Source: Phenylobacterium sp. (GTDB lineage Bacteria; Pseudomonadota; Alphaproteobacteria; Caulobacterales; Caulobacteraceae). From it: DNA of 64,000 nt. The stretch covers positions 1 to 64,000 of the forward strand of contig NZ_JAUYNW010000080.1 in NCBI RefSeq assembly GCF_030698145.1. Reading direction: 5' to 3'. Below the pieces are notes generated by a model that did no database searches, was not told the origin of the DNA, and saw only the letters and a program-made list of their open reading frames with translations. Position numbers and translations under genes: made by a program. Shown in pieces: positions 1 through 64,000 of the stretch. Within the stretch, counting starts at the first letter, position 1; every line of letters begins with the position of its first letter.

Positions 1-68
1 TTGCGACCGCCCGGCACGAACGGCTCGATCCGCGCCCACTGATCGTCCCGAAGAACCTCGCCTTCCAA
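1..68 (-). CDS. IS5-family transposase, N-terminal fragment (runs off left edge)
   Basis: Read on the minus strand, a TTG start at 68 follows a GGAGG Shine-Dalgarno by five bases and opens a frame reading MEGEVLRDDQWARIEP and then FVPGGR before leaving the window. The stretch LRDDQWARIEP is the characteristic beginning of IS5-family DDE transposases, which cut and paste their own element. Only about 22 residues are visible, so the catalytic residues cannot be assessed and it is unknown whether the element is intact. A GTG three bases upstream is an alternative start but sits too close to the Shine-Dalgarno. Confidence 0.7.
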   Translation of the reverse strand, partial: MEGEVLRDDQWARIEPFVPGGR

Positions 69-122
69 CACACCCTCCAAAGAGAAGCGTTGAATCAGAA
101 CAGCGCCAGTCAGGGAATCCTA
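1..122 (-). mobile_element. End of an IS5-like insertion sequence
   Basis: The transposase fragment is preceded on its own strand by about 50 bases typical of the short leader of such elements. The likely outer end is near 117-122, where the minus strand reads GGATTCCCTGACTGGCG. The precise terminal inverted repeat cannot be fixed because the other end of the element lies outside the window. A TA or TNA target duplication would be expected at 121-124 (TAAA). The element sits immediately upstream of the ftsZ regulatory region. Confidence 0.5.
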
Positions 123-183
123 AATCGTCACTACCGCCTAATGTCTTGTTCGGCGAGTGTCTTAGCTCAAACAGCGGGCGCCT

Positions 184-304
184 GAGTCATCGCGTCGCAG
201 TTTCGACAACGTGGTTAACGCGTATCCCTTACCCAGCAAGAAAATTGTTATCCACACGGGTCGACGCGCATCCGACTCGCCTTATGCAGTTAACCGCCAA
301 TTAA
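184..304 (+). promoter_or_regulatory. ftsZ cell-cycle control region: DnaA box, two GANTC sites, CtrA box
   Basis: TTATCCACA at 248-256 is a perfect consensus DnaA box. GANTC sites, the target of the CcrM methyltransferase, occur at 184-188 (GAGTC) and 274-278 (GACTC). TTAA at 290-293 and TTAA at 301-304 are separated by exactly seven bases, the full CtrA binding motif. Single TTAAC half sites lie at 215-219 and 322-326. In Caulobacter crescentus ftsZ transcription is known to respond to CtrA, DnaA and CcrM methylation, so the same circuit is inferred here. The CtrA box is about 100 bp upstream of the start codon, consistent with a position at the core promoter. Confidence 0.8.
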
Positions 305-401
305 CGATGGTGGGCGTTTCCTTAACGCCATCCGTCGCGGGAACCAGGCGGGCGGGTCGCCAAGTGTTCCCTAGACCACGGTACGGAGACACAGGGTCCC
401 A

Positions 402-1961
402 ATGGCTATTGCACTTTCCGCGCCGCGCGCGACCGAACTCAAGCCGCGTATCGTTGTGTTCGGCGTCGGCGGCGCCGGTGGCAACGCTGTCAACAACATG
501 ATCGAGGCTGGACTGGAAGGCGTCGAGTTCGTCGTCGCCAATACTGACGCTCAGCAGCTTTCCTTCTCCAAGACCGACCGGCGCATCCAGCTCGGCGTGC
601 AGGTGACCCAGGGCCTCGGCGCCGGGGCCCACCCCGAGGTCGGCATGAGCGCGGCCGAGGAGTCGATACCGGAGATCGGCGAGCACCTCGACGGCGCCCA
701 CATGATCTTCATCACCGCGGGCATGGGCGGCGGCACCGGCACCGGCGCCGCGCCGATCATCGCCAAGTGCGCCCGTGAGCGCGGCATCCTGACGGTGGGC
801 GTGGTCACCAAGCCCTTCCACTTCGAGGGCCGCCACCGCATGCGTCTGGCCGACGCCGGCATCGGTGAACTGCAGCGCTATGTCGACACCCTGATCGTCA
901 TTCCGAACCAGAACCTGTTCCGGGTCGCCAACGAGCGGACCACCTTCGCCGAGGCCTTCGGCATGGCCGACCAGGTCCTGCACTCGGGCGTGCGTTCGAT
1001 CACCGACCTGATGGTCCTGCCGGGCCTGATCAACCTCGACTTCGCCGACGTCCGCACGGTCATGACCGAGATGGGCAAGGCGATGATGGGCACCGGGGAG
1101 GCGACCGGCGACGATCGCGCCCTGATGGCCGCCCAGAACGCCATCGCCAACCCGCTGCTGGACGAGGTCTCGCTGAAGGGCGCCAAGGCCGTGCTGGTCA
1201 ACGTGACCGGCGGCCTGGACATGACCCTGCTGGAAGTCGACGAGGCGGCCAACGCCATCTCCGAGCAGGTCGATCCGGAAGCCAACATCATCTTCGGCGC
1301 GGCCTTCGATCCGTCGCTGGACGGCATGATCCGCGTCTCGGTGGTCGCCACCGGCATGGACGGCGCCTCGATCGCCGCCATCGAGCCAAAGGTCGAGCGC
1401 CGGCCCCTGACCGCCCCGCCGCTGCGTGCCGAGACCCAGCGCCCCGTGACGCCGCCAGTCCCCGAGCCGGTGATGCGCGCCCCGACCCCGGCGCCCAGCT
1501 ATGAACGCCCGGCCGCCTACACGCCATCGCCGCTCTCTCCGCGTCCCGAGGTCACCACCGCCTATGCGCCCGTCACGCCGGCGCCCGAGCCCGTCACCGC
1601 GTCCTTCGACGAAGAAGATGAGCAGGGCGACCTCTACGCCGCGGCTCCGGCTCCCTCCGCGCCCGAAGCGCAGATCGTTCGCCCGATGACCAAGATCGTC
1701 GATCCGTCGGTCGAGGAGCATGAGGAGGAGCCGCTGTTCGGCGAGGCCGCCTTCGAGGATCGCCGTCCTCAGCGGACCGGCTTCCTCAGCCTGTTCGGCA
1801 GCCGCCCCCGCTACGACGCCCCGGCGCCCGCGCCCCAGGCCGCTCGCCCGGCCGCCAGCCGCGGCGGCGCCCTGCCGGTCGAGCAGCCGGTGCAAGAGGC
1901 CCAGGCAGAGAGCCAGGAAGACCTCGAGATCCCGTCCTTCCTGCGTCGTCTGGCCAACTGA
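402..1961 (+). CDS. ftsZ: Cell division GTPase FtsZ
   Basis: FtsZ is the tubulin-like GTPase that forms the cytokinetic ring. The N-terminus has the nucleotide-binding loop [13 protein letters not shown] (about residues 21-33) and the tubulin signature GGGTGTG at residues 109-115. The synergy-loop motif NLDFADV lies near residue 209. The GTPase core ends around residue 320 and is followed by a long Pro/Ala/Glu-rich linker of about 185 residues, much longer than the E. coli linker but usual for Caulobacterales. The C-terminal peptide [12 protein letters not shown] is the conserved tail that binds FtsA and other partners. At 519 residues the length fits Caulobacter FtsZ. It is monocistronic by appearance, with its own promoter and a downstream hairpin. 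The ATG at 402 follows AGGG by seven bases. Confidence 0.98.
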
Positions 1962-1987
1962 CCTAGAGACCACAATTCGGACCTACG

Positions 1988-2012
1988 CATGGCCGGGCCT
2001 GTCCCGGCCATG
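1988..2012 (+). terminator. Hairpin after ftsZ
   Basis: CATGGCCGGG (1988-1997) and CCCGGCCATG (2003-2012) form a perfect ten-base-pair stem with a five-base loop, starting 27 bases after the ftsZ stop codon. The downstream sequence TCGCGTTT has only a short T run, so termination may be weak. The position between ftsZ and a separate lpxC promoter region supports a terminator role. Confidence 0.65.
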
Positions 2013-2064
2013 TCGCGTTTCCGGCGGGGATTCCGGGCGATGTGGCGGCAGGCCGCTGGCCCTT

Positions 2065-2080
2065 GAATCCTAAGGGATTC
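2065..2080 (+). promoter_or_regulatory. Paired GANTC (CcrM) sites in the lpxC promoter region
   Basis: GAATC at 2065-2069 and GATTC at 2076-2080 form an inverted pair (GAATCC-TAAG-GGATTC) followed directly by TTAACC. GANTC is methylated by CcrM, and in Caulobacter the GcrA regulator acts at promoters with methylated GANTC near the -10 region. A methylation-sensitive lpxC promoter is therefore an inference from position and motif. Confidence 0.5.
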
Positions 2081-2209
2081 TTAACCGTCCCAAATCGAAA
2101 CATTGCGAAACAGGAAGTGTCTTGCCGCGCCGCAGCATGGCCCGTATCCGGCTGTTGGGGCGCTACGTGGTCATCTCCGACCAGGCGCTCGTTTAGGAAG
2201 GCGAAGAGC

Positions 2210-3103
2210 TTGCCCGCATCGGTGTTCCAACAGACCCTGCAAGGCCCCGCGATCTTCGCCGGGGTTGGCGTCCACACCGGCGCCTATACCCGCGTCTCGG
2301 TCCGCCCCGCGCCGGTGGACGCTGGCGTGGTCTTCGTACGCACCGATGTGCTGGACCGCGACAACCGCGTGCCGGTCTCGGGCGAAGCCGTGACCAAGAC
2401 CCAGCTGGGCACCGTGATCGAGAACGCCGCGGGCGTGACGGTCGCGACCATCGAGCACCTGATGGCCGCCCTGGTCATGCTGAACATCGATAACGCCGTG
2501 GTCGAGCTGGACGGCCCCGAGATGCCGATCATGGACGGCTCGTCCCTTCCGTTCGTGCAGATCCTCGACCGCGCCGGCCGCCGGGGCCAGGACGCGCCGC
2601 GCCGCTTCATCGAGATCCTCGACGTCATCGAATATGTGGACGGCGACAAGCGCGCCACCCTGAGCCCGTCCGACCAGTTCGAAGTCGCCTTCGAGATCGC
2701 CTTTGCCTCGGCCGCCATTGGCCGCCAGCGCGTCGACCTGCCGATGGACGAGCAGGCCTTTCGCCGCGAACTGGCCGACTGCCGCACCTTCGGCTTCCTG
2801 CACGAGGTCGAGTATCTCCGCAGCATCGGCCTGGCCCGCGGCGGCTCCATGGAGAACGCCGTCGTCATCGAAGGCGACCGCATCCTCAATCCGGAAGGCC
2901 TTCGCCGCCCGGACGAATTCGTGCGCCACAAGGCGCTCGACGCCATCGGCGACCTCTATGTCCTGGGTGCCCCGATCCTGGGCCGGTTCGAGGGCGTGCT
3001 CGCCGGCCACGGCGTGAACAACATGCTGGTCCGGGCCCTGCTGGCCAATCCGCAGGCCTGGCGTCACCGCACCCTGGTGGCCGATCTCGCCGAAGCGGTC
3101 TGA
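2210..3103 (+). CDS. lpxC: UDP-3-O-acyl-N-acetylglucosamine deacetylase LpxC
   Basis: LpxC is the zinc-dependent deacetylase that catalyses the committed step of lipid A synthesis in the cytosol. The catalytic Glu and first zinc His are in TIEHLMAAL (E82, H83). HKALDAIGDLYVLG carries the other zinc ligands (H240, D244), and GHGVNNMLVRALL holds the general-base His (H267). The open frame extends upstream to 2042, but that extension is unlike the family. A TTG at 2210 follows GGAAG by nine bases and begins LPASVFQQTLQGP, which matches the usual LpxC N-terminus and gives 297 residues, close to the 300-305 norm. GTG at 2222 is an alternative. It follows ftsZ with its own promoter region and precedes bamD, the order known from Caulobacter. 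Confidence 0.95.
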   Translation: MPASVFQQTLQGPAIFAGVGVHTGAYTRVSVRPAPVDAGVVFVRTDVLDRDNRVPVSGEAVTKTQLGTVIENAAGVTVATIEHLMAALVMLNIDNAVVELDGPEMPIMDGSSLPFVQILDRAGRRGQDAPRRFIEILDVIEYVDGDKRATLSPSDQFEVAFEIAFASAAIGRQRVDLPMDEQAFRRELADCRTFGFLHEVEYLRSIGLARGGSMENAVVIEGDRILNPEGLRRPDEFVRHKALDAIGDLYVLGAPILGRFEGVLAGHGVNNMLVRALLANPQAWRHRTLVADLAEAV

Positions 3104-3217
3104 CCCTTCGTCGCCTTCTCCAATCGGACGTCACCGCCGCATTTGCGCCCCGCATCTCATGCTGTAGAAGCGGGGACTCGCGGCGCGGGGGCGCGCGTTG
3201 GTCTCTTTGAGGTGAAG

Positions 3218-4216
3218 GTGTCCTTGCTTCGTCATTCCCGGACTCGCGTGGCGCTCGTCGCCGGCATCGCTGTCCTCGCCCTGGCCGGTTGCGCCGGTAA
3301 AGAGAAGAAGCCCCGCATCGCCTATGAGGAGCGGCCCGTCGAGCTGCTCTACGCCACCGGCGCCGACCGCCTGGATCGCGGGCTGTGGAACCAGGCGGTG
3401 CAGTATTTCGGCGAGGTGGAACGCCAGCATCCCTATTCGGAATGGTCGCGGCGCTCGATCCTGATGACCGCCTACGCGCACTACCAGGGCAACGACTACG
3501 CCGAGGCGATCGGCGACGCCGAGCGTTTCATCTCGCTCTATCCCGGCAATCCGGCGGCGGCCTATGCGCACTATCTGAAGGCCATCTGCTATTTCGAGCA
3601 GATCGTCGACGTGGGTCGCGACCAGGCCGCGACCGGCCAGGCGCTGAACAGTCTGCGGGAAATCGTTCAGCGGTTCCCGCGCACCGAATACGCCGCCGAC
3701 GCCCGCCTGAAGATCGACATGGTCAACGACCAGCTCGGCGGCAAGGAGATGACCATCGGCCGCTACTATCTGCGCCAGGGCGACACCCTGGCCGCCATCG
3801 GCCGCTTCAAGACCGTCATCGACCGCTACCAGACCACCAGCCACGCCCCCGAGGCGCTGTACCGCCTGGTGGAGGCCTATCTGACCCTGGGCCTGGCCGA
3901 GGAGGCCAAGCGCAACGGCGCGGTGCTGGGCTACAACTATCCTGGCGACGCCTGGTACGGCGACGCCTACAAGCTGCTCACCGACAAGGGCCTGCGTCCC
4001 GCCGTGGAACCGACCGGCCAGCGCCGGGGCATCATGTCGCGCCTGCCGTTCGTGAGGGACAAGTCCAAGACGGTGAAGCCGCCGGAGGCGCAAGACGCGC
4101 CGTCGGCGACCACCGAGGCGACCCCCGTGGCCGAACCGGCGCAGGCGAAACCGGCCCCTCGCAAGCGTAAGGGCCTGCTCTCGCGCATCCCGTTCCTGGG
4201 CGGTTCGGACAAATAG
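3218..4216 (+). CDS. bamD: Outer membrane assembly lipoprotein BamD (ComL)
   Basis: BamD is the TPR-containing lipoprotein of the BAM complex that inserts beta-barrels in the outer membrane. The signal peptide ends in a lipobox LALAGC, so Cys25 is the lipidated residue if translation starts at the GTG at 3218. GTG at 3212 and an ATG at 3143 are alternatives. TPR-like helices follow, beginning LLYATGADRLDRGLWNQA, with further repeats up to about residue 245. The C-terminus has an extra tail of about 85 residues, basic and Ala/Pro-rich, in which a short motif recurs: RRGIMSRLPFV and RKGLLSRIPFL. This makes it 332 residues, longer than typical BamD (about 245-290). Confidence 0.9.
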   Translation: MSLLRHSRTRVALVAGIAVLALAGCAGKEKKPRIAYEERPVELLYATGADRLDRGLWNQAVQYFGEVERQHPYSEWSRRSILMTAYAHYQGNDYAEAIGDAERFISLYPGNPAAAYAHYLKAICYFEQIVDVGRDQAATGQALNSLREIVQRFPRTEYAADARLKIDMVNDQLGGKEMTIGRYYLRQGDTLAAIGRFKTVIDRYQTTSHAPEALYRLVEAYLTLGLAEEAKRNGAVLGYNYPGDAWYGDAYKLLTDKGLRPAVEPTGQRRGIMSRLPFVRDKSKTVKPPEAQDAPSATTEATPVAEPAQAKPAPRKRKGLLSRIPFLGGSDK

Positions 4217-4274
4217 GAACCTAAAGCGAACGCACGGGCTTCCGGCCCGCGTGATTCCAGGCGATCTTGCGAAC

Positions 4275-5972
4275 ATGCTGATCGGACTGTGGATCCGCGA
4301 CGTGGTGCTGATCGAGGCCTTGGACCTTTCCATCGGCCCGGGCCTCACGGCGCTTACCGGCGAGACCGGAGCCGGGAAGTCGATCATCCTCGACGCCTTG
4401 GGACTGGCCGTCGGCGTCCGCGCCGAGGCGGGCCTGGTGCGCCAGGGCGCGGCCCAGGCGGCGGTGTCGGCCGTATTCGCCCCGGCTCCCGACCACCCGA
4501 TCTGGGACGTGCTGGAGGACAAGGGTCTCTCCTACGCCCGCGACGAGGACCTGGTCCTGCGCCGCACCCTGTCGGCGGACGGCCGCAGCCGCGCTTTCGT
4601 CAACGACCAGGCCACCAGCGCCACCGTGCTGCGCGAACTGGGCGACCTGCTGCTCGAAGTCCACGGACAGCATGAGACGGTGGGCCTGCTGGACGCCCGC
4701 ACGCATCGCCCTCTGCTGGACGCCTACGGCTCGCTGGCCGGCCTGGGCGGCGCGGTCGCCGCGCGATGGACCGACTGGCGCGCCACCCGCGCCCGCGCCG
4801 ACGAACTGCGCGAGATCGTCGGGCGCGCCGCCGCCGAGAGCGAGGAGCTGACCCTGCGGCTCTCCGAACTGGACCGTCTCGATCCCCAGCCGGGCGAGGA
4901 GACGGTGCTGGCCGAGGAGCGCGCCATACTGGGCGCCGCGGAGAAGGCGCTCTCCGACATCTCCGACGCGCGGGAGGCCTTCAACGGGCTCTCGGGCAAG
5001 CTCGCTCAGGCGATCCGGGCCGTGGAGCACGCCCGCACCCGCGCCATCGCAGCGGGCGCGACGGAGGAGGGGACAGCCGTCACGCGCCTCGCCGCCGCCA
5101 GCGCCGCCATCGACCGGGTGTTCGGCGAGGCCCAGGAGGCCGAGGCCGCCGTCGATGCCGCCGCCGGCGCCTTCGACTTCCGCCCCGACCAGCTGGAGAA
5201 GACCGAAGAGCGGCTGTTCGAGCTGCGCGGCATGGCCCGTAAACTCACGGTCAGCGTCGAGGAACTGCCGATCCTGCGGGTCCGGTTCGCCGCACGGCTG
5301 CGGGCCATGGAGTCCTCTGAGGACGACCTGAAGGCCGCCGAGGCCGCCGTGGCCGCTGCCCGAGCCGCCTATCTCGAAGCCGCCGGGAAGCTCACCGAGG
5401 CCCGCGGCGCCGCCGGCGAGCGCCTGGCCACCGCGGTCATGGGTGAACTCGCACCGCTGAAGCTGGACAAGGCCCGATTCCGGGTCGCCGTGGAGCCCCT
5501 GCCGGAGGATCGCGCCGGCCCGAGCGGCCAGGACCGCGTGGCCTTCGAGATCGCCACCAATCCCGGCGCGCCGTTCGGCGACCTGGGCGCCATCGCCTCG
5601 GGCGGGGAACTGGCCCGATTCGCCTTGGCCCTGAAGGCCTCCCTGGCCGGCCGGGCCGAGGGGCCCCAGCCGCTGATGATCTTCGACGAGGTGGACCAGG
5701 GCGTGGGCGGGGCCGTGGCCGACGCCGTGGGCCTGCGTCTGAAGCGCCTGGCCTCCGCCGCCCAGGTGCTGGTGGTCACCCACTCGCCGCAGGTCGCCGC
5801 CCGGGCCGAAGCCCACTGGCGGATTTCCAAGGCTGGGGACGGCGAGCGGCTGCGCACCGCGGTGGAGACCTTGTCGGCCGCCGAGCGTGAGGAAGAGATC
5901 GCGCGCATGCTGGCCGGCGCCCAGATCACTGATGCAGCAAGAGCTGCCGCCAGGGCCCTGATGCATGCCTGA
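4275..5972 (+). CDS. recN: DNA repair protein RecN
   Basis: RecN is an SMC-like ATPase that acts in recombinational repair of double-strand breaks. The Walker A motif GETGAGKS (Lys35) is at the N-terminus. Two long Ala/Glu/Arg-rich coiled-coil arms occupy about residues 140-360. The C-terminal ABC half has the signature ASGGELARF and the Walker B IFDEVDQGVGG (first Asp near 471). The chosen ATG at 4275 begins MLIGLWIRDVVLIEAL, the standard RecN N-terminus, giving 565 residues; GTG at 4251 is an alternative. It lies 58 bases after bamD, with a small GC-rich hairpin at 4235-4249 in the gap. No obvious LexA box was seen immediately upstream. Confidence 0.96.
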   Translation: MLIGLWIRDVVLIEALDLSIGPGLTALTGETGAGKSIILDALGLAVGVRAEAGLVRQGAAQAAVSAVFAPAPDHPIWDVLEDKGLSYARDEDLVLRRTLSADGRSRAFVNDQATSATVLRELGDLLLEVHGQHETVGLLDARTHRPLLDAYGSLAGLGGAVAARWTDWRATRARADELREIVGRAAAESEELTLRLSELDRLDPQPGEETVLAEERAILGAAEKALSDISDAREAFNGLSGKLAQAIRAVEHARTRAIAAGATEEGTAVTRLAAASAAIDRVFGEAQEAEAAVDAAAGAFDFRPDQLEKTEERLFELRGMARKLTVSVEELPILRVRFAARLRAMESSEDDLKAAEAAVAAARAAYLEAAGKLTEARGAAGERLATAVMGELAPLKLDKARFRVAVEPLPEDRAGPSGQDRVAFEIATNPGAPFGDLGAIASGGELARFALALKASLAGRAEGPQPLMIFDEVDQGVGGAVADAVGLRLKRLASAAQVLVVTHSPQVAARAEAHWRISKAGDGERLRTAVETLSAAEREEEIARMLAGAQITDAARAAARALMHA

Positions 5973-5991
5973 GATGCCGCTGGAGCTCCAA

Positions 5992-8480
<2,489 letters not shown>

Positions 8481-8490
8481 GGCCCCGGGA

Positions 8491-9006
8491 TTGGCGACCT
8501 ACCTCGTCATCTTCGGCGCAGCGGTTCGCCCGGACGGGCAGCCAAGCGGCAGCCTTCAGAGGCGGATTGAGGGCGCGCTCAAGGCCTCCAGCGATCTCGA
8601 CAACTGCTGCTTCATGCCCACTGGCGGGCTGGGCAAGGCAGGATTCGTCGAGGCCGAGGTGATCGGGAGAATCCTGCGCGCCGCGGGGGTTCCCGCCAGC
8701 CGGATCGTGGTCGAGGGCCAGGCGAGCGACACCCTGGCTTCCGTTCGCCTTTGCCACGCCCTGCTTGAGGCCCGCGGCGACGCAGATGAGATCCTGGTCT
8801 GCACCAGCGGCTACCACCAGCCGCGCTGCGCCCTGCTGTTTGCGATACTCGGCTATCGAACCCGCCGACCGCCGATGGCGCGGGACCTGCCGTCCCTGGG
8901 CCCGGCGAAGTGGCTGACCTATGTCGCAAAGGAGTTCATTTCGACTCCTTATGATTGTATATTGCTCTTGCACACGGTGGCATTTAGGCGGCTCTATAGG
9001 ACCTGA
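8491..9006 (+). CDS. YdcF/SanA-like DUF218 family protein
   Basis: The protein begins YLVIFGAAVRPDGQPSGSL, then has TGGLGKAGFVEAEVI, a GVPASRIVVEGQASDT block and a CTSGYHQPRCALL block. These are the order and spacing of DUF218 (YdcF/SanA) proteins, a Rossmann-like family linked to envelope processes and possibly S-adenosylmethionine binding. The exact biochemical role is unknown. It has no N-terminal membrane segment, unlike SanA. The start is TTG, ten bases after the ligA stop, suggesting co-transcription with ligA. The last 25 codons are less GC-rich than the rest. Confidence 0.8.
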   Translation: MATYLVIFGAAVRPDGQPSGSLQRRIEGALKASSDLDNCCFMPTGGLGKAGFVEAEVIGRILRAAGVPASRIVVEGQASDTLASVRLCHALLEARGDADEILVCTSGYHQPRCALLFAILGYRTRRPPMARDLPSLGPAKWLTYVAKEFISTPYDCILLLHTVAFRRLYRT

Positions 9007-9034
9007 CCCGCCCTCGGCGGCACAGGATGGGGCG

Positions 9035-9415
9035 ATGACCAAATACCTGTTGATCGGCGTGGCGGCCTTGGTCGTCGTGGTGTTGGGAATCCTGATTATC
9101 CCGCAACTGATCCCGAAGCCGCCGGCCCCCGACGATCCCTATGGCAGGCAACTGGTGCTCCTGGCCGAGACTGCGGAGCGGACCTGCCTAGTGGGCACTG
9201 ACACGCGGACGGCGGCCAGCGTCACGTCTCAGATCGAACTGATCAAGGGCGTCAAGGCCGCGGCGACCGCAGAGCGCCGCGAGGTCGCGCTGCGCGGCGC
9301 CATCGATTTCCCGGAAAAGCTGAAGGCTCCGGAAATGGCGGCGGCCCGCGCCTGTATGGAGCCCTTCGCAGAACAGATGCGGAAGATCGCCGACCTGGCG
9401 ATGCGAGCCGGATAG
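9035..9415 (+). CDS. Small membrane-anchored protein with a two-cysteine AERxCL domain
   Basis: I do not recognise a named family. The ATG at 9035 starts MTKYLLIGVAALVVVVLGIL, a single N-terminal transmembrane segment, so the remaining ~100 residues are probably periplasmic. That part holds AERTCLVG, a basic helix with ATAERREVAL, then FPEKLKAPEM and AARACMEPF. The same order (AERxCL, a Glu/Lys/Arg stretch, a PxxL element and RxCM) occurs in the N-terminal domain of the next gene, which begins 21 bases downstream. The pair is therefore likely one operon of related proteins. An upstream in-frame ATG at 8921 lies inside the previous gene and is rejected. Confidence 0.7.
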   Translation: MTKYLLIGVAALVVVVLGILIIPQLIPKPPAPDDPYGRQLVLLAETAERTCLVGTDTRTAASVTSQIELIKGVKAAATAERREVALRGAIDFPEKLKAPEMAAARACMEPFAEQMRKIADLAMRAG

Positions 9416-9436
9416 AACGCGAGGCAGGGAACGATC

Positions 9437-11167
9437 ATGCCGGCTCCGCGACGAGGTCTAAGGATCATCCGTGGTCTGGCCGCCGCCGGCGCGTTGGCCG
9501 TGGCGGGGCCGGCAGCCCGGGCGCAAGTTTCCGCACAGGATCTGAAGACCCTTGACGCGGTCGGGGCGGAACTGAACCGCGTTACGGCGGCGGCCGAGCG
9601 GGTCTGCCTGGCGAGTTACACCAAGACGCAGCAGAAAAGCTTCCTGGCGAACCTGTCGCAGGGCTGGGTCAAGTTGGTGGCTTTCGGCTCGCTCGGGGCC
9701 AGCGCCGAACAGAAGGAGCAGATCGTCCGCTCCTCGGCGCGGGACCTGCCGAAGTCCCTATGGTCGATCCAGGACGACAAGGTCCGCAAGTGCATGCAGG
9801 AACGGGTGGACCCGGCCTTCGTGAACTATGCGCGCGCCATCGAACGCATCACCGGGGTGAGCGGCCTTGCCGAGATCAGCTTCCGGTTCGCATTTCAGCG
9901 CTCGGGGCCGCTTGACCGGAACCGCTTCACCGATCGCCTGGTGCTGCACGCGACGACCCCTTCGCGTCAGGTGAAGAACTGGATCTCGGTGCAGGATCCC
10001 ACGGGGATTCCCTATTTCGTGCAGGACTTCGCCTATCCGGCGGCCGGGAAGCCGATCAAGGGCTGGATCGCGCCGGAGGCGGCGAGTTCGGCCCTGGGCG
10101 GCGCGAACCCGGCGCTCACCTCGTTCTGTGTCGAGCGGGCGCCCGCGCCGCCGCCCACCGGGATCGACTACGATCATTTCCAGTGCGTCGAGGGCAAGGA
10201 CTGCCGCCCCTCGACCCAGTCCACCAAGATGCTGCGCCTTTGCCCGGCCCCAGCCATCGTCCAGGCGAACCCGCCGGCCCGGGTCTGGCGGGCCAGCCAT
10301 AGGCTCCAGCCAGGCGGGGCAGAGGGCGCCGCAGCGCAGAAACCGACATGGAACGTTCCCTCGCTGGAAGCCCTGATCGAACGAAAGGGAGCCGGAACTG
10401 GCTATACGATTTTCCGCCTGGAGACCGATGCGTTCAAGAACCAGCCCGCCGTCACCTCGGTCGAGGTGGGGCTGCGGGTCAACGGGATCACCGTGAACGA
10501 GGACGGGGTTCCGCCGGAATACCGGCCGGTCGGGAACCGGGCCGGAGAGGCGTTCAACTACAGCTTCGCCCTGCAGACCCTCAATTTCGACGGGGCGCGG
10601 CGAGGGTGCGAGGACGTCGAGGTCAGCCTCACGCCCCTGCTGGAGGACGGCGGCAAGGGACGCACCAGCGTCGCGCGGCTCGACTATGTGGCCTTCCGCG
10701 ATGTGGCGCCTCGGCCAGCGGCGGGAGGCGTCTCGGGCCTGACCTGGAGCGCGTCCTACATCCGCCCCGCGGAGGCGTGGCGGAATATGCTGATCCTCAA
10801 TTCCTATACCTTCACCTTCGAAAAGGCCGGCGCGCGCGAGGCGGCTATCGCCAAGGTGCAGGCGGACAAGGTCTGGCTGGACGCCAAGAGATTTGTGTTC
10901 AACGGTCAGCAGGTGGTGGGCGCGATCCGGCCGCCGCGGACCCTGCAGCCCAACGGATCGGCCGCCTATGGGCTAATGGCGGCGCTTCGCCAACCTTCGG
11001 GACAGCTGCGCCTGGTGTTCAACTATGAGACTGGCAAGGCGCTGGGCGACTATCTGACGGCCCAGCGTGGACATGACGCGCGCGCGGCAAATGTGATCGA
11101 CAAGTCGCCCTTCGTCCTGGCCGCGGGCGCGAACATCTTGAGCCTGCCGGGAGTCTGCGACAGCTGA
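9437..11167 (+). CDS. Exported protein of unknown function with N-terminal AERxCL domain
   Basis: The 576-residue product has a twin-arginine-containing leader (RRGLRIIRGLAAAGALAV) ending in PAARAQ, so it is predicted to be exported. Residues ~30-130 carry AERVCLASYT, SAEQKEQIV, LPKSLW and VRKCMQERV, matching the preceding small anchored protein in order and in its two cysteines. The middle has a cysteine-containing segment around ERAPAPPP and CVEGKDCRPS. The C-terminal half is beta-rich and Pro/Gly-containing, ending LSLPGVCDS. No catalytic motif is recognisable. It is the last gene of the run that starts at ligA and converges with the methyltransferase eight bases away. Confidence 0.75.
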   Translation: MPAPRRGLRIIRGLAAAGALAVAGPAARAQVSAQDLKTLDAVGAELNRVTAAAERVCLASYTKTQQKSFLANLSQGWVKLVAFGSLGASAEQKEQIVRSSARDLPKSLWSIQDDKVRKCMQERVDPAFVNYARAIERITGVSGLAEISFRFAFQRSGPLDRNRFTDRLVLHATTPSRQVKNWISVQDPTGIPYFVQDFAYPAAGKPIKGWIAPEAASSALGGANPALTSFCVERAPAPPPTGIDYDHFQCVEGKDCRPSTQSTKMLRLCPAPAIVQANPPARVWRASHRLQPGGAEGAAAQKPTWNVPSLEALIERKGAGTGYTIFRLETDAFKNQPAVTSVEVGLRVNGITVNEDGVPPEYRPVGNRAGEAFNYSFALQTLNFDGARRGCEDVEVSLTPLLEDGGKGRTSVARLDYVAFRDVAPRPAAGGVSGLTWSASYIRPAEAWRNMLILNSYTFTFEKAGAREAAIAKVQADKVWLDAKRFVFNGQQVVGAIRPPRTLQPNGSAAYGLMAALRQPSGQLRLVFNYETGKALGDYLTAQRGHDARAANVIDKSPFVLAAGANILSLPGVCDS

Positions 11168-11175
11168 GGTGCGCT

Positions 11176-12021
11176 TCACGCCGAGCGGGCCGTGACGATC
11201 CAGCTGGCGGACGGCAGCTTGACGCCATCCTCGCCTGCGTGGGGCCGTAGGGCCTCGCGCACGGCGCCGATCACCTTGTCCCGCTGCTCCGGGTGCTCGC
11301 GGAGCATGGCGCCCAGCGGGCCGACCTTCAGCGCCACGCCGAGCGTCTGTTCCAGGTCGCCGCTGCCGATCTTGCGGTCGTGCGGGGTGGTCTCGATGGC
11401 GTCGAACCCGGCTTGGGCGAGGATGTCGCGCGCCCGCGCCGGATCGGCGAAGGCGAAGGGGCCCGGGGCGAGCGGATCGTTGGGCGGCGGCGGCGGCAGC
11501 AGGGACAGGGCGGCGGCCATCGGCAGGGTCATGAACGGGTTCTCGTCGGGCCTGCGCCAGCAGACGAAGCCCAGACGACCGCCCGGCTTGAGGGCGCGGC
11601 GGATATTGCTGAAGGCCGCCACGGGATCGGCGAAGAACATCACGCCGAAGCGCGAGAACGCGCCGTCGAAGGCGCCCGGCTCGAAGGGATAGGTCTGGGC
11701 GTCGGCCTCGAGGAAGTCCGGTCCGTTCGGGCCGGCGCGGCGGCGGGCAACCTCCAGCAGGGGCCGTGAGATGTCGACGCCGAGCACCGACCCGCCCGGC
11801 GCAACGGCCTCCGCCAGCGCCAGGCTGGTCTGGCCGGACCCACAGCCGATATCCAGGATCCGCTCGCCGGGCCTGGGCGCCAAGGCGGCCGTGGCCTCCT
11901 GGCCCAGGGGCTCGAGCTGGGCGTCCATGCGGTCCTGCAGGCTCGCCCAGGTGTCGCCCGCCCCGGCGTTCCAGTATTCGATCTGGGCGGCGTTGGCGGC
12001 CGTTTCGTCTGTCGTGGTCAT
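11176..12021 (-). CDS. Class I SAM-dependent methyltransferase
   Basis: The SAM-binding motif I is LDIGCGSGQTSLALAEA, followed by the acidic motif LGVDISRPLL, then EADAQTYPF and FFADPVAAFSNIRRALKPGG, the sequence expected of UbiE-like Methyltransf_11/25 enzymes. The substrate cannot be told. A Pro-rich insert (LLPPPPPNDP) lies near residue 185. It is the distal gene of a minus-strand run: MFS transporter, aminopeptidase P, methyltransferase, with 26 bases between it and pepP. Confidence 0.85.
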   Translation of the reverse strand: MTTTDETAANAAQIEYWNAGAGDTWASLQDRMDAQLEPLGQEATAALAPRPGERILDIGCGSGQTSLALAEAVAPGGSVLGVDISRPLLEVARRRAGPNGPDFLEADAQTYPFEPGAFDGAFSRFGVMFFADPVAAFSNIRRALKPGGRLGFVCWRRPDENPFMTLPMAAALSLLPPPPPNDPLAPGPFAFADPARARDILAQAGFDAIETTPHDRKIGSGDLEQTLGVALKVGPLGAMLREHPEQRDKVIGAVREALRPHAGEDGVKLPSASWIVTARSA

Positions 12022-12047
12022 TGGGCGGCCCCTCCCGGAGCGTTCGG

Positions 12048-13862
12048 CTAGATGGGTTTGCAGGCCGCCTCGAGCCAGGTCCGCACATCGCCGTCGACGC
12101 GTGGTCCGATTTCGGCCCAGACCCGGGCATGGTAGGCGTTGAGCTGGTCGCGCTCGGCGGGGGTCAACTTCTCGACGGCCACCAGGCGGCGATCCATCGG
12201 GGCCAGGGTCAGGGTCTCGAAACCGTGCATCGCCCGTTCGCCGCCGGGAATCGGCGCGGCCTCTGTGACGTACTGCAGGTTCTCGATACGGATGCCGTAG
12301 GCGCCTTCCTTGTAGTAGCCGGGCTCGTTGGAGACGATCATCCCCGGCCGCAGGGCCACGAAATTGGGCAGCTTGGAGATCCGCTGCGGCCCCTCGTGGA
12401 CGCCCAGATAGGAGCCGACGCCGTGGCCGGTGCCATGGTCGTAGTCCAGGCCCATCATCCAGAGCGGAGCGCGGGCCAGGGCGTCGAGAGCCGAGCCGGT
12501 CGTGCCGGCCGGGAAGCGGATCGCCGCCAAGGCCAGGTGACCCTTCAGGACCAGGGTGAAGCGCTCGGTCATCTCCTGGCTGGGTTCGCCGATGGCGACC
12601 GTGCGGGTGATGTCGGTGGTGCCGTCCAGGTACTGGGCGCCGGAATCGACCAGGAGCAGGGAGCCCTGCTCAGTCGCCCTGTTTAGGCGGTTGGTCGGGC
12701 GGTAGTGGACGATGGCGCCGTTGGAGGCCGCCCCGGCGATGGTGTCGAAGGAGAGGTCCTTCAACGCCCCAGTGGCCTGGCGGAAGGCCTCAAGCTGGGT
12801 CACCACCTCGATCTCGTCGACCGTGCGGGTCTGGGCGTCGGTGGCCAGCCAGTGCAGGAACCGGGTGACGGCCGCGCCGTCGCGGCGGTGGGCCTCGCGG
12901 GTCCCCTCGATCTCGACGGCGTTCTTGCAGGCGCGGGGCAGCGCGCAGGGATCGTCGCCGCGGACCACCTCGGCGCCGGCCCTGGCAAGGGCGTCGAAGT
13001 ACCAGGCCGAGGACTGGCCGGGGTCGACCAGGACCCTCTTGCCCTTCAGCTCGGCCAGGGCGGCGGGCAGGTCGTCGGGGGCCTCCAGCCGCACCTCGTT
13101 GCCCAGCCAGGCGCGCAGGTCATCGCCGACCTTTACGGGGTCGAGGAACAGACGGGCTGTCCCGTCGCGATTGAGGATCGCCTGGCCCAGGGGCAGGGGC
13201 GAGCGGATCACGTCGCCGCCGCGGACATTAAACAGCCAGGCGATGGACGACGGCGCGGTCAGCACCGCGGCGTCGGCGTTCTTGCCGGCCAGGGCCTCGC
13301 CGACCCGGGCGCGCTTGGCGGCGGCCTCCTCGCCGGCATAGGCGAGCGGCTGGGGCACGACGGGCGCGGTCGGCTGGGCGGGACGCGCGGCGCCCCAGGC
13401 GGTGTCGAGGGGGTTGGGGGCGACGGGCTTGAGCGTGGCGCCGGCCTTGGCGGCGGCGGCCTTCAGGCGTTCCAGGGCGTCGGGCGAGTGCAGGCGCGGG
13501 TCATAGCCGATGGTCTGGCCCTGACCGGTGGCGGTTTCCAGATAGGCCGGCACGCCGCCTTCCACGAGATCGCGGATCTCGAACACGTCCTGGTCCACCT
13601 GGTCGCGAACCTGGAGCGTGTAGCGGCCGTCCACGAAGATCGCGGCCTTGTCCTTGAGGATCACCGCCGCGCCCGCCGAGCCGGTGAAGCCGGTGGCCCA
13701 GCCCAGGCGGTCATTGGCCTGCGGCAGATACTCGTTCTGGTGCTCGTCCTCGTGGGGCACGAGCAGGCCGTCGAGCCCCTGGGCCGACATGGCCTGTCGG
13801 ATCAGCGGGACATGCCTGGGGCCGAAGGAAGGGTCGGTGCTTTCGTCGAAGGTCTGGCGCAT
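12048..13862 (-). CDS. pepP: Xaa-Pro aminopeptidase (aminopeptidase P family)
   Basis: This metallopeptidase removes N-terminal residues that precede proline. The C-terminal creatinase/pita-bread domain has all five metal ligands: two Asp in LLVDSGAQYLDGTTDIT, the His in GHGVGSYLGVHEGP, the Glu in SNEPGYY and the Glu in IRIENLQ. Two creatinase-like N-terminal domains precede it, giving 604 residues, the long eukaryote-like type common in alphaproteobacteria. The ATG at 13862 starts MRQTFDESTD. It lies 50 bases downstream of an MFS transporter gene on the same strand. Confidence 0.93.
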   Translation of the reverse strand: MRQTFDESTDPSFGPRHVPLIRQAMSAQGLDGLLVPHEDEHQNEYLPQANDRLGWATGFTGSAGAAVILKDKAAIFVDGRYTLQVRDQVDQDVFEIRDLVEGGVPAYLETATGQGQTIGYDPRLHSPDALERLKAAAAKAGATLKPVAPNPLDTAWGAARPAQPTAPVVPQPLAYAGEEAAAKRARVGEALAGKNADAAVLTAPSSIAWLFNVRGGDVIRSPLPLGQAILNRDGTARLFLDPVKVGDDLRAWLGNEVRLEAPDDLPAALAELKGKRVLVDPGQSSAWYFDALARAGAEVVRGDDPCALPRACKNAVEIEGTREAHRRDGAAVTRFLHWLATDAQTRTVDEIEVVTQLEAFRQATGALKDLSFDTIAGAASNGAIVHYRPTNRLNRATEQGSLLLVDSGAQYLDGTTDITRTVAIGEPSQEMTERFTLVLKGHLALAAIRFPAGTTGSALDALARAPLWMMGLDYDHGTGHGVGSYLGVHEGPQRISKLPNFVALRPGMIVSNEPGYYKEGAYGIRIENLQYVTEAAPIPGGERAMHGFETLTLAPMDRRLVAVEKLTPAERDQLNAYHARVWAEIGPRVDGDVRTWLEAACKPI

Positions 13863-13912
13863 GGCGCGAACTTAGGGAAGGTCGCCGGCTTTCGCCACCT
13901 TCGCGCGCGGCC

Positions 13913-15082
13913 TCACTCGGGACGACGCAGCAACAGCAGGCAGAGGAAGGCCAGCACGCTGGCCCCGATCAGCACGCCCAGCGCCAGCTCCACAGAACGC
14001 GCCAGGGCGAGGGCGAAGAGGAATGGTGCGATGGCGCCGACGATCCGGGCCGGAACGTTCAGGGATCCCAGCCGTCCGCCATAGTTCCGCGTCCCGAACA
14101 GGGCCAGGGGAAGGGTCCCGCGCACGATGGTGAAGAGCCCGTTGCCGGCGCCATAGAGGATCGCGAACGGCGCGGCGGCGACGGGGCCCATCGCCAGCAG
14201 CATGGCCGCGCCGACCGGGAAGGCGACGACGGCCGCGCGGCCGGACGCCAAGGGGTGGATGCGGCGGACCAGGATGAACTCGGCGAACCGGGCGGCTACC
14301 TGGGCCGGGCCGACCAGCATGCCCGCCGCCACCGCAGCCGCGGCGCTGGCGCCCATCGCCATCAGCAGGGGCGGCAGGTGGGCGCCCATGATCGAGCCTA
14401 TGCCGGCCATGATCGCCAGGGCGGTGGCCAGTAGGACCATCTGGAGCGCGACCGGCGCGGGATCGTCCGGGACCTGGGCCGCCGCCTCGTCGGCCGTCGC
14501 GACCAACTGGGGCGCGTCGCGGGGCAGGGTCAGGTGCAGGGGCAGGGCGATGACCAGATTGGCCGCGGCCCAGACTAGGCACGCGCCGCGCCAGCCGATC
14601 TCATGATCCAGCCAGGCGGTGAGCGGCCAGGCGATCGTCGAGGCGAAGCCGGCGATCAAGGTCACCCCGGTGATCGAGCGCCGGGCGTCGGTCCCGAACC
14701 AGCCGACCAGGCCCGCGAAGGCGATGTCATAGAGGCCGAGCGCCATGCCCAGTCCCACCACCAGCCAGGCCAGCGCCAGGTGCAGGGGCGTCTGGGAGAG
14801 CGACAACGCCGCCAGCCCCAGGGCCAGGATGATGCTGGCCGCCGACAGCGGCAGGCGCGCGCCGCTGCGGTCGACCGCCCGACCGGCGGCCGGCCCGGCG
14901 AAGGCGTGGATCAGCAGGGCGCCGGAGAAGGCGCCGAACACAAAGGCGCTGGATGTCCCGACCCCGTCGGCCATGGAACCCGCGAGCGAGGCGGGCAGGT
15001 AGCTGGAGCAGCCATAGCCAATGGTCTGCGTGGTTCCGAGCGTCAGGACGGCGCGGCGGGGGCTGATGCTCTGCGCCGCCAT
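13913..15082 (-). CDS. MFS transporter
   Basis: The 389-residue protein has about twelve hydrophobic segments. The first cytoplasmic loop reads GRAVDRSGARLPL, a variant of the MFS loop motif (G-x3-D-R-x-G). The substrate is unknown. The ATG at 15082 follows GGGAGG by nine bases; an upstream in-frame ATG at 15106 lacks such a site. It is the first gene of a minus-strand run and diverges from the ABA4-like gene, with a palindromic TTATCCGGGTATAA in the shared intergenic region. Confidence 0.85.
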   Translation of the reverse strand: MAAQSISPRRAVLTLGTTQTIGYGCSSYLPASLAGSMADGVGTSSAFVFGAFSGALLIHAFAGPAAGRAVDRSGARLPLSAASIILALGLAALSLSQTPLHLALAWLVVGLGMALGLYDIAFAGLVGWFGTDARRSITGVTLIAGFASTIAWPLTAWLDHEIGWRGACLVWAAANLVIALPLHLTLPRDAPQLVATADEAAAQVPDDPAPVALQMVLLATALAIMAGIGSIMGAHLPPLLMAMGASAAAAVAAGMLVGPAQVAARFAEFILVRRIHPLASGRAAVVAFPVGAAMLLAMGPVAAAPFAILYGAGNGLFTIVRGTLPLALFGTRNYGGRLGSLNVPARIVGAIAPFLFALALARSVELALGVLIGASVLAFLCLLLLRRPE

Positions 15083-15158
15083 CTGGTCTTGCCTCCCGAA
15101 TCCCAAAGGCTGGAGGATGCGCCGATCCGCTCACGGACCAAAGCCGGCGCGAAGTATT

Positions 15159-15201
15159 TTATCCGGGTATAATTGACATTGAGGGCCAGCTTGGCTAGAT
15201 G
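15159..15201 (+). promoter_or_regulatory. Candidate promoter and operator in the MFS / ABA4-like divergent gap
   Basis: TTGACA (15173-15178) and TAGATG (15196-15201) are separated by 17 bases, a plausible sigma-70 promoter for the plus-strand gene starting at 15226. Overlapping its upstream edge, TTATCCGGGTATAA (15159-15172) is an imperfect dyad in an otherwise GC-rich region. The arrangement suggests a regulator site shared by the divergent genes, but no regulator gene is adjacent. Confidence 0.45.
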
Positions 15202-15225
15202 TCGACCAAGGCGGAGGGGCTGCTG

Positions 15226-15654
15226 ATGACCACCGAACAACTCTTCACGGCGGCGAGCATGGGCGTCCTGGCGCCCTGGCTGCTGCTCGCGTTCGCGCCG
15301 GTGCGGCGCCAGCCGATCATCCTGGCCGCCCGGGCGAGCGCCGCGATCCTCGCCGCGCTCTATACGGCGCTGATGGTCACGCGGTGGATCAATGGTGGAG
15401 AGGGTGCGGATTTCACCAGCCTGACCGGCCTCAGCGCGGCCTTCGCTCAGCCGGAGATCATGCTGGTGGGCTGGGTGCATTATCTGGCCTTCGACCTCTG
15501 GGTCGGGGCCTGGGAGGCGGATGTCGCGCCGAAGTGGGGCGTGCCTCACTGGGCGCTGCTGCCCTGCCTGGCGCTCACCTTCCTGTTCGGGCCGATCGGG
15601 CTGCTCCTTTTCCTGGGCGTCGGCCTGGCCTTCAGACAAGGTCGGAGAACCTAG
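15226..15654 (+). CDS. ABA4-like (DUF4281) integral membrane protein
   Basis: Four hydrophobic segments and the blocks GWVHYLAFDLWVGAWEADV and LFGPIGLLLFL identify the ABA4-like family, named after the plant neoxanthin-related protein; its bacterial function is not established. The ATG at 15226 follows GGAGG by eight bases and gives 142 residues. An in-frame ATG at 15199 is less likely because it overlaps the predicted -10 element. The stop codon is directly followed by the ATG of the next gene, so the two are surely co-translated. Confidence 0.85.
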   Translation: MTTEQLFTAASMGVLAPWLLLAFAPVRRQPIILAARASAAILAALYTALMVTRWINGGEGADFTSLTGLSAAFAQPEIMLVGWVHYLAFDLWVGAWEADVAPKWGVPHWALLPCLALTFLFGPIGLLLFLGVGLAFRQGRRT

Positions 15655-15999
15655 ATGGAGAAGTCGGCCAGACGCGCGGCGGTCCGTGACTACAAGGAGA
15701 TTAAGAGCCGCCCGGGCGTGTACAGCCTGACCTGCGCAGCGACCGGGCAGACCTGGGTGGGAAACTCACGCGCCATCGACAGCCAGGTGAACAGCGTCAT
15801 GTTCTCCCTGCGCCACGGCTCGCACCGCAATCGCGACCTGCAGGCCGCCTGGAACGCCCACGGCGAGGCCGGCGTCGTCTATGCGATCGTCGAGGCGCTG
15901 GACGACGCGGACATGACCGCCATCGGCCGCGACACCTGGCTGAAGGAACGCCTGCGCCACTGGGCCGCGGCCCTGGACGCCAAGTCGGCGATCGCCTGA
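15655..15999 (+). CDS. GIY-YIG-like nuclease-family protein
   Basis: The protein has PGVYSLTCAATGQTWVGNS, in which GVY and WVG take the places of the GIY and YIG motifs, followed by a helix and AWNAHGEAGVVYAIVEAL, the usual third element of small GIY-YIG proteins. The tyrosine of YIG is replaced by tryptophan, so nuclease activity is uncertain. The gene abuts the ABA4-like gene with no gap. At 114 residues it is a stand-alone domain. Confidence 0.75.
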   Translation: MEKSARRAAVRDYKEIKSRPGVYSLTCAATGQTWVGNSRAIDSQVNSVMFSLRHGSHRNRDLQAAWNAHGEAGVVYAIVEALDDADMTAIGRDTWLKERLRHWAAALDAKSAIA

Positions 16000-16069
16000 C
16001 GCTCAACGGTATCGCTTTGGTAAGCTGCCCCGGGTGAAGCTTCGCCCTGGTTAACGAGCGGGGGCTCTC

Positions 16070-16609
16070 ATGACTTGCTGCGCGCGGCACGCGACCTGGC
16101 CGGAGATGTCCCGGCGGACCATGCTAAGCTCGATCGCGCTCGGCGGTGGGGTGGCCCTGCTGTCCAGCCTGACGCCCGGTGTCGCCCGCGCGGCCGGCCA
16201 TGCCGAGGCACTGCTGCTCACCTGCATGGACTATCGCCTGGCCAACGAGGTCGAGGGCTACATGGCGGCGCGCGGTCTACGCGACAAGTACGACCACATG
16301 ATCCTGGCGGGCGCGTCGCTCGGCGCGCTCAACGACAAGTATCCGGCCTGGAACGAGATCTTCTGGGCCCATCTGGACCTGGCCGTGCAGCTGCACGAGG
16401 TGCATCGGCTGATCGTCGTCGATCACCGCGACTGCGGCGCCTACAAGCTGATCCTGGGCCCCGACGCGGTGAAGGACACCGAGACTGAGTGGAAGAGCCA
16501 CGTGAAGCAGCTCTACGCCCTGCGGTCCCAGGTCACCGGCCGCCATCCGCACCTGGAGGTCGAGATCGGCCTGATGGGCCTCGACGGCAAAGTCACCCAG
16601 ATCGTCTAG
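16070..16609 (+). CDS. Exported beta-carbonic-anhydrase-like protein
   Basis: A twin-arginine-like leader (SRRTMLSSIALGGG, ending ARA) precedes a short domain of about 135 residues. LLLTCMDYRL has the C-x-D-x-R motif and VVDHRDCGAYK the H-x2-C motif that together bind zinc in beta-carbonic anhydrases. The domain is shorter than true enzymes (about 200 residues), so hydration of carbon dioxide is not assured. The ATG at 16070 is preceded by GGGGG; an ATG at 16106 directly before SRRTM is an alternative. A dispersed repeat begins five bases after the stop codon. Confidence 0.7.
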   Translation: MTCCARHATWPEMSRRTMLSSIALGGGVALLSSLTPGVARAAGHAEALLLTCMDYRLANEVEGYMAARGLRDKYDHMILAGASLGALNDKYPAWNEIFWAHLDLAVQLHEVHRLIVVDHRDCGAYKLILGPDAVKDTETEWKSHVKQLYALRSQVTGRHPHLEVEIGLMGLDGKVTQIV

Positions 16610-16613
16610 AATA

Positions 16614-16759
16614 GATCCTCCCCCAGCGCGCAGCGCGGCTAGGGGGAGGTGGCGCGTCGCCTCTATCGGCGACGTGACGGTGGGGGCTGAAGCCCACAAA
16701 CAAGGGCCAAAGTCCCACTCAGTCGGCTTCGCCGACAGCTCCCCCAGGAGGGGAGCATC
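16614..16759 (+). repeat. Dispersed multi-hairpin intergenic repeat, copy 2 (146 bp)
   Basis: This is the second copy of the unit found at 5992-6135, in the opposite orientation. Four hairpins can be read: CTCCCCC/GGGGGAG enclosing a GCGC stem, CGTCGCC/GGCGACG, GTCGGC-TTC-GCCGAC, and GCTCCCC/GGGGAGC at the right end. It starts five bases after the preceding stop codon, contains no plausible coding frame, and is flanked by genes of the same strand. Confidence 0.85.
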
Positions 16760-16837
16760 ATGGTCTATCTGGACCTGGTTAGCTGGCCTGTGGCACAGTC
16801 CGCCCATGCGCAGCGCCGCCACTCTCTCGAATTCCTG

Positions 16838-16960
16838 CGGTCCCCTCGGGGCCGTGCGTCTTCGCGTGGGCTGACCGCCTGCTTCGATAAGACCCACGAC
16901 CCCTGCCCAAGCCGGCCGGGGTCGAGGAAACGAGCCCGTCCGCTGGCGTGACCCACGGAG
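16838..16960 (+). promoter_or_regulatory. Structured leader with competing stems before the GNAT gene
   Basis: Between the repeat and the GNAT gene, three consecutive stems can be drawn. CGGTCCC/GGGGCCG lies at 16838-16854, CGTGGG (16865-16870) pairs with CCCACG (16893-16898), and CGACCCC (16897-16903) pairs with GGGGTCG (16918-16924). The octamer GACCCACG at 16891-16898 is repeated at 16950-16957, where it touches the GGAG Shine-Dalgarno (16957-16960) of the GNAT gene. CGTGGG could therefore pair with either copy. No known riboswitch consensus is recognised; the rest of 16760-16837 shows nothing. Confidence 0.35.
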
Positions 16961-16967
16961 AGCTCAG

Positions 16968-17525
16968 ATGACCCACTTCCCCATACGAACCAAACGGCTG
17001 CTGCTGCGGGACTTCCGCGCGGACGATTTCGACGCCATCCATGAATACGCCGTCGACGAGGCGGTGGTGCGGTTCATGGACTGGGGCCCCAACACGCCCC
17101 AGCAGACCCAGGAGGCGCTCGACCGCTGGTTCGCCGAGCAGGCCCAGGTCGTGCGCCTGGGCGTGAACCTGGCGATCGAGGTGGTCGCGGAGCGCCGGCT
17201 GATCGGCTCGATCCGGATGGACTATCAGGGCAAGGAGACCGCTGACCTCGGCTACAGCCTGCACAGCGGCTACTGGCGGCAAGGCTACGGCTCGGAGGCC
17301 GCCGCGGCGATGCTGGAGCTGGGGTTCGAGCGCTTCGGCCTGCATCGGATCTGGGCGACCTGCGATGTGGGCAACGCCGGTTCATACGGCGTGATGGAAA
17401 AGATCGGCATGCGGCGGGAGGGCACGTTCCTGCAGGACACGCAGGTCAAGGGCCGCTGGCGGGACACCCACCTCTACGCCGTGCTGGCGCAGGAGTGGGC
17501 GGCCCGCCGTGGCCCGCCCGTTTAG
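16968..17525 (+). CDS. GNAT-family N-acetyltransferase (RimJ/RimL type)
   Basis: The start MTHFPIRTKRLLLRDFRADD, the core strand IGSIRMDYQGKETADLGY, the acetyl-CoA loop YWRQGYGSEAAAAML and the late motif NAGSYGVMEKIGMRREG are the succession seen in RimJ/RimL-like acetyltransferases. These transfer an acetyl group to protein N-termini or small amines; the substrate here is unknown. The ATG follows GGAG by seven bases. Its 5' region is structured and contains a repeated octamer that abuts the ribosome-binding site. Confidence 0.88.
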   Translation: MTHFPIRTKRLLLRDFRADDFDAIHEYAVDEAVVRFMDWGPNTPQQTQEALDRWFAEQAQVVRLGVNLAIEVVAERRLIGSIRMDYQGKETADLGYSLHSGYWRQGYGSEAAAAMLELGFERFGLHRIWATCDVGNAGSYGVMEKIGMRREGTFLQDTQVKGRWRDTHLYAVLAQEWAARRGPPV

Positions 17526-17971
17526 CGCGGGGGTTCGGTGGTGGCGGCGGCGTCGGCGGCGGCGTCGCCGGCGCTGACGGCGGCGCTCTCAGCCGCCTGG
17601 GCCGAACGTTCGGCCGCGGCGCTGGCGCTGTCGGCCGCCGAGCGGGTGGCGGTGGCCACACCGGACGCAGCTTGACGCGAGGACTCGGTCGCGGCGACAG
17701 CCGCCGCCTGGGCATCGGCCGTGGCGCTGTCGATCATGGCTTCGCTGCGGCCGCTCTCGCGGGCCGCCATCAGGTCACCCTCGTCGGTGGTGCCGGTGTT
17801 GAACACGAAGAACAGGCCGACGATGGCGACGATCGCCACCAGGGCCGCGATCCACCAGCCGGCGTTGCTGCCGCTGCTGGTCGCTCCAACGGTGCGGACT
17901 TCCTCGCGTCGGACCGTCGCGGGCCCCTCCGTTATGGTCTTCTCGACATGCGGTTCGTTGGGATCAGCCAT
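17522..17971 (-). CDS. Single-span membrane protein with an alanine-rich tail
   Basis: No named family is recognised. The ATG at 17971 follows GGAGGA closely and starts MADPNEPHVEKTITEGP; the longer open frame upstream lacks support. One membrane span, NAGWWIAALVAIVAIVGLFF, separates a short charged N-terminus from about 80 residues dominated by Ala, Ser, Glu, Arg and Asp with helix-like periodicity (AAAERSAQAAESAAVSAGDA). Such tails may form an extended helix in the periplasm. It lies 85 bases downstream of prmA on the same strand and overlaps the end of the GNAT gene by four bases (converging stops). Confidence 0.7.
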   Translation of the reverse strand: MADPNEPHVEKTITEGPATVRREEVRTVGATSSGSNAGWWIAALVAIVAIVGLFFVFNTGTTDEGDLMAARESGRSEAMIDSATADAQAAAVAATESSRQAASGVATATRSAADSASAAAERSAQAAESAAVSAGDAAADAAATTEPPR

Positions 17972-18056
17972 TTTCTTTCCTCCTGGGACACGGGGCCGCG
18001 AGGCCGCGCTTGTCGGTCGGAGAAACGTGACGATGGCGCGAGGGTTCCGATCCGCT

Positions 18057-18923
18057 TCAAGCCCGCCGCAGCACGAGGGTCGCCCACGCGTCGCGGTGGA
18101 TGCGCCGATGCAGGCGGAAACCACGCGAGCGGTAGGCGGCGAACACGCGCCGTTCCTGGGTGCGCAGCAGGCCTGACAGGATCGCAGTTCCGCCCGGCTT
18201 CAGCGCGCCCTTTATGTCCTGCGACAGGGCGATCAGGGGGGCGGCCAGGATGTTGGCGAACACCAGGTCGTAGGGCGCGGCTTCGCGCACCAGCCGGTGG
18301 CCCAGGCCCGAGGCGTGGACGAAGCGGGCGTCCGCCTGGTTCAGCTTGGCGTTCTCCTGCGAGATGCGGACCGAGGGCCGGTCGATGTCGGTGCCGACCG
18401 CCTTGCGGCTGCCGGTGCGCGCCGCGGCGATGGCCAGCACGCCGGTGCCGGCGCCCACGTCCAGCACCCGCTCGAACCGCCTGGCCTTGATGAGTTGGTC
18501 ATAGGCCTGAAGACAGCCCACCGTGGTGCCATGGTGACCGGTGCCGAAGGCCGCGCCGGCCTCGATGCGCAGGTTGACGGCATTGACCGGCGCGCGGCCA
18601 GTGTCATGGGCGCCGAACACGAAGAACCGCCCGGCCCGGACCGGGGGCAGGCCCGAGAGCGCCATGGCCAGCCAGTCGGCGTCGGCCAGCTTCTCGACCA
18701 CGGTCTTCAGCTTGGGAAACCCGGCAAGGGCCGCGACCAGGCCATCGGCCTCCTCGGTCGAGGTAGGGAAGGCGTCGATCCGCCAGACGTCGTGGTCCTC
18801 GTCCTCTTCCAGGATGGAATAGGTCACGCCTTCCAGCATGGGATCGGCGTCGACGGCCTCGGCGGCGGCTTCGGCGACGGCGCGGGGCCCGCGGGCGATG
18901 ATCTGGAGGGCGTCTTCGGTCAT
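18057..18923 (-). CDS. prmA: Ribosomal protein L11 methyltransferase PrmA
   Basis: PrmA trimethylates ribosomal protein L11. The hallmark [10 protein letters not shown] is present, followed by motif [16 protein letters not shown], the acidic GTDIDRPSV and the catalytic-loop [11 protein letters not shown]. At 288 residues the length is normal. The family asparagine-containing loop usually reads NIL, which is conserved. The ATG at 18923 is the only sensible start, close to the end of the coding similarity. Nothing unusual is seen. Confidence 0.93.
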
Positions 18924-18965
18924 CCGCGCCCTTTAGAGCGCGCGGCTCCGAAAGGCGAGGGGGCT

Positions 18966-19457
18966 TCAGGCCGGCGGGGCCTGCGGAGCCTCGGACGCCT
19001 CAGGGGGTTCCGGCGGCTCGGGCGGCTCCAGCGCCTCAGGCGGCTCGGCCGCCTCGGCGTAGATGTCGCCCGTCACCGAGGGATAGCGGGGCGGCGGCGG
19101 GGCGTAGTCGGGCTCAGGCTCGCGGTCGGCCACGGTGACGAACTGCGTCGGCCGGTAGGCCGCGGGCTCGTCGTCGGCGACCACATCCTCGGCCGGCGCC
19201 TCGGGGACTTCCGGCTGCAGCCAGTCGGTGCCGATCACATAGTCCGGTATGCCGTACCGATAGCCGGCGAAGGCCGATTGATTGCTGGCGAACTGCGCCC
19301 TGGCGCCGGAGATCGGCATCAGGGACTGGGGACCTTCGGGGCCGATGAGTTCCTGCGCGCCCGGCTTCATGGCCAGCCCCACCCCCACCCCGACCAGGGT
19401 GAACAGGGCGACCCCGATGGCGGCCGAGCGGTCTATGACGGGCGTCGAGAACTTCAT
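18966..19457 (-). CDS. Hypothetical membrane-anchored protein with a Pro/Glu-rich C-terminus
   Basis: No family is recognised. The ATG at 19457 starts MKFSTPVIDRSAAIGVALFT and one hydrophobic segment (IGVALFTLVGVGVGLAM) follows, so the bulk is probably periplasmic. The middle has FAGYRYGIPDYVIGTDWLQP, and the C-terminal 50 residues are low-complexity with repeated EPPE units. A TTG at 19469 is an alternative start. It lies upstream of prmA on the same strand with a 42-base gap and diverges from the gene at 19551. Confidence 0.65.
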   Translation of the reverse strand: MKFSTPVIDRSAAIGVALFTLVGVGVGLAMKPGAQELIGPEGPQSLMPISGARAQFASNQSAFAGYRYGIPDYVIGTDWLQPEVPEAPAEDVVADDEPAAYRPTQFVTVADREPEPDYAPPPPRYPSVTGDIYAEAAEPPEALEPPEPPEPPEASEAPQAPPA

Positions 19458-19550
19458 CACGCTCAACAAGCGCTCGAAAGCGGCCTTGGTTCAAGTCATC
19501 TCGCCTCACAGGCTCGCGAGGGACGGGGCGTTGGGTGTAGAGGAGGCGTC

Positions 19551-19958
19551 ATGAGCAAATACCTTCCCCTCTCCGACCGCCTGGCGCGCGAGATCGCCGA
19601 CCAGTGGCGCCCGACCCTGGCCGAGATCGAGGAGGTGCTGGGTTTCCCCTTGCCCAAGGCCGCCCAGCAGGCGGCCTGGTGGGGCGGGGCCGCGGAGAAG
19701 CCACACCACCGCGCCTGGCTCGATCACGGCTGGCGCGCCGGTGACCTGGACAGGGCGAGCGGCACGGTGACCTTCCACCGCGACACCGCCGCCCACGAGG
19801 TCCAGCCCGAGGTGCTGAAGGCCGCATCGGAGGCCGCGACCAAGACGGTCCACACCCAGCGCGCGATGGGCGCCGCGGCCCTGATCGGGGCCGGGGTCGC
19901 CGTCGCGGCCGGGATCGGCGTGCTTGCCGCCAAGCTCCTGAAGGGCCGCCGCGCCTAG
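19551..19958 (+). CDS. DUF7662-like protein with C-terminal membrane segment
   Basis: The N-terminal half, YLPLSDRLAREIADQW through LAEIEEVLGFPLPKAA to AWWGG and AWLDHGWRAGDLD, matches a small domain of unknown function found beside restriction-like or stand-alone genes (DUF7662, named from memory). The C-terminus has a Gly/Ala-rich hydrophobic segment (AAALIGAGVAVAAGIGVL) followed by KLLKGRR. A strong AGGAGG precedes the ATG. Its TAG stop shares a CTAG with the TAG stop of the convergent hydrolase gene. Confidence 0.7.
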   Translation: MSKYLPLSDRLAREIADQWRPTLAEIEEVLGFPLPKAAQQAAWWGGAAEKPHHRAWLDHGWRAGDLDRASGTVTFHRDTAAHEVQPEVLKAASEAATKTVHTQRAMGAAALIGAGVAVAAGIGVLAAKLLKGRRA

Positions 19959-20857
19959 GCTTCGGCTCGCGCCCGCGCCGTCGCCCGCTCGATCAGGTCG
20001 CACAGGGTCGCGATCAGCGGCTTGGGCAGGTTGTGGCCCATGGCGGGCAGGACGTGCAGCTCCGAGCCCGGAATGGTCACGTGGGTGTCCTCGCCGCCGG
20101 TCGGCGGCACCAGGGGATCGTCGGCGCCGTGGACCACCACCGTCGGGGCGGTGATCTTGGCGATGGTCGCCCTGCGGTCGCCGCTGGCCACGATGGCCGC
20201 CATCTGGCGGGCGAACCCGACCGGATAGAAGCTGCGCTCATAGTCGGACTTCAGGCTGGCGCGCAGCTCGGCCTCGTCGGCCTGGTAGTTGGGCCCGTTC
20301 ATGATCCGCGCGCCGCTAACGCCGTGATCGAGGAAGCCTTCGAGGTCCGTGCGCGGGTCCGGTCCGCGGTTCGACAGTCGCTCCATGGCCTCCGGCTTGG
20401 CCGGGGGCAGGGCGGGGTTGCCGGTGCTGGACATGATCGAGGTCAGCGACAGCACGCGCCCGGGATGCTCGGCGGCCAGGTTCTGGGCGATCATCCCGCC
20501 CATGGAGGCGCCGACGATATGGGCCCGCTCGAAGCCCAAGGCGTCCATCAGGCCGACGCCGTCGGCGGCCATGTCGGAGACCAGGTAGGGGACGGGGGGC
20601 TTCTGGCCCGACATCAGCGCCTTGTAGACCTCCGGCATGTCCGGGGCGCCGGCCTCGTCGAATTTGTGCGAGAGGCCCACGTCGCGGTTGTCGTACTGCA
20701 CCACCCGGTAGCCGCGCCCGGCCAGCTCGGCGACGAACTCCGCGGGCCAGCGGGTCATCTGGGCGCCCAGGCCCATGATCAGCAACAGCGGCTCGCCGGT
20801 CTCGGGACCGTGGGCTTCGTAATGCAGCGGAATGCCGTTGGCGGTGATCTGGGGCAT
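19955..20857 (-). CDS. Alpha/beta hydrolase
   Basis: The fold is recognisable from LLLIMGLGAQMTRWP (oxyanion-hole region), YDNRDVGLS, the nucleophile elbow VGASMGGMIAQ with Ser at about residue 117, the acid in VVHGADDPLVPP and the His in LPAMGHNLPK. The catalytic triad is therefore complete. It resembles esterase or aclacinomycin-methylesterase-like hydrolases; the substrate is unknown. It is 76 bases downstream of uvrD on the same strand and might be co-transcribed. Confidence 0.88.
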   Translation of the reverse strand: MPQITANGIPLHYEAHGPETGEPLLLIMGLGAQMTRWPAEFVAELAGRGYRVVQYDNRDVGLSHKFDEAGAPDMPEVYKALMSGQKPPVPYLVSDMAADGVGLMDALGFERAHIVGASMGGMIAQNLAAEHPGRVLSLTSIMSSTGNPALPPAKPEAMERLSNRGPDPRTDLEGFLDHGVSGARIMNGPNYQADEAELRASLKSDYERSFYPVGFARQMAAIVASGDRRATIAKITAPTVVVHGADDPLVPPTGGEDTHVTIPGSELHVLPAMGHNLPKPLIATLCDLIERATARARAEA

Positions 20858-20933
20858 GAATTTCCCGTGGGCTGGTTGCGCAAATGGACCGCCACCTTGG
20901 AGGCCTTCCGCGCACGGCGCACGAAGAAAATCG

Positions 20934-23270
20934 TCAGCCCTTCTCCACGAAGCTGTCGATCACCTTTTTCTCGCCGGCCTTGTCGAAGGCGACGGTGAGT
21001 TTGTTGCCGTCGACGCTCTTCACCGCGCCGTAGCCGAACTTCAGGTGGAAGACCCGGTCGCCGCGCTTGTAGACGCTGGCGGCCGAGGCGTCGGAAACGG
21101 CGACGAGCCGGCCCTCGCCCTCGATGACCGCGCCGCGGCCGGGGTGGCTGCCGTGGTAGTTGCGTTCCTGGGCGCGCTTCCAGCCGGGCGACGAGTAGCC
21201 CGCGCCGAAACCGGGGGTCTCGTCCCAGCGGCTGCCGTGCTGCTGCATGCCGGGGCCGCCGCCGTAGTAGCCGGTCTCGGACGTGGCCTCGACATTGGCC
21301 AGGGGCAGCTCGTCGACGAAGCGACTGGGGAGCTGGCTGGTCCAGCGGCCATAGACCTGGCGGTTGGCGGCGAAGGAGATGCGGGCCTCTTCCCGGGCCC
21401 GGGTGATGCCCACATAGGCCAGGCGGCGTTCCTCCTCGAGGCCCTTCTCGCCCTTCTCGTCCATGCTGCGCTGGGACGGGAAGACGCCTTCCTCCCAGCC
21501 CGGCAGGAAGACCAGGGGGAATTCCAGGCCCTTGGCGGAGTGCAGGGTCATGATCTGCACGGCGTCGGCCTGCGGACCCTTGTCCAGGTCCATGACCAGG
21601 GAGACGTGCTCCAGATAGTCCTGCAGCGTCTCGAACGAGCCCATCGACTGGACCAGCTCCTTGAGATTCTCCAGCCGGGTCTGGGCGGTGGGCGTCTTGT
21701 CCAGCCGCAGGGCGTCGGTGTAGCCGCTCTCCTCCAGCACCTGCTCCATGACGCGCGGATGGGGGGCCTCGCCGGCCTGGACCCGCCAGCGGTCGATGTC
21801 GCGCAGGAAGTTGGACAGGGCCGTGCGGGTGCGGGCCGCCAGCTCGTCGGTGCGCACCACCTCGCGGGCGGCCTCCATCACCGGGACGCCTGCGACACGG
21901 GCCATGGTCAGCAGCTTCTGGACGGTGGTGTCCCCGATGCCGCGCTTGGGCGTGTTGACGATCCGCTCGAAGGCCAGGTCGTCGTCCGGCGACTGGATCA
22001 GCCGAAGATAGGCGTGGGCGTCGCGGATCTCGGCGCGCTCGAAGAACCGCGGGCCGCCGACCACCGTGTAGGGGATCTGCAGCAGCACGAACCGCTCCTC
22101 GAAGGCGCGCATCTGGAACGAGGCGCGGACCAGGATGGCCATGTCGCGGAATTTGCGCGGATTCTTCTCCGTGCCGCCCTTCTTGGCGCGCTCGATCTCC
22201 TCGGCGACCAGCCGGCTCTCTGCCTCGCCGTCCCAGACCCCGCGCACCACGACCTTCTCGCCGTCGTTGGCCTGGGTCCACAGGGTCTTGCCGAGGCGGC
22301 CCTTATTGGTGCTGATCAGGCCCGAGGCCGCGGCCAGGATGTGGCTGGTGGAGCGGTAGTTGCGCTCCAGGCGGATGACCGTGGCGCCCGGGAAGTCGCG
22401 CTCGAAGCGCAGGATGTTGTCCACCTCGGCCCCACGCCAGCCATAGATCGACTGGTCGTCATCGCCCACGCAGCAGACGTTCTGCCGCTTCTGGGCCAGC
22501 AGCCGCAGCCACAGGTACTGGGCGACGTTGGTGTCCTGGTACTCGTCGACCAGGATGTATTTGAAGCGGTCGTGGAACTCGGCCAGCACGTCGGGCTGGC
22601 TCATGAAGATGGTCAGGTTGTGCAGCAGCAGGTCGCCGAAATCGCAGGCGTTCAGCACCCGCAGCCGGTCCTGGTAGAGCTTGTAGAGCGCGGCTCCCCG
22701 GTTGTTGGCGAACTCGGCGCCCTCGCCGGCCGGCAGGCGGTCGGGGGTCCAGCCACGGTTCTTCCAGTGGTCGATCATCCCGGCCAGCGTCTTGGGCGTC
22801 CAGCGCTTGGCGTCGATGTTCTCGGCTTCCAGCGCCTGCTTGATCAGCCGTTCCTGATCGTCGGTGTCGATGATCGTGTAGTTCGACTTCAGCCCCACCA
22901 GATCGGCGTGCCGGCGCAGGATCTGGGCGGCGACGGAGTGGAAGGTGCCCAGCCAGCGCAGGCCCTCGGCCTGGGGGCCGATGATGTGGGTGATCCGCTC
23001 GCGCATCTCGCGCGCGGCCTTGTTGGTGAAGGTGACGGCCAGCAGCTCCCACGGCTTGGCCTTGCCGGTGGCCAGGATGTGGGCCAGCCGCGTGGTCAGC
23101 ACGCGGGTCTTGCCAGTGCCCGCCCCGGCCAGCACCAGGACCGGCCCGTCGGTCGCCTCGACCGCCGCGCGCTGTTCGGGATTCAGGCCCTCGAGGTAGT
23201 CGGGGCCGCTGACCCGGGCCAGGTCGCTGACGCGGGGCGCGGGCAGGGGAGCTGATTCAAAGGACGACAT
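20934..23270 (-). CDS. uvrD: DNA helicase UvrD/PcrA (superfamily 1)
   Basis: UvrD is the 3'-5' helicase of nucleotide excision and mismatch repair. Motifs in order are LNPEQRAAVEA (Q motif), GAGTGKT (Lys54), VTFTNKAAREM (Ia), VDEYQDTN (II), GDDDQSIYGWRGA (III), IRLERNYRS (IV), LMTLHSAKGLEFP (V) and YVGITRARE (VI). The C-terminal ~60 residues hold the YKRGDRVFHLKFGYGAV segment, the RNA polymerase-binding Tudor-like domain of PcrA/UvrD. The length is 778 residues. A one-mismatch LexA box lies just before the start codon. Confidence 0.97.
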   Translation of the reverse strand: MSSFESAPLPAPRVSDLARVSGPDYLEGLNPEQRAAVEATDGPVLVLAGAGTGKTRVLTTRLAHILATGKAKPWELLAVTFTNKAAREMRERITHIIGPQAEGLRWLGTFHSVAAQILRRHADLVGLKSNYTIIDTDDQERLIKQALEAENIDAKRWTPKTLAGMIDHWKNRGWTPDRLPAGEGAEFANNRGAALYKLYQDRLRVLNACDFGDLLLHNLTIFMSQPDVLAEFHDRFKYILVDEYQDTNVAQYLWLRLLAQKRQNVCCVGDDDQSIYGWRGAEVDNILRFERDFPGATVIRLERNYRSTSHILAAASGLISTNKGRLGKTLWTQANDGEKVVVRGVWDGEAESRLVAEEIERAKKGGTEKNPRKFRDMAILVRASFQMRAFEERFVLLQIPYTVVGGPRFFERAEIRDAHAYLRLIQSPDDDLAFERIVNTPKRGIGDTTVQKLLTMARVAGVPVMEAAREVVRTDELAARTRTALSNFLRDIDRWRVQAGEAPHPRVMEQVLEESGYTDALRLDKTPTAQTRLENLKELVQSMGSFETLQDYLEHVSLVMDLDKGPQADAVQIMTLHSAKGLEFPLVFLPGWEEGVFPSQRSMDEKGEKGLEEERRLAYVGITRAREEARISFAANRQVYGRWTSQLPSRFVDELPLANVEATSETGYYGGGPGMQQHGSRWDETPGFGAGYSSPGWKRAQERNYHGSHPGRGAVIEGEGRLVAVSDASAASVYKRGDRVFHLKFGYGAVKSVDGNKLTVAFDKAGEKKVIDSFVEKG

Positions 23271-23272
23271 CG

Positions 23273-23287
23273 GAACATATGTAGCAC
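23273..23287 (-). promoter_or_regulatory. Candidate LexA (SOS) box before uvrD, one mismatch
   Basis: On the minus strand the sequence is GTGC-TACATAT-GTTC, one base from the alphaproteobacterial LexA motif GTTC-N7-GTTC. It ends two bases upstream of the uvrD start codon. uvrD is a classical SOS gene, which supports the assignment, although the site lies unusually close to the coding region. Confidence 0.5.
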
Positions 23288-23373
23288 AAACCTCGCCCGG
23301 CTTAAGTCCCGGAACCCCTCTGAACGCGGTTCGTTTCTCCGGCGACCTTTACCGTGACACGTAGGAGGAAAAC

Positions 23374-23559
23374 GTGGCTGAGAACTCTGGAAGCGGCTCC
23401 ACCCCGGTCCTGGCCTTCATCGTGGGCGGCCTGCTGGTCGTCGTGGCGGTGATCGCCTTCTTCATGTACTCGGGCGGCGGCTTCGGCGGCGGCGACACCA
23501 AGTCCGTCGACGTGAACATCAAGGCTCCCGACATCTCCGCCCCCGCCAAGCCGGGCTAG
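23374..23559 (+). CDS. Small single-span membrane protein, tandem copy 1
   Basis: This 61-residue protein starts at GTG, behind AGGAGGAAAAC, as MAENSGSGSTPVLAFIVGGL. One membrane span is followed by MYSGGGFGGG and a short acidic/Pro-containing tail (VDVNIKAPDISAPAKPG). It is a clear paralogue of the next gene, which starts four bases after its stop: STPxLAF, VAVIAF, YSGGG, and the VDVN tail are shared. No function is known to me. It diverges from uvrD. Confidence 0.8.
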   Translation: MAENSGSGSTPVLAFIVGGLLVVVAVIAFFMYSGGGFGGGDTKSVDVNIKAPDISAPAKPG

Positions 23560-23563
23560 CCCC

Positions 23564-23782
23564 ATGGCCGACGATTCCAGCTCCTCGACACCCTGGCTCG
23601 CCTTCCTGATCGGCGGGCTGATCGTGGCGGTCGCGGTCATCGCGTTCGTTGTCTATTCAGGTGGCGGCATGTCCAAGCCGCAAATGCCCAGCAGCGTCGA
23701 GGTGGACGTGAACCTGCCCAAGGCGCCGCCGATCCCCGACGCGCCCCAGCTGCCGAACGCGCCGATCCCGACCCCGAAATAG
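23564..23782 (+). CDS. Small single-span membrane protein, tandem copy 2
   Basis: The 72-residue product MADDSSSSTPWLAFLIGGL has the same layout as the preceding protein: a Ser/Thr-rich N-terminus, one span, YSGGG, then VEVDVNLPKAPPIPDAPQLP. The tail is longer and richer in Pro than in copy 1. Spacing to the neighbours is four and three bases, so the three small genes are one translation unit. Function unknown. Confidence 0.8.
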   Translation: MADDSSSSTPWLAFLIGGLIVAVAVIAFVVYSGGGMSKPQMPSSVEVDVNLPKAPPIPDAPQLPNAPIPTPK

Positions 23783-23785
23783 CTC

Positions 23786-23989
23786 ATGGGCGACAAGCCT
23801 CCCCGCGAACGCCGGCCGATCCCACTGGTCCTGTGGGCCGCGCTGGCGGTCGCTGTGGTGCTCGCGTTCATTCTCGTCCTGCGGATCGCCAATCCGCCGG
23901 AGGCGGGGCGGGCCCCGCCGAAACCCGACGTGATCGTCCCCACGTCGCCGAAGCCCACGCCCCTGCCGGATGTGAAGCCCGTGAACTAG
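23786..23989 (+). CDS. Small single-span membrane protein, tandem copy 3 (divergent)
   Basis: The 67-residue product MGDKPPRERRPIPLVLW has one span (LVLWAALAVAVVLAFILVL) and a Pro/Lys tail (PPKPDVIVPTSPKPTP). Sequence likeness to copies 1 and 2 is limited to layout and the Pro-rich periplasmic tail, so common ancestry is only probable. Its TAG stop shares CTAG with the stop of the convergent RHH gene. Confidence 0.72.
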   Translation: MGDKPPRERRPIPLVLWAALAVAVVLAFILVLRIANPPEAGRAPPKPDVIVPTSPKPTPLPDVKPVN

Positions 23990-24195
23990 CGCCGCGCGAA
24001 GGCCAGGGCCGCCACCCGGCAGGCCGAGGCCAGTGGCCGCTCGCCGCGCCCCTCGTCGATGCGGGCGATCAGCGCCGCCATGCTGATGGCTTCGTGGCGC
24101 GCGACCTCGTCCAGCACGCTCCAGAACTCCGGCTCCAGCGCCAGCGAGGTGGCGTGGCCCGACAGCAGGATGGAACGTTTACGAAGGCGCGGCAT
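23986..24195 (-). CDS. Ribbon-helix-helix domain protein
   Basis: From the ATG at 24195 the 69-residue product begins MPRLRKRSILLSGHATSLAL, then has EPEFWSVLDEVARHEAISMAALIARID and a short C-terminal helix. This is the RHH_4 pattern: a basic beta strand (RSILLSGHATSLAL) and the two helices of a dimeric DNA-binding domain. Targets are unknown. A perfect 24 bp palindrome lies 72 bases upstream, in the gap to the divergent COQ4-like gene, and is a natural candidate operator. The longer open frame starting at 24267 is not favoured. Confidence 0.8.
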   Translation of the reverse strand: MPRLRKRSILLSGHATSLALEPEFWSVLDEVARHEAISMAALIARIDEGRGERPLASACRVAALAFARR

Positions 24196-24267
24196 GTTGT
24201 GCTCTTGTGGGGCCAAGCACAGCCCGGGCGCAACCTCGGAGCGGCGATGTCGGATTGCCTCTTGCAA

Positions 24268-24291
24268 AAAAATGACGCAGGCGTCATTTTT
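24268..24291. promoter_or_regulatory. Perfect 24 bp palindrome between RHH and COQ4-like genes
   Basis: AAAAATGACGC (24268-24278) and GCGTCATTTTT (24281-24291) are exact inverted repeats around AG. It is one of the most AT-rich spots in the region. Because the flanking genes diverge, an operator is more likely than a terminator, even though the A-stem-T layout also resembles a bidirectional terminator. The RHH protein encoded next to it is one possible ligand. Confidence 0.7.
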
Positions 24292-24324
24292 AATCCGAAC
24301 GCTGTTCCATAAGGGCTGCTCCCC

Positions 24325-25107
24325 ATGGCCATGACCGCCGACTCCTTCGACCTCCCCATGCAGCGCCAGGCCGATCCGGCCACGACGCCCATGCCCAGGC
24401 CCAAGCTCCAGTGGGGCGTGGCGCTGAAGGCGCTCCAGCGGCTGCTGAACGACAAGGAAGACACCGGCCAGGTGTTCGAGATCATGCGCGCGCTAAGCGG
24501 TGACTCGGTCCCCAAGGGCTACCAGCGCCTATTGACCACGCCCCAGGGCGGCCGCATCGCCTATGAGCGGGTCGAGCTTATCGACAGGCTGATGGACGAC
24601 GCCTGGCTCGACGCCTTCGCCACGGGCACGGTCGGCGCGGCCTATCGCGACTTCATCCGCAGCGAGCAGCTGTCGGCCGAGGGCCTGGCCGAGATCAGCC
24701 GGGTCAAGAGCAACGATATCGACGTGCGCCATCCGCACGCCTGGTTCGGCCGCCGGACCCGCGACGTCCACGACATCTGGCACATCCTGTCGGGCTATCA
24801 TCGCGACGGCCTGGGCGAGGCCTGCCTCGTGGCCTTCTCCTACGCCCAGACCAAGAGCCTGGGCTGGGCGCTGATGGCGGCCGGGGCCACCATCCGCTCG
24901 CGCGGCGGCGACCATCCCTATGCCAAGGCGATCTGGCAGGGCTATCAGCGCGGCAAGGCCTCGGCCTGGCTGCTGGGCGAGGATTATGAGCGGCTGCTCC
25001 ATGAGCCGATCGAGGCCGCCCGCCGCCGCCTGGGGATCACCCCGCCGACCATCTACAACGCCATTCCGCCCGAGGCGCGCGACGCCGCCGTCCCTGGCCA
25101 GATGTAG
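24325..25107 (+). CDS. COQ4-like ubiquinone biosynthesis family protein
   Basis: The COQ4 signature HD-x2-H appears as DVHDIWHILSGYHRDGLGEA, with the upstream LMDDAWLDAFATGTVGAAY and downstream LGWALMAAGATIRS and AIWQGYQRGKAS blocks typical of bacterial COQ4 homologues. In eukaryotes COQ4 organises ubiquinone synthesis and takes part in decarboxylation or hydroxylation of the ring; the bacterial role is inferred. The length of 260 residues is usual. ATG codons at 24325 and 24331 are both possible starts. A 24 bp palindrome lies 34 bases upstream. Confidence 0.85.
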   Translation: MAMTADSFDLPMQRQADPATTPMPRPKLQWGVALKALQRLLNDKEDTGQVFEIMRALSGDSVPKGYQRLLTTPQGGRIAYERVELIDRLMDDAWLDAFATGTVGAAYRDFIRSEQLSAEGLAEISRVKSNDIDVRHPHAWFGRRTRDVHDIWHILSGYHRDGLGEACLVAFSYAQTKSLGWALMAAGATIRSRGGDHPYAKAIWQGYQRGKASAWLLGEDYERLLHEPIEAARRRLGITPPTIYNAIPPEARDAAVPGQM

Positions 25108-25109
25108 CC

Positions 25110-25286
25110 TCAGTCCTCGCGCTTGGCGCCGTCCAGCGTGCGGTCGGCCTTCTCGCGCTCGGCCGTCGTGACAGTCTTCTCGGCCTTGGTCCGACCGAAG
25201 GCGACGCGGTTCTGCGCCGCCTGGGCGCGGCCCTGATCGCGGGACTTGGCCTTCCTGGCCTTGTTGAAGTTGACCAGATCCGCCAT
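25110..25286 (-). CDS. DUF4169 family small basic protein
   Basis: The 58-residue protein begins MADLVNFNKARKAKSRD and continues RVAFGRTKAEKTVTTAEREK to LDGAKRED, the full pattern of DUF4169. It is highly charged and probably helical; function is unknown. Its ATG overlaps the TGA of the upstream GST gene (TGATG), so translation is coupled to the GST. Confidence 0.85.
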   Translation of the reverse strand: MADLVNFNKARKAKSRDQGRAQAAQNRVAFGRTKAEKTVTTAEREKADRTLDGAKRED

Positions 25287-25873
25287 CAGCCGCCGTCCTT
25301 GGTCATGGCGCGGGCCAGCGCCGGGCGCGCGTTGAGCCGCGCCAACCATTCGTCATAGACCGCGTGCGCCGGCAGCATCTGGCGGGCGAACTGCAGCAGG
25401 CTGGCGAACATGATGTCGGCGGCGCTGAAGGCCTCACCCAGCAGGTAAGGGCTGGCCTCGAGCGCGCTCTTGAGTCTCGCGTCCAGGGCCTCGTACTGGG
25501 CCTTCAGAGCGGGATCGGTGGCGGTGCGACCCTCGAAATGGCTGACGATCACCGGCTCCAGCACCCCGGCATAGTAGGCGAGCCAGGTGAGATAGGGGCC
25601 GCGGAGGGGATCGCCCACCACCGGCCCGATCCCAGCGGCCGGGAACTTGTCGGTAAGATAGAGCGCGATGGCGACGGACTCGCTGATCAGCACCCCGTCG
25701 TCCAACAGGGCGGGCACCTGCTTGTGCGGGTGCGGATTGGCCGGGTCCTTGGCGCCGACCCCGTCGCGGCGGGCGATGTCGACGACCTTCACCTCATAGG
25801 GCGCGCCCAACTCCTCCAGCAGCCAGAGCATCCGGGTCGAGCGGGACTTGGGGGCGTGGAACAGGGTCAGCAC
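25286..25873 (-). CDS. Glutathione S-transferase family protein
   Basis: The N-terminal thioredoxin fold runs VLTLFHAPKSRSTRMLWLL to VPALLDDGVLISESVAIAL, with the cis-Pro in VPAL and the Glu-Ser pair that binds the glutathione gamma-glutamyl group. The C-terminal helical domain has LLGEAFSAADIMFASLL. A GTG at 25873 behind AAGGA is the preferred start; the longer frame to 25987 adds an unrelated segment. The gene is followed by DUF4169 with overlapping stop and start, and a perfect LexA-type box lies 40 bases upstream. Confidence 0.85.
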   Translation of the reverse strand: MLTLFHAPKSRSTRMLWLLEELGAPYEVKVVDIARRDGVGAKDPANPHPHKQVPALLDDGVLISESVAIALYLTDKFPAAGIGPVVGDPLRGPYLTWLAYYAGVLEPVIVSHFEGRTATDPALKAQYEALDARLKSALEASPYLLGEAFSAADIMFASLLQFARQMLPAHAVYDEWLARLNARPALARAMTKDGG

Positions 25874-25912
25874 GGGGAGGATCCTTGGGATGGAGTGGAC
25901 GAGACGCGACGG

Positions 25913-25927
25913 GAACATAAGCAGAAC
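25913..25927 (-). promoter_or_regulatory. Candidate LexA (SOS) box upstream of GST-DUF4169
   Basis: The minus strand reads GTTC-TGCTTAT-GTTC, an exact match to the alphaproteobacterial LexA motif GTTC-N7-GTTC. It lies 40 bases upstream of the GST start (25873) and 84 bases upstream of the divergent DUF2171 start (26011), so either gene could be the target. Confidence 0.65.
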
Positions 25928-26010
25928 ATAGTTCGGGGCGCAACTTCGCAGGAAACAGGATGCGCGGTTCGCGGGTTTGTCAGCCACCCCAATAGTCAGG
26001 AGATGGAACG

Positions 26011-26247
26011 ATGATCCAAGCCTCGCTCATTCGCGAACATATGGAAGTGATCGGCTCGGACGGGGGCCATGTCGGCCGCGTCGACCACGTGCTGGGCGAC
26101 GAGATCGAACTGGCCAAGCTCGATCTGGGCGGCGGTCTCAAGCACCACCTGATCCCGATCACCTGGGTCGACGACGTCGAGGACGACAAGGTGCGGCTGA
26201 ACCTCACCCAGGACGCGGCCAAGGCGAGCTGGCGCGAGAAGCACTAG
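26011..26247 (+). CDS. DUF2171 domain protein
   Basis: The 78-residue product MIQASLIREHMEVIGSDGG with VGRVDHVLGDEIELAKLDL and HLIPITWVDDVEDDKVRLNL matches DUF2171, a PRC-barrel-like small beta protein of unknown role that is often seen near stress genes. The ATG follows AGGAG. It diverges from the GST operon across a gap that holds a perfect LexA-type box. Confidence 0.85.
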   Translation: MIQASLIREHMEVIGSDGGHVGRVDHVLGDEIELAKLDLGGGLKHHLIPITWVDDVEDDKVRLNLTQDAAKASWREKH

Positions 26248-26293
26248 CGGCGCTGGACGGGCGGAGGCCGGGGTCCGGTCTCCGCCGCGCCGG

Positions 26294-27598
<1,305 letters not shown>

Positions 27599-28630
27599 CT
27601 AGAAGAAGTTCGCGTCGTCGATGTCGGCCAGGGTGCGGCCCGCCAGGACGACCGCGGTCTCCGGGCCATCGGCGGCGTTGAGGTCGGTGTTGGCGAAGAC
27701 GAGCACGTCGGTTCCGACCTGGACGCCGGCATAGGTCTTGCCTTGCAGGAAGATGGCGGTCGCCTTGACCAGGGCCTCGGCATAGCCGCCGGCGACATCC
27801 TCGGCGTAGATGTCGAGGCCCACCTGCTGGGCGTGGACCAGGCCGAAGTCGAGGCGGTCGATGCCCTGCCAATCTCCGATCACCGCCAGGCGGCCGCTGG
27901 CCGGCAGGTCGCCGTCGGCCAGCGAGAAGCGGTCAGCTCCCGCCCCGCCGAGCAGCAGATCGACGCCGCCGCCCGCGTCCAGGGTGTCGGACCCGTCGGC
28001 GCCGATCAGGGTGTCGGAGCCCGCGCCGCCATCGATCCGGTCGTCGCCGAGATCGCCGCTGATGAAATCTCGCCCGTCGCCGCCGCTCAGGCTGTCATCG
28101 TCTTTACCGCCCAGCAGGATGTCGTCGCCGCCGCCGCCAATCACCGTGTCGCGCCCCATATTGCCGTGCGCGAAGGTTCCGTTCGGGGCGCCGTCGGCGG
28201 CGCGGATCATGTCGTCGCCCTGGCCGCCAAACACCAGGTTGATCCCCTCGCCGCCGCTCAGGCTGTCGTCGCCCTTGTTGCCCTGCAGGAAGTCGTCGCC
28301 GCCGCCGCCCGACAGCGTGTCGTTCCCGTCGCCGCCATAGAGGGCGTCGGCGCCGGCCGCGCCCGCGACGTTCTCATGCGCCCCGTCGCCGATGAACAGG
28401 CGCGAGCCGTCGTCGGTCTGCAGGCGTCCGGCCCGCACCAGGGCGCCGACCTCGGCCCCGAAGACCACGGTTCGATCCGCGGTGCTGATCGAGATGTGGT
28501 CGGGAAGGCTGGACCCGAGCGGATTGATCAGCACCAAGGCGTAGCGCGCCGAGGCCATGGTCAGGCTGTCCGTGGCGCGGATCGCAAGGGCTTGCAGCGG
28601 CTCGATGTCTTCAAAGGCGTAGTGGGCCAC
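27599..28630 (-). CDS. RTX-type calcium-binding repeat protein
   Basis: The central part (about residues 80-245) consists of glycine/aspartate nonapeptides such as GGDGNDTLSGGGGDDFLQG, GGKDDDSLSGGDGRDFISG and GGAGSDTLIGADGSDTL, which form calcium-binding parallel beta-rolls. The N-terminal 80 residues are not a recognised domain. The C-terminal 100 residues, ending TLADIDDANFF, resemble the uncleaved secretion tails of type I substrates, so export by a type I system is likely. No transporter genes for such a system are in the window. Function could be surface-associated or enzymatic-carrier; it is not known. Confidence 0.85.
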   Translation of the reverse strand: MAHYAFEDIEPLQALAIRATDSLTMASARYALVLINPLGSSLPDHISISTADRTVVFGAEVGALVRAGRLQTDDGSRLFIGDGAHENVAGAAGADALYGGDGNDTLSGGGGDDFLQGNKGDDSLSGGEGINLVFGGQGDDMIRAADGAPNGTFAHGNMGRDTVIGGGGDDILLGGKDDDSLSGGDGRDFISGDLGDDRIDGGAGSDTLIGADGSDTLDAGGGVDLLLGGAGADRFSLADGDLPASGRLAVIGDWQGIDRLDFGLVHAQQVGLDIYAEDVAGGYAEALVKATAIFLQGKTYAGVQVGTDVLVFANTDLNAADGPETAVVLAGRTLADIDDANFF

Positions 28631-28792
28631 GTGGAAACTCCTTCAAACGGCGCGCGCGCCGCTCTCGATGGGTTCCCGTCCGACCGGAGTCGTGCCGCAT
28701 TTTGCTCAGGGTTACAACGCCTTGAAAGCAGCCCCTGGCGCGACGGGGCCGGCCCGCCTTGACCCGCGCCAGCGAACAGGCGACGGGAGGGC

Positions 28793-29518
28793 ATGCGTCT
28801 TATCCTGCGCTTCATCAACGAAATGGACGCCAAGGCCTGGCGGACGCTGGCGGTGTCCTTCGTGCTGTTCGGCGGGGTCGGTATGGTCTTCCTGTTCGGG
28901 GCCCAGGTGCTGGGTTTCGACGGCGAGGCGACGGTGGAGCGGTGGCTGGGCATGGCCTCGGACGGGCCCTGGGCCCTGCCGGCCGCGGTGGCCGCCTTCG
29001 CGATCCTGGCCTTTGTCGGAGTGCCGCAATTCGTGCTGATCGCCGCCGCCGTGGTGGCGTTCGGGGCCTGGACCGGGTTCGCATATAGCTGGATCGGCAC
29101 CATGGTTTCGGCCCTGGTCGGGTTCTATGTCGGGCGGATGGCCGGGGCGCGGGCCCTGAAGACCCTTTCGGGCGAGAGCATGCAGCGGTTCATGGACCTG
29201 GTCGGCCGCAACGGCTTCCTGGCCAGCCTGATCGTGCGGCTTGTGCCCTCGGCGCCCTTCATCGTGGTCAACATGGCCGCCGGAGTGACGCCCATGCGCA
29301 TGCGCCATTTCACCGCCGGCACGGCGCTTGGCATCATCCCGAAGATCGCGCTCACGGCCTTTGCCGGCAATTCCATCGTCCAGGTCCTTAAAGGGCAGGG
29401 CGGCGGCCACGCGATCTGGCTGGTGCTCATGGTGGTCGCCTGGATCGCCATCGGCTGGTTCGCCCGAAGTTGGCTGAAGTCGCGCGAGGACGCGATCAGC
29501 GGCCCCCGGAAGGACTGA
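28793..29518 (+). CDS. TVP38/TMEM64 (DedA-like) membrane protein
   Basis: Five to six hydrophobic segments are present, with the conserved loop VGRNGFLASLIVRLVPSAPFIVVNMAAGVTPM split here as LIVRLVPSAPFIVVN and AAGVTPMRMRHF, typical of the VTT (SNARE-associated) domain. Members are lipid scramblase-like or transport proteins of the cytoplasmic membrane; the exact role is unresolved. The ATG follows GGGAGG. It is followed after three bases by a GST gene, suggesting an operon. Confidence 0.85.
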   Translation: MRLILRFINEMDAKAWRTLAVSFVLFGGVGMVFLFGAQVLGFDGEATVERWLGMASDGPWALPAAVAAFAILAFVGVPQFVLIAAAVVAFGAWTGFAYSWIGTMVSALVGFYVGRMAGARALKTLSGESMQRFMDLVGRNGFLASLIVRLVPSAPFIVVNMAAGVTPMRMRHFTAGTALGIIPKIALTAFAGNSIVQVLKGQGGGHAIWLVLMVVAWIAIGWFARSWLKSREDAISGPRKD

Positions 29519-29521
29519 TCG

Positions 29522-30142
29522 ATGCTGAAGCTGTTCTATTACCGAGGCTCGTGCTCGTTGGCGTCGCACATCGCCTTGGAAGAGGCCGAAGCCGACTACG
29601 AGGCGGTGCCCGTCGACTTGGCGAGCGGCGAGCAGACGAAACCGGCCTATCTGGCAATCAATCCAAAGGGCCGAATCCCGGCGCTCGTCACCGACCGCGG
29701 CGTCCTGACGGAAAGCCTGGCGATCCTGGCCTTCGTGGCGCAAACCCATCCGGCGGCGAGCCTCGCGCCGCTGGACGATCCCTACGCCTTCGCCCAGGTC
29801 CAGGCGTTCAACACCTATCTCGCCTCCACGGTCCATGTCGCCTACGCCCATGGTCGGCGCGCCGGGCGCTGGGCCGACGACCCCGCGGCGATCACTGAGA
29901 TGAAGCGCAAGGTTCCCGAGACCATGGCCGCCTGCTTCGCCAGGATCGAGGCCGATCTGCCCGATGGACCCTGGGTCATGGGTGAGGCCTATACGATCTG
30001 CGATCCCTACTTGTTCACCTTCAGCGGCTGGCTTGCGGGCATCGGGGTCGAGATCGCGCAATTTCCGAAGGTTTTCGGACACTTCCAGCGCATGAACGAC
30101 CGACCCGCGGTCAGGGTCGTTCTTGCCGCCGAAGCGACCTGA
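29522..30142 (+). CDS. Glutathione S-transferase family protein
   Basis: The product begins MLKLFYYRGSCSLASHIALE, the beta-class GST start with the CSL motif, and continues NPKGRIPALVTDRGVLTES, with cis-Pro in IPAL and Glu-Ser for glutathione binding. The C-terminal helical domain ends with YTICDPYLFTFSGWL. The length is 206 residues. The gene begins three bases after the TVP38 gene; the substrate is unknown. Confidence 0.88.
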   Translation: MLKLFYYRGSCSLASHIALEEAEADYEAVPVDLASGEQTKPAYLAINPKGRIPALVTDRGVLTESLAILAFVAQTHPAASLAPLDDPYAFAQVQAFNTYLASTVHVAYAHGRRAGRWADDPAAITEMKRKVPETMAACFARIEADLPDGPWVMGEAYTICDPYLFTFSGWLAGIGVEIAQFPKVFGHFQRMNDRPAVRVVLAAEAT

Positions 30143-30200
30143 AGCCTGATTCAACGCAAGACTGTTGCGGCGAGACCGTCATTTCGGTATGTCGTCTCCC

Positions 30201-30269
30201 ATGCGTACGTCGTCGCACAGCCTGCTTCTTCTCGACCTGGGGCTTAGTCGCCCCTGGGCCACCCTTTAG
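30201..30269 (+). CDS. leuL: Leucine leader peptide LeuL
   Basis: A 22-codon frame MRTSSHSLLLLDLGLSRPW plus ATL ends in TAG 84 bases before leuA. Seven codons are Leu, four of them consecutive (CTG CTT CTT CTC, 30222-30233). Such a peptide lets the ribosome sense charged leucyl-tRNA: stalling at the Leu run changes folding of the downstream RNA. ATG at 30189 is in frame and would add MSSP to the N-terminus; neither start has a clear Shine-Dalgarno. The short frame is too small for usual gene finders. Confidence 0.85.
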   Translation: MRTSSHSLLLLDLGLSRPWATL

Positions 30270-30301
30270 GCTGCGCGACTTCGCGGCCGGGCTCCCAGGG
30301 G
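30239..30301 (+). promoter_or_regulatory. leuA attenuator: competing hairpins
   Basis: GGGGC (30239-30243) can pair with GCCCC (30250-30254) inside leuL. The overlapping CCCCTGGG (30251-30258) can instead pair with CCCAGGGG (30294-30301). A third small stem, CGCGA/TCGCG (30274-30285), lies between. The first two are mutually exclusive, as in transcription attenuators. No clear T-tract follows the last stem, so the termination mechanism is not settled. Confidence 0.6.
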
Positions 30302-30353
30302 ATTTCACCCGCCGCCCGCCCCCTTTAGAACGCCCCGCGAAGAGAGTTCGCAA

Positions 30354-31931
30354 ATGACCCAAGTTTCCAACGACACCGCCCGCGATTCCCGGGATCGCGT
30401 CATCGTATTCGACACCACCATGCGCGACGGCGAGCAGTCGCCGGGCGCGTCCATGTCCATCGACGAAAAGCTCGAGCTGGCCAAGATCCTGGAGGACATG
30501 CGCGTCGACGTGATCGAGGCGGGTTTCCCCATCGCCTCCAACGGCGACTTCGAGGCCGTCCGTCAGATCTCCGAGATCGTCACCGAGAGCACGGTCTGCG
30601 GCCTGGCCCGCGCCGGCATGGTCGACATCGAGCGCTGCGCCGAGGCGATCCGCCCCGCCAAGCGCGGCCGCATCCATACCTTCCTGTCCACCAGCCCCAG
30701 CCACCGCGACCATATCCTGAAGGCCAGCCAGGAAGACATCCTGGAGATGGTCACCAAGTCCGTCGGCCACGCCCGCAACCTGTGCGGCGACGTGGAGTGG
30801 TCGGCCCAGGACGCCACCCGCACCGAGCAGGACTTCCTGCGCCGCTGCGTCGAGGCCGCCATCAGGGCCGGCGCCCAGACGATCAACATCCCCGACACCG
30901 TGGGCTACACCTATCCCAGCGAGTACGCCGAGATCTTCCGCGACTTGATCGAGAACGTACCCGGCGCCGACACGGTGATCTTCTCCACCCATTGCCACAA
31001 CGACCTGGGCCTGGCCGTCGCCAACAGCCTGGCCGGCGTGCAGGGCGGGGCGCGCCAGGTCGAGGTCGCGGTCAACGGCATCGGCGAGCGGGCCGGCAAT
31101 GCGGCGCTGGAAGAGATCGTCATGGCGCTGAAGGTGCGCGGCGACCGGCTGCCCTACTTCACCGGCATCGAGACCCAGCACATCACCCGCGCCAGCCGCT
31201 ACGTCTCGGCGATCACCGGCTTCCCCGTGCAGTTCAACAAGGCGATCGTCGGCAAGAACGCCTTCGCCCACGAGAGCGGCATCCACCAGGACGGGATGCT
31301 CAAGGACCGCGGCACCTACGAGATCATGACGCCCGAGAGTGTCGGCCAGGGCGGTTCGAACCTGGTGATGGGTAAACACGCCGGCCGCGCCGGTTTCCGC
31401 GAGAAGCTGAAGACCCTGGGCTACGAGCTGGGCCAGAACGCGCTCAACGAGGCCTTCCAGCGCTTCAAGGACCTGGCCGACAAGAAGAAGCACGTGTTCG
31501 ACGACGACATCGTGGCCCTGGTGGACGACGCCCTGGCCTCGGGTTCCGACCGCATCCAGGTCAAGAGCCTGCGGGTCATCGCCGGCACCGAAGGTCCGCA
31601 GCAGGCCGAACTGATCGTCACGGTCGATGGCGTCGAGAAGGCCGCCTCGGCCACCGGCGACGGTCCGGTCGACGCGGTGTTCAACGCCATCCACGAGGCC
31701 GTGCCCCATACCGCCATCCTGCGCCTGTTCCAGGTGCACGCGGTGACCGAAGGGACCGACGCCCAGGCCCAGGTCTCGGTGCGCCTCGAGGAGGACGGCC
31801 GGATCGCCACCGGCCAGGCCGCCGACACCGACACGCTGACGGCCTCGGCCAAGGCCTATGTCAACGCGCTCAACAACCTCTTCGCCCGCAAGGAAAAGAG
31901 CGCGCCCGACGCGATCGCCAGCGGCTTCTGA
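30354..31931 (+). CDS. leuA: 2-isopropylmalate synthase
   Basis: LeuA condenses acetyl-CoA with 2-oxoisovalerate, the first step of leucine synthesis. The N-terminal TIM barrel has FDTTMRDGEQSPGASM, the metal-binding FSTHCHNDLGLAVANSL and VNGIGERAGNAALEE. The linker HESGIHQDGML precedes a C-terminal regulatory LeuA dimer domain (about residues 390-510) that mediates leucine feedback. At 525 residues it is full length. Expression is likely controlled by the leader peptide and hairpins directly upstream. Confidence 0.97.
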   Translation: MTQVSNDTARDSRDRVIVFDTTMRDGEQSPGASMSIDEKLELAKILEDMRVDVIEAGFPIASNGDFEAVRQISEIVTESTVCGLARAGMVDIERCAEAIRPAKRGRIHTFLSTSPSHRDHILKASQEDILEMVTKSVGHARNLCGDVEWSAQDATRTEQDFLRRCVEAAIRAGAQTINIPDTVGYTYPSEYAEIFRDLIENVPGADTVIFSTHCHNDLGLAVANSLAGVQGGARQVEVAVNGIGERAGNAALEEIVMALKVRGDRLPYFTGIETQHITRASRYVSAITGFPVQFNKAIVGKNAFAHESGIHQDGMLKDRGTYEIMTPESVGQGGSNLVMGKHAGRAGFREKLKTLGYELGQNALNEAFQRFKDLADKKKHVFDDDIVALVDDALASGSDRIQVKSLRVIAGTEGPQQAELIVTVDGVEKAASATGDGPVDAVFNAIHEAVPHTAILRLFQVHAVTEGTDAQAQVSVRLEEDGRIATGQAADTDTLTASAKAYVNALNNLFARKEKSAPDAIASGF

Positions 31932-31937
31932 TCCTAA

Positions 31938-31957
31938 GCGCGCCGCTTGCGGCGCGC
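31938..31957 (+). terminator. GC hairpin between leuA and the EamA gene
   Basis: GCGCGCCGC (31938-31946) and GCGGCGCGC (31949-31957) form a nine-pair stem around TT, or eight pairs with a four-base loop, beginning seven bases after the leuA stop. No T-tract follows, and the next start codon is only 12 bases downstream. It may attenuate read-through or mask the EamA translation start rather than terminate fully. Confidence 0.5.
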
Positions 31958-31969
31958 GGGACAGCTCCC

Positions 31970-32851
31970 ATGCTCTGGATCATCCTGACCGCGGCCGCCG
32001 CGCCGCTCCAGGTCGCGCGCAACGCCTTGCAGCGGGGCCTGGTCGGCGACGCCGGGCCCTGGGGCGCGACCCTGGTGCGGTTCCTGTTCGGCCTGCCGTT
32101 CTCACTGGCCATCTTCGCGGTGGTGGCCTTCGCGACGCCTGAGGCCGTGCCGCACCTGTCGTGGCGGTTCGCTATCGCCGTCGTGGCCGGCGCGATCGCC
32201 CAGGTCTCGGCCACCGCGGCCCTGATGATGGCCATGCGCCATTCCGGATTCGCCGTCGCCACCTTCATGCAGCAGTCGTCCCTGCCGCTAGGGGCGATCC
32301 TGGGCTACGTGGCGTTCGGCGATCAGATGAGCGGAGTCCAATGGATGGGCCTGGCGGCGGCGACCGCCGGCCTGTTGATCCTGTCCTGGCCCAAGGCGGA
32401 CGCGGTCGCCGGCGTGCTCAGTGGTTCGCTGTTCGGCCTCGCCTCAGGCCTGGCCTTCGCCGTGGCGCTTAACGGCTACCGGCAAGCGGGCATGGCCCTC
32501 GAGCCCAGCCACCCGATCTATTCGGCCACGGCCTCGCTCTGCGTCGCCCAGGCCCTGCAGTCGGCGGTTCTCAGCGCCATCCTGGCCGTCACCCGGCCCC
32601 AGGCCCTACGGTCCGTCGCCGCCTCCTGGCGTCAGTCGCTGGGCGCGGGGCTCTGCGGCACGGCGGCCTCGGCCTGCTGGTTCTCGGCCCTGGCCCTGGC
32701 GCCCGCCGGCCAGGTCCGTGCGGTCGGCGTCATTGAGGGTCCGATCGCCGCCGCGGCGGGCCGCCGGTTGTTCAAGGAACGCCTGAGCCTGCGCCAGATC
32801 GTCGGCGGGATCGCGACCGGCGTGGGCGTGGTGATGACGGCGCTTGGCTAG
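31970..32851 (+). CDS. EamA/DMT-superfamily transporter
   Basis: Ten hydrophobic segments in two repeats and the motifs ATFMQQSSLPLGAILGY and EGPIAAAAGRRLFKERLSLRQ identify the drug/metabolite transporter superfamily with EamA domains. The solute is not known. It follows leuA by 38 bases with a strong hairpin between them. Its TAG stop shares CTAG with the stop of the convergent TetR gene. Confidence 0.85.
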   Translation: MLWIILTAAAAPLQVARNALQRGLVGDAGPWGATLVRFLFGLPFSLAIFAVVAFATPEAVPHLSWRFAIAVVAGAIAQVSATAALMMAMRHSGFAVATFMQQSSLPLGAILGYVAFGDQMSGVQWMGLAAATAGLLILSWPKADAVAGVLSGSLFGLASGLAFAVALNGYRQAGMALEPSHPIYSATASLCVAQALQSAVLSAILAVTRPQALRSVAASWRQSLGAGLCGTAASACWFSALALAPAGQVRAVGVIEGPIAAAAGRRLFKERLSLRQIVGGIATGVGVVMTALG

Positions 32852-33468
32852 TCCAGCACCGCGGTCATCTGGCGCACGGCCTCGCGGAGCTGGGCCCAGC
32901 CCTCGTCGGAGCGCAGGTCGACGCCGTTGAACCAGCGGATCTTCCGGCGGCGCAGGGCCAGGTAGGTGACCGCCGCGCCCAGCAGCGCCGAGACCGCGTT
33001 GATCTGGGCGGCCCGGCCGCCGCCGCCGGCGAAGATCTCGCGGGCGAGCCTCAGGCCCATCTCCTCGCGCGCCGTCTCCATGATGGCGGTGAGCTCGTTG
33101 CGCTCGACCAGCTCCCAGACCATCAGCTCCAGCACCACGGGCCTGGCCATCAGCAGGCGCGCATAGTTGTCGACCACCACCGCCGAGCGTTCGGAAAGGG
33201 GCAGGGCGCGCAGGGCCGCCGGGTCGCCGTCGCAGACCTCCTCGAAGGTGGGGAAGAAATCCGGGCCGTTGGCCACCGCCTCCACCAGTCCCGGCAAGCC
33301 GCCGAAATAGCGGTAGATCAGCATCTTATCGACACCGGCCTCACGGGCCACGGCGCTGGGGGTCAGCGCGGCGAAGCCGCCCTTGACCAGTACGGCGCCC
33401 ACGGCCTCGCGCAGCCTGGCCTCGGTGCGCGGGCGGTTGCGGGCTGTCTTCGTCTCGGCGGCGGGCAT
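32848..33468 (-). CDS. TetR-family transcriptional regulator
   Basis: An N-terminal TetR helix-turn-helix is visible in ARLREAVGAVLVKGGFAAL, then PSAVAREAGVDKMLIYRYFG; the C-terminal ligand-binding part is about 140 residues. The regulator diverges from the membrane-protein gene at 33536, and the intergenic region contains one perfect and one imperfect 20 bp inverted repeat of AAGTCTC, which makes self-control and control of the neighbour likely. The ligand is unknown. Confidence 0.88.
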   Translation of the reverse strand: MPAAETKTARNRPRTEARLREAVGAVLVKGGFAALTPSAVAREAGVDKMLIYRYFGGLPGLVEAVANGPDFFPTFEEVCDGDPAALRALPLSERSAVVVDNYARLLMARPVVLELMVWELVERNELTAIMETAREEMGLRLAREIFAGGGGRAAQINAVSALLGAAVTYLALRRRKIRWFNGVDLRSDEGWAQLREAVRQMTAVLD

Positions 33469-33473
33469 GACTC

Positions 33474-33523
33474 AAGTCTCTGGACGGAGATGTCGTCTCA
33501 TGCAAGTCTCGCGCTAGAGACTT
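33474..33523. promoter_or_regulatory. Twin TetR operators (AAGTCTC-N6-GAGACTT)
   Basis: AAGTCTC-GCGCTA-GAGACTT at 33504-33523 is a perfect inverted repeat. AAGTCTC-TGGACG-GAGATGT at 33474-33493 has the same left arm, the same six-base spacer and five of seven matching bases in the right arm. The two sites are exactly 30 bp apart, about three helical turns, and fill the gap between the tetR start and the divergent gene start. Confidence 0.8.
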
Positions 33524-33535
33524 ATGGAGATCGAC

Positions 33536-34558
33536 ATGGCCGAGGCAGTGAAGCCTTCGTTCGCGGGCAGAGTCGCCCGCGCCACGATCCTGCATCCGGC
33601 CGGGGCCGCCGCGATCGGCCTGTGGGTCGTGGCGCACGCGGCGGTCCTCTGGCTGGCGGGGGGCTATCTGCCCTTCGACCGGCCGGCCTTCGCGGGACGA
33701 CCCTTCGCCATGCAGATGGCCGTTCCCACGATCGGCATGATCGAGATCCTTGGTCTGATGCTCGTGGTCTATTGGCTGACCCGACGGCGGAAGGTCGACA
33801 TCGCCACGCGCGCCCCCGACCGCCCCGTCGCGGCGCGAGAGACCGCCATGCTGCTGGCCTACGCCATGCTGGCCCAGGTGGGCGGCTGGCTCTTGGGCCC
33901 GGTGCTCGGGTACCGTCCGTTCAGCTTCCACATCGCCGGCACGCTGGTCGGCTGTTCGGTCCCGCCGTCGCCGGGCGAGGTGTGGACATGGATGATCTAC
34001 AATTTCGTCGCCTTCGCGATCGTGCCCTTCCTCTGGTTCCGCCACCGCTATTCGACCGAGCAGCTCAGCCTGAAGTCCTCGGCGCCGTGGAACGACCTCA
34101 GCGTCATCCTGGTGGTCGCCACCATCGAGAGCGCCTTCGAGCTCGGCGCCTTTCCCGGCATCCTCAAGCTGTCGGCGGAGCAACTGCTCATCGCAGCGCC
34201 CGTGGCCTTCGCGGTGTTCTTCTTCGGCACCGTGCTGCCCACCATGGTGCTGATCTACGCCATCCTGCTGCCGCGCTACCTGAAGCTCACCGGGTCGCCC
34301 ACGGTCACGGTGCTGCTGGGCGGGCTGACCTATGCGGCCATGCATCTGGTCGAGGGCTGGTCGGTGTTCGCCACGCCCCGCGACACGGCGCTGTCGCTGC
34401 TGTTCGTGCTGCTCAGCTATGTGGGGCCAGGCATGATCAAGAGCTTCATCACCCTGCGGACCGGCAACGCCTGGGTCCACGCCCTGGGCTACCACGCCGT
34501 GGCGCCGCACACCGTCGTCGACGCCCCCTTGATCGCCAAGGTCTTCGCCCTGCGCTGA
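33536..34558 (+). CDS. Polytopic membrane protein, CPBP-like
   Basis: The 340-residue product has about eight hydrophobic segments. ATIESAFELGAFPG, TYAAMHLVEGWSVF and VHALGYHAVAPHTVVDAPL place Glu and His residues in the order seen in CPBP (CAAX-protease/ABI-like) membrane proteins, but the canonical EExxxR motif is missing, so protease activity is doubtful. The ATG at 33536 follows GGAG by six bases and is preferred to the ATG at 33524, which immediately abuts the operator. It is probably repressed by the divergent TetR. Confidence 0.6.
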   Translation: MAEAVKPSFAGRVARATILHPAGAAAIGLWVVAHAAVLWLAGGYLPFDRPAFAGRPFAMQMAVPTIGMIEILGLMLVVYWLTRRRKVDIATRAPDRPVAARETAMLLAYAMLAQVGGWLLGPVLGYRPFSFHIAGTLVGCSVPPSPGEVWTWMIYNFVAFAIVPFLWFRHRYSTEQLSLKSSAPWNDLSVILVVATIESAFELGAFPGILKLSAEQLLIAAPVAFAVFFFGTVLPTMVLIYAILLPRYLKLTGSPTVTVLLGGLTYAAMHLVEGWSVFATPRDTALSLLFVLLSYVGPGMIKSFITLRTGNAWVHALGYHAVAPHTVVDAPLIAKVFALR

Positions 34559-34607
34559 CGCTTTTTCGGTCGCCCTCGGCCTGGGCGATTGCGTAGTCTC
34601 GGCGCCG

Positions 34608-35369
34608 ATGAAGCTGATCTCCCGCATCGCCGCCGTCGCCGCGGCCTGGCTGTTGGCCACCGCCGCCCAGGCCACCCCCGTCACGGTGTTCGCCGCCGCC
34701 TCGCTGAAGAACGCCCTGGACGAGGTCGGCCGTGAATACGCCAGGACCGGCGGCCAGGTGCGGTTCTCTTACGCCGCCTCGTCGGCGATCGCCCGGCAGA
34801 TCGAGCAGGGCGCCCCGGCCGACATCTATGTCTCGGCCGACAGCGACTGGATGACCTACCTGGCCGAGCGAAAGCTGATCGTGGCGGCCAGCCGCCGCGA
34901 CCTGCTGACCAATCGCCTGGCCCTGATCGCCCCGGCCGACTCCAAGTCGACGCTGAAGGTGGCCAAGGGCATGCCGCTCGCCCGCGCCCTGGGCGACGGG
35001 CGGCTGGCGGTGGCCGGCCCCGAAGTGCCCGCCGGCAAATACGCCAAGGCTGCGCTGACCGCCCTGGGCGCCTGGGACGGGGTCTCGGGCAGGCTCGCCC
35101 AGGCCGAGAACGTCCGCACCGCCCTGCAGTACGTGGCCCGCGGCGAGAGCCCGTTCGGGGTGGTCTACGACACCGACGCCAAGGTGGAACCCAAGGTCCG
35201 GATCGTCGGCCTGTTCCCGGTGGGCAGCCATCCCGACATCGTCTATCCGGCCGCCCTGGTGGCCGGCTCCAGGAACCCCGACGCGGCGAAATTCCTCAGC
35301 TATCTCGGCGGACCTCAGGCTGCGGTCGTGTTCCGCAAGTACGGCTTCAAGGCCCTGCCGCGACGCTGA
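34608..35369 (+). CDS. modA: Molybdate-binding periplasmic protein ModA
   Basis: After a signal peptide ending AAQA, the mature protein has VTVFAAASLKNALDEV, RFSYAASSAIARQIEQG, PADIYVSADSDWM and DIVYPAALVAGS, the ModA pattern for oxyanion capture. At 253 residues it is full length. It would normally deliver molybdate to ModB and ModC, but neither is adjacent: upstream is the CPBP-like gene (49 bases away) and downstream, convergently, an ABC-F gene. It may work with a transporter encoded elsewhere. Confidence 0.9.
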   Translation: MKLISRIAAVAAAWLLATAAQATPVTVFAAASLKNALDEVGREYARTGGQVRFSYAASSAIARQIEQGAPADIYVSADSDWMTYLAERKLIVAASRRDLLTNRLALIAPADSKSTLKVAKGMPLARALGDGRLAVAGPEVPAGKYAKAALTALGAWDGVSGRLAQAENVRTALQYVARGESPFGVVYDTDAKVEPKVRIVGLFPVGSHPDIVYPAALVAGSRNPDAAKFLSYLGGPQAAVVFRKYGFKALPRR

Positions 35370-36896
35370 CTACTGGGCCTCGAAGAACGCCTCGGGACCT
35401 TCCACCTCGACCAGACGGCCCTTGCGGATCTCCAGGAACCGCGTCGCCGCCGCGCGGGTGAAATAGCGGTCGTGGGAGACGAACAGGCACGCGACCTCGC
35501 TCGCCTCAAGCTGCGCCTCCAGGTCCTCCTGGCCCTCGATGTCCAGGTGGTTGGTGGGTTCGTCCAGCAGGTAGAGATTGGGCTTGGCCAGTGTCATGCG
35601 CAGGAAGACCAGCCGGGCGCGCTCGCCGTGGCTGAGGTCGCCGATCGGTCCCTTGATCCGCACATAGGGGAAGCCCGCCTTGGCCAGCATGGCGTTGGCG
35701 TCGCGGCTGGTGGCGCCCTCGACCGAGGTCAGGTAGTCCACCAGGCTCACCTTCAGCGGCAGGTCGGCCATGCGTTGGTCGAAATAGACCAGCCGGCTTT
35801 GCGGATTGAAGCGCAGCTGGGCGCCGCCGTCATAGTGCTGCAGGGCGGGGTCCCAGGACCGCGCCAGGGCCGACAGCAGCATGGATTTGCCAGCGCCGTT
35901 CACCCCGAGCAGGGCGATGCGGTCGCCGACCCGCACCGACAGCTTGTCGATGTGGAACAGCTTGCGCCCGCCATCGGGCGTGGTGACGGCGTAGTTCTCG
36001 ATCCGCAGGGCCACCTTGGCCTCGATCTCGCCCTCGGCCAGCTCCAGCTTGCGTTCGCGGGAGACATAGGAGCCGGTGCGCTCAGCCTCGATCCGGTCGA
36101 TGCGTTTCTCGGTGGCCTTGGCGCGCTTGTGGAACTTGTCGTTCTTCACGCCCCAGACCCGGTAACGGGCCGCGACCTTCTGGAGGCGCTCGATCTCCTT
36201 GCCCTCGAGATGACGCCGCGCGGCGTCGGCGGCGTCACGGTGCAGCAGCGCTTGGCGCGCCTCGACGAAGGGAGCGGCGAAGCTGTGGGCGCCGTCAGCG
36301 CGCAGGAACAGGGTCCGCGTGGTGGTGCGCTGCAGGAACGCCCGGTCGTGGCTGACGATCAGCATCGGCAGGCGCTGGTTCTCCTCCAGCCAGCCCTCCA
36401 GGACGTTGATGTTCGACAGGTCCAGGTGGTTGGTCGGCTCGTCCAGGATCAGCAGGTCGGGCTCGGAGAGCCGCGCGGCCGCGGCGATCAGCATCAGCCG
36501 CTGCCAGCCACCGCTCAAGGCGCCGAAGGGCTGCTCGGCCGTCTCGAAGGCGACGCCGATCTCGTCCAGCAGCACGTCGACCTTCCAGTCCTCCGACCCG
36601 TCGGTCACGGGGAGGGCGGCCTCCAGCACCTGGCGCAGCGGCGTGGCGGCCAGGCCCTCGGGAACGTCCTGGGGCACGTAGCCGATCTTCAGGCCCCGCG
36701 ACCGGACGATCTGGCCGTCCATCAGCACCAGTTCGCCCAGCAGGCATTTGAGCAGGGTGGACTTGCCGGCCCCGTTCTCGCCCACCAGGGCGGTGCGGGC
36801 GTCGTCCAACTGGAACGAGACGCCCTCGAAGACCCTATTGGAGCCGTAGAAGAAGCTGGCGTTCTCGACGCCCAGGACGGCCTGACGGGTGGACAT
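35370..36896 (-). CDS. ABC-F family ATPase
   Basis: Two ABC ATPase domains lie in one chain without membrane segments: Walker A GENGAGKS near residue 40 with LSGGWQRLML and ILDEPTNHLDLSN, and a second GVNGAGKS near 333 with LSHGERARLVF and LLDEPTNHLDIEG. ABC-F proteins act on the ribosome (translation factors or antibiotic protection). The basic linker (about residues 230-290) is the interdomain P-site arm. The stop is adjacent to the modA stop with no overlap. Which ABC-F subclass it belongs to cannot be told from reading. Confidence 0.92.
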   Translation of the reverse strand: MSTRQAVLGVENASFFYGSNRVFEGVSFQLDDARTALVGENGAGKSTLLKCLLGELVLMDGQIVRSRGLKIGYVPQDVPEGLAATPLRQVLEAALPVTDGSEDWKVDVLLDEIGVAFETAEQPFGALSGGWQRLMLIAAAARLSEPDLLILDEPTNHLDLSNINVLEGWLEENQRLPMLIVSHDRAFLQRTTTRTLFLRADGAHSFAAPFVEARQALLHRDAADAARRHLEGKEIERLQKVAARYRVWGVKNDKFHKRAKATEKRIDRIEAERTGSYVSRERKLELAEGEIEAKVALRIENYAVTTPDGGRKLFHIDKLSVRVGDRIALLGVNGAGKSMLLSALARSWDPALQHYDGGAQLRFNPQSRLVYFDQRMADLPLKVSLVDYLTSVEGATSRDANAMLAKAGFPYVRIKGPIGDLSHGERARLVFLRMTLAKPNLYLLDEPTNHLDIEGQEDLEAQLEASEVACLFVSHDRYFTRAAATRFLEIRKGRLVEVEGPEAFFEAQ

Positions 36897-37113
36897 CTCG
36901 ATTCACGCGTGACCGGGCCAGGGAACAGGGAGGGTGGGCGACCTTCGTAGGCTTCCCGGGAGATCGCGGCTGTAGCGGCGACGCCACACAGAGCCATTGT
37001 CGTTCATGGCCATGGCTAATGTCGGCGACTCGACGGAACAATCTGACTGTTCAGGAATTGGGGCCTCCGAATGACTCTCTGTCAGCACATGCTAACCGGG
37101 GTAGGGCGCCCGG

Positions 37114-38517
37114 ATGTCTGACGCCGGCGTGGCCGACGTCGCGCCGACACGCCCGGCGCTCCAGCGGCTGTTCCACTCGTGGAAGTCCCTGCTCGAACAC
37201 CTGCCGGTCGGCGTCTATGTCTGCGACGCCGATGGCTTGATCGTCCACCACAACCGCCGCGCCGTGGAGATCTGGGGCTGGTCGCCGAGCGGCGACGCGG
37301 GCCGTTACTGCGGAGCCTGGAAGGCGTTCGACGTCGAGGGCGCGCCCGTGACCCTGGATCGTTCCGCTATCGCCGAAGTGCTGGCCACCTACGCCTCGGT
37401 GACGGGCCGTGAGCTGATCATCGAACAGCCGTCCGGCCGGCGGGTGCATCTGCTGGCCAATGCGGAGCCTCTGCTGGACGACGACGGCGCCTTGCTGGGG
37501 GCCGTCGGCTGCATCCAGGACATCACCGAGCTTCGCCAGACGCGCGACCGGCTTCGGGCGCGGCAGGACTGGACGCGGCGGGTGCTCGAGTCCGCGCCGA
37601 TCGCCGTCTACAACACAGACGCACAGGGCTTCGTGCTGAGCTTCAACGCCGCCGCGGCGGCGTTGTGGGGCCGTGAGCCGAGGATCGGCGAGGACCGCTG
37701 GTGCGGCTCGTTCAAGCTCTACTCGCCACTGGGCGTTCCCATGCCGCTGGATCAGTGCCCGATGGCCCAGGCGATTCGTGACGACCGCCAGATCCAGGGC
37801 GCGGAGGCGATCTTCGAGCGGCCCGACGGAACGCGCGGCGCGTTCCTGGCCTATCCCACGCCGCTGCATGGCCCCGAGGGCGAACTGGTCGGCGCTATCA
37901 ACGTGCTGGTCGACATCAGCGAGCGAAAACGCTCCGAAGACCTGCAGAAGACCCTGGTCGACGAACTGAACCACCGGGTGAAGAACACGCTCGCCACTGT
38001 CCAGTCCCTGGCGGTCCACAGCTTCCATGAAGCCGGCGATCCGCGCGCCATGCGCGAGGCCTTCGAGGCGCGGCTGATGGCGCTGTCGGGCGCGCACAAT
38101 CGATTGGCCGAACGCGCCTGGGAGGGCGCTGAGTTCAGCGACCTCGCCGCCGGGACCCTCGCGCCTCATGGCGAGGCGCGGCTTTCGCTGTCGGGACCGC
38201 CTGTCCACCTGTCGGCGCGGGCCGCGGTGACCTTGGCCATGGTCCTGCACGAACTGGCCGCCAACGCGGCGAAGTACGGGGCGCTTTCCAGCGCCGAGGG
38301 CCGTCTGGAGGTCACCTGGTCGCGCTGCGCGGACGGCCTGGCCGTCCGCTGGCGCGAATGTGGCGGGCCGCCGGTCCTGGCCCCGTCGCGGTCCGGTTTC
38401 GGCCTGCGATTCATCAAGGGCGCGGTGGAGCGGGAACTGTCCGGCGGCGTCGCCCTGGACTTCGCCGCGGAGGGTCTGGTTTGCATGATCGCGACGCCGG
38501 CCCAGACCCTGGTTTGA
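37114..38517 (+). CDS. PAS-domain sensor histidine kinase of the HWE family
   Basis: Two PAS domains (about residues 15-140 and 145-270; GVYVCDADGLIVHHN and AVYNTDAQGFVLSFN) precede a kinase module. The phosphoacceptor helix is DELNHRVKNTLATVQSLA, the N box HELAANAAKYGALS and the late motif WRECGGPPVLAPSRSGFG, all typical of HWE kinases, which in alphaproteobacteria often feed light, oxygen or general-stress signalling. No membrane segment or partner response regulator is present nearby. The upstream gap 36897-37113 contains a palindrome GAACA-N7-TGTTC at 37036-37052. Confidence 0.9.
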   Translation: MSDAGVADVAPTRPALQRLFHSWKSLLEHLPVGVYVCDADGLIVHHNRRAVEIWGWSPSGDAGRYCGAWKAFDVEGAPVTLDRSAIAEVLATYASVTGRELIIEQPSGRRVHLLANAEPLLDDDGALLGAVGCIQDITELRQTRDRLRARQDWTRRVLESAPIAVYNTDAQGFVLSFNAAAAALWGREPRIGEDRWCGSFKLYSPLGVPMPLDQCPMAQAIRDDRQIQGAEAIFERPDGTRGAFLAYPTPLHGPEGELVGAINVLVDISERKRSEDLQKTLVDELNHRVKNTLATVQSLAVHSFHEAGDPRAMREAFEARLMALSGAHNRLAERAWEGAEFSDLAAGTLAPHGEARLSLSGPPVHLSARAAVTLAMVLHELAANAAKYGALSSAEGRLEVTWSRCADGLAVRWRECGGPPVLAPSRSGFGLRFIKGAVERELSGGVALDFAAEGLVCMIATPAQTLV

Positions 38518-38588
38518 CCTTATGCGGCCAAGCTTGGCGGCTTGCCTGCCGCGCGAAACCACACGGCTGTCATTAAGCCTTGAAATGA

Positions 38589-39770
<1,182 letters not shown>

Positions 39771-39820
39771 ACTTCGCGAGTCGGGGCGCAAAACGCTCCC
39801 TCGCATGCGAGCAGGTTCCG

Positions 39821-40933
39821 GTGGCCTTTCGTGACAATCCGTTCGGCGAGCTGAAGGTCCCGCTGGCATGGACAGCGGGGGTGGCCTTGGCCGTGGCTGT
39901 CGTCGTGGCCGTGGCGCTGCTGATGTCGGACCGTCGCGAGACCTTCCAGACCGAGGCCTATGGCGCGACCCGCCGGGTCGGCGACGCGGTGGCCGCGCCG
40001 GTGACCCAGACCCTGGCCACCCCGACCCAGTGGATCGGCGACGGCGTCGACTATGTCCGCGGCTACTTCTTCGCGATCTCCGAGAACCGGCGGCTGAAAG
40101 CCGAGCTGGTGGTGGCCCAGGAATGGCGCGACGCCGCCCTGGCGATGCGCGACACCAATGATCGCTACAGGGCCCTGCTGGGTCTCAAGACCGACCCGCC
40201 GATTCCCATGGCCGCGGCCCGCACGGTCAGCGGCTCGCGCGGGCCCTTCGCCAACACCCGCCTGGCCAACGCTGGGCGCGAGAAGGGCATCAAGGTCGGC
40301 AACCCGGTGATGAGCGAGACCGGGCTGGTCGGACGGATCATCGGGGTGACCGACGGGGCGAGCCGCATCCTGTTGCTGACCGATATCGCCTCGCGGACCC
40401 CGGTCATGGTCGACCGGACCAATGCGCGCTCCATCCTGACCGGCGACGGCGGACCCAATCCGCGGCTGGACTACCTGCGCGGCAAGGATCCCGTGAAGGA
40501 GGGCGACCGGGTGGTCACCTCCGGCGACGGCGGGGTGCTGCCGCGCGGCCTGCCGGTGGGCGTGGCGGTCAAGGGGCTGGACGGCCGTTGGCGGGTGGCG
40601 CTGGCGTCGGATTCCTCGCCCATCGATTTCGTCCGCATCCTGCTGTTCCAGGATTTCTCGCAACTCGCCAACGCCGCCGAACTCAATCGCATCCCGCCGC
40701 CGCCGCCACCGGCCACGGGTCCTGCGACCTCGGTCGGCGTGACGCCCGCGCCAGTCCTGAGCGCCACTGCGCCGGCCACCATCCCGGCGCCTGCCGCCAG
40801 GGCGGTGACGCCCCGGCCCGCCGCGCCGCGGCCTGCGCCGCCGCGGCGCGCCGCGCCCGCCACATCTCCGCCGCCAGCCGCCGCGCCGCCCCAGGCGCCG
40901 CCGCAGCCCCCGCCCGCGGAGGTGCCGTTTTGA
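39821..40933 (+). CDS. mreC: Rod-shape-determining protein MreC
   Basis: MreC is the periplasmic scaffold that links MreB to the PBP2-RodA synthase. It starts at GTG with a single membrane anchor (AGVALAVAVVVAVALLM), then a coiled region (SENRRLKAELVVAQEW) and the beta-rich core with GLVGRIIGVTDGASRILLLT and GDRVVTSGDGGVLPRGLPVG. The last 80 residues form a Pro/Ala-rich tail, which is a lineage feature. The stop codon overlaps the TTG start of mreD. Confidence 0.95.
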   Translation: MAFRDNPFGELKVPLAWTAGVALAVAVVVAVALLMSDRRETFQTEAYGATRRVGDAVAAPVTQTLATPTQWIGDGVDYVRGYFFAISENRRLKAELVVAQEWRDAALAMRDTNDRYRALLGLKTDPPIPMAAARTVSGSRGPFANTRLANAGREKGIKVGNPVMSETGLVGRIIGVTDGASRILLLTDIASRTPVMVDRTNARSILTGDGGPNPRLDYLRGKDPVKEGDRVVTSGDGGVLPRGLPVGVAVKGLDGRWRVALASDSSPIDFVRILLFQDFSQLANAAELNRIPPPPPPATGPATSVGVTPAPVLSATAPATIPAPAARAVTPRPAAPRPAPPRRAAPATSPPPAAAPPQAPPQPPPAEVPF

Positions 40934-41445
40934 GCCTGGCCGGCGCGCGACCGCTCAATCCGGTGCTTTGGCTGGGCTTGCCCATGGTCCAGGCCCTGGC
41001 GCTGACCATGCTGTTCGCGATCCCGTTCCGAGTGTTCGGACTGCAACCGCCGGAACCGATCTTCGCGCTGGCTCCGGCCTTCGCCTGGGCGGTGATCCGG
41101 CCCTCGATCCTCGCGCCGTTCGGGGTCCTGGCCATGGGCCTGTTCCTGGACCTGTTCTGGGGTGGACCGGTGGGGCTGTGGGCCCTGTCACTGCTGACCG
41201 GCTACGGCGCGGTCCTGGCTGGGCGCACCCTGATCGTGGGTCAGAGCCGGCTGATGATGTGGGTCTGGTTCGGCGCCTGCTGCGCCCTGAGCCAGCTCGC
41301 CGCCTACCTGTTCACCATGGCCGATTCCGGGGGCACGGCCAGCCTCGTCGCGGTCGGCTGGCAGTTCCTGGCCACGGTCATCCTCTTTCCGTTCGCCGAT
41401 CACCTGATCGACCGGTTCGAGGACGCCGACGTGAGATTCCGTTAG
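40930..41445 (+). CDS. mreD: Rod-shape-determining protein MreD
   Basis: MreD is the multi-spanning partner of MreC. The TTG at 40930 overlaps the mreC stop (TTGA) and begins LSLAGARPLNPVLWLGLPM; five hydrophobic segments follow, with APFGVLAMGLFLDLFWGGPVG as the recognisable MreD block. At 171 residues the size is normal. The open frame continues upstream into mreC, but that part is merely a second reading frame of the Pro-rich tail. Expression is likely coupled to mreC. Confidence 0.9.
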   Translation: MSLAGARPLNPVLWLGLPMVQALALTMLFAIPFRVFGLQPPEPIFALAPAFAWAVIRPSILAPFGVLAMGLFLDLFWGGPVGLWALSLLTGYGAVLAGRTLIVGQSRLMMWVWFGACCALSQLAAYLFTMADSGGTASLVAVGWQFLATVILFPFADHLIDRFEDADVRFR

Positions 41446-41455
41446 GATCGGGCCC

Positions 41456-43441
41456 ATGAGCGAGCCGTCCATCTTCTTCTCCGAGGTGAACGAACGGCAG
41501 GGGGTCTTCCATCGCCGGACCTTCCTGCTGGGCGGGTTCGCGGGCCTGGGCCTGGCGGCGCTGGGCGGGCGGCTCGCCCACCTGCAGATCGTCGAGACCC
41601 AGCGCTACGAGAAACTTTCGGCCTCCAACCAGTTCAACTTCCGCCTGGTGCCGCCGCCGCGCGGTCTCATCGTCGACCGCAACGGCGCGATCCTGGCCTC
41701 CAACCGCCCGAACTTCCGCCTGCTGGTCAGCCGGGAGGAGGACACCGACGCCAAGGCGGTCCTGAAGACCCTGGCCGATTTCGTGCCCCTGGACGCCAGC
41801 CGCCAGGCGCGGCTGGCCAAGGACATCGCCCATGCGCCCAAGCGCTCGCCGGTCTCGGTGATGGAGGACATGAGCTGGGAGGAGTTCTCGGCGATCAATA
41901 TCCGCGCCCCGGAACTGCCCGGCGTCACCGCCGACATGGGCGAGGTGCGAGTCTATCCGCACGGGGGCGCCTTCGCCCACGTGATCGGCTACGTGGCCAA
42001 GGTCAACAAGGAGGACCTGGCCCCGACTGGTCCCAATTCCGACCCCATTCTCCTGCATCCTGGCTTCAGGATTGGGCGGCAAGGCGTTGAAAAAGCTTTC
42101 GATCTCGATCTCCGAGGCAAGCCAGGCGCCCGCAAGGTCGAGGTGGACGCCAACGGCCGCGAGGTCCGCCAGGACGAGAACGGCGACATCGCCGCCGAGC
42201 CCGGCGCGGAGATCCGCCTCTCCCTGGATGTCGACATCCAGAACCGCGCCATCGAGGTGTTCGGCGACGAGAGCGGCGGCGCGGTGATGATCGACTGCCG
42301 GACCGGCGACGTGCTGTGCCTGGCCTCGGCGCCGAGCTTCGACGCCAACCGGTTCGTCCGGGGCATGACCGGTCCCGAGTACCGGGCGCTGGCCAACTAC
42401 GAACGCCGCCCGTTGCTGGACAAGGCGCTGACCGCCACCTACCCGCCGGGCTCCACCTTCAAGACCATGACCGCCCTGGCGGCGCTGGACGCCGGCGTCG
42501 ACCCCGAGATGAAGACCATCTGCGGCGGCGGCTGGTTCTTCGGCGGCCGCTATTTCCGCTGCCACAAGCGCGGCGGACACGGGGCGCAGAACATGCGCGA
42601 CGCCCTGAAGAACTCCTGCGACGTCTATTTCTACCAGACCGCCCTGCGCATCGGTCCCGACCAGATCGCCAAGACCGCCGAGGCGTTCGGCCTGGGGCAG
42701 GTGTTCGACATCGGCATCTCCGGCCAGAAGAAGGGCACCGTGCCCTCGACGGAGTGGAAGCGCCGCTATTTCAAGAAGAACCCGGCGAACCAGAAATGGT
42801 ACCCGGGCGAGTCCTTGAGCTACGGGATCGGGCAGGGCGCCCTCGAGGTGAATTGCCTGCAGCTCGCCGTCATGACGGCGCGGCTGGCCAATGGCCGCAA
42901 GGCGTTGAACCCCCGCCTGGTCCGCGCGATCGGCGGCAAGGAGCTGCCCTCCGGCGCTGCGGTGCCAGACCTGCCGTTCAAGGCTGAGCACATCGCCTAT
43001 GTCCGCGACGGCATGGCCGCGGTGACCGAGGCCGGGGGTACTGGCTTCCGCGCCTCGCAGCTAGGGCTGGGCGACGTCCTGATGGCCGGCAAGACCGGCA
43101 CGGCCCAGGTGCGGTCCTACGCCTCGGGCGGGCCGCGCGGCGGGGTGGGCCAGCCCTGGCGGTTCCGCGACCACGGCCTCTTCGTCTGCTTCGCGCCCAT
43201 CGATCAGCCGCGCTACGCCCTGGCGGTGATCGTCCAGCACGGCCTGGGCGGATCGATCAACGCCGCGCCCAAGGCCCGCGAGATCATGCGCGTGGCCCTG
43301 CTGAAGGATCCTGAGATCCGCGCGCGGATCGAGAAGCCCTTGCCGATGCCCGACATGGGCGCCGAGGCCGGCCTCGCCGACCTGCCCGATGCGCCGGTCG
43401 TCGCCGCGCCGCCGCCTCTGCCGCCGGGAGGCCCCACATGA
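41456..43441 (+). CDS. mrdA: Penicillin-binding protein 2 (MrdA)
   Basis: PBP2 is the transpeptidase of the elongasome. An N-terminal membrane anchor (FLLGGFAGLGLAALGG) is followed by the pedestal domain and the transpeptidase domain with the active-site serine motif STFK (Ser333), SCD (Ser387) and KTGTA (Lys546). GLGQVFDIGISGQKKG lies between them. At 661 residues it is standard length; the last 40 residues are Pro/Ala-rich. It starts ten bases after mreD and overlaps rodA by four bases (ATGA). Confidence 0.97.
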   Translation: MSEPSIFFSEVNERQGVFHRRTFLLGGFAGLGLAALGGRLAHLQIVETQRYEKLSASNQFNFRLVPPPRGLIVDRNGAILASNRPNFRLLVSREEDTDAKAVLKTLADFVPLDASRQARLAKDIAHAPKRSPVSVMEDMSWEEFSAINIRAPELPGVTADMGEVRVYPHGGAFAHVIGYVAKVNKEDLAPTGPNSDPILLHPGFRIGRQGVEKAFDLDLRGKPGARKVEVDANGREVRQDENGDIAAEPGAEIRLSLDVDIQNRAIEVFGDESGGAVMIDCRTGDVLCLASAPSFDANRFVRGMTGPEYRALANYERRPLLDKALTATYPPGSTFKTMTALAALDAGVDPEMKTICGGGWFFGGRYFRCHKRGGHGAQNMRDALKNSCDVYFYQTALRIGPDQIAKTAEAFGLGQVFDIGISGQKKGTVPSTEWKRRYFKKNPANQKWYPGESLSYGIGQGALEVNCLQLAVMTARLANGRKALNPRLVRAIGGKELPSGAAVPDLPFKAEHIAYVRDGMAAVTEAGGTGFRASQLGLGDVLMAGKTGTAQVRSYASGGPRGGVGQPWRFRDHGLFVCFAPIDQPRYALAVIVQHGLGGSINAAPKAREIMRVALLKDPEIRARIEKPLPMPDMGAEAGLADLPDAPVVAAPPPLPPGGPT

Positions 43442-44592
43442 CCGTCAGCGCCCTGACCCGCCCCGGCGAACGCGACCGGGCCATCGTCAAGTTCGGCGAA
43501 ATCGACTGGCTGTTCGCCCTCGCGCTCTGCCTTATCGCCGGCGTGGGGTCGCTGATGATGTTCTCCATCGCGGGCTCGTCGTGGGATCCCTGGGCGGGCA
43601 ACCACCTGCTGCGCTTCGGTCTCTGCTTCGTGGCCATGGTGGTGTTGGCGATGGTCGACCTGCGGGTCTGGTCGTTCCTGGCCTATCCGATCTACGGGAT
43701 AGGGCTGTTGCTGCTGGTGGCCGTGGAGGTGGCCGGCGACACCCGGATGGGCGCCACGCGCTGGCTCTCGATCGGGCCGTTCAGCTTCCAGCCGTCCGAG
43801 GTGATGAAGCTGGGGATCGTGCTGGCCCTGGCGCGCTTCTATCACGGCATGTCGGCCGAGAGCGCGAGGCTGTCTTGGTGGCTGCTGATCCCGGCGGCGA
43901 TGATCCTGGCTCCGGTCATCCTGGTCGCTCACCAGCCCGACCTCGGCACCGCCATGCTGATCGCGCTCACCGGCGGCGCCATCGTGATGCTGGCCGGTCT
44001 GTCCTGGAAGGTGATCGGCGCCATGGTGGGTTTGGCCGCGGCGGCCATTCCACCCTTCGTGCTGTTCGTGATGCACGACTACCAGCGCAAGCGGGTGCTG
44101 ACCTTCCTCGATCCCGAGAGCGATCCGTCGGGTTCGGGCTATCACATCATGCAGTCGAAGATCGCGCTGGGCTCCGGCGGCTTCTTCGGCAAGGGCTATG
44201 GCCTGGGGTCCCAGAGCCAGCTCAACTTCCTGCCCGAGAAGCAGACCGATTTCATCTTCGCCACCCTGGCCGAGGAGTTCGGGTTCCTGGGTTGCATCTC
44301 GGTGCTGTTCCTCTACGGGGCCGTGATCTTCATGGCCCTGCGCATCGCCGCCATCTCCCACTCCCACTTCGGCCGGCTGGCGGCGGCCGGGACGACCGCC
44401 ACCTTCGCCCTCTATGTGCTGATCAACGGGGCGATGGTCATGGGCCTCGCGCCCGTGGTGGGCGTGCCCATGCCGATGCTGTCCTACGGCGGGACGGTCA
44501 TGGTGACGGTGATGATCGGCTTCGGCCTGGTCCAGGCCGTGCGCGTCCACCGCTATTCGGAAGTCACCAGCGGCAAGGGCGCCCTGCTCTAG
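43438..44592 (+). CDS. rodA: Peptidoglycan glycosyltransferase RodA (MrdB)
   Basis: RodA is the SEDS-family polymerase that makes glycan strands together with PBP2. Ten hydrophobic segments are visible with SFQPSEVMKLGIVLALARF, VAHQPDLGTAML (catalytic Asp), GSQSQLNFLPEKQTDFIFA and MPMLSYGGT as signature blocks. At 384 residues it is full length. Its ATG overlaps the mrdA stop. Its TAG stop shares CTAG with the stop of the convergent prolyl aminopeptidase gene. Confidence 0.97.
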   Translation: MTVSALTRPGERDRAIVKFGEIDWLFALALCLIAGVGSLMMFSIAGSSWDPWAGNHLLRFGLCFVAMVVLAMVDLRVWSFLAYPIYGIGLLLLVAVEVAGDTRMGATRWLSIGPFSFQPSEVMKLGIVLALARFYHGMSAESARLSWWLLIPAAMILAPVILVAHQPDLGTAMLIALTGGAIVMLAGLSWKVIGAMVGLAAAAIPPFVLFVMHDYQRKRVLTFLDPESDPSGSGYHIMQSKIALGSGGFFGKGYGLGSQSQLNFLPEKQTDFIFATLAEEFGFLGCISVLFLYGAVIFMALRIAAISHSHFGRLAAAGTTATFALYVLINGAMVMGLAPVVGVPMPMLSYGGTVMVTVMIGFGLVQAVRVHRYSEVTSGKGALL

Positions 44593-45581
44593 ACCCGCAA
44601 CGCCTGGTCCGTCGCCCGGACCAGGCCGTCGACGATGCCGGGCTCGGTCGAGGCGTGGCCGGCGTCCCAGACGATGTCGAAGCGGGCCTCGGGCCAGGCG
44701 GTCTTGAGCGCCCAGGCGCTCTCCATCGGGGTGACCACATCGAACCGACCCTGGACAATCCATCCAGGAATATTCCGTATTTTTTCGATATTCTTCAGGA
44801 TCCAGCCGTCCTCGTCGAAGAACCCGCCGTTGGCGAAGAAGTGGCATTCGATCCGCGCGAAGGCGATGGCGAAGTCGATCTCGTTGAACTTCGAGGGCCG
44901 GGCCTCCGGTCCGCGGATGGAGATGGTGTCGCCTTCCCACTGGCTCCAGGCCGCGGCGGCCTCGGCCTGCACCCGGCGGTCTTCGTGGGTCAGGCGGCGG
45001 TGATAGGCGCTCATCAGGTCGTGGCGCTCCTCGACCGGGATCGGGGCGGTGAACCGCGCCCAGGCGTCCGGGAACAGGATCGAGGCGCCGTCCTGGTAGA
45101 ACCACTTCAGCTCGCGCGCGGTGAGCAGGAAGATGCCGCGAAGCACCAGACCCGCGACCCGGTCGGGGTGGGTGATGGCGTAGGCGAGCGCCAGGGTCGA
45201 ACCCCAGGAGCCGCCGAACACCGTCCACGTCTCCACGCCCAGATGGACGCGAAGCCGTTCGATGTCCTCGATCAGCGACCAGGTGGTGTTGTCGTCCAGG
45301 CTGGCGTTGGGGCGCGACTTGCCGCAGCCGCGCTGGTCGAACAGGGCCATGCGCCACTTCGACGGATCGAAGAACCGCCGCATGGTGGGGTTGATCGCCC
45401 CGCCCGGGCCACCGTGCAGGATGACGCAGGGCTTCCCGTCGGCGGCCCCGCACTCCTCATAGAAGATCTCGTGCGGGCCGTCGGTCGCCAGCCAGCCCTG
45501 GGCGTAGGGCTCGTTCTCCCGGAAAAGCCCCCGCCTGTGCGCGGATGACGAGACGACGGGCGAAGGCGTGTTGCGTTCCAT
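44589..45581 (-). CDS. pip: Prolyl aminopeptidase
   Basis: This alpha/beta hydrolase releases N-terminal proline. The oxyanion motif HGGPGGAINPTM, FDQRGCGKSRP and the nucleophile elbow FGGSWGSTLALAYA (Ser near residue 120) are diagnostic, and the acid and His lie in QGRFDVVTPM and DAGHASTEPG. The length of 330 residues is usual. It converges with rodA and lies 10 bases beyond the end of the epoxide-hydrolase gene on the same strand. Confidence 0.93.
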   Translation of the reverse strand: MERNTPSPVVSSSAHRRGLFRENEPYAQGWLATDGPHEIFYEECGAADGKPCVILHGGPGGAINPTMRRFFDPSKWRMALFDQRGCGKSRPNASLDDNTTWSLIEDIERLRVHLGVETWTVFGGSWGSTLALAYAITHPDRVAGLVLRGIFLLTARELKWFYQDGASILFPDAWARFTAPIPVEERHDLMSAYHRRLTHEDRRVQAEAAAAWSQWEGDTISIRGPEARPSKFNEIDFAIAFARIECHFFANGGFFDEDGWILKNIEKIRNIPGWIVQGRFDVVTPMESAWALKTAWPEARFDIVWDAGHASTEPGIVDGLVRATDQALRV

Positions 45582-45590
45582 TTCCCGAGT

Positions 45591-46610
45591 TTACGTCGGG
45601 AAGCGGCGATCCATCCAGCCCAGGATGAGGCGATTGACCTCGTCGGGCTTCTCCTGCTGCGTCCAATGACCGGAATCCTTGATCAAGACCTTTTCTAGGT
45701 CGCCGATCACCTCCTGCATGCCGTCGGCCATGGCGGGGGAGAGGACCACGTCCTTCTCGGCCATGATCATCAGGCAGGGGATGCCGTCTACGCGGGTCGG
45801 CAGGCTGGCCGAGCGTTCCCAGTTGCGGGTGAAGTTGCGGTACCAGTTGATCCCGCCGGTGAACCCGGTGCGCTCGAAGGACTCGACGAAAGCCGCCAAC
45901 TCGTCGGAACTGAGGAGCTGGTTGGCGGTGTCGGACTTGTCCCAGGCCTTCAGCGCGTCGCCGAAGGCGAAGGTCGGGGTTTCGGCGGTCGGTTCGCCGC
46001 TCAGGGCCAGGCCGGCCCCGGAACCCTCGCCGATAGCGGCCTCCAGCGCTGCGGGGGTGCGCATGAAGAAGCGCATGGTCTTGTCGACGTCGGCGCCCAG
46101 GGCCGCATCGGCCACGCCCGGCTTCTGGAACCAGACGATGTACATGTCCTCGCCAAACATCATCCGCATGCCGGCGATGGGGTCCATGGGCGGGCGGCGC
46201 ATGAAGGGGGTGTTGAGCCCGACGATCCCGGCGACCCGCGTAGGGTGCATCAGGGGCAGGGCCCAGACGACGATGCCACCCCAGTCGTGGCCGACGAACA
46301 CCGCCTTCTCCACGCCCAGGTGATCCAGCAACGCCACGAGGTCGCCGGTCAGGTGATCCATGTCGTAGTCGGTGATCGCGTCCGGCGCAGAGGTTAGGCC
46401 GTAGCCGCGCTGGTCGGGCGCGATGGCCCAACGGCCGGCGGCCTCGCAGGCCGCGAGCTGATGACGCCACGAAAAGGCCAGCTCCGGAAAGCCGTGGCAG
46501 AAGATGATCGGAACGCCTTCTCCGCGCGGCCCGACCTCGTAATAGGCCATGTCGACACCGTTGACGGTGGCGTGCTGGACGGGCGGCATCTGACGGGCGA
46601 GGGCGGACAT
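45591..46610 (-). CDS. Epoxide-hydrolase-like alpha/beta hydrolase
   Basis: The 339-residue product has IIFCHGFPELAFSWRHQL (HGxP oxyanion motif), APDQRGYGLTSAP, the nucleophile elbow VGHDWGGIVVW (Asp, not Ser, as expected for epoxide hydrolases and haloalkane dehalogenases) and KDSGHWTQQEKP with the catalytic His. The HGFPE motif favours an epoxide hydrolase. The ATG at 46610 follows GGAG by six bases; the much longer upstream frame is antisense to the Bcr gene. The gene is upstream of pip in the same direction. Confidence 0.88.
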   Translation of the reverse strand: MSALARQMPPVQHATVNGVDMAYYEVGPRGEGVPIIFCHGFPELAFSWRHQLAACEAAGRWAIAPDQRGYGLTSAPDAITDYDMDHLTGDLVALLDHLGVEKAVFVGHDWGGIVVWALPLMHPTRVAGIVGLNTPFMRRPPMDPIAGMRMMFGEDMYIVWFQKPGVADAALGADVDKTMRFFMRTPAALEAAIGEGSGAGLALSGEPTAETPTFAFGDALKAWDKSDTANQLLSSDELAAFVESFERTGFTGGINWYRNFTRNWERSASLPTRVDGIPCLMIMAEKDVVLSPAMADGMQEVIGDLEKVLIKDSGHWTQQEKPDEVNRLILGWMDRRFPT

Positions 46611-46709
46611 GGGCGGCTCCGTGGAGGTTCTGGCGGCAGCCTGGCAGGCTTCCTTGCGCGGAAGGCAAGCTCGGCTTGGCTGTGACGTGAACCACGCTAG
46701 AAGGGCGCC

Positions 46710-47915
46710 ATGACAGACCAGCGCCCCGCCGAAGAACGCACGCCCTGGGGCCTGGTGATCCTGCTGGGATCGCTGACCGCCTTCGCGCCCATGTCCATCG
46801 ACATGTACCTGCCCAGCCTGCCGGCCATCGGCGAGTCGCTGGGCGCGAGCGCGTCGCAGACCCAGGCGACGGTGGCCGCCTTCTTCGCCGGTATGGCCAT
46901 CGGCCAGTTCCTCTACGGCCCGGCTTCGGACCGGTTCGGCCGACGCGCTCCGATCATGGTTGGCATCGCGATCTTCATCGCCGCCTCGATCGTCTGCGCG
47001 CTTGCGACGTCGCCGGAGATGCTGATCGGCGCGCGGTTCGTCCAGGCCCTGGGCGGCTGCGCCGGCGGGGTGGTGTCGCGCGCCATCGTCCGCGACCGAT
47101 TCAACCACACCGAGACGGCGCGGATGCTGTCGCTGATGATGCTGATCATGGGGCTGGCGCCGATCCTGGCCCCGCTGCTGGGCGGCGTACTCCTGGCCCT
47201 AGGCGGCTGGCGGTGGAATTTCTGGGTGCTGGCCCTGTTCGGCCTAGCCTGCGGCGCGGCCGCCTTCTTCCGGCTCAAAGAGTCCCGTTCGGACGAGACC
47301 GCGGCCCAAGCCGCCTCCGAGAACCCGGTCCAGGCCTATCTCGCCCTGCTGGGCCAGCCGAGGCTGGTGGGATACGCCCTGGCCGGCAGCCTGAACGGCG
47401 CGACCCTGTTCACCTACATCTCCGCCTCGCCGGAACTGCTGATGGGGACCTATGGCATCTCGCCCTCAGCCTTCGGGTGGGTGTTCGGCCTCAACGCCGC
47501 GGCGGTGATCGGGGCCAGCCAGATCAATCGCTACGTCCTGCGGCGTTGGACGCCCGACGAGGTGCTGGAACGTGCGAGCGTGGTCGCCGTCGCCGCGGCC
47601 GTGGCGCTGGCCGCCGCGGCGCTCACCGGCTTCGGCGAGCGCTGGAGCGTGCTGCCCCTGCTGTTCGTGCTGCTGGGCAGCTACGGTTTCATGCAGGGCA
47701 ACACCGTGGCTGGTGCGCTGAACGTCGACCCGAAGCGCGCCGGATCGATCTCGGCCCTGACCGGCGGGGCCTCGTTCGGGGTCGGCGCCCTTACCGCCAG
47801 CCTGGCCGGCGCCATGCACGACGGGACGCCGCGGCCGATGGCCCTGGTGATGCTGGCGGCCCTGGTGGGATCGGCGCTGACGCTGCGGTTCCTGGCGCTG
47901 CCGAAGAAGGCCTAG
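46710..47915 (+). CDS. Bcr/CflA-family multidrug efflux MFS transporter
   Basis: Twelve membrane segments are present. The N-terminal TAFAPMSIDMYLPSLPAIG and the first loop YGPASDRFGRRAPIMVG match the Bcr/CflA subfamily of drug-proton antiporters. At 401 residues it is full length. It diverges from the epoxide-hydrolase gene, and its TAG stop shares CTAG with the stop of the convergent DUF423 gene. The drug range cannot be told. Confidence 0.92.
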   Translation: MTDQRPAEERTPWGLVILLGSLTAFAPMSIDMYLPSLPAIGESLGASASQTQATVAAFFAGMAIGQFLYGPASDRFGRRAPIMVGIAIFIAASIVCALATSPEMLIGARFVQALGGCAGGVVSRAIVRDRFNHTETARMLSLMMLIMGLAPILAPLLGGVLLALGGWRWNFWVLALFGLACGAAAFFRLKESRSDETAAQAASENPVQAYLALLGQPRLVGYALAGSLNGATLFTYISASPELLMGTYGISPSAFGWVFGLNAAAVIGASQINRYVLRRWTPDEVLERASVVAVAAAVALAAAALTGFGERWSVLPLLFVLLGSYGFMQGNTVAGALNVDPKRAGSISALTGGASFGVGALTASLAGAMHDGTPRPMALVMLAALVGSALTLRFLALPKKA

Positions 47916-48286
47916 GCTCGGTCCACGTCCCGGGCGGCCCAGGCCAAGGTCGCCCAGCCGATCAGGAACAGCAGGCCTCCGATCGGCGTCACCGCCCCCA
48001 GCCAGCGCGGCCCGCCCAGGGCCATGGCGTAGAGCGAGCCTGAGAACACCACCACGCCCGAGAGAAAGAAGGCCGGCGCGCGCCGGGCGTTCTTCGCGCC
48101 GATGTTCATAAAGGTGGCGCAGGCGAAGGTGGCCATGGTGTGCATGAAGCCATAGGTCGATCCGGTGCGCAGCCACTCCTGGGCCTTGGGATCGGAGACG
48201 CCATGGGCGGCGAAGGCTCCGACGGCGACGGCGACAAACCCGCCGGCCGCGGCCAGCGTCATCCAGGTGCGGCGGGTCCAGATCAT
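47912..48286 (-). CDS. DUF423 membrane protein
   Basis: The 124-residue protein has four hydrophobic segments and the diagnostic AVGAFAAHGVSDPKAQEWLRTG, FMHTMATFAC and FSGSLYAMALGG, WLGAVTPIGGLLFLIGW of DUF423 (YgdD-like) proteins. The function is unknown. The start codon is separated from the amidase stop by a single base, so they are co-translated. Confidence 0.9.
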   Translation of the reverse strand: MIWTRRTWMTLAAAGGFVAVAVGAFAAHGVSDPKAQEWLRTGSTYGFMHTMATFACATFMNIGAKNARRAPAFFLSGVVVFSGSLYAMALGGPRWLGAVTPIGGLLFLIGWATLAWAARDVDRA

Positions 48287-48287
48287 C

Positions 48288-49718
48288 TCAGCCCCATAGC
48301 TGGGGCCGGCGATCCTTCCAAGGCGCTTCCTTCTCCAATTGCGCGGCGAGGCGGAAGAGGGTCGCTTCGTCGGCGAAACGAGCAGTGAACATCATGCCGA
48401 TGGGCAATCCGTTGGCGGACATCTCTAGCGGCAGAGACATGGACGGCTGGCCCGAGAAGTTGAACGGCGGGGTGTAGGGGAAGGCCGCGCCCTGGCGGCG
48501 GTTCACCTCGCGCGGCTCCAGGTTCACCGGATCGATATGCCCGACCTCAGGAACGCTCGTGCCCAGGACCGGGCAGAGATAGACGTCCCAGTTCTCGAAG
48601 AAGGCCAGGGTCTTGCGATTGAGCACCCGCAGGTCCTGCCAGCCACGCCACGCCTGCTCACCGGTGACCTTACGTCCGCCCTTCAGCGAGGCCCAGGTCA
48701 GGGGCTCCAGTTCGTCGGGCTCGGGCTCGCGGCCGATCTGCTCGATGAGCCGAGCCATGTCGGCGGCGAAGTTGGCGCCGGAGACCGGTCCGCGCGCCGC
48801 GTAGAGGGCGCGGTAGTCGATGCCGAGGCCCTTCTCCACCACCTCGTGGCCCAGGCGCCTCAGCAGATCGGCGGTGCGCTCCAAGGCGGCTTGGATCTGC
48901 GGCTCAATAGGCCGACCTGACGGGGTCTCCGACGACCAGGCGATGCGCAGCTTGCCAGGGCTCCGCTCGATCTCCTCCACATAGGGCCGTTCCTTCGGCG
49001 GCGCGGCGAAGGGGGCGTCGGCGCGGGGCGTGCCGGTGGCGTCCAGCATGGCGGCCGAGTCGCGCACGGTGCGGGTGACCACATGGTCGACGGTGAAGCC
49101 CATGGCGTAGGCGGTGTCGTCCGGCCCGTTGGGATTGCGGTCGCGGGTGACCTTAAGCCCCACCAGGCCGCAGCAGGCGGCCGGGATGCGGATCGAGCCC
49201 AGGCCGTCGCTGGCGTGGGCCAGGGGCACGATGCCGGCGGCCACTGAGGAGGCCGCGCCGCCCGAGGAGCCGCCGGAGATATGGTTGGGGTTCCAGGGAT
49301 TGCGACAGGCGCCCAGATGAGCGCCCTCGGTCGTGCCGGTGATGCCGTATTCCGGGGTGTTGGTCTTGCCCAGCGGCACCACGCCGGCCCCGCGATAGCG
49401 TGCGGTGAGGTCGCCGTCGTCGGTGTCCACCACGCTGGCGGCGAACTTGCTGCCATAGCTGCGCGGCCAGCCGGCCACCGGCATGCCCAGGTCCTTGATC
49501 AGGAAGGGCACGCCCCGGAACGGCCCGTCGGGCAGGGGCCCTTTCGCGGTCTCGCGGGCCTCGTCATAGGCCTTGTAGACCACGGCGTTGAGCGTCGGGT
49601 TGTGGCGTTCGATCCGCTCGATGGCGGCGTCGACGAGCTCCAGCGGCGTGACGTCGCCCTTGGCCACCAGGGCGGCGAGCGAGAGGCCGTCGTGCTCGGA
49701 ATAGTCGCTGATCGGCAT
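48288..49718 (-). CDS. Amidase (amidase-signature family)
   Basis: The Ser-cisSer-Lys triad of the family is present: Lys in VPFLIKDLGMPVAG and the two serines in HISGGSSGGAASSVAAG and ASDGLGSIRIPAA. The substrate is an amide that cannot be named. At 476 residues it is full length. The start is only six bases from the end of a class III aminotransferase gene and the stop one base from DUF423, which makes a compact operon. Confidence 0.92.
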   Translation of the reverse strand: MPISDYSEHDGLSLAALVAKGDVTPLELVDAAIERIERHNPTLNAVVYKAYDEARETAKGPLPDGPFRGVPFLIKDLGMPVAGWPRSYGSKFAASVVDTDDGDLTARYRGAGVVPLGKTNTPEYGITGTTEGAHLGACRNPWNPNHISGGSSGGAASSVAAGIVPLAHASDGLGSIRIPAACCGLVGLKVTRDRNPNGPDDTAYAMGFTVDHVVTRTVRDSAAMLDATGTPRADAPFAAPPKERPYVEEIERSPGKLRIAWSSETPSGRPIEPQIQAALERTADLLRRLGHEVVEKGLGIDYRALYAARGPVSGANFAADMARLIEQIGREPEPDELEPLTWASLKGGRKVTGEQAWRGWQDLRVLNRKTLAFFENWDVYLCPVLGTSVPEVGHIDPVNLEPREVNRRQGAAFPYTPPFNFSGQPSMSLPLEMSANGLPIGMMFTARFADEATLFRLAAQLEKEAPWKDRRPQLWG

Positions 49719-49724
49719 GTCGCC

Positions 49725-51002
49725 CTACCTCTGGCCGGCGGAAAGGAATGCGAGTTTCTCGACCGGCGCCAGGCCGGGGGCCTCGCGCTTCAGCACCGCG
49801 AAGGCGCCGTCGGCGGCGTCCAGGGCCTGGTCGATGTCGGCTTCGGTCATCGCAGCGCACAGGAACATGTTGTGCCAAGGATGCATGTAGACGCCGCGCG
49901 CCAGCATCTGGCTGACGAAGCAGAAGCCCTTGCGCAGGTCAGGGTCGTCGTCGAACAGGTAGAGCGGCATCTGGGTCGGGCCCGAGCAGCGCAGGCCGAA
50001 GCCTGCCGCCGCCGCGCGCCCGGTCAAGCCGTGCGCCAGCCGGTCGCCCAGGGCCTCGATGCGCTCCAGATAGTCGGTGTCCCGCACCAGGCGCAGGGTC
50101 TCCAGGGCCGCGGCCATCGGCGCGGCCTGGTACCAGAACGAGCCGGTGACATAGATCGAGGCCGCCGCCTTGCGGGCCTTTTCCGAGCCCAGCAGGGCCG
50201 AGATCGGGTGGCCGTTGGCGATGCACTTGCCCCAGGTGGAGAGGTCCGGCTCGATCCCCAGCAGCGACCAGGAGCAGTCGCGCGCCATGCGCAGACCCGC
50301 GCGCACGTCGTCGACGATCAGCAGGGCGCCGGTCTGGTCGCAGAGCTCCCGCGCGCGGCGGGCATAGGCCGGATCGGGCGCGGCCTGGTCGATGAAGGCG
50401 TCATGCTTGAAGGGGGCGGCGAAGATGGCGGCCAGGTCGTCGCCGGCCTCCGCCACCGCCGCTTCCAGGCTGGCGACGTCGTTGTAGTCGCAGAACACCT
50501 GATGGGCCTTGTCGCTGTCGATGGTCCCGGTCGGGCGGGGCGTGCACCAGGCGGCGGCCCCATGATAGGCGCCGCGGGCGCGGATGATGGTCTTGCGCCG
50601 GGTGTGGGCGCGGGCGGTGACCAGCGCCATGGAGGTGGCGTCCGTGCCGTTCTTGCAGAACATGGCCCAGGCGGCGTGGGTGACCATGGCCGTCAGTTCC
50701 TCGGCCAGACGGACCATCAGCTCCGTGGGTCCGGTCAGGGTGTCGCCCAGGCCGAGCTGGCGGACATAGGCCGCGTCGATCTCGGGATTGGCGTAGCCGA
50801 ACAGGTTGGGCCCGTAGGCGCACATCAGGTCGAGATAACGGTTGCCGTCGACGTCCCAGATATGGGCGCCCTCGGCCTTGGAGAAGAACTGCGGATAGTC
50901 GTCGGGCAGCAGGCCCACGGCCTGGTGGCCGTACATGCCGCCCGGGATCACGGCCTGGGCGCGGTCCCGCAAGGCTCTGTCGAGGCTGTTGGCGCGATCC
51001 AT
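49725..51002 (-). CDS. Class III aminotransferase (glutamate-1-semialdehyde-aminomutase-like)
   Basis: The start MDRANSLDRALRDRAQAVIP, GNRYLDLMCAYGPNLFGYA, FCKNGTDATSMALVTAR, LIVDDVRAGLRMARDC and the PLP lysine in LSTWGKCIANGHPISALLG are the class III pattern. It resembles HemL-like enzymes, but VDDVRAG replaces the usual FDEV(I/M)TG, so it is probably not HemL itself. The ATG at 51002 follows GGGAG. The product is likely to work on an amino acid related to the amide cleaved by the adjacent amidase. Confidence 0.88.
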   Translation of the reverse strand: MDRANSLDRALRDRAQAVIPGGMYGHQAVGLLPDDYPQFFSKAEGAHIWDVDGNRYLDLMCAYGPNLFGYANPEIDAAYVRQLGLGDTLTGPTELMVRLAEELTAMVTHAAWAMFCKNGTDATSMALVTARAHTRRKTIIRARGAYHGAAAWCTPRPTGTIDSDKAHQVFCDYNDVASLEAAVAEAGDDLAAIFAAPFKHDAFIDQAAPDPAYARRARELCDQTGALLIVDDVRAGLRMARDCSWSLLGIEPDLSTWGKCIANGHPISALLGSEKARKAAASIYVTGSFWYQAAPMAAALETLRLVRDTDYLERIEALGDRLAHGLTGRAAAAGFGLRCSGPTQMPLYLFDDDPDLRKGFCFVSQMLARGVYMHPWHNMFLCAAMTEADIDQALDAADGAFAVLKREAPGLAPVEKLAFLSAGQR

Positions 51003-51113
51003 CGCTGTCTCCCTCCGCCCGGCGCGTTTTCTTGTGGCCCTAAGCGTCGTCGACCTTACCCCGACCTCGCGCCTCGGCAACCATGCCGAGGCGCGAGGCG
51101 GACCCGGAGGAGG

Positions 51114-51629
51114 TTAGACCGGCTGAGCGCCGGCCAGGAAGTCCATCTTGCCCAGCGGGACGCCCTGGCTGCGCAGCACGCCATAGGCGGTGGTCACGTG
51201 GAACAGGAAGTTGGGCAGCGAGAAGCGCAGCAGGAAGTCCGTCGCCGTGAAGGTCATGGTGCGGCCGGGGAACTTCAGCTCAATGGTCCGGTCCTCACCG
51301 CCGTCGACCTGCTCGCGCTTGATGGTCTCGAGGAATGCGATGGTCTTGGCGACCCGCTCCTTGAGCTGCGGATAGCTCGTTTCCTCATCGGGGAAGCTGG
51401 GCGGGGTGATGGCCGCCAGGCGCGCGCCGCCGCCCTTGGCCGCGTCGCTGGCCAGTTGGATCTGGCCGACCAGGCTGTGCATGTCGGGCGCGAGCCGGGC
51501 CTCGGCGAGGGTCGAGAGCGCGACACCGTTGGCCTCGGCGTGGGCCTGGGCCTTGTCGAGCATGGCCGCGAGGTTGCGCAGCATATGCAGGTAGCCGGGG
51601 ATCGAGGCGTCGTAGAGGGATAGGGACAA
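51114..51629 (-). CDS. DUF1993 family protein
   Basis: The 171-residue protein begins MSLSLYDASIPGYLHMLRNL and has ARLAPDMHSLVGQIQLASD, then DFLLRFSLPNFLFHVTTAYG near the end, the order found in DUF1993, a DinB-like four-helix family of unknown function. It is 111 bases upstream of the aminotransferase gene and 67 bases downstream of exoD on the same strand. Confidence 0.9.
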   Translation of the reverse strand: MSLSLYDASIPGYLHMLRNLAAMLDKAQAHAEANGVALSTLAEARLAPDMHSLVGQIQLASDAAKGGGARLAAITPPSFPDEETSYPQLKERVAKTIAFLETIKREQVDGGEDRTIELKFPGRTMTFTATDFLLRFSLPNFLFHVTTAYGVLRSQGVPLGKMDFLAGAQPV

Positions 51630-51696
51630 GGCAGGCTCCGATGGCTGGGGTTGTGCACGCCAGATAGGGCGGCGCGAGCACCTTCGCCATGGCGCC

Positions 51697-52320
51697 TCAG
51701 AACATGCCCACCAGGGTGGTGAAGAAGGCGATGATCGCCGCGAGGATCGCCTTGGAGAAGATCCACAACACGGCGATGGAGATGACCGCGAAGATCCAGC
51801 CGATGATGGCCGCCAGCCCGTCGCGCTCGGCCCCGCCGATGGCGAAGGCGGCGATGGCGAAGGAGGGCAGCATGTTGCCGAACGGAATCGGCAGGAAGAC
51901 GATCAGCGAGAGCACGAAGCAGAGCAGGCCCACCAGCCGGTCGCCGACCGGATTGTACATGAAGGTCAGCCGGGGCCGCAGGCGCCGCTCGATCCGTTCC
52001 AGATAGGGCTTCAGCTTGGCCGACAGGGCGCGGAAGTCGGCCATGCTCATCTCGCGCTCGAGCAGGGCCTTGGGCAGCCAGAGCGTCCGATGGCCCAGCA
52101 TCCACTGGGCGGTGATGAAGATCAGCGGCGCGCCCAGCAGGGCCGAGACGCCCGGCGGCATGGGCAGGACCAGGGGGGCGGCGAAGACGAACATCAGGGC
52201 GCCGAAGGCGCGGTCGCCGAAGGTCTCTATGACGTGGGCGACCTTGACCTTGCGCGTCGAACGCTGGCCGATCTGCTCGAGCAGTTCGGAAACGCGCGCG
52301 GCTCTGGAGGGTTCGGACAT
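51697..52320 (-). CDS. exoD: ExoD-family membrane protein
   Basis: The 207-residue protein has GDRAFGALMFVFAAPLVLPM and LPIPFGNMLPSFAIAAFAIG, signature stretches of ExoD (PF06055), a membrane family linked in rhizobia to exopolysaccharide production and alkali tolerance. About four membrane segments are predicted. No polysaccharide genes are nearby, so the role here is open. It diverges from the MFS gene at 52431. Confidence 0.85.
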   Translation of the reverse strand: MSEPSRAARVSELLEQIGQRSTRKVKVAHVIETFGDRAFGALMFVFAAPLVLPMPPGVSALLGAPLIFITAQWMLGHRTLWLPKALLEREMSMADFRALSAKLKPYLERIERRLRPRLTFMYNPVGDRLVGLLCFVLSLIVFLPIPFGNMLPSFAIAAFAIGGAERDGLAAIIGWIFAVISIAVLWIFSKAILAAIIAFFTTLVGMF

Positions 52321-52430
52321 CGCAGCTTGGCGCTACCATGCGTCGAGGGCGTTGCGGAAGACAAAGAGCGCGAGTCTTTGGAGATGTCGCAAGAATGGCG
52401 CAGACGACTCGCAGTAGCTGACGTCGCTAG

Positions 52431-53591
52431 ATGAACCAGCCCGTCCGCCTTGGCCTGTTTTACGCCGCCCTGTTCGTCGGCAGCGGCGCGAGCTCGCCCT
52501 ATATTCCGGTCTGGTTCGCCAGCCGAGGGCTCTCGGGTGCGGAGATCGGCCTGATCCTGTCGGCGCCCATGCTGGCGCGCGCGGTGACGGCGCCGGCCAT
52601 CGCAATGTGGGCCGACAGCTTCAAGCTGCGGCGCACGCCAATGGTCCTGATGGCCCTGGCCGTGGCCGGCGCCTATGGCTTGCTGGCCGCGCCGTTCGGC
52701 TTCGCCTGGTGGTTCGGGGTCTGGTTCTTCGCCTCGAGCGTGTTCGCCACCATCATCCCCCTGGCCGATGTCATCGTGTTCAGCCGCGCCCGCCTGGACG
52801 GATTCAACTTCGGCTGGCCGCGCGGCATCGGATCGGCGGCCTTCATCGTGGCCAATGTGACTGTCGGCGCCCTGCTGGTCCGTCACGCACCGGAACTGGT
52901 GCTCATCTGGATCACGGCCGCCGCGCTGCTGGCGGCCCTGGGTGCGCGGCTGCTGTTGCCGCCCGATCCCGTGCGCGAAGGCGGCGCGGGCAGCCGGTTG
53001 GCCGAGCGGATGGGTGGCCTCAAGGACCTGCTGCGGGACGGGGACTTCATGTTGGCGGTGGTGTCTGTCGGCCTGATCCAGTCGGCGCACGCGTTCTACT
53101 ACGCCTTCTCGACCTTGGCGTGGACGCAGCAAGGGGTGCCCGAGAGCATGACCGGCGCGCTCTGGGGGTTCGGGGTCGCGGTCGAGGTGGGGTTCCTGTG
53201 GTTCATGGAGCCCTGGCGGCGGCGGATGGGGCCGCGCAACCTGCTGGTCATGGGCGGGGCCGCGGCCGTGGTGCGTTGGACCGCGCTGGCCTTCGCGCCG
53301 CCGCTCTGGATGGTCTTCCCGCTGCAGGCGCTGCACACCTTCACCTACGCCGCCACCTTCATGGCGTCGATGCAGCTGGTCGAGCGGCTGTCGACCCCGG
53401 CCAACGCCTCGGCCGCCCAGACCATCAACTCGGCGCTGTCGGGCGGGATCCTGATGGGCGTGGCGACCATCGGCTCAGGCTGGCTGTTCGACGTCGCCGG
53501 AGCCAAGGGCTATCTCGCCATGTCGGCCATGGCCGCCCTGGGGCTGATCGGGGCGTTGCGGCTCTACGGCCTCCGGCGCCTGGACGCCTGA
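52431..53591 (+). CDS. MFS transporter (MFS_1-like, PPP-transporter type)
   Basis: Twelve hydrophobic segments, the start VRLGLFYAALFVGSGASSPY and the motif LSGAEIGLILSAPMLARAV are close to the 3-phenylpropionate-transporter-like MFS subgroup. FVERLST-like SMQLVERLSTPANASAAQT is another group feature. The solute is unknown. There is no clear Shine-Dalgarno before the ATG at 52431, so translation may be leaderless. Confidence 0.83.
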   Translation: MNQPVRLGLFYAALFVGSGASSPYIPVWFASRGLSGAEIGLILSAPMLARAVTAPAIAMWADSFKLRRTPMVLMALAVAGAYGLLAAPFGFAWWFGVWFFASSVFATIIPLADVIVFSRARLDGFNFGWPRGIGSAAFIVANVTVGALLVRHAPELVLIWITAAALLAALGARLLLPPDPVREGGAGSRLAERMGGLKDLLRDGDFMLAVVSVGLIQSAHAFYYAFSTLAWTQQGVPESMTGALWGFGVAVEVGFLWFMEPWRRRMGPRNLLVMGGAAAVVRWTALAFAPPLWMVFPLQALHTFTYAATFMASMQLVERLSTPANASAAQTINSALSGGILMGVATIGSGWLFDVAGAKGYLAMSAMAALGLIGALRLYGLRRLDA

Positions 53592-53667
53592 GCTTACGCC
53601 ACGACAGTCTTGCGGGCTCTTGGGAAGCGGCGACTATGCGCCCAACGGATAGGTTGGGAGATCAGTC

Positions 53668-54681
53668 ATGCGGGCCCTGCAAGCCGCCGCGCCCTGGGGC
53701 GCCGACAACCTGAAGGTCGCCGAGGTGGCCGACCCGACTCCCGGCCCAGGCCAGGTCTTGGTTCGCATGAAGGCGGTGTCGCTGAACTACCGCGACTTAC
53801 TGATGATCAACGGCATGTACGGCCGCGGATCGACCAATACGGACGATGTGATTACGCCCTTTTCCGACGGCTGCGGGATCGTGGAGGCCGTGGGGCCGGG
53901 CGTCACGCGGGCGGCGGTGGGGGACCGGGTGGCGAGCCTGTTCTTCCAGGCCTGGAACTCGGGCCGACCGACGCTGGAGAAGCTGTCCTCGGCCCTCGGA
54001 TTCCCGATCCCGGGCGCCGGGCGTGAGCTGGCGGTGTTCAGCCAGGACGGCGTGTCCAAGGTCCCCGACTTCCTGACCGACCAGCAGGTGGCGACCCTGC
54101 CGTGCGCGGCGCTGACGGCGTGGCGCGGCCTGTTCGAGGACGCGCGGCTGGAGCCCGGCGACACCGTCGTCCTGCAGGGCACCGGCGGCGTCTCGATCTT
54201 CGGGCTGCAGTTCGCCAAGGCGGCCGGCTACCGCACCGTCATCACCTCCTCGTCCGACGAGAAGCTGGCGCGGGCCAAGGCGCTCGGCGCCAACCACCTG
54301 ATCAACTATCGCACGACGCCTGAGTGGGGCAGGGCGGTGCGCGAGATCGTACCGGACGGCGCCGATTTCATCATGGAGGTCGGCGGCGGAGGCACCATTC
54401 AGCAAAGCCTGCGCGCCATTCGCATCGGCGGTCACATCGCCATCATCGGTGTGGTGGCCGGCGCGGGGGACATCAATCCGGCCGTCCTGATCGGCAACTC
54501 GGCGCGGCTCCAAGGCGTGTCGGTTGGCTCGCGGGAGATGTTCGAGGCCATGTGCCGGTCGATCGAGCTGCACAGGATCTCTCCGGTGGTCGACAAGGTG
54601 TTCCCATGGACCGAGGCCCGCGCGGCCTTCGCCGCCATGGCCGGCGGGGAGCACTTCGGGAAGATCGTCCTGGAGTTCTGA
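53668..54681 (+). CDS. Zinc-independent NAD(P)-dependent alcohol dehydrogenase / quinone oxidoreductase (MDR family)
   Basis: The MDR fold is clear: LNYRDLLMINGMYGRG, SDGCGIVEAVGPGVT, then the Rossmann motif VVLQGTGGVSIFGLQFAKAAG and ALGANHLINYRT. The structural-zinc cysteine cluster and the catalytic-zinc Cys are missing (LNYRDL instead of CG-H), so a quinone-oxidoreductase-like, zinc-free mechanism is inferred. The substrate is not known. The ATG follows GGGAG; the next gene is a GST behind its own palindrome. Confidence 0.85.
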   Translation: MRALQAAAPWGADNLKVAEVADPTPGPGQVLVRMKAVSLNYRDLLMINGMYGRGSTNTDDVITPFSDGCGIVEAVGPGVTRAAVGDRVASLFFQAWNSGRPTLEKLSSALGFPIPGAGRELAVFSQDGVSKVPDFLTDQQVATLPCAALTAWRGLFEDARLEPGDTVVLQGTGGVSIFGLQFAKAAGYRTVITSSSDEKLARAKALGANHLINYRTTPEWGRAVREIVPDGADFIMEVGGGGTIQQSLRAIRIGGHIAIIGVVAGAGDINPAVLIGNSARLQGVSVGSREMFEAMCRSIELHRISPVVDKVFPWTEARAAFAAMAGGEHFGKIVLEF

Positions 54682-54711
54682 GCAGCTTGCGACGGGCGTC
54701 TTCGGTTGATA

Positions 54712-54729
54712 GTTAAGTCAGGACTTAAC
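54712..54729. promoter_or_regulatory. 18 bp palindrome before a GST gene
   Basis: GTTAAGTC (54712-54719) and GACTTAAC (54722-54729) are perfect inverted repeats around AG, 16 bases before the GST start codon. It is AT-rich relative to its surroundings. The pattern is like operators of small winged-helix repressors (ArsR type), but no regulator gene is in the vicinity. Confidence 0.6.
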
Positions 54730-54745
54730 AGATACGGGTCGTCAG

Positions 54746-55396
54746 ATGTCGCTCCACCTCTATTCCCATCCGTTCGCCTCCTTCTGCCAGAAGGCCCTGG
54801 TCGCGCTTTACGAGAACGCCACGCCGTTCGAGGCCCACCTGGTGGATCTCGGCGATGAGGCAGGCCGGGCGGCGTTCCAGGCCATCTGGCCGATGGGCAA
54901 GATGCCGGTGCTGCGCGACGAGGCGCGGGATCTGACCATTCCCGAGGCCACCATCATGATCGAGTACCTGGACCAGCGCTATCGCGGCGCGGTGCGGTTC
55001 CTGCCTGACGATCCCGACCAGGCCTGGCGCGTCCGCCTGCGCGACCGGTTCTATGACCTCCACGTGCAAGAACCGATGCAGAAGATCGTCGCCGACCGGC
55101 TGCGGCCGGCCGACAGCAAGGATCCGTTCGGCGTCGAGGCCGCCCGCATGCAGCTTCGCACCGCCTACGGGTGGATCGAACAGGACATGGCCGGCAAGAC
55201 CTGGGCGATGGGCGAGGCCTTCAGTCTGGCCGACTGCGCGGCCGCGCCGGCCCTGTTCTATGCAGACCTGGTCGAACCGTTCGGCGAGGGGCGATCGGTC
55301 GCCAGCGCCTATCTGGCGCGGCTCAAGGCCCGGCCGTCCTTCGCCCGGGTGGTCGAAGAGGCAGCGTATTTCATGCCGTTCTTCCCGAAGGGCTAG
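54746..55396 (+). CDS. Glutathione S-transferase family protein
   Basis: [20 protein letters not shown] is a GST N-terminal strand and helix with a Cys in the catalytic-Ser/Cys area (FASFCQK), followed by [19 protein letters not shown] (cis-Pro in MPVL, then PEA in place of the usual ESxA). The helical domain has [20 protein letters not shown]. The length is 216 residues. A perfect palindrome lies just upstream. Its TAG stop shares CTAG with that of the convergent cysN gene. Confidence 0.87.
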
Positions 55397-57297
55397 ATCG
55401 AGTAGTCGAGCTCGCCTTCCAGCCAGGCGACGATCCGTTCGGCGGCTTCGGTCGGGGACATGGCGGTGGTGTCGACCACGATCTCCGGGTGCTCCGGGGC
55501 CTCGTAGGGGCTGTCGATGCCGGTGAAGTTCTTCAGCTCCCCGGCGCGGGCTTTCTTGTAGAGGCCCTTGACGTCGCGTTGCTCGGCGACCTCCAGCGGG
55601 GTGTTCACATAGACCTCGACGAAGTCGTCGGCGGCCTGAAGCTCGCGCGCCATGCGCCGTTCAGCGCGGAAGGGCGAGATGAACGAGACCAGCACGATCA
55701 GACCGGCGTCGACCATCAGCTTGGAGACCTCGGCCACCCGGCGGATGTTTTCGACGCGGTCCTCGTCGGTGAAGCCCAGGTCCTTGTTGAGCCCGTGGCG
55801 GACATTGTCGCCGTCCAGCAGGTAGGTGTGGCGGCCGTTGGCGTGCAGGCGTTTCTCGACCAGGTTGGCGATAGTGGACTTGCCCGAGCCCGAGAGACCG
55901 GTCAGCCAGACCACTCGGCCGCGTTGGCCCTTCAACGCCGCGCGCGAGGTCTTGTCGACGTCCAGTGCCTGCCAGTGGATGTTCTGGCTACGGCGCAGGG
56001 CGAAGTGCAGCATGCCCGCCCCGACTGTGCGGTTGGAGATCCGGTCGACCAGGATGAAGCCGCCCAGGTCGTGGTTGTCGGCATAGGCGTCGAAGGCGAT
56101 CGGCGCGTCGAGGGAGAGGTTGCAGACCCCGATCTCGTTGAGCTCCAAGCGCTTGGCGGCCAGGTGCTCCAGGGTGTTCACATTGACCTTGTACTTGGGC
56201 TCGGTGATCTGGGCGGCCACCGTGCGGGCGCCCAGCTTCATGAGATACGGACGGCCTGGAAGCATGGCCTCGTCGTCCATCCACACCACCGTGGCCTCGA
56301 ACTGGTCGGCGACCGGGGGCGGTGAGGCGGCGGCGGCGATGACGTCGCCGCGGGAGATGTCGATCTCGTCGGTGAGGGTCAGCGTCACCGACTGGCCGGC
56401 CACGGCCTCGGGCAGGTCGCCGCCCTTGGTGACGATGCGGTCGATCCGGCTTTCCCGGCCGGAGGGCAGGGCCTTGATCTTGTCCCCCGGCCGGATGACA
56501 CCAGCCGAGACGAAGCCCGAGAAGCCGCGGAAGTCGAGATTGGGCCGGTTCACCCACTGGACCGGCATGCGGAAGGGCTTTTCGCGCTGGTCATCCTCGA
56601 CCGGCAGGCTTTCCAGCAGCGGCAGCAGGGCGGGGCCGTCGTACCAGGGCGCGGCGTCGCTATGGGCGGTGATGTTGTCGCCCTTGAGCGCCGACATCGG
56701 GATGGCGATGAAGTCCTTGATGCCGATCTGGGCGGCGAAGGCGCGGTAGTCGGCCAGGATGGTGTCGAAGGTCTCCTGGCTCCAGCCCACCAGATCCATC
56801 TTGTTGATCGCCAGGACCACGTGGCGGATGCCCAGCAGGCTGACGAGGTAGGAGTGGCGGCGGGTCTGGGTGAGCACGCCGCGGCGAGCGTCGATCAGGA
56901 TCACGGCGGCGTCGGCGGTCGAGGCGCCGGTGACCATGTTGCGCGTGTACTGCTCGTGGCCGGGGGTGTCGGCGACGATGAACTTGCGCTTGTCGGTGGA
57001 GAAGAAGCGGTAGGCGACGTCGATGGTGATGCCTTGCTCGCGCTCGGCGGCCAGGCCGTCGACCAGCAGGGCGAAGTCGATCTCGCCACCCTGGGTGCCG
57101 ACCTTCTTGCTGTCGGCCTCCAGCGCCGCGAGCTGGTCCTCGAAGATCATCTTCGAATCGTAGAGCAGGCGGCCGATCAGGGTCGACTTGCCGTCGTCCA
57201 CCGAGCCGCAGGTGAGGAAACGCAGCAGGCTCTTGTGCTGGTGGGCCAGCAGATAGGCCTCGATATCCTCGGCGATAAGATCGGACTGGTGGGCCAT
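55393..57297 (-). CDS. cysNC: Bifunctional sulfate adenylyltransferase subunit 1 / APS kinase (CysN-CysC fusion)
   Basis: The N-terminal 450 residues are a GTPase of the EF-Tu type that drives ATP sulfurylase: G1 [12 protein letters not shown], the switch Thr in [14 protein letters not shown]3 [12 protein letters not shown] and G4 INKMDLVGW. The C-terminal ~180 residues are APS kinase with P-loop [18 protein letters not shown] and [16 protein letters not shown]. The fusion is common in alphaproteobacteria. The ATG at 57297 overlaps the cysD stop (TGATG), so the two subunits are translationally coupled. Confidence 0.96.
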
Positions 57298-58226
57298 CAG
57301 AAATAGCCCTCCTGCTTCTTCTTCTCCATCGAGGCGGCCTGGTCGTGGTCGATCATGCGGCCCTGGCGCTCGGAGGTGGTGGTGAGCAGCATCTCCTGGA
57401 TGATCTCGGGCAGGGTGGCGGCGGTGCTCTCGACCGCGCCGGTGAGCGGGTAGCAACCCAGGGTGCGGAACCGCACCGACTTCATGTCGGGGGTCTCGCC
57501 GGGACGCAGGGGCATACGCTCGTCATCGACCATGATCAGGGCGCCGTCGCGCTCCACCACCGGTCGGACTTCGGAGAAGTAGAGCGGCACGATGGGGATG
57601 TTCTCCAGGTGGATGTATTGCCAGATGTCCAGCTCGGTCCAGTTGGAGATCGGAAACACCCGCACGCTCTCGCCGGGGTTCTTGCGGGCGTTGTAGAGCT
57701 TCCACAGCTCGGGCCGCTGGTTCTTGGGGTCCCAGCGGTGCTGGGCCGAGCGGAACGAGAAGATGCGCTCCTTGGCGCGGGACTTCTCCTCGTCGCGCCG
57801 CGCGCCGCCGAAGGCCGCGTCGAAACCATACTGGTCCAGGGCCTGCTTCAGGCCCTCTGTCTTCCAGATGTCGGTGTGCAGGGCGCTGCCGTGGTCGAAG
57901 GGATTGATGTTCCGCTCGACGGCCTCAGGGTTCTTGTGGACCAGCAGTTCGAAGCCGAGCTCTTGGGCCATTCGCTCGCGCATCTCGTACATGGCCCGGA
58001 ACTTCCAGGTCGTGTCCACGTGCAGCAGCGGGAAGGGCGGCTTGGACGGATAGAAGGCCTTGGCCGCCAGATGCAGCATCACGGCCGAGTCCTTGCCGAT
58101 GGAATAGAGCATCACCGGGCGCTCGGCCTCAGCCGCCACCTCGCGCATGATGTGGATGCTCTCGGCCTCCAGGCGCTGGAGATGCGTCAGGGTCTCGGTG
58201 GAGATCGCCGGCGCCTGCGCCTGCAT
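57297..58226 (-). CDS. cysD: Sulfate adenylyltransferase subunit 2 (CysD)
   Basis: CysD is the ATP-pyrophosphatase subunit of ATP sulfurylase. [17 protein letters not shown] is the PP-loop, and [21 protein letters not shown] and [16 protein letters not shown] are conserved blocks. At 309 residues it is the family length with the ATG at 58226; the frame is open upstream to 58400, but that part is not CysD-like. It lies first in the cysD-cysNC operon. Confidence 0.96.
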
Positions 58227-58418
58227 CAGGGCTGAACCTTGCACATGAACCTCGGGCGGGTATCCGCCGCTAATCGCGAAACGTCCGCGCGCCACCTGGC
58301 GCTCGGATTGGCCCTGGCGGTGGATTAGGGGACCCGACCCACCGTGACGATAGAGATTTACTGACAGCGTCCCAAGGAAATTGCTGCGGAGCCGACACAA
58401 TACCCGCCGCGGCGGTGG

Positions 58419-58463
58419 TGTCCGAAAACCGCCAAGTCCTGACAGGCAATGTCCGAAAACCGC
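58419..58463 (+). promoter_or_regulatory. 14 bp direct repeat, 31 bp apart, before the Ada-AraC-AlkA gene
   Basis: TGTCCGAAAACCGC occurs exactly at 58419-58432 and again at 58450-58463, a period of 31 bp (three helical turns). It ends 35 bases before the start codon at 58499. AraC-family proteins bind tandem direct repeats in this way, and the gene downstream encodes an AraC-type domain fused to an Ada metal-binding domain, so auto-activation after alkylation damage is inferred. Confidence 0.6.
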
Positions 58464-58498
58464 GAGACATTCGTCTGCTCCGGACCCATCTTCCCGGC

Positions 58499-59995
58499 AT
58501 GGATATGGATGACGACGCCTGCTACCGCGCCTTTCAGACTCGCGACGCCCGGTTCGACGGACGGATATTCTGCGGGGTGAAGACCACGGGCATCTATTGC
58601 CGGCCGATCTGCCCGGCGCGGACCCCCAAGCGCGAGAACATGACCTTCCACCGCTCCGCCGCCGCGGCGCAAGACGCGGGTTTCCGGCCCTGCCTGCGAT
58701 GCCGGCCGGAGACCTCGCCGGACCTGGGATCGTGGCGCGGCACCTCCAACACGGTTTCGCGGGCCCTGGTGCTGATCGAGGCCGGGGCCATGGACACCGG
58801 GGATGTCGACGCCCTTGCCGGACGGTTGGGAGTGGGCGAGCGACAGCTTCGCCGGCTGTTCCAGCAGCACGTGGGCGCCTCGCCCGTGGCGGTGGCCCAG
58901 ACCCGACGGGTGCTGCTGGCCAAGCAACTCCTGCATGAGACCCGCCTGCCCATGGCCGAGGTGGCCCTGGCCGCCGGCTTCGGCAGCGTGCGGCGGTTCA
59001 ACGAGACCTTCCAGCAGCTCTTCCGGCGTCCGCCCGGCGCCCTGCGACGGCTGGGCGGAGCCGAGATCGCCGCCGGGGAGGGCGGAGCCGCGACGATCAA
59101 GCTGCCCTATCGCGCGCCCTACGACTGGCAGGCCATGTTGGCCTTTCTGACCGCGCGGGCCATCCCCGGGGTCGAGGTGGTCGCCAACGGCCGCTACGCC
59201 CGCACCCTGACGGTGGGCGACGCGCGCGGCGTGGTCATGGTCGAGCCGGGCGAGGGGGCCTATCTGAAGGTCACCCTGCGGTTTCCCAAGGTCCAGGCCT
59301 GGCCCGCCATCATCGCCAAGGTGCGCCGGGTGTTCGACCTGGCCGCCGATCCCGCGATCATCGAGGCCCACCTTTCCGAAGACCCCGACCTCGCCCCGCT
59401 GGTGGCCGCCCGCCCCGGCCTGCGCGCGCCCGGCGCCTGGGATGGGTTCGAGCTGTCGGTCCGAGCGGTGTTGGGCCAGCAGATCACCGTTCATGCGGCG
59501 CGCCAGCTCGCGGGCAAGATCTCCGCGGCCTATGGCGAGCCGCTGCTGGACGAGGCGGCCAACAAGATGGGCCTCACCCAGTTCTTCCCGACGCCCGAGC
59601 GGCTGGCAATGGTCGATGTGGAGACCCTCGCCATGCCCCGCGCGCGGGGCCGGGCCCTGGTGGGATTGGCGGCCGCGGCCGCGGCCGACCCGGACCTGTT
59701 CGGGACCCGCCGCAGCCTTGACGAGGCGGTGGCGGCGCTCCGCGCACTGCCGGGCATCGGCGAGTGGACCGCCCAGTACATCGCCATGCGCGCGCTGCGC
59801 GAACCCGACGCCTTCCCCAGCACCGATATCGGCCTGATGCGGGCGCTGGAAACCCCTGACGGCGTGCGGCCCACGCCGGTCGAGCTACTGGCCCGCGCCG
59901 AGCGGTGGCGGCCCTGGCGAGCCTATGCGGCCTCGCACCTGTGGGCGGCCGACCCCAAAAACCCTTCGGAGATCAAGCATGCCCAAGCCGCTTGA
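58499..59995 (+). CDS. Ada-AraC-AlkA fusion: alkylation-responsive regulator and 3-methyladenine DNA glycosylase
   Basis: Three parts are fused. Residues ~1-75 have the Ada zinc domain [18 protein letters not shown] and [10 protein letters not shown], whose first Cys accepts methyl from phosphotriesters in Ada. Residues ~80-185 form an AraC helix-turn-helix ([34 protein letters not shown]). The C-terminal ~290 residues are an AlkA glycosylase with Hh[16 protein letters not shown] and the catalytic Asp in [12 protein letters not shown]. It thus senses methylation, binds DNA and excises alkylated bases. A GTG at 58415 is in frame but gives a non-homologous extension. It overlaps ogt by 17 bases. 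Confidence 0.92.
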
Positions 59996-60512
59996 AACCC
60001 TGTTCCTCGACCGCATCGACACGCCGGTCGGCGTCGGCCTGGTGGTGTTCGACGCCGACGGCGCGCTTCGCGTCTTCGACTGGGTCAGCCACGAGGCGCG
60101 GATGCACCTCCTGCTGGGCCGCCAGAACGGCCCGGTGACCCTTGCGGATCGCTCCGCGCCCAAGCTGATCACGGAAGCCTTCGCGGCCTATTTCGGCGGG
60201 GATCTGGGGGCGATCGACCAGCTGGGCTGCCGCACCGGCGGCACGGCGTTCCAGAAGAGCGTCTGGGCCGCCCTGCGCGCGATCCCGGCCGGGGAGACGG
60301 TAAGCTACAAGACCCTGGCTGAGCGGATCGGCAAGCCGGCCGCTGTGCGCGCTGTCGGCCTGGCCAACGGGGCCAATCCGATCGGAATCGTCATGCCCTG
60401 CCACCGGGTGATCGGCAGCGACGGCAGCCTGACCGGCTACGGCGGCGGGCTGGATCGCAAGCGCTGGCTGCTGGGGCACGAGGGGGCCGCCTTCCGCGAC
60501 CTGGCGGCCTGA
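59979..60512 (+). CDS. ogt: Methylated-DNA-protein-cysteine methyltransferase
   Basis: This suicide enzyme removes alkyl groups from O6 of guanine. The acceptor cysteine is in IGIVMPCHRVIGSDGSLTGY and the helix-turn-helix includes SYKTLAERIGKPAAVRAVG. At 177 residues it is the Ogt/Ada-C length. The ATG at 59979 follows GGAG and overlaps the end of the AlkA fusion gene by 17 bases, so the two are one operon for alkylation damage repair. Confidence 0.95.
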   Translation: MPKPLETLFLDRIDTPVGVGLVVFDADGALRVFDWVSHEARMHLLLGRQNGPVTLADRSAPKLITEAFAAYFGGDLGAIDQLGCRTGGTAFQKSVWAALRAIPAGETVSYKTLAERIGKPAAVRAVGLANGANPIGIVMPCHRVIGSDGSLTGYGGGLDRKRWLLGHEGAAFRDLAA

Positions 60513-60583
60513 AGGCGCATTCACCGACCGTTCAGCCACGGCCAAGCTTAGTGCCCCGGAGACAACCACCCCGGGAGGCCGAA

Positions 60584-61186
60584 ATGGCGCGGATCACGAA
60601 GATGCTGGCCCTCGCGGCTCTGGCCGCGGCCCTGGCCGGTGTGGCTGAGGCCCAGCCCTATCGTCCCGGCGGCGGGCGGGGGCCTTCGGCGACGCTGTTC
60701 GAGGGCCCCAACTTCCAGGGGCGCCAGATCACCGTCCAGGCCTACGGCGACAACCTGAAGGACACGGGCTTCAATGACGTCGCCCAGAGCGCCAGGTTCG
60801 AGGGCCGATGGCGCGTTTGCGATGACTCGCGCTATCGCGGCCGCTGTCAGGACGTGAGCGGCGACGTCGCCGACCTGAACCAGGTGGGCATGGCTCTGAA
60901 AATTTCCTCCCTTCAAGGCTATTTCGAAGGGGTCTGGAATCGGGGCGGCTGGGGCGGGGACCGGCCCTTCGAGGGCGCGACGGGAGTGCTGTTCCCCTAT
61001 CCCAACCTGGTTGGCTACGACATTGCGGCAGGCAGCGCGTCGGCCAACGCCTTCTGTCGGTCGGTGGGACTGGGCTCGTCAGCCTATTACGACTCCAACG
61101 AACGAGCCCGACGGGCCTTGGACGGCGAGGGACGTTACGTGGGTGAAACAGACGTCCTGCGCGATGTTTTCTGCCGCAGGCGGTGA
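60584..61186 (+). CDS. Secreted beta/gamma-crystallin-like protein
   Basis: A signal peptide (MLALAALAAALAGVAEAQP) is followed by ATLFEGPNFQGRQITV and RWRVCDDSRYRGRCQDV, two halves of a beta/gamma-crystallin Greek-key unit, which in bacteria often binds calcium. The C-terminal half (FYPYPN-like FPYPNLVGYDIA through FCRSVGLGSSAYYDS to FCRRR) is not recognised and contains cysteines. The ATG at 60584 follows GGGAGG. The biological role is unknown. Confidence 0.8.
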   Translation: MARITKMLALAALAAALAGVAEAQPYRPGGGRGPSATLFEGPNFQGRQITVQAYGDNLKDTGFNDVAQSARFEGRWRVCDDSRYRGRCQDVSGDVADLNQVGMALKISSLQGYFEGVWNRGGWGGDRPFEGATGVLFPYPNLVGYDIAAGSASANAFCRSVGLGSSAYYDSNERARRALDGEGRYVGETDVLRDVFCRRR

Positions 61187-61327
61187 TCCCGCATGGCTTC
61201 GAGGGCCGGCGGTGTGGCCTCGGCGCTACATGACTGAAATTTCATGTTACGCCGCATCGTCCAACGGCGGCGCTTGTCGTATAACGCCGCTAGCCGGAAT
61301 CGTGTCGGACGTCCGGGGAGAGTTCCG

Positions 61328-61579
61328 ATGCAGACCTTGACCGAGATCGTCGCCGCCGTGGTGGTGCACTCCTCCGCCGCCGCCTATGCGCATTTCGGGC
61401 TTCCGCTGGAGGCCCATCAGGTCGAGAAGCCCGTCCCCGCCGAGCGGACTATCGCGCGCACCGCGACGCCTAAGCCGGTCGCCAGGACCTCCGCCAAGCT
61501 GTCGGCGAAACCCTCCAAGACCGCGGCGGGTGTCCTGGCCGAATGCCCCGAGCAGCGAGCCCTGCTGGTCAAGACCTAG
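61328..61579 (+). CDS. Small hypothetical protein
   Basis: No family is recognised. The ATG at 61328 follows GGGGAGAG and gives 83 residues starting MQTLTEIVAAVVVHSSAAAY, with a mildly hydrophobic N-terminus, then a Lys/Pro/Ala/Thr-rich basic stretch (ARTSAKLSAKPSKTAAG) and ECPEQRALLVKT at the end. The longer frame to 61244 has no ribosome-binding site. The gene lies between the crystallin-like and tipN genes on the same strand. Confidence 0.55.
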   Translation: MQTLTEIVAAVVVHSSAAAYAHFGLPLEAHQVEKPVPAERTIARTATPKPVARTSAKLSAKPSKTAAGVLAECPEQRALLVKT

Positions 61580-61617
61580 GTCCGCGCCGCGGCGCGACCA
61601 ATCCGCCTTACGATCAA

Positions 61618-61622
61618 GATTC
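61618..61622. promoter_or_regulatory. GANTC (CcrM) site in the tipN upstream region
   Basis: GATTC lies 103 bases upstream of the tipN start, in the 145-base gap after the preceding gene. CcrM methylates GANTC, and polarity genes are cell-cycle regulated in Caulobacter, so a methylation-linked control is possible. A single site is weak evidence on its own. Confidence 0.3.
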
Positions 61623-61724
61623 GCGTCGATGCAGCTTTGCGTGGCCGACGTTCGCCGGTAATCCTTTTGGCGGGGCGCGAACTCGGGGTGACGCGCAGTG
61701 TGGGAAAGCCGCGCAAGTCGTATC

Positions 61725-64000
61725 ATGAAGATCAAGAAGCGGCACCAACCTGTTGATTTCCAAACATTAGGTGACGAGGGGCTCGCCCATGCGCCGCCGC
61801 CCGTCGATCCGGCCGAACTGGAGCTGTCGTCGCGCTATGTTGAAACGTCGGCGGAAGAGGAGCTGTTCGCCCTGCCACCCCTGCCGCCGCCGCGCGAAGC
61901 TGAACCCAGCGCCGCAGCGCCGCTGTCGCCAATACCGCCGCTGACCGAGGTGACGACCGCCACGCCCCAGGCCCTCACGCGCCGACCTCAACCCGCTGAG
62001 GAGGCCCCCGGCGAGACATCGTCGGGATGGCCCATCTATCTCGCCGCCTTCGTGGTGTCGGTGCTGTGGGCGGCCGCGCCCATCGCCTTCGCCTGGGGCT
62101 ATCGGCGGGCGGTCGCGCCGTTCGACTACGACCCATTCGCCCTGACCGTCTTCGGGCTGATGGCCGTGGGACCCGCGCTATTCGTCTGGCTGGCCGCTTA
62201 CATGGTCCGTCAGGCGCAGAAGCTGGGGGCCGAGACCCGCCGGGCCAAGGGTCTGGCTGACGAGATGGTGACGCCCGCCCTCGCCGCCGGCGCCCAAACC
62301 TATAACGTGGTGGTTGAGGTCCGCGAGGAGATCTCCCGGGCTACGGCTGCGGCCCTTGAGGCGTGCGAGGGCCTGATGGCCCTGCGCGAGGCGCTGGCCG
62401 CCGAGAGCGACCGGCTGGTCGAGGCGACCGCCAACTCGGTGCGCACCGCAACCGGCTTGGTGGAGACCCTGGGTCGGGAACGCGACGAGATGGGTGGTCT
62501 CTCCAAGACGCTCGACGCCCAGGCCACAGCGGTCTCCGACACCATCACCCAGCAGGCGCGCATGGTGGCCGAGGCCTCCGACCTGGCCGAGACCCAGCTG
62601 CGCGAAGCCGAGGCCGCGCTCGCCGCCCGCGCCGCCGACATGGCCGCCGCCGCAGGAGAGACCAGCGACGCGGCGCGCACCGCCGCCGAGGACCTGACCC
62701 GCCACATCGCCCGGCTGGAAACCGCCGGCCTGGGCGTGGCCGAGCAGATCATCGCCGTGGAGAAGGGCCTGACCGAGCATCGGGCGGGCCTGGTGACCGC
62801 CGCCCACGCCCTGCGGGGCGACCACGAGAACTTCGCCGTCCAGGCGGAGTCCCACGCGGCGCAGCTCGCCGAGTTCATCAGCCAAGCGCGGCTGTCGACC
62901 GTGGAGATGGGTGATCGCGCCGTGAAGGGGGGAGAGGCCCTGCGGCAGATGATCGTCCAGGCCGCCGAGCAGTTCCGCGACCTCGCCGAGCAGGCCCGGG
63001 CCGAGCGCGACGAGTTCGGTCAGTCGACCCTGAACGCCATGGAGGCGGTGTCCCAGGCCGCCGCCGCCGAGCGCGCACGGCTGGAAGACCAGACCCGCGC
63101 CACCATCGAGGCCCTAGGCCGCGCGGCTGAAGAAACCCGACAGGCGGCCGAACGCCATGCCGAGACCGCCCGCAACCAGGTCGACCAGCTTTCGGAAGCC
63201 GCCTTCACCGCCGGCCAGCAGGCCAACAAGGTCTTCGAAAGTCGTCTGGCCGAGGCCCGCGCCCTGATCGAACACTCGACCCAGATGGTCGAGCAGGCGG
63301 GCGCGGCGACGGCCGGCAAGCTGGAAGAGGGCGCCAGGACCGCGCGCGCCACCCTGGACGAGCTGGCCGCGATGCTGGGCGACATCGAGACCCGCGCCGC
63401 ACAGCTGCCGGCGACCGCCCGCGGTCAGGCCGAGCAGGTCCGCAAGGCTGTCGCCGACAGCATCGACGACATGATGGACCACGCCCGGCGCACGGCCGAC
63501 GAGACCCAGGCTATTGACGAGGTGTTCCAGGAACGCGTGCGGCGCAACTACGAGATGCTGAGCGAGGCCGTCCGCATGATGGGCGCGGTGGCCAGCACGA
63601 GCGCCATGCCGCCGCCGGTGTCGGCTGTCCGCGAACGGATCGCGCGGCCCGAGGCCAGGCCTGCGCCCAAAACGGAACCGCAGCCCGCGCCTGAATCCAC
63701 GCCGCCGCCGCCCGTGGCCGTCGCCGCGCCCGAGCCCGTGGTGGAGGCCGCGCAGATCGTCGAGTCCGTGGCGGAGGTCGAGCCTGAGCTCGAGCTGACC
63801 GAACCGGTGAAGGCCTCGGACGCCAAGCCCAACCTGCGCCAGCGCCTACGCCTGACCCCCACCGCCACCGACTCGGAGTTCAGCCAGGTCTTCGGACAGG
63901 CCGGGGGGCGGACCGAGGACGGACAGGGCGGCGAGGGTTGGACCTGGAAGGACCTGCTCTCGGCCATCGACGAAACCGATGGCGACACTCCGCACCATCA
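61725..64000 (+). CDS. tipN: TipN-like cell-pole protein, N-terminal part (continues past right edge)
   Basis: From the ATG at 61725 the frame stays open to the end of the window (758 codons). After a Pro/Ala-rich cytoplasmic start of ~100 residues come two adjacent membrane segments (IYLAAFVVSVLWAAAPIAFA at ~104-123 and VFGLMAVGPALFVWLAAYMV at ~143-162) and then a very long Ala/Glu/Arg coiled coil (about residues 165-620). A Pro-rich region and the block ASDAKPNLRQRLRLTPTAT follow. TipN of Caulobacter, the landmark of the new pole, has just this layout: two N-terminal membrane segments and a large coiled-coil domain of similar total length (about 880). The name is by architecture, not by alignment. 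Confidence 0.75.
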   Translation, partial: MKIKKRHQPVDFQTLGDEGLAHAPPPVDPAELELSSRYVETSAEEELFALPPLPPPREAEPSAAAPLSPIPPLTEVTTATPQALTRRPQPAEEAPGETSSGWPIYLAAFVVSVLWAAAPIAFAWGYRRAVAPFDYDPFALTVFGLMAVGPALFVWLAAYMVRQAQKLGAETRRAKGLADEMVTPALAAGAQTYNVVVEVREEISRATAAALEACEGLMALREALAAESDRLVEATANSVRTATGLVETLGRERDEMGGLSKTLDAQATAVSDTITQQARMVAEASDLAETQLREAEAALAARAADMAAAAGETSDAARTAAEDLTRHIARLETAGLGVAEQIIAVEKGLTEHRAGLVTAAHALRGDHENFAVQAESHAAQLAEFISQARLSTVEMGDRAVKGGEALRQMIVQAAEQFRDLAEQARAERDEFGQSTLNAMEAVSQAAAAERARLEDQTRATIEALGRAAEETRQAAERHAETARNQVDQLSEAAFTAGQQANKVFESRLAEARALIEHSTQMVEQAGAATAGKLEEGARTARATLDELAAMLGDIETRAAQLPATARGQAEQVRKAVADSIDDMMDHARRTADETQAIDEVFQERVRRNYEMLSEAVRMMGAVASTSAMPPPVSAVRERIARPEARPAPKTEPQPAPESTPPPPVAVAAPEPVVEAAQIVESVAEVEPELELTEPVKASDAKPNLRQRLRLTPTATDSEFSQVFGQAGGRTEDGQGGEGWTWKDLLSAIDETDGDTPHH

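What the first reader, a model, noticed from the sequence alone, without database searches (positions are those of the whole stretch)
9035..11167. Pair of paralogous two-cysteine proteins, possibly an undescribed periplasmic system
A 126-residue membrane-anchored protein and a 576-residue exported protein, 21 bp apart, share a domain with AERxCL, a charged stretch with (A)ExxE, a PxxL element and RxCM. The two Cys are about 55-65 residues apart and may form a disulfide. The large protein adds further cysteine-containing and beta-rich regions. Neither resembles a family I know. One protein could be the anchor, the other the soluble partner.
Basis: partly seen in the sequence, partly recalled or inferred. 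Interest (0 to 1): 0.7.

Follow-up and report, generated by a model that had tools for sequence, protein, structure and literature searches.

The report
Exchangeable three-gene envelope module
Two neighbouring genes for related, probably disulfide-bonded exported proteins, together with a third gene next to them, form a rare gene set that a few Phenylobacterium species carry, lose and swap; what it does is not known.

Summary
The 126-aa anchored protein and the N-terminal ~110 aa of the 576-aa exported protein are paralogous (hhalign 97.2%, E 3.4e-11; above 4,000 shuffles in each direction). Every cysteine (2 small, 8 large) is invariant in the three orthologue sets found. The trio occurs in 3 of 101 genus genomes and convincingly in no other of 390 family genomes. 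It lies at two places, each directly after a DNA-repair gene (ligA or mutS). The ligA place has been recombined: two genomes share a similar back end of the large gene but hold very different fronts (breakpoint about 10,530-10,600), and a nested relative has an empty allele with a divergent neighbour. Nothing reaches a curated cut-off in Pfam or NCBIfam for small or large; PADLOC gave none; fold models are weak. Best reading: a tether plus secreted partner in the envelope, served by a DUF218 enzyme, under accessory, perhaps conflict-type, selection. Function is inferred, not shown.

The parts
8491..9006 (+). DUF218 (YdcF-like) protein, 171 aa, no signal peptide or membrane segment seen by eye; TTG start, 10 bp after the ligA stop; T81, H109 and E148 align with SanA T125, H149, E182
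   Evidence: Pfam PF02698 E 3.4e-18; orthologues 66% and 60% in G531 and G499 against at most 42% for the 50 other genus matches; module clade 100/100 and triad in 30 of 30 rows
9035..9415 (+). Small membrane-anchored two-cysteine protein, 126 aa
   Evidence: orthologues in the same place in G531 and G499
9038..9109 (+). Predicted N-terminal membrane helix of the small protein (residues 2-25), N-in suggested by the Lys before it
   Evidence: helix 2-25 in the model; hydrophobicity by eye
9134..9391 (+). Two-cysteine helical domain of the small protein (residues 34-119; C51, C107)
9437..11167 (+). Large exported protein, 576 aa, 8 invariant cysteines (57, 119, 231, 250, 256, 269, 391, 574)
9437..9526 (+). 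Signal peptide of the large protein (residues 1-30, AxA-type end by eye)
   Evidence: sequence; similar start in both orthologues
9527..9856 (+). N-terminal two-cysteine helical domain of the large protein (residues 31-140), paralogous to the small protein
9857..10261 (+). Beta-rich region 1 (residues 141-275; C231, C250, C256, C269)
   Evidence: secondary structure of a low-confidence model
10262..10732 (+). Beta-rich region 2 (residues 276-432; C391)
   Evidence: low-confidence model
10733..11164 (+). C-terminal alpha/beta region (residues 433-576; C574), more conserved than the N-terminal 275 residues
8475..10555 (+). Divergent block: ydcF, small and the front of large are about 64% identical in DNA to G531 (my mean of the 150-base blocks), while the flanks are mostly about 90%; right edge estimated at 10,529-10,604

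Best explanation
The trio ydcF-small-large is one accessory envelope module. SHOWN: common origin of the two-cysteine domains, complete cysteine conservation in three orthologue sets, the same three genes in the same order in all three carriers found, one clade for the module DUF218 copies, two insertion places, a recombination breakpoint inside the large gene, and an empty allele in a close relative. INFERRED: the small protein sits in the inner membrane with its disulfide-pinned helical domain in the periplasm; the large protein is secreted, folds with up to four disulfides and docks through its paralogous N-domain onto the small one (like-on-like pairing), which tethers, holds or senses it; its beta-rich rear acts on an envelope or outside target; the probably cytoplasmic DUF218 enzyme serves the same task, perhaps by acting on a precursor or ligand, as has been speculated for SanA and ElyC with peptidoglycan and enterobacterial common antigen. 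The divergent front (enzyme + anchor + docking domain) is expected to be the co-adapted part.
For: Paralogy. All 10 cysteine positions invariant in 3 of 3 orthologue sets (large protein 62% and 40% identical to the window's), none gained or lost. Same gene order in G000, G531 and G499, although G499 carries the trio between mutS and a HAD gene, where G000, G509, G531 and G488 have mutS-HAD-glnD without it. Module ydcF is a 100/100 clade against 27 other genus copies, in conflict with the LigA tree of 31 genomes, which forces 3 changes. Fourfold sites G000-G531 identical: ydcF 25/63, small 27/47, large front 50/112; large rear 74/104, like recN 267/360, ligA 293/417, pepP 253/352 (methyltransferase 135/161). 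SanA triad residues kept.
Against: No physical interaction evidence; the joint divergence of the front genes could be plain linkage. The small gene's fourfold identity (27/47) is between front and flanks. Mean model confidence is 68.6 (small) and 55.1 (large), and Foldseek gave no match at E <= 0.001. In E. coli, SanA and ElyC are predicted periplasmic, YdcF cytoplasmic, and mutants lacking SanA, YgjQ or YdcF alone showed no growth phenotype in one study (PMC3879167, passages); so an envelope role of a cytoplasmic DUF218 protein rests on kinship. Only three orthologue sets were found, at least two of them from MAGs.
Confidence: 0.4

Rival explanations
1. Interbacterial competition pair: the large protein is an exported effector or bacteriocin-like protein and the small anchored paralogue is the self-protection protein that sequesters or mimics its docking domain.
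For: Patchy presence, empty allele, fast and block-wise divergence with weaker purifying selection (omega 0.28-0.38 against 0.06-0.16 in four flanking genes), secreted cysteine-rich large protein with membrane-bound partner.
Against: No toxin-type domain and no match above a curated cut-off, none in PADLOC; the rear of the large protein, where a toxin part would be expected to vary, is the more conserved part; the DUF218 gene has no evident place in such a pair.
Confidence: 0.2
2. Envelope-based phage defence or exclusion: the module changes or guards the surface against phage entry.
For: Patchy distribution, divergent alleles and an empty allele resemble defence loci.
Against: No PADLOC hit at E up to 10 for the three window proteins; seven neighbours matched housekeeping, metabolic or transport families in Pfam (they were not scanned with PADLOC); no viral-contig relative of the large protein in two scans.
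Confidence: 0.12
3. Old duplication only: the small gene is a by-product copy of the large gene's N-domain and the two proteins have separate, unconnected roles in envelope upkeep.
For: The small protein is the fastest-diverging of the three (31% between G000 and G499, against 40% large, and 60% ydcF); tandem position is what duplication leaves.
Against: Kept beside the large gene in 3 of 3 carriers and at two places, with purifying selection.
Confidence: 0.18

Closest known systems
DUF218 proteins SanA, ElyC, YgjQ, YdcF of E. coli (Pfam PF02698)
   Same: The first gene is a clear DUF218 member (E 3.4e-18) with the Thr-His-Glu triad that SanA needs (PMC12176290, passages; alignment). As predicted for E. 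coli YdcF, no membrane segment is seen (by eye).
   Different: [quoted passage not shown] none of the passages read links any of them to a pair of paralogous exported proteins. The NCBIfam ElyC and SanA models score far below their cut-offs.
Copper storage proteins (Csp/Ccsp, four-helix bundles with many Cys)
   Same: Foldseek lists four Csp chains with probability 0.99-1.0 for the large model; by their length this must be its helical N-domain (inferred, the range is not printed).
   Different: E-values only 0.04-0.1 and TM about 0.5 of the target, E 2.5 or worse for the small model; only two cysteines per domain.
Effector-immunity pairs and accessory defence loci (as kinds)
   Same: Patchy, with divergent and empty alleles at one place.
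   Different: No domain or PADLOC model; conserved rather than variable tail.

Membership tests
DUF218 (PF02698), gene 8491-9006 | Profile score above Pfam's cut-off | tested here: met
   66.3 bits against 27.6
DUF218 (PF02698), gene 8491-9006 | Thr-His-Glu triad shown to matter in SanA | tested here: met
   T81, H109, E148 align with T125, H149, E182; kept in 30 of 30 genus sequences aligned, out of 53 genomes with a match
SanA or ElyC equivalogue | NCBIfam equivalog cut-off and membrane anchor | tested here: not met
   17.9 of 205 bits (ElyC), 12 of 363 bits (SanA); no N-terminal membrane segment by eye
Any curated family, small and large proteins | Score above the cut-off in Pfam or NCBIfam; clear match in PADLOC, PHROGs or PDB sequences | tested here: not met
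   Best weak matches: Pfam DUF6511 15.2 of 28 bits (small), Ig_GP210 E 0.03 (one large orthologue), NCBIfam E 0.018 or worse; PADLOC none; PDB E >= 0.5. PHROG 28441 E 0.0015 to large 240-302: see Tried and rejected
Copper storage protein (Csp) | Significant fold match and a cysteine-lined bundle | tested here: not met
   Foldseek E 0.04-0.1; two cysteines per domain
Effector-immunity pair | Toxicity of one partner and protection by the other | not testable with these tools
   needs an experiment
Phage defence system | Known defence profile or defence-gene neighbourhood | tested here: not met
   PADLOC 0 families for 3 of 3 window proteins; seven neighbours are housekeeping, metabolic or transport genes by Pfam, not scanned with PADLOC

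The most novel reading that the evidence does not exclude
A new type of exchangeable envelope module in which a membrane-tethered domain and the same domain on a secreted, disulfide-rich protein recognise each other allele-specifically, with a dedicated DUF218 enzyme, so that ydcF, anchor and docking domain are swapped together as a specificity cassette on a constant rear part.
Probability: 0.2. Interest if true: 0.75.

Novelty: new variant of a known kind. Interest (0 to 1): 0.45.

Why it matters
DUF218 proteins are described as abundant and widely distributed with little known activity (PMC3879167, passages); a dedicated, co-inherited pair of exported partners would give a handle on what such an enzyme serves. 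The locus also shows at close range how a gene set with no mobility gene seen beside it varies among species: three states (front A, front B, empty) at one place and a second place elsewhere. If the pairing is allele-specific it would be a new recognition system.

Tried and rejected
Wider relatives of the large protein: order (398 genomes, single protein), genus (101), family (390, profile), class (308, profile), phylum (120, profile). Small protein alone: family (149 genomes, own genome only). Two-cysteine domain alone: genus (101) and order (220, own genome only). Two GTDB-wide pattern scans (none; one search found two contigs of the same lengths as those of G531 and G499, named Phenylobacterium MAGs). 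Viral contigs: two scans, none. Plasmids: window large, G499 large and window ydcF, no match. Phages: window large only. In some searches at most 3, 3, 4 and 11 candidates a genome were scored, so very distant relatives could be missed. Hits I rejected: G353 (E 6.6e-4, five stops inside), G421 (E 9.4e-4, profile 14-73 only), G476 (E 0.008, part of the domain).

Mycobacterium phage Muddy gp56: tblastn E 0.09, and PHROG 28441 E 0.0015 over the same part of the large protein (both are 285 positions long, but I did not check that gp56 belongs to that PHROG). As a two-sequence BLASTP the window protein gives 28% over 98 residues, 42.4 bits, E 9e-9 for that single comparison. I reject kinship because the other two orthologues give no such match and the three-row profile scores -0.8 bits on a 28-residue fragment; a shared small element cannot be ruled out.

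Relatives beside the ordinary genus ydcF copies: no convincing one in the 27 loci held of the 50 other genomes with a match; best E 0.027 (two-cysteine profile, locus L045).

Species-tree caution: LigA residues 1-590 put G000 with the empty genome G509 (97/86); recN part + ligA 18-550 + pepP put G509 with G531 (100/99). The first includes part of a divergent ligA block. In both trees the empty genome is nested between the carriers. The LigA tree used 31 of 93 genomes with a match (the 30 best loci plus G499, which has a long branch).

Direction of exchange: the breakpoint is shown, not which side was replaced. The rear of the large gene plus the methyltransferase (dS 0.22, lower than the other flanks) could have been homogenised instead, with an old front on either side.

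Prior reports (library of open-licence PMC papers only): DUF218/YdcF (64 papers, 25 listed), ElyC/SanA/peptidoglycan (1,450, 15 listed), Phenylobacterium with DUF218 (0), two wider ones (2,269, 10 listed; 76, 8 listed): no such module in the titles and abstract beginnings listed. The two DUF218 hits in PMC3482391 shown as passages were DUF2185.

Full report
WHAT IS THERE. The window lies on contig C54 of a 4.01 Mb, 147-contig genome (90.8% complete, 5.1% contaminated). The two other carriers of the gene set lie on contigs whose records are Phenylobacterium MAGs, and the search tool counts them as the same genus, so the genus is very probably Phenylobacterium. Ten bases after the ligA stop is a DUF218 gene, 8491-9006 (Pfam E 3.4e-18), 28 bp before the small gene. 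Downstream is a convergent methyltransferase gene. The promoter scan found no plus-strand promoter-like site in 8300-11400 (a sigma-70 consensus only), so the trio may be read from ligA; that is inference.

THE PARALOGY. BLASTP of the window pair: 29% over 82 residues, E 6e-5. Small-protein alignment (3 rows) against large-protein alignment (3 rows): probability 97.2%, E 3.4e-11, aligning C51/C107 with C57/C119. Controls: in both directions the 3 true sequences scored above all 4,000 shuffles, 2,000 of which kept the cysteines in place (small 17.8-28.3 bits against at most 8.2; large N-domains 32.4-45.2 against at most 13.2). In G499 the large-protein profile itself picked up the small gene at E 1.3e-5.

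CYSTEINES AND TOPOLOGY. The small protein has exactly two cysteines and the large exactly eight in each of the three genomes, in the same alignment columns, with the large proteins 62% and 40% identical to the window's. An even, fully retained set in a protein with a signal-peptide-like start is the usual mark of disulfides; this is inference. AlphaFold2 gave four main helices for both N-domains: small 35-51, 57-75, 79-90, 99-125, plus a short turn at 94-97 (mean pLDDT 68.6); large 33-57, 63-85, 90-109, 114-139 (mean pLDDT 55.1). The large job saw no small-protein rows, so the agreement is not built in from that side; the small job did see large rows. The rest of the large protein is beta-rich; 144 of its 576 residues reach pLDDT 70. 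Foldseek found nothing at E <= 0.001 in PDB (large and small) or in viral models (large).

DISTRIBUTION. 3 of 101 genus genomes carry the large gene (G000, G531 at 63%, G499 at 40%); with a profile, the same 3 of 390 family genomes plus one marginal fragment; only the window's own genome among 308 class genomes and 120 phylum genomes, with few candidates scored per genome. All three carriers also have the small gene and a DUF218 gene directly before it, in the same order. DUF218 copies of this kind were matched in 53 of 101 genus genomes; the 50 outside the carriers are at most 42% identical to the window's, the two other module copies 66% and 60%. In a tree of the 30 held loci the three module copies form a 100/100 clade on a branch of 1.39 in a midpoint-rooted drawing. 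By LigA (31 genomes) the carriers do not form a clade: three changes are forced. So the trio is one inherited unit that has moved, or been kept by very few.

TWO PLACES. In G000 and G531 the trio lies between ligA and the methyltransferase; in G499 it lies between mutS and a HAD gene, 2 bp after the mutS stop, followed 23 bp later by a different methyltransferase on the same strand (the names mutS, HAD, glnD and recN are mine by eye). Of nine genomes checked at mutS, four show mutS-HAD-glnD (G000, G488, G509, G531), two mutS-HAD as far as the locus reaches (G476, G515), one mutS and glnD without a HAD match (G552), two mutS only (G534, G335); none of the nine stretches matched ydcF, small, large or the second methyltransferase of G499. 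No tRNA was found in the window, and none of the seven neighbours scanned in the window is a mobility gene; the G499 neighbours were only read by eye.

RECOMBINATION. Along ligA-trio-methyltransferase, DNA identity between G000 and G531 is mostly about 0.9 (apart from a block inside ligA), falls at the ligA stop (about 8475) to 0.52-0.77, and returns to 0.8-0.9 from about 10,560, inside the large gene. Synonymous divergence (NG86) is 1.06 ydcF, 0.99 small and 0.90-1.47 in the front pieces of large, but 0.37-0.43 in its rear, like recN 0.37, ligA 0.42, pepP 0.41 (methyltransferase 0.22). A breakpoint in the large gene is supported at third positions (0 of 2,000 permutations; 10,529) and at fourfold sites (4 of 2,000; 10,604). 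The simplest reading is that the rear of the large gene descends vertically in both and the front (ydcF, small, front of large) was replaced in one lineage by a divergent allele; the reverse, an homogenised rear plus methyltransferase, is not excluded.

EMPTY ALLELE. G509 (two contigs, 100% complete) has ligA followed directly by the methyltransferase gene. On recN, ligA and pepP pieces it is the sister of the carrier G531 (96.9% identity, 100/99), yet its methyltransferase tract is only 0.70-0.85 identical to both G531 and G000, while pepP is 0.87-0.97 identical to G531. The simplest reading is that an empty allele, with its own methyltransferase, was imported by homologous recombination. The place therefore shows three states: front A, front B, empty.

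SELECTION AND COMPOSITION. omega (NG86) is 0.28 ydcF, 0.29 small, 0.38 large against 0.06-0.16 in recN, ligA, methyltransferase and pepP: functional but loosely held. Third-position GC is 80-84% in the window's trio against 89-92% in five neighbours; 82-88% in G531's trio against 93% in its methyltransferase; 96-97% in the small and large genes of G499, whose neighbours I did not compute. So the trio looks foreign in two hosts, not in the third.

MECHANISM. E. coli SanA and ElyC are DUF218 proteins that influence peptidoglycan and enterobacterial common antigen; SanA needs a Thr-His-Glu triad, and the authors speculate that both are enzymes on precursors (PMC12176290, passages). For ElyC and its paralogues I read passages of PMC3879167; the abstract of PMC13251401 ties SanA to lipid II availability. 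The module DUF218 protein keeps the triad but, like E. coli YdcF, seems cytoplasmic. I therefore propose a tether (small), a secreted disulfide-held partner (large) docking through the shared domain, and a cytoplasmic enzyme serving them. Docking and the enzyme's role are inferred. Competition and defence readings fit the population pattern but have no domain evidence.

VERDICT. The paralogy, the cysteine conservation, the rarity in the genomes searched and the three-state locus are well supported; the function is open.

Noticed in passing
window 7788-8087 (inside ligA): A block of about 300 bp of ligA is only 54-58% identical between G000 and G531 while most of the gene is about 90%; G509 agrees with G000 there (0.88-0.89) and not with G531 (0.61), so G531 seems to hold a replaced block in this housekeeping gene.
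   Followed up: partly
L082 (G509), methyltransferase after ligA: The methyltransferase of G509 is 79% identical to the window's, although that of G531, G509's sister on other genes, is 92.5%; probably imported together with the empty allele.
   Followed up: yes
L019 (G499) from 10061 down, minus strand: A methyltransferase gene of another type (by eye) follows the large gene by 23 bp on the same strand; no match in the mutS stretches of the nine other genomes checked. It may be extra cargo of the module.
   Followed up: partly
G000:C91:4775-7492 (L097): The window genome's own mutS reads with one TGA inside in the search result; assembly error or a real lesion, not examined.
   Followed up: no
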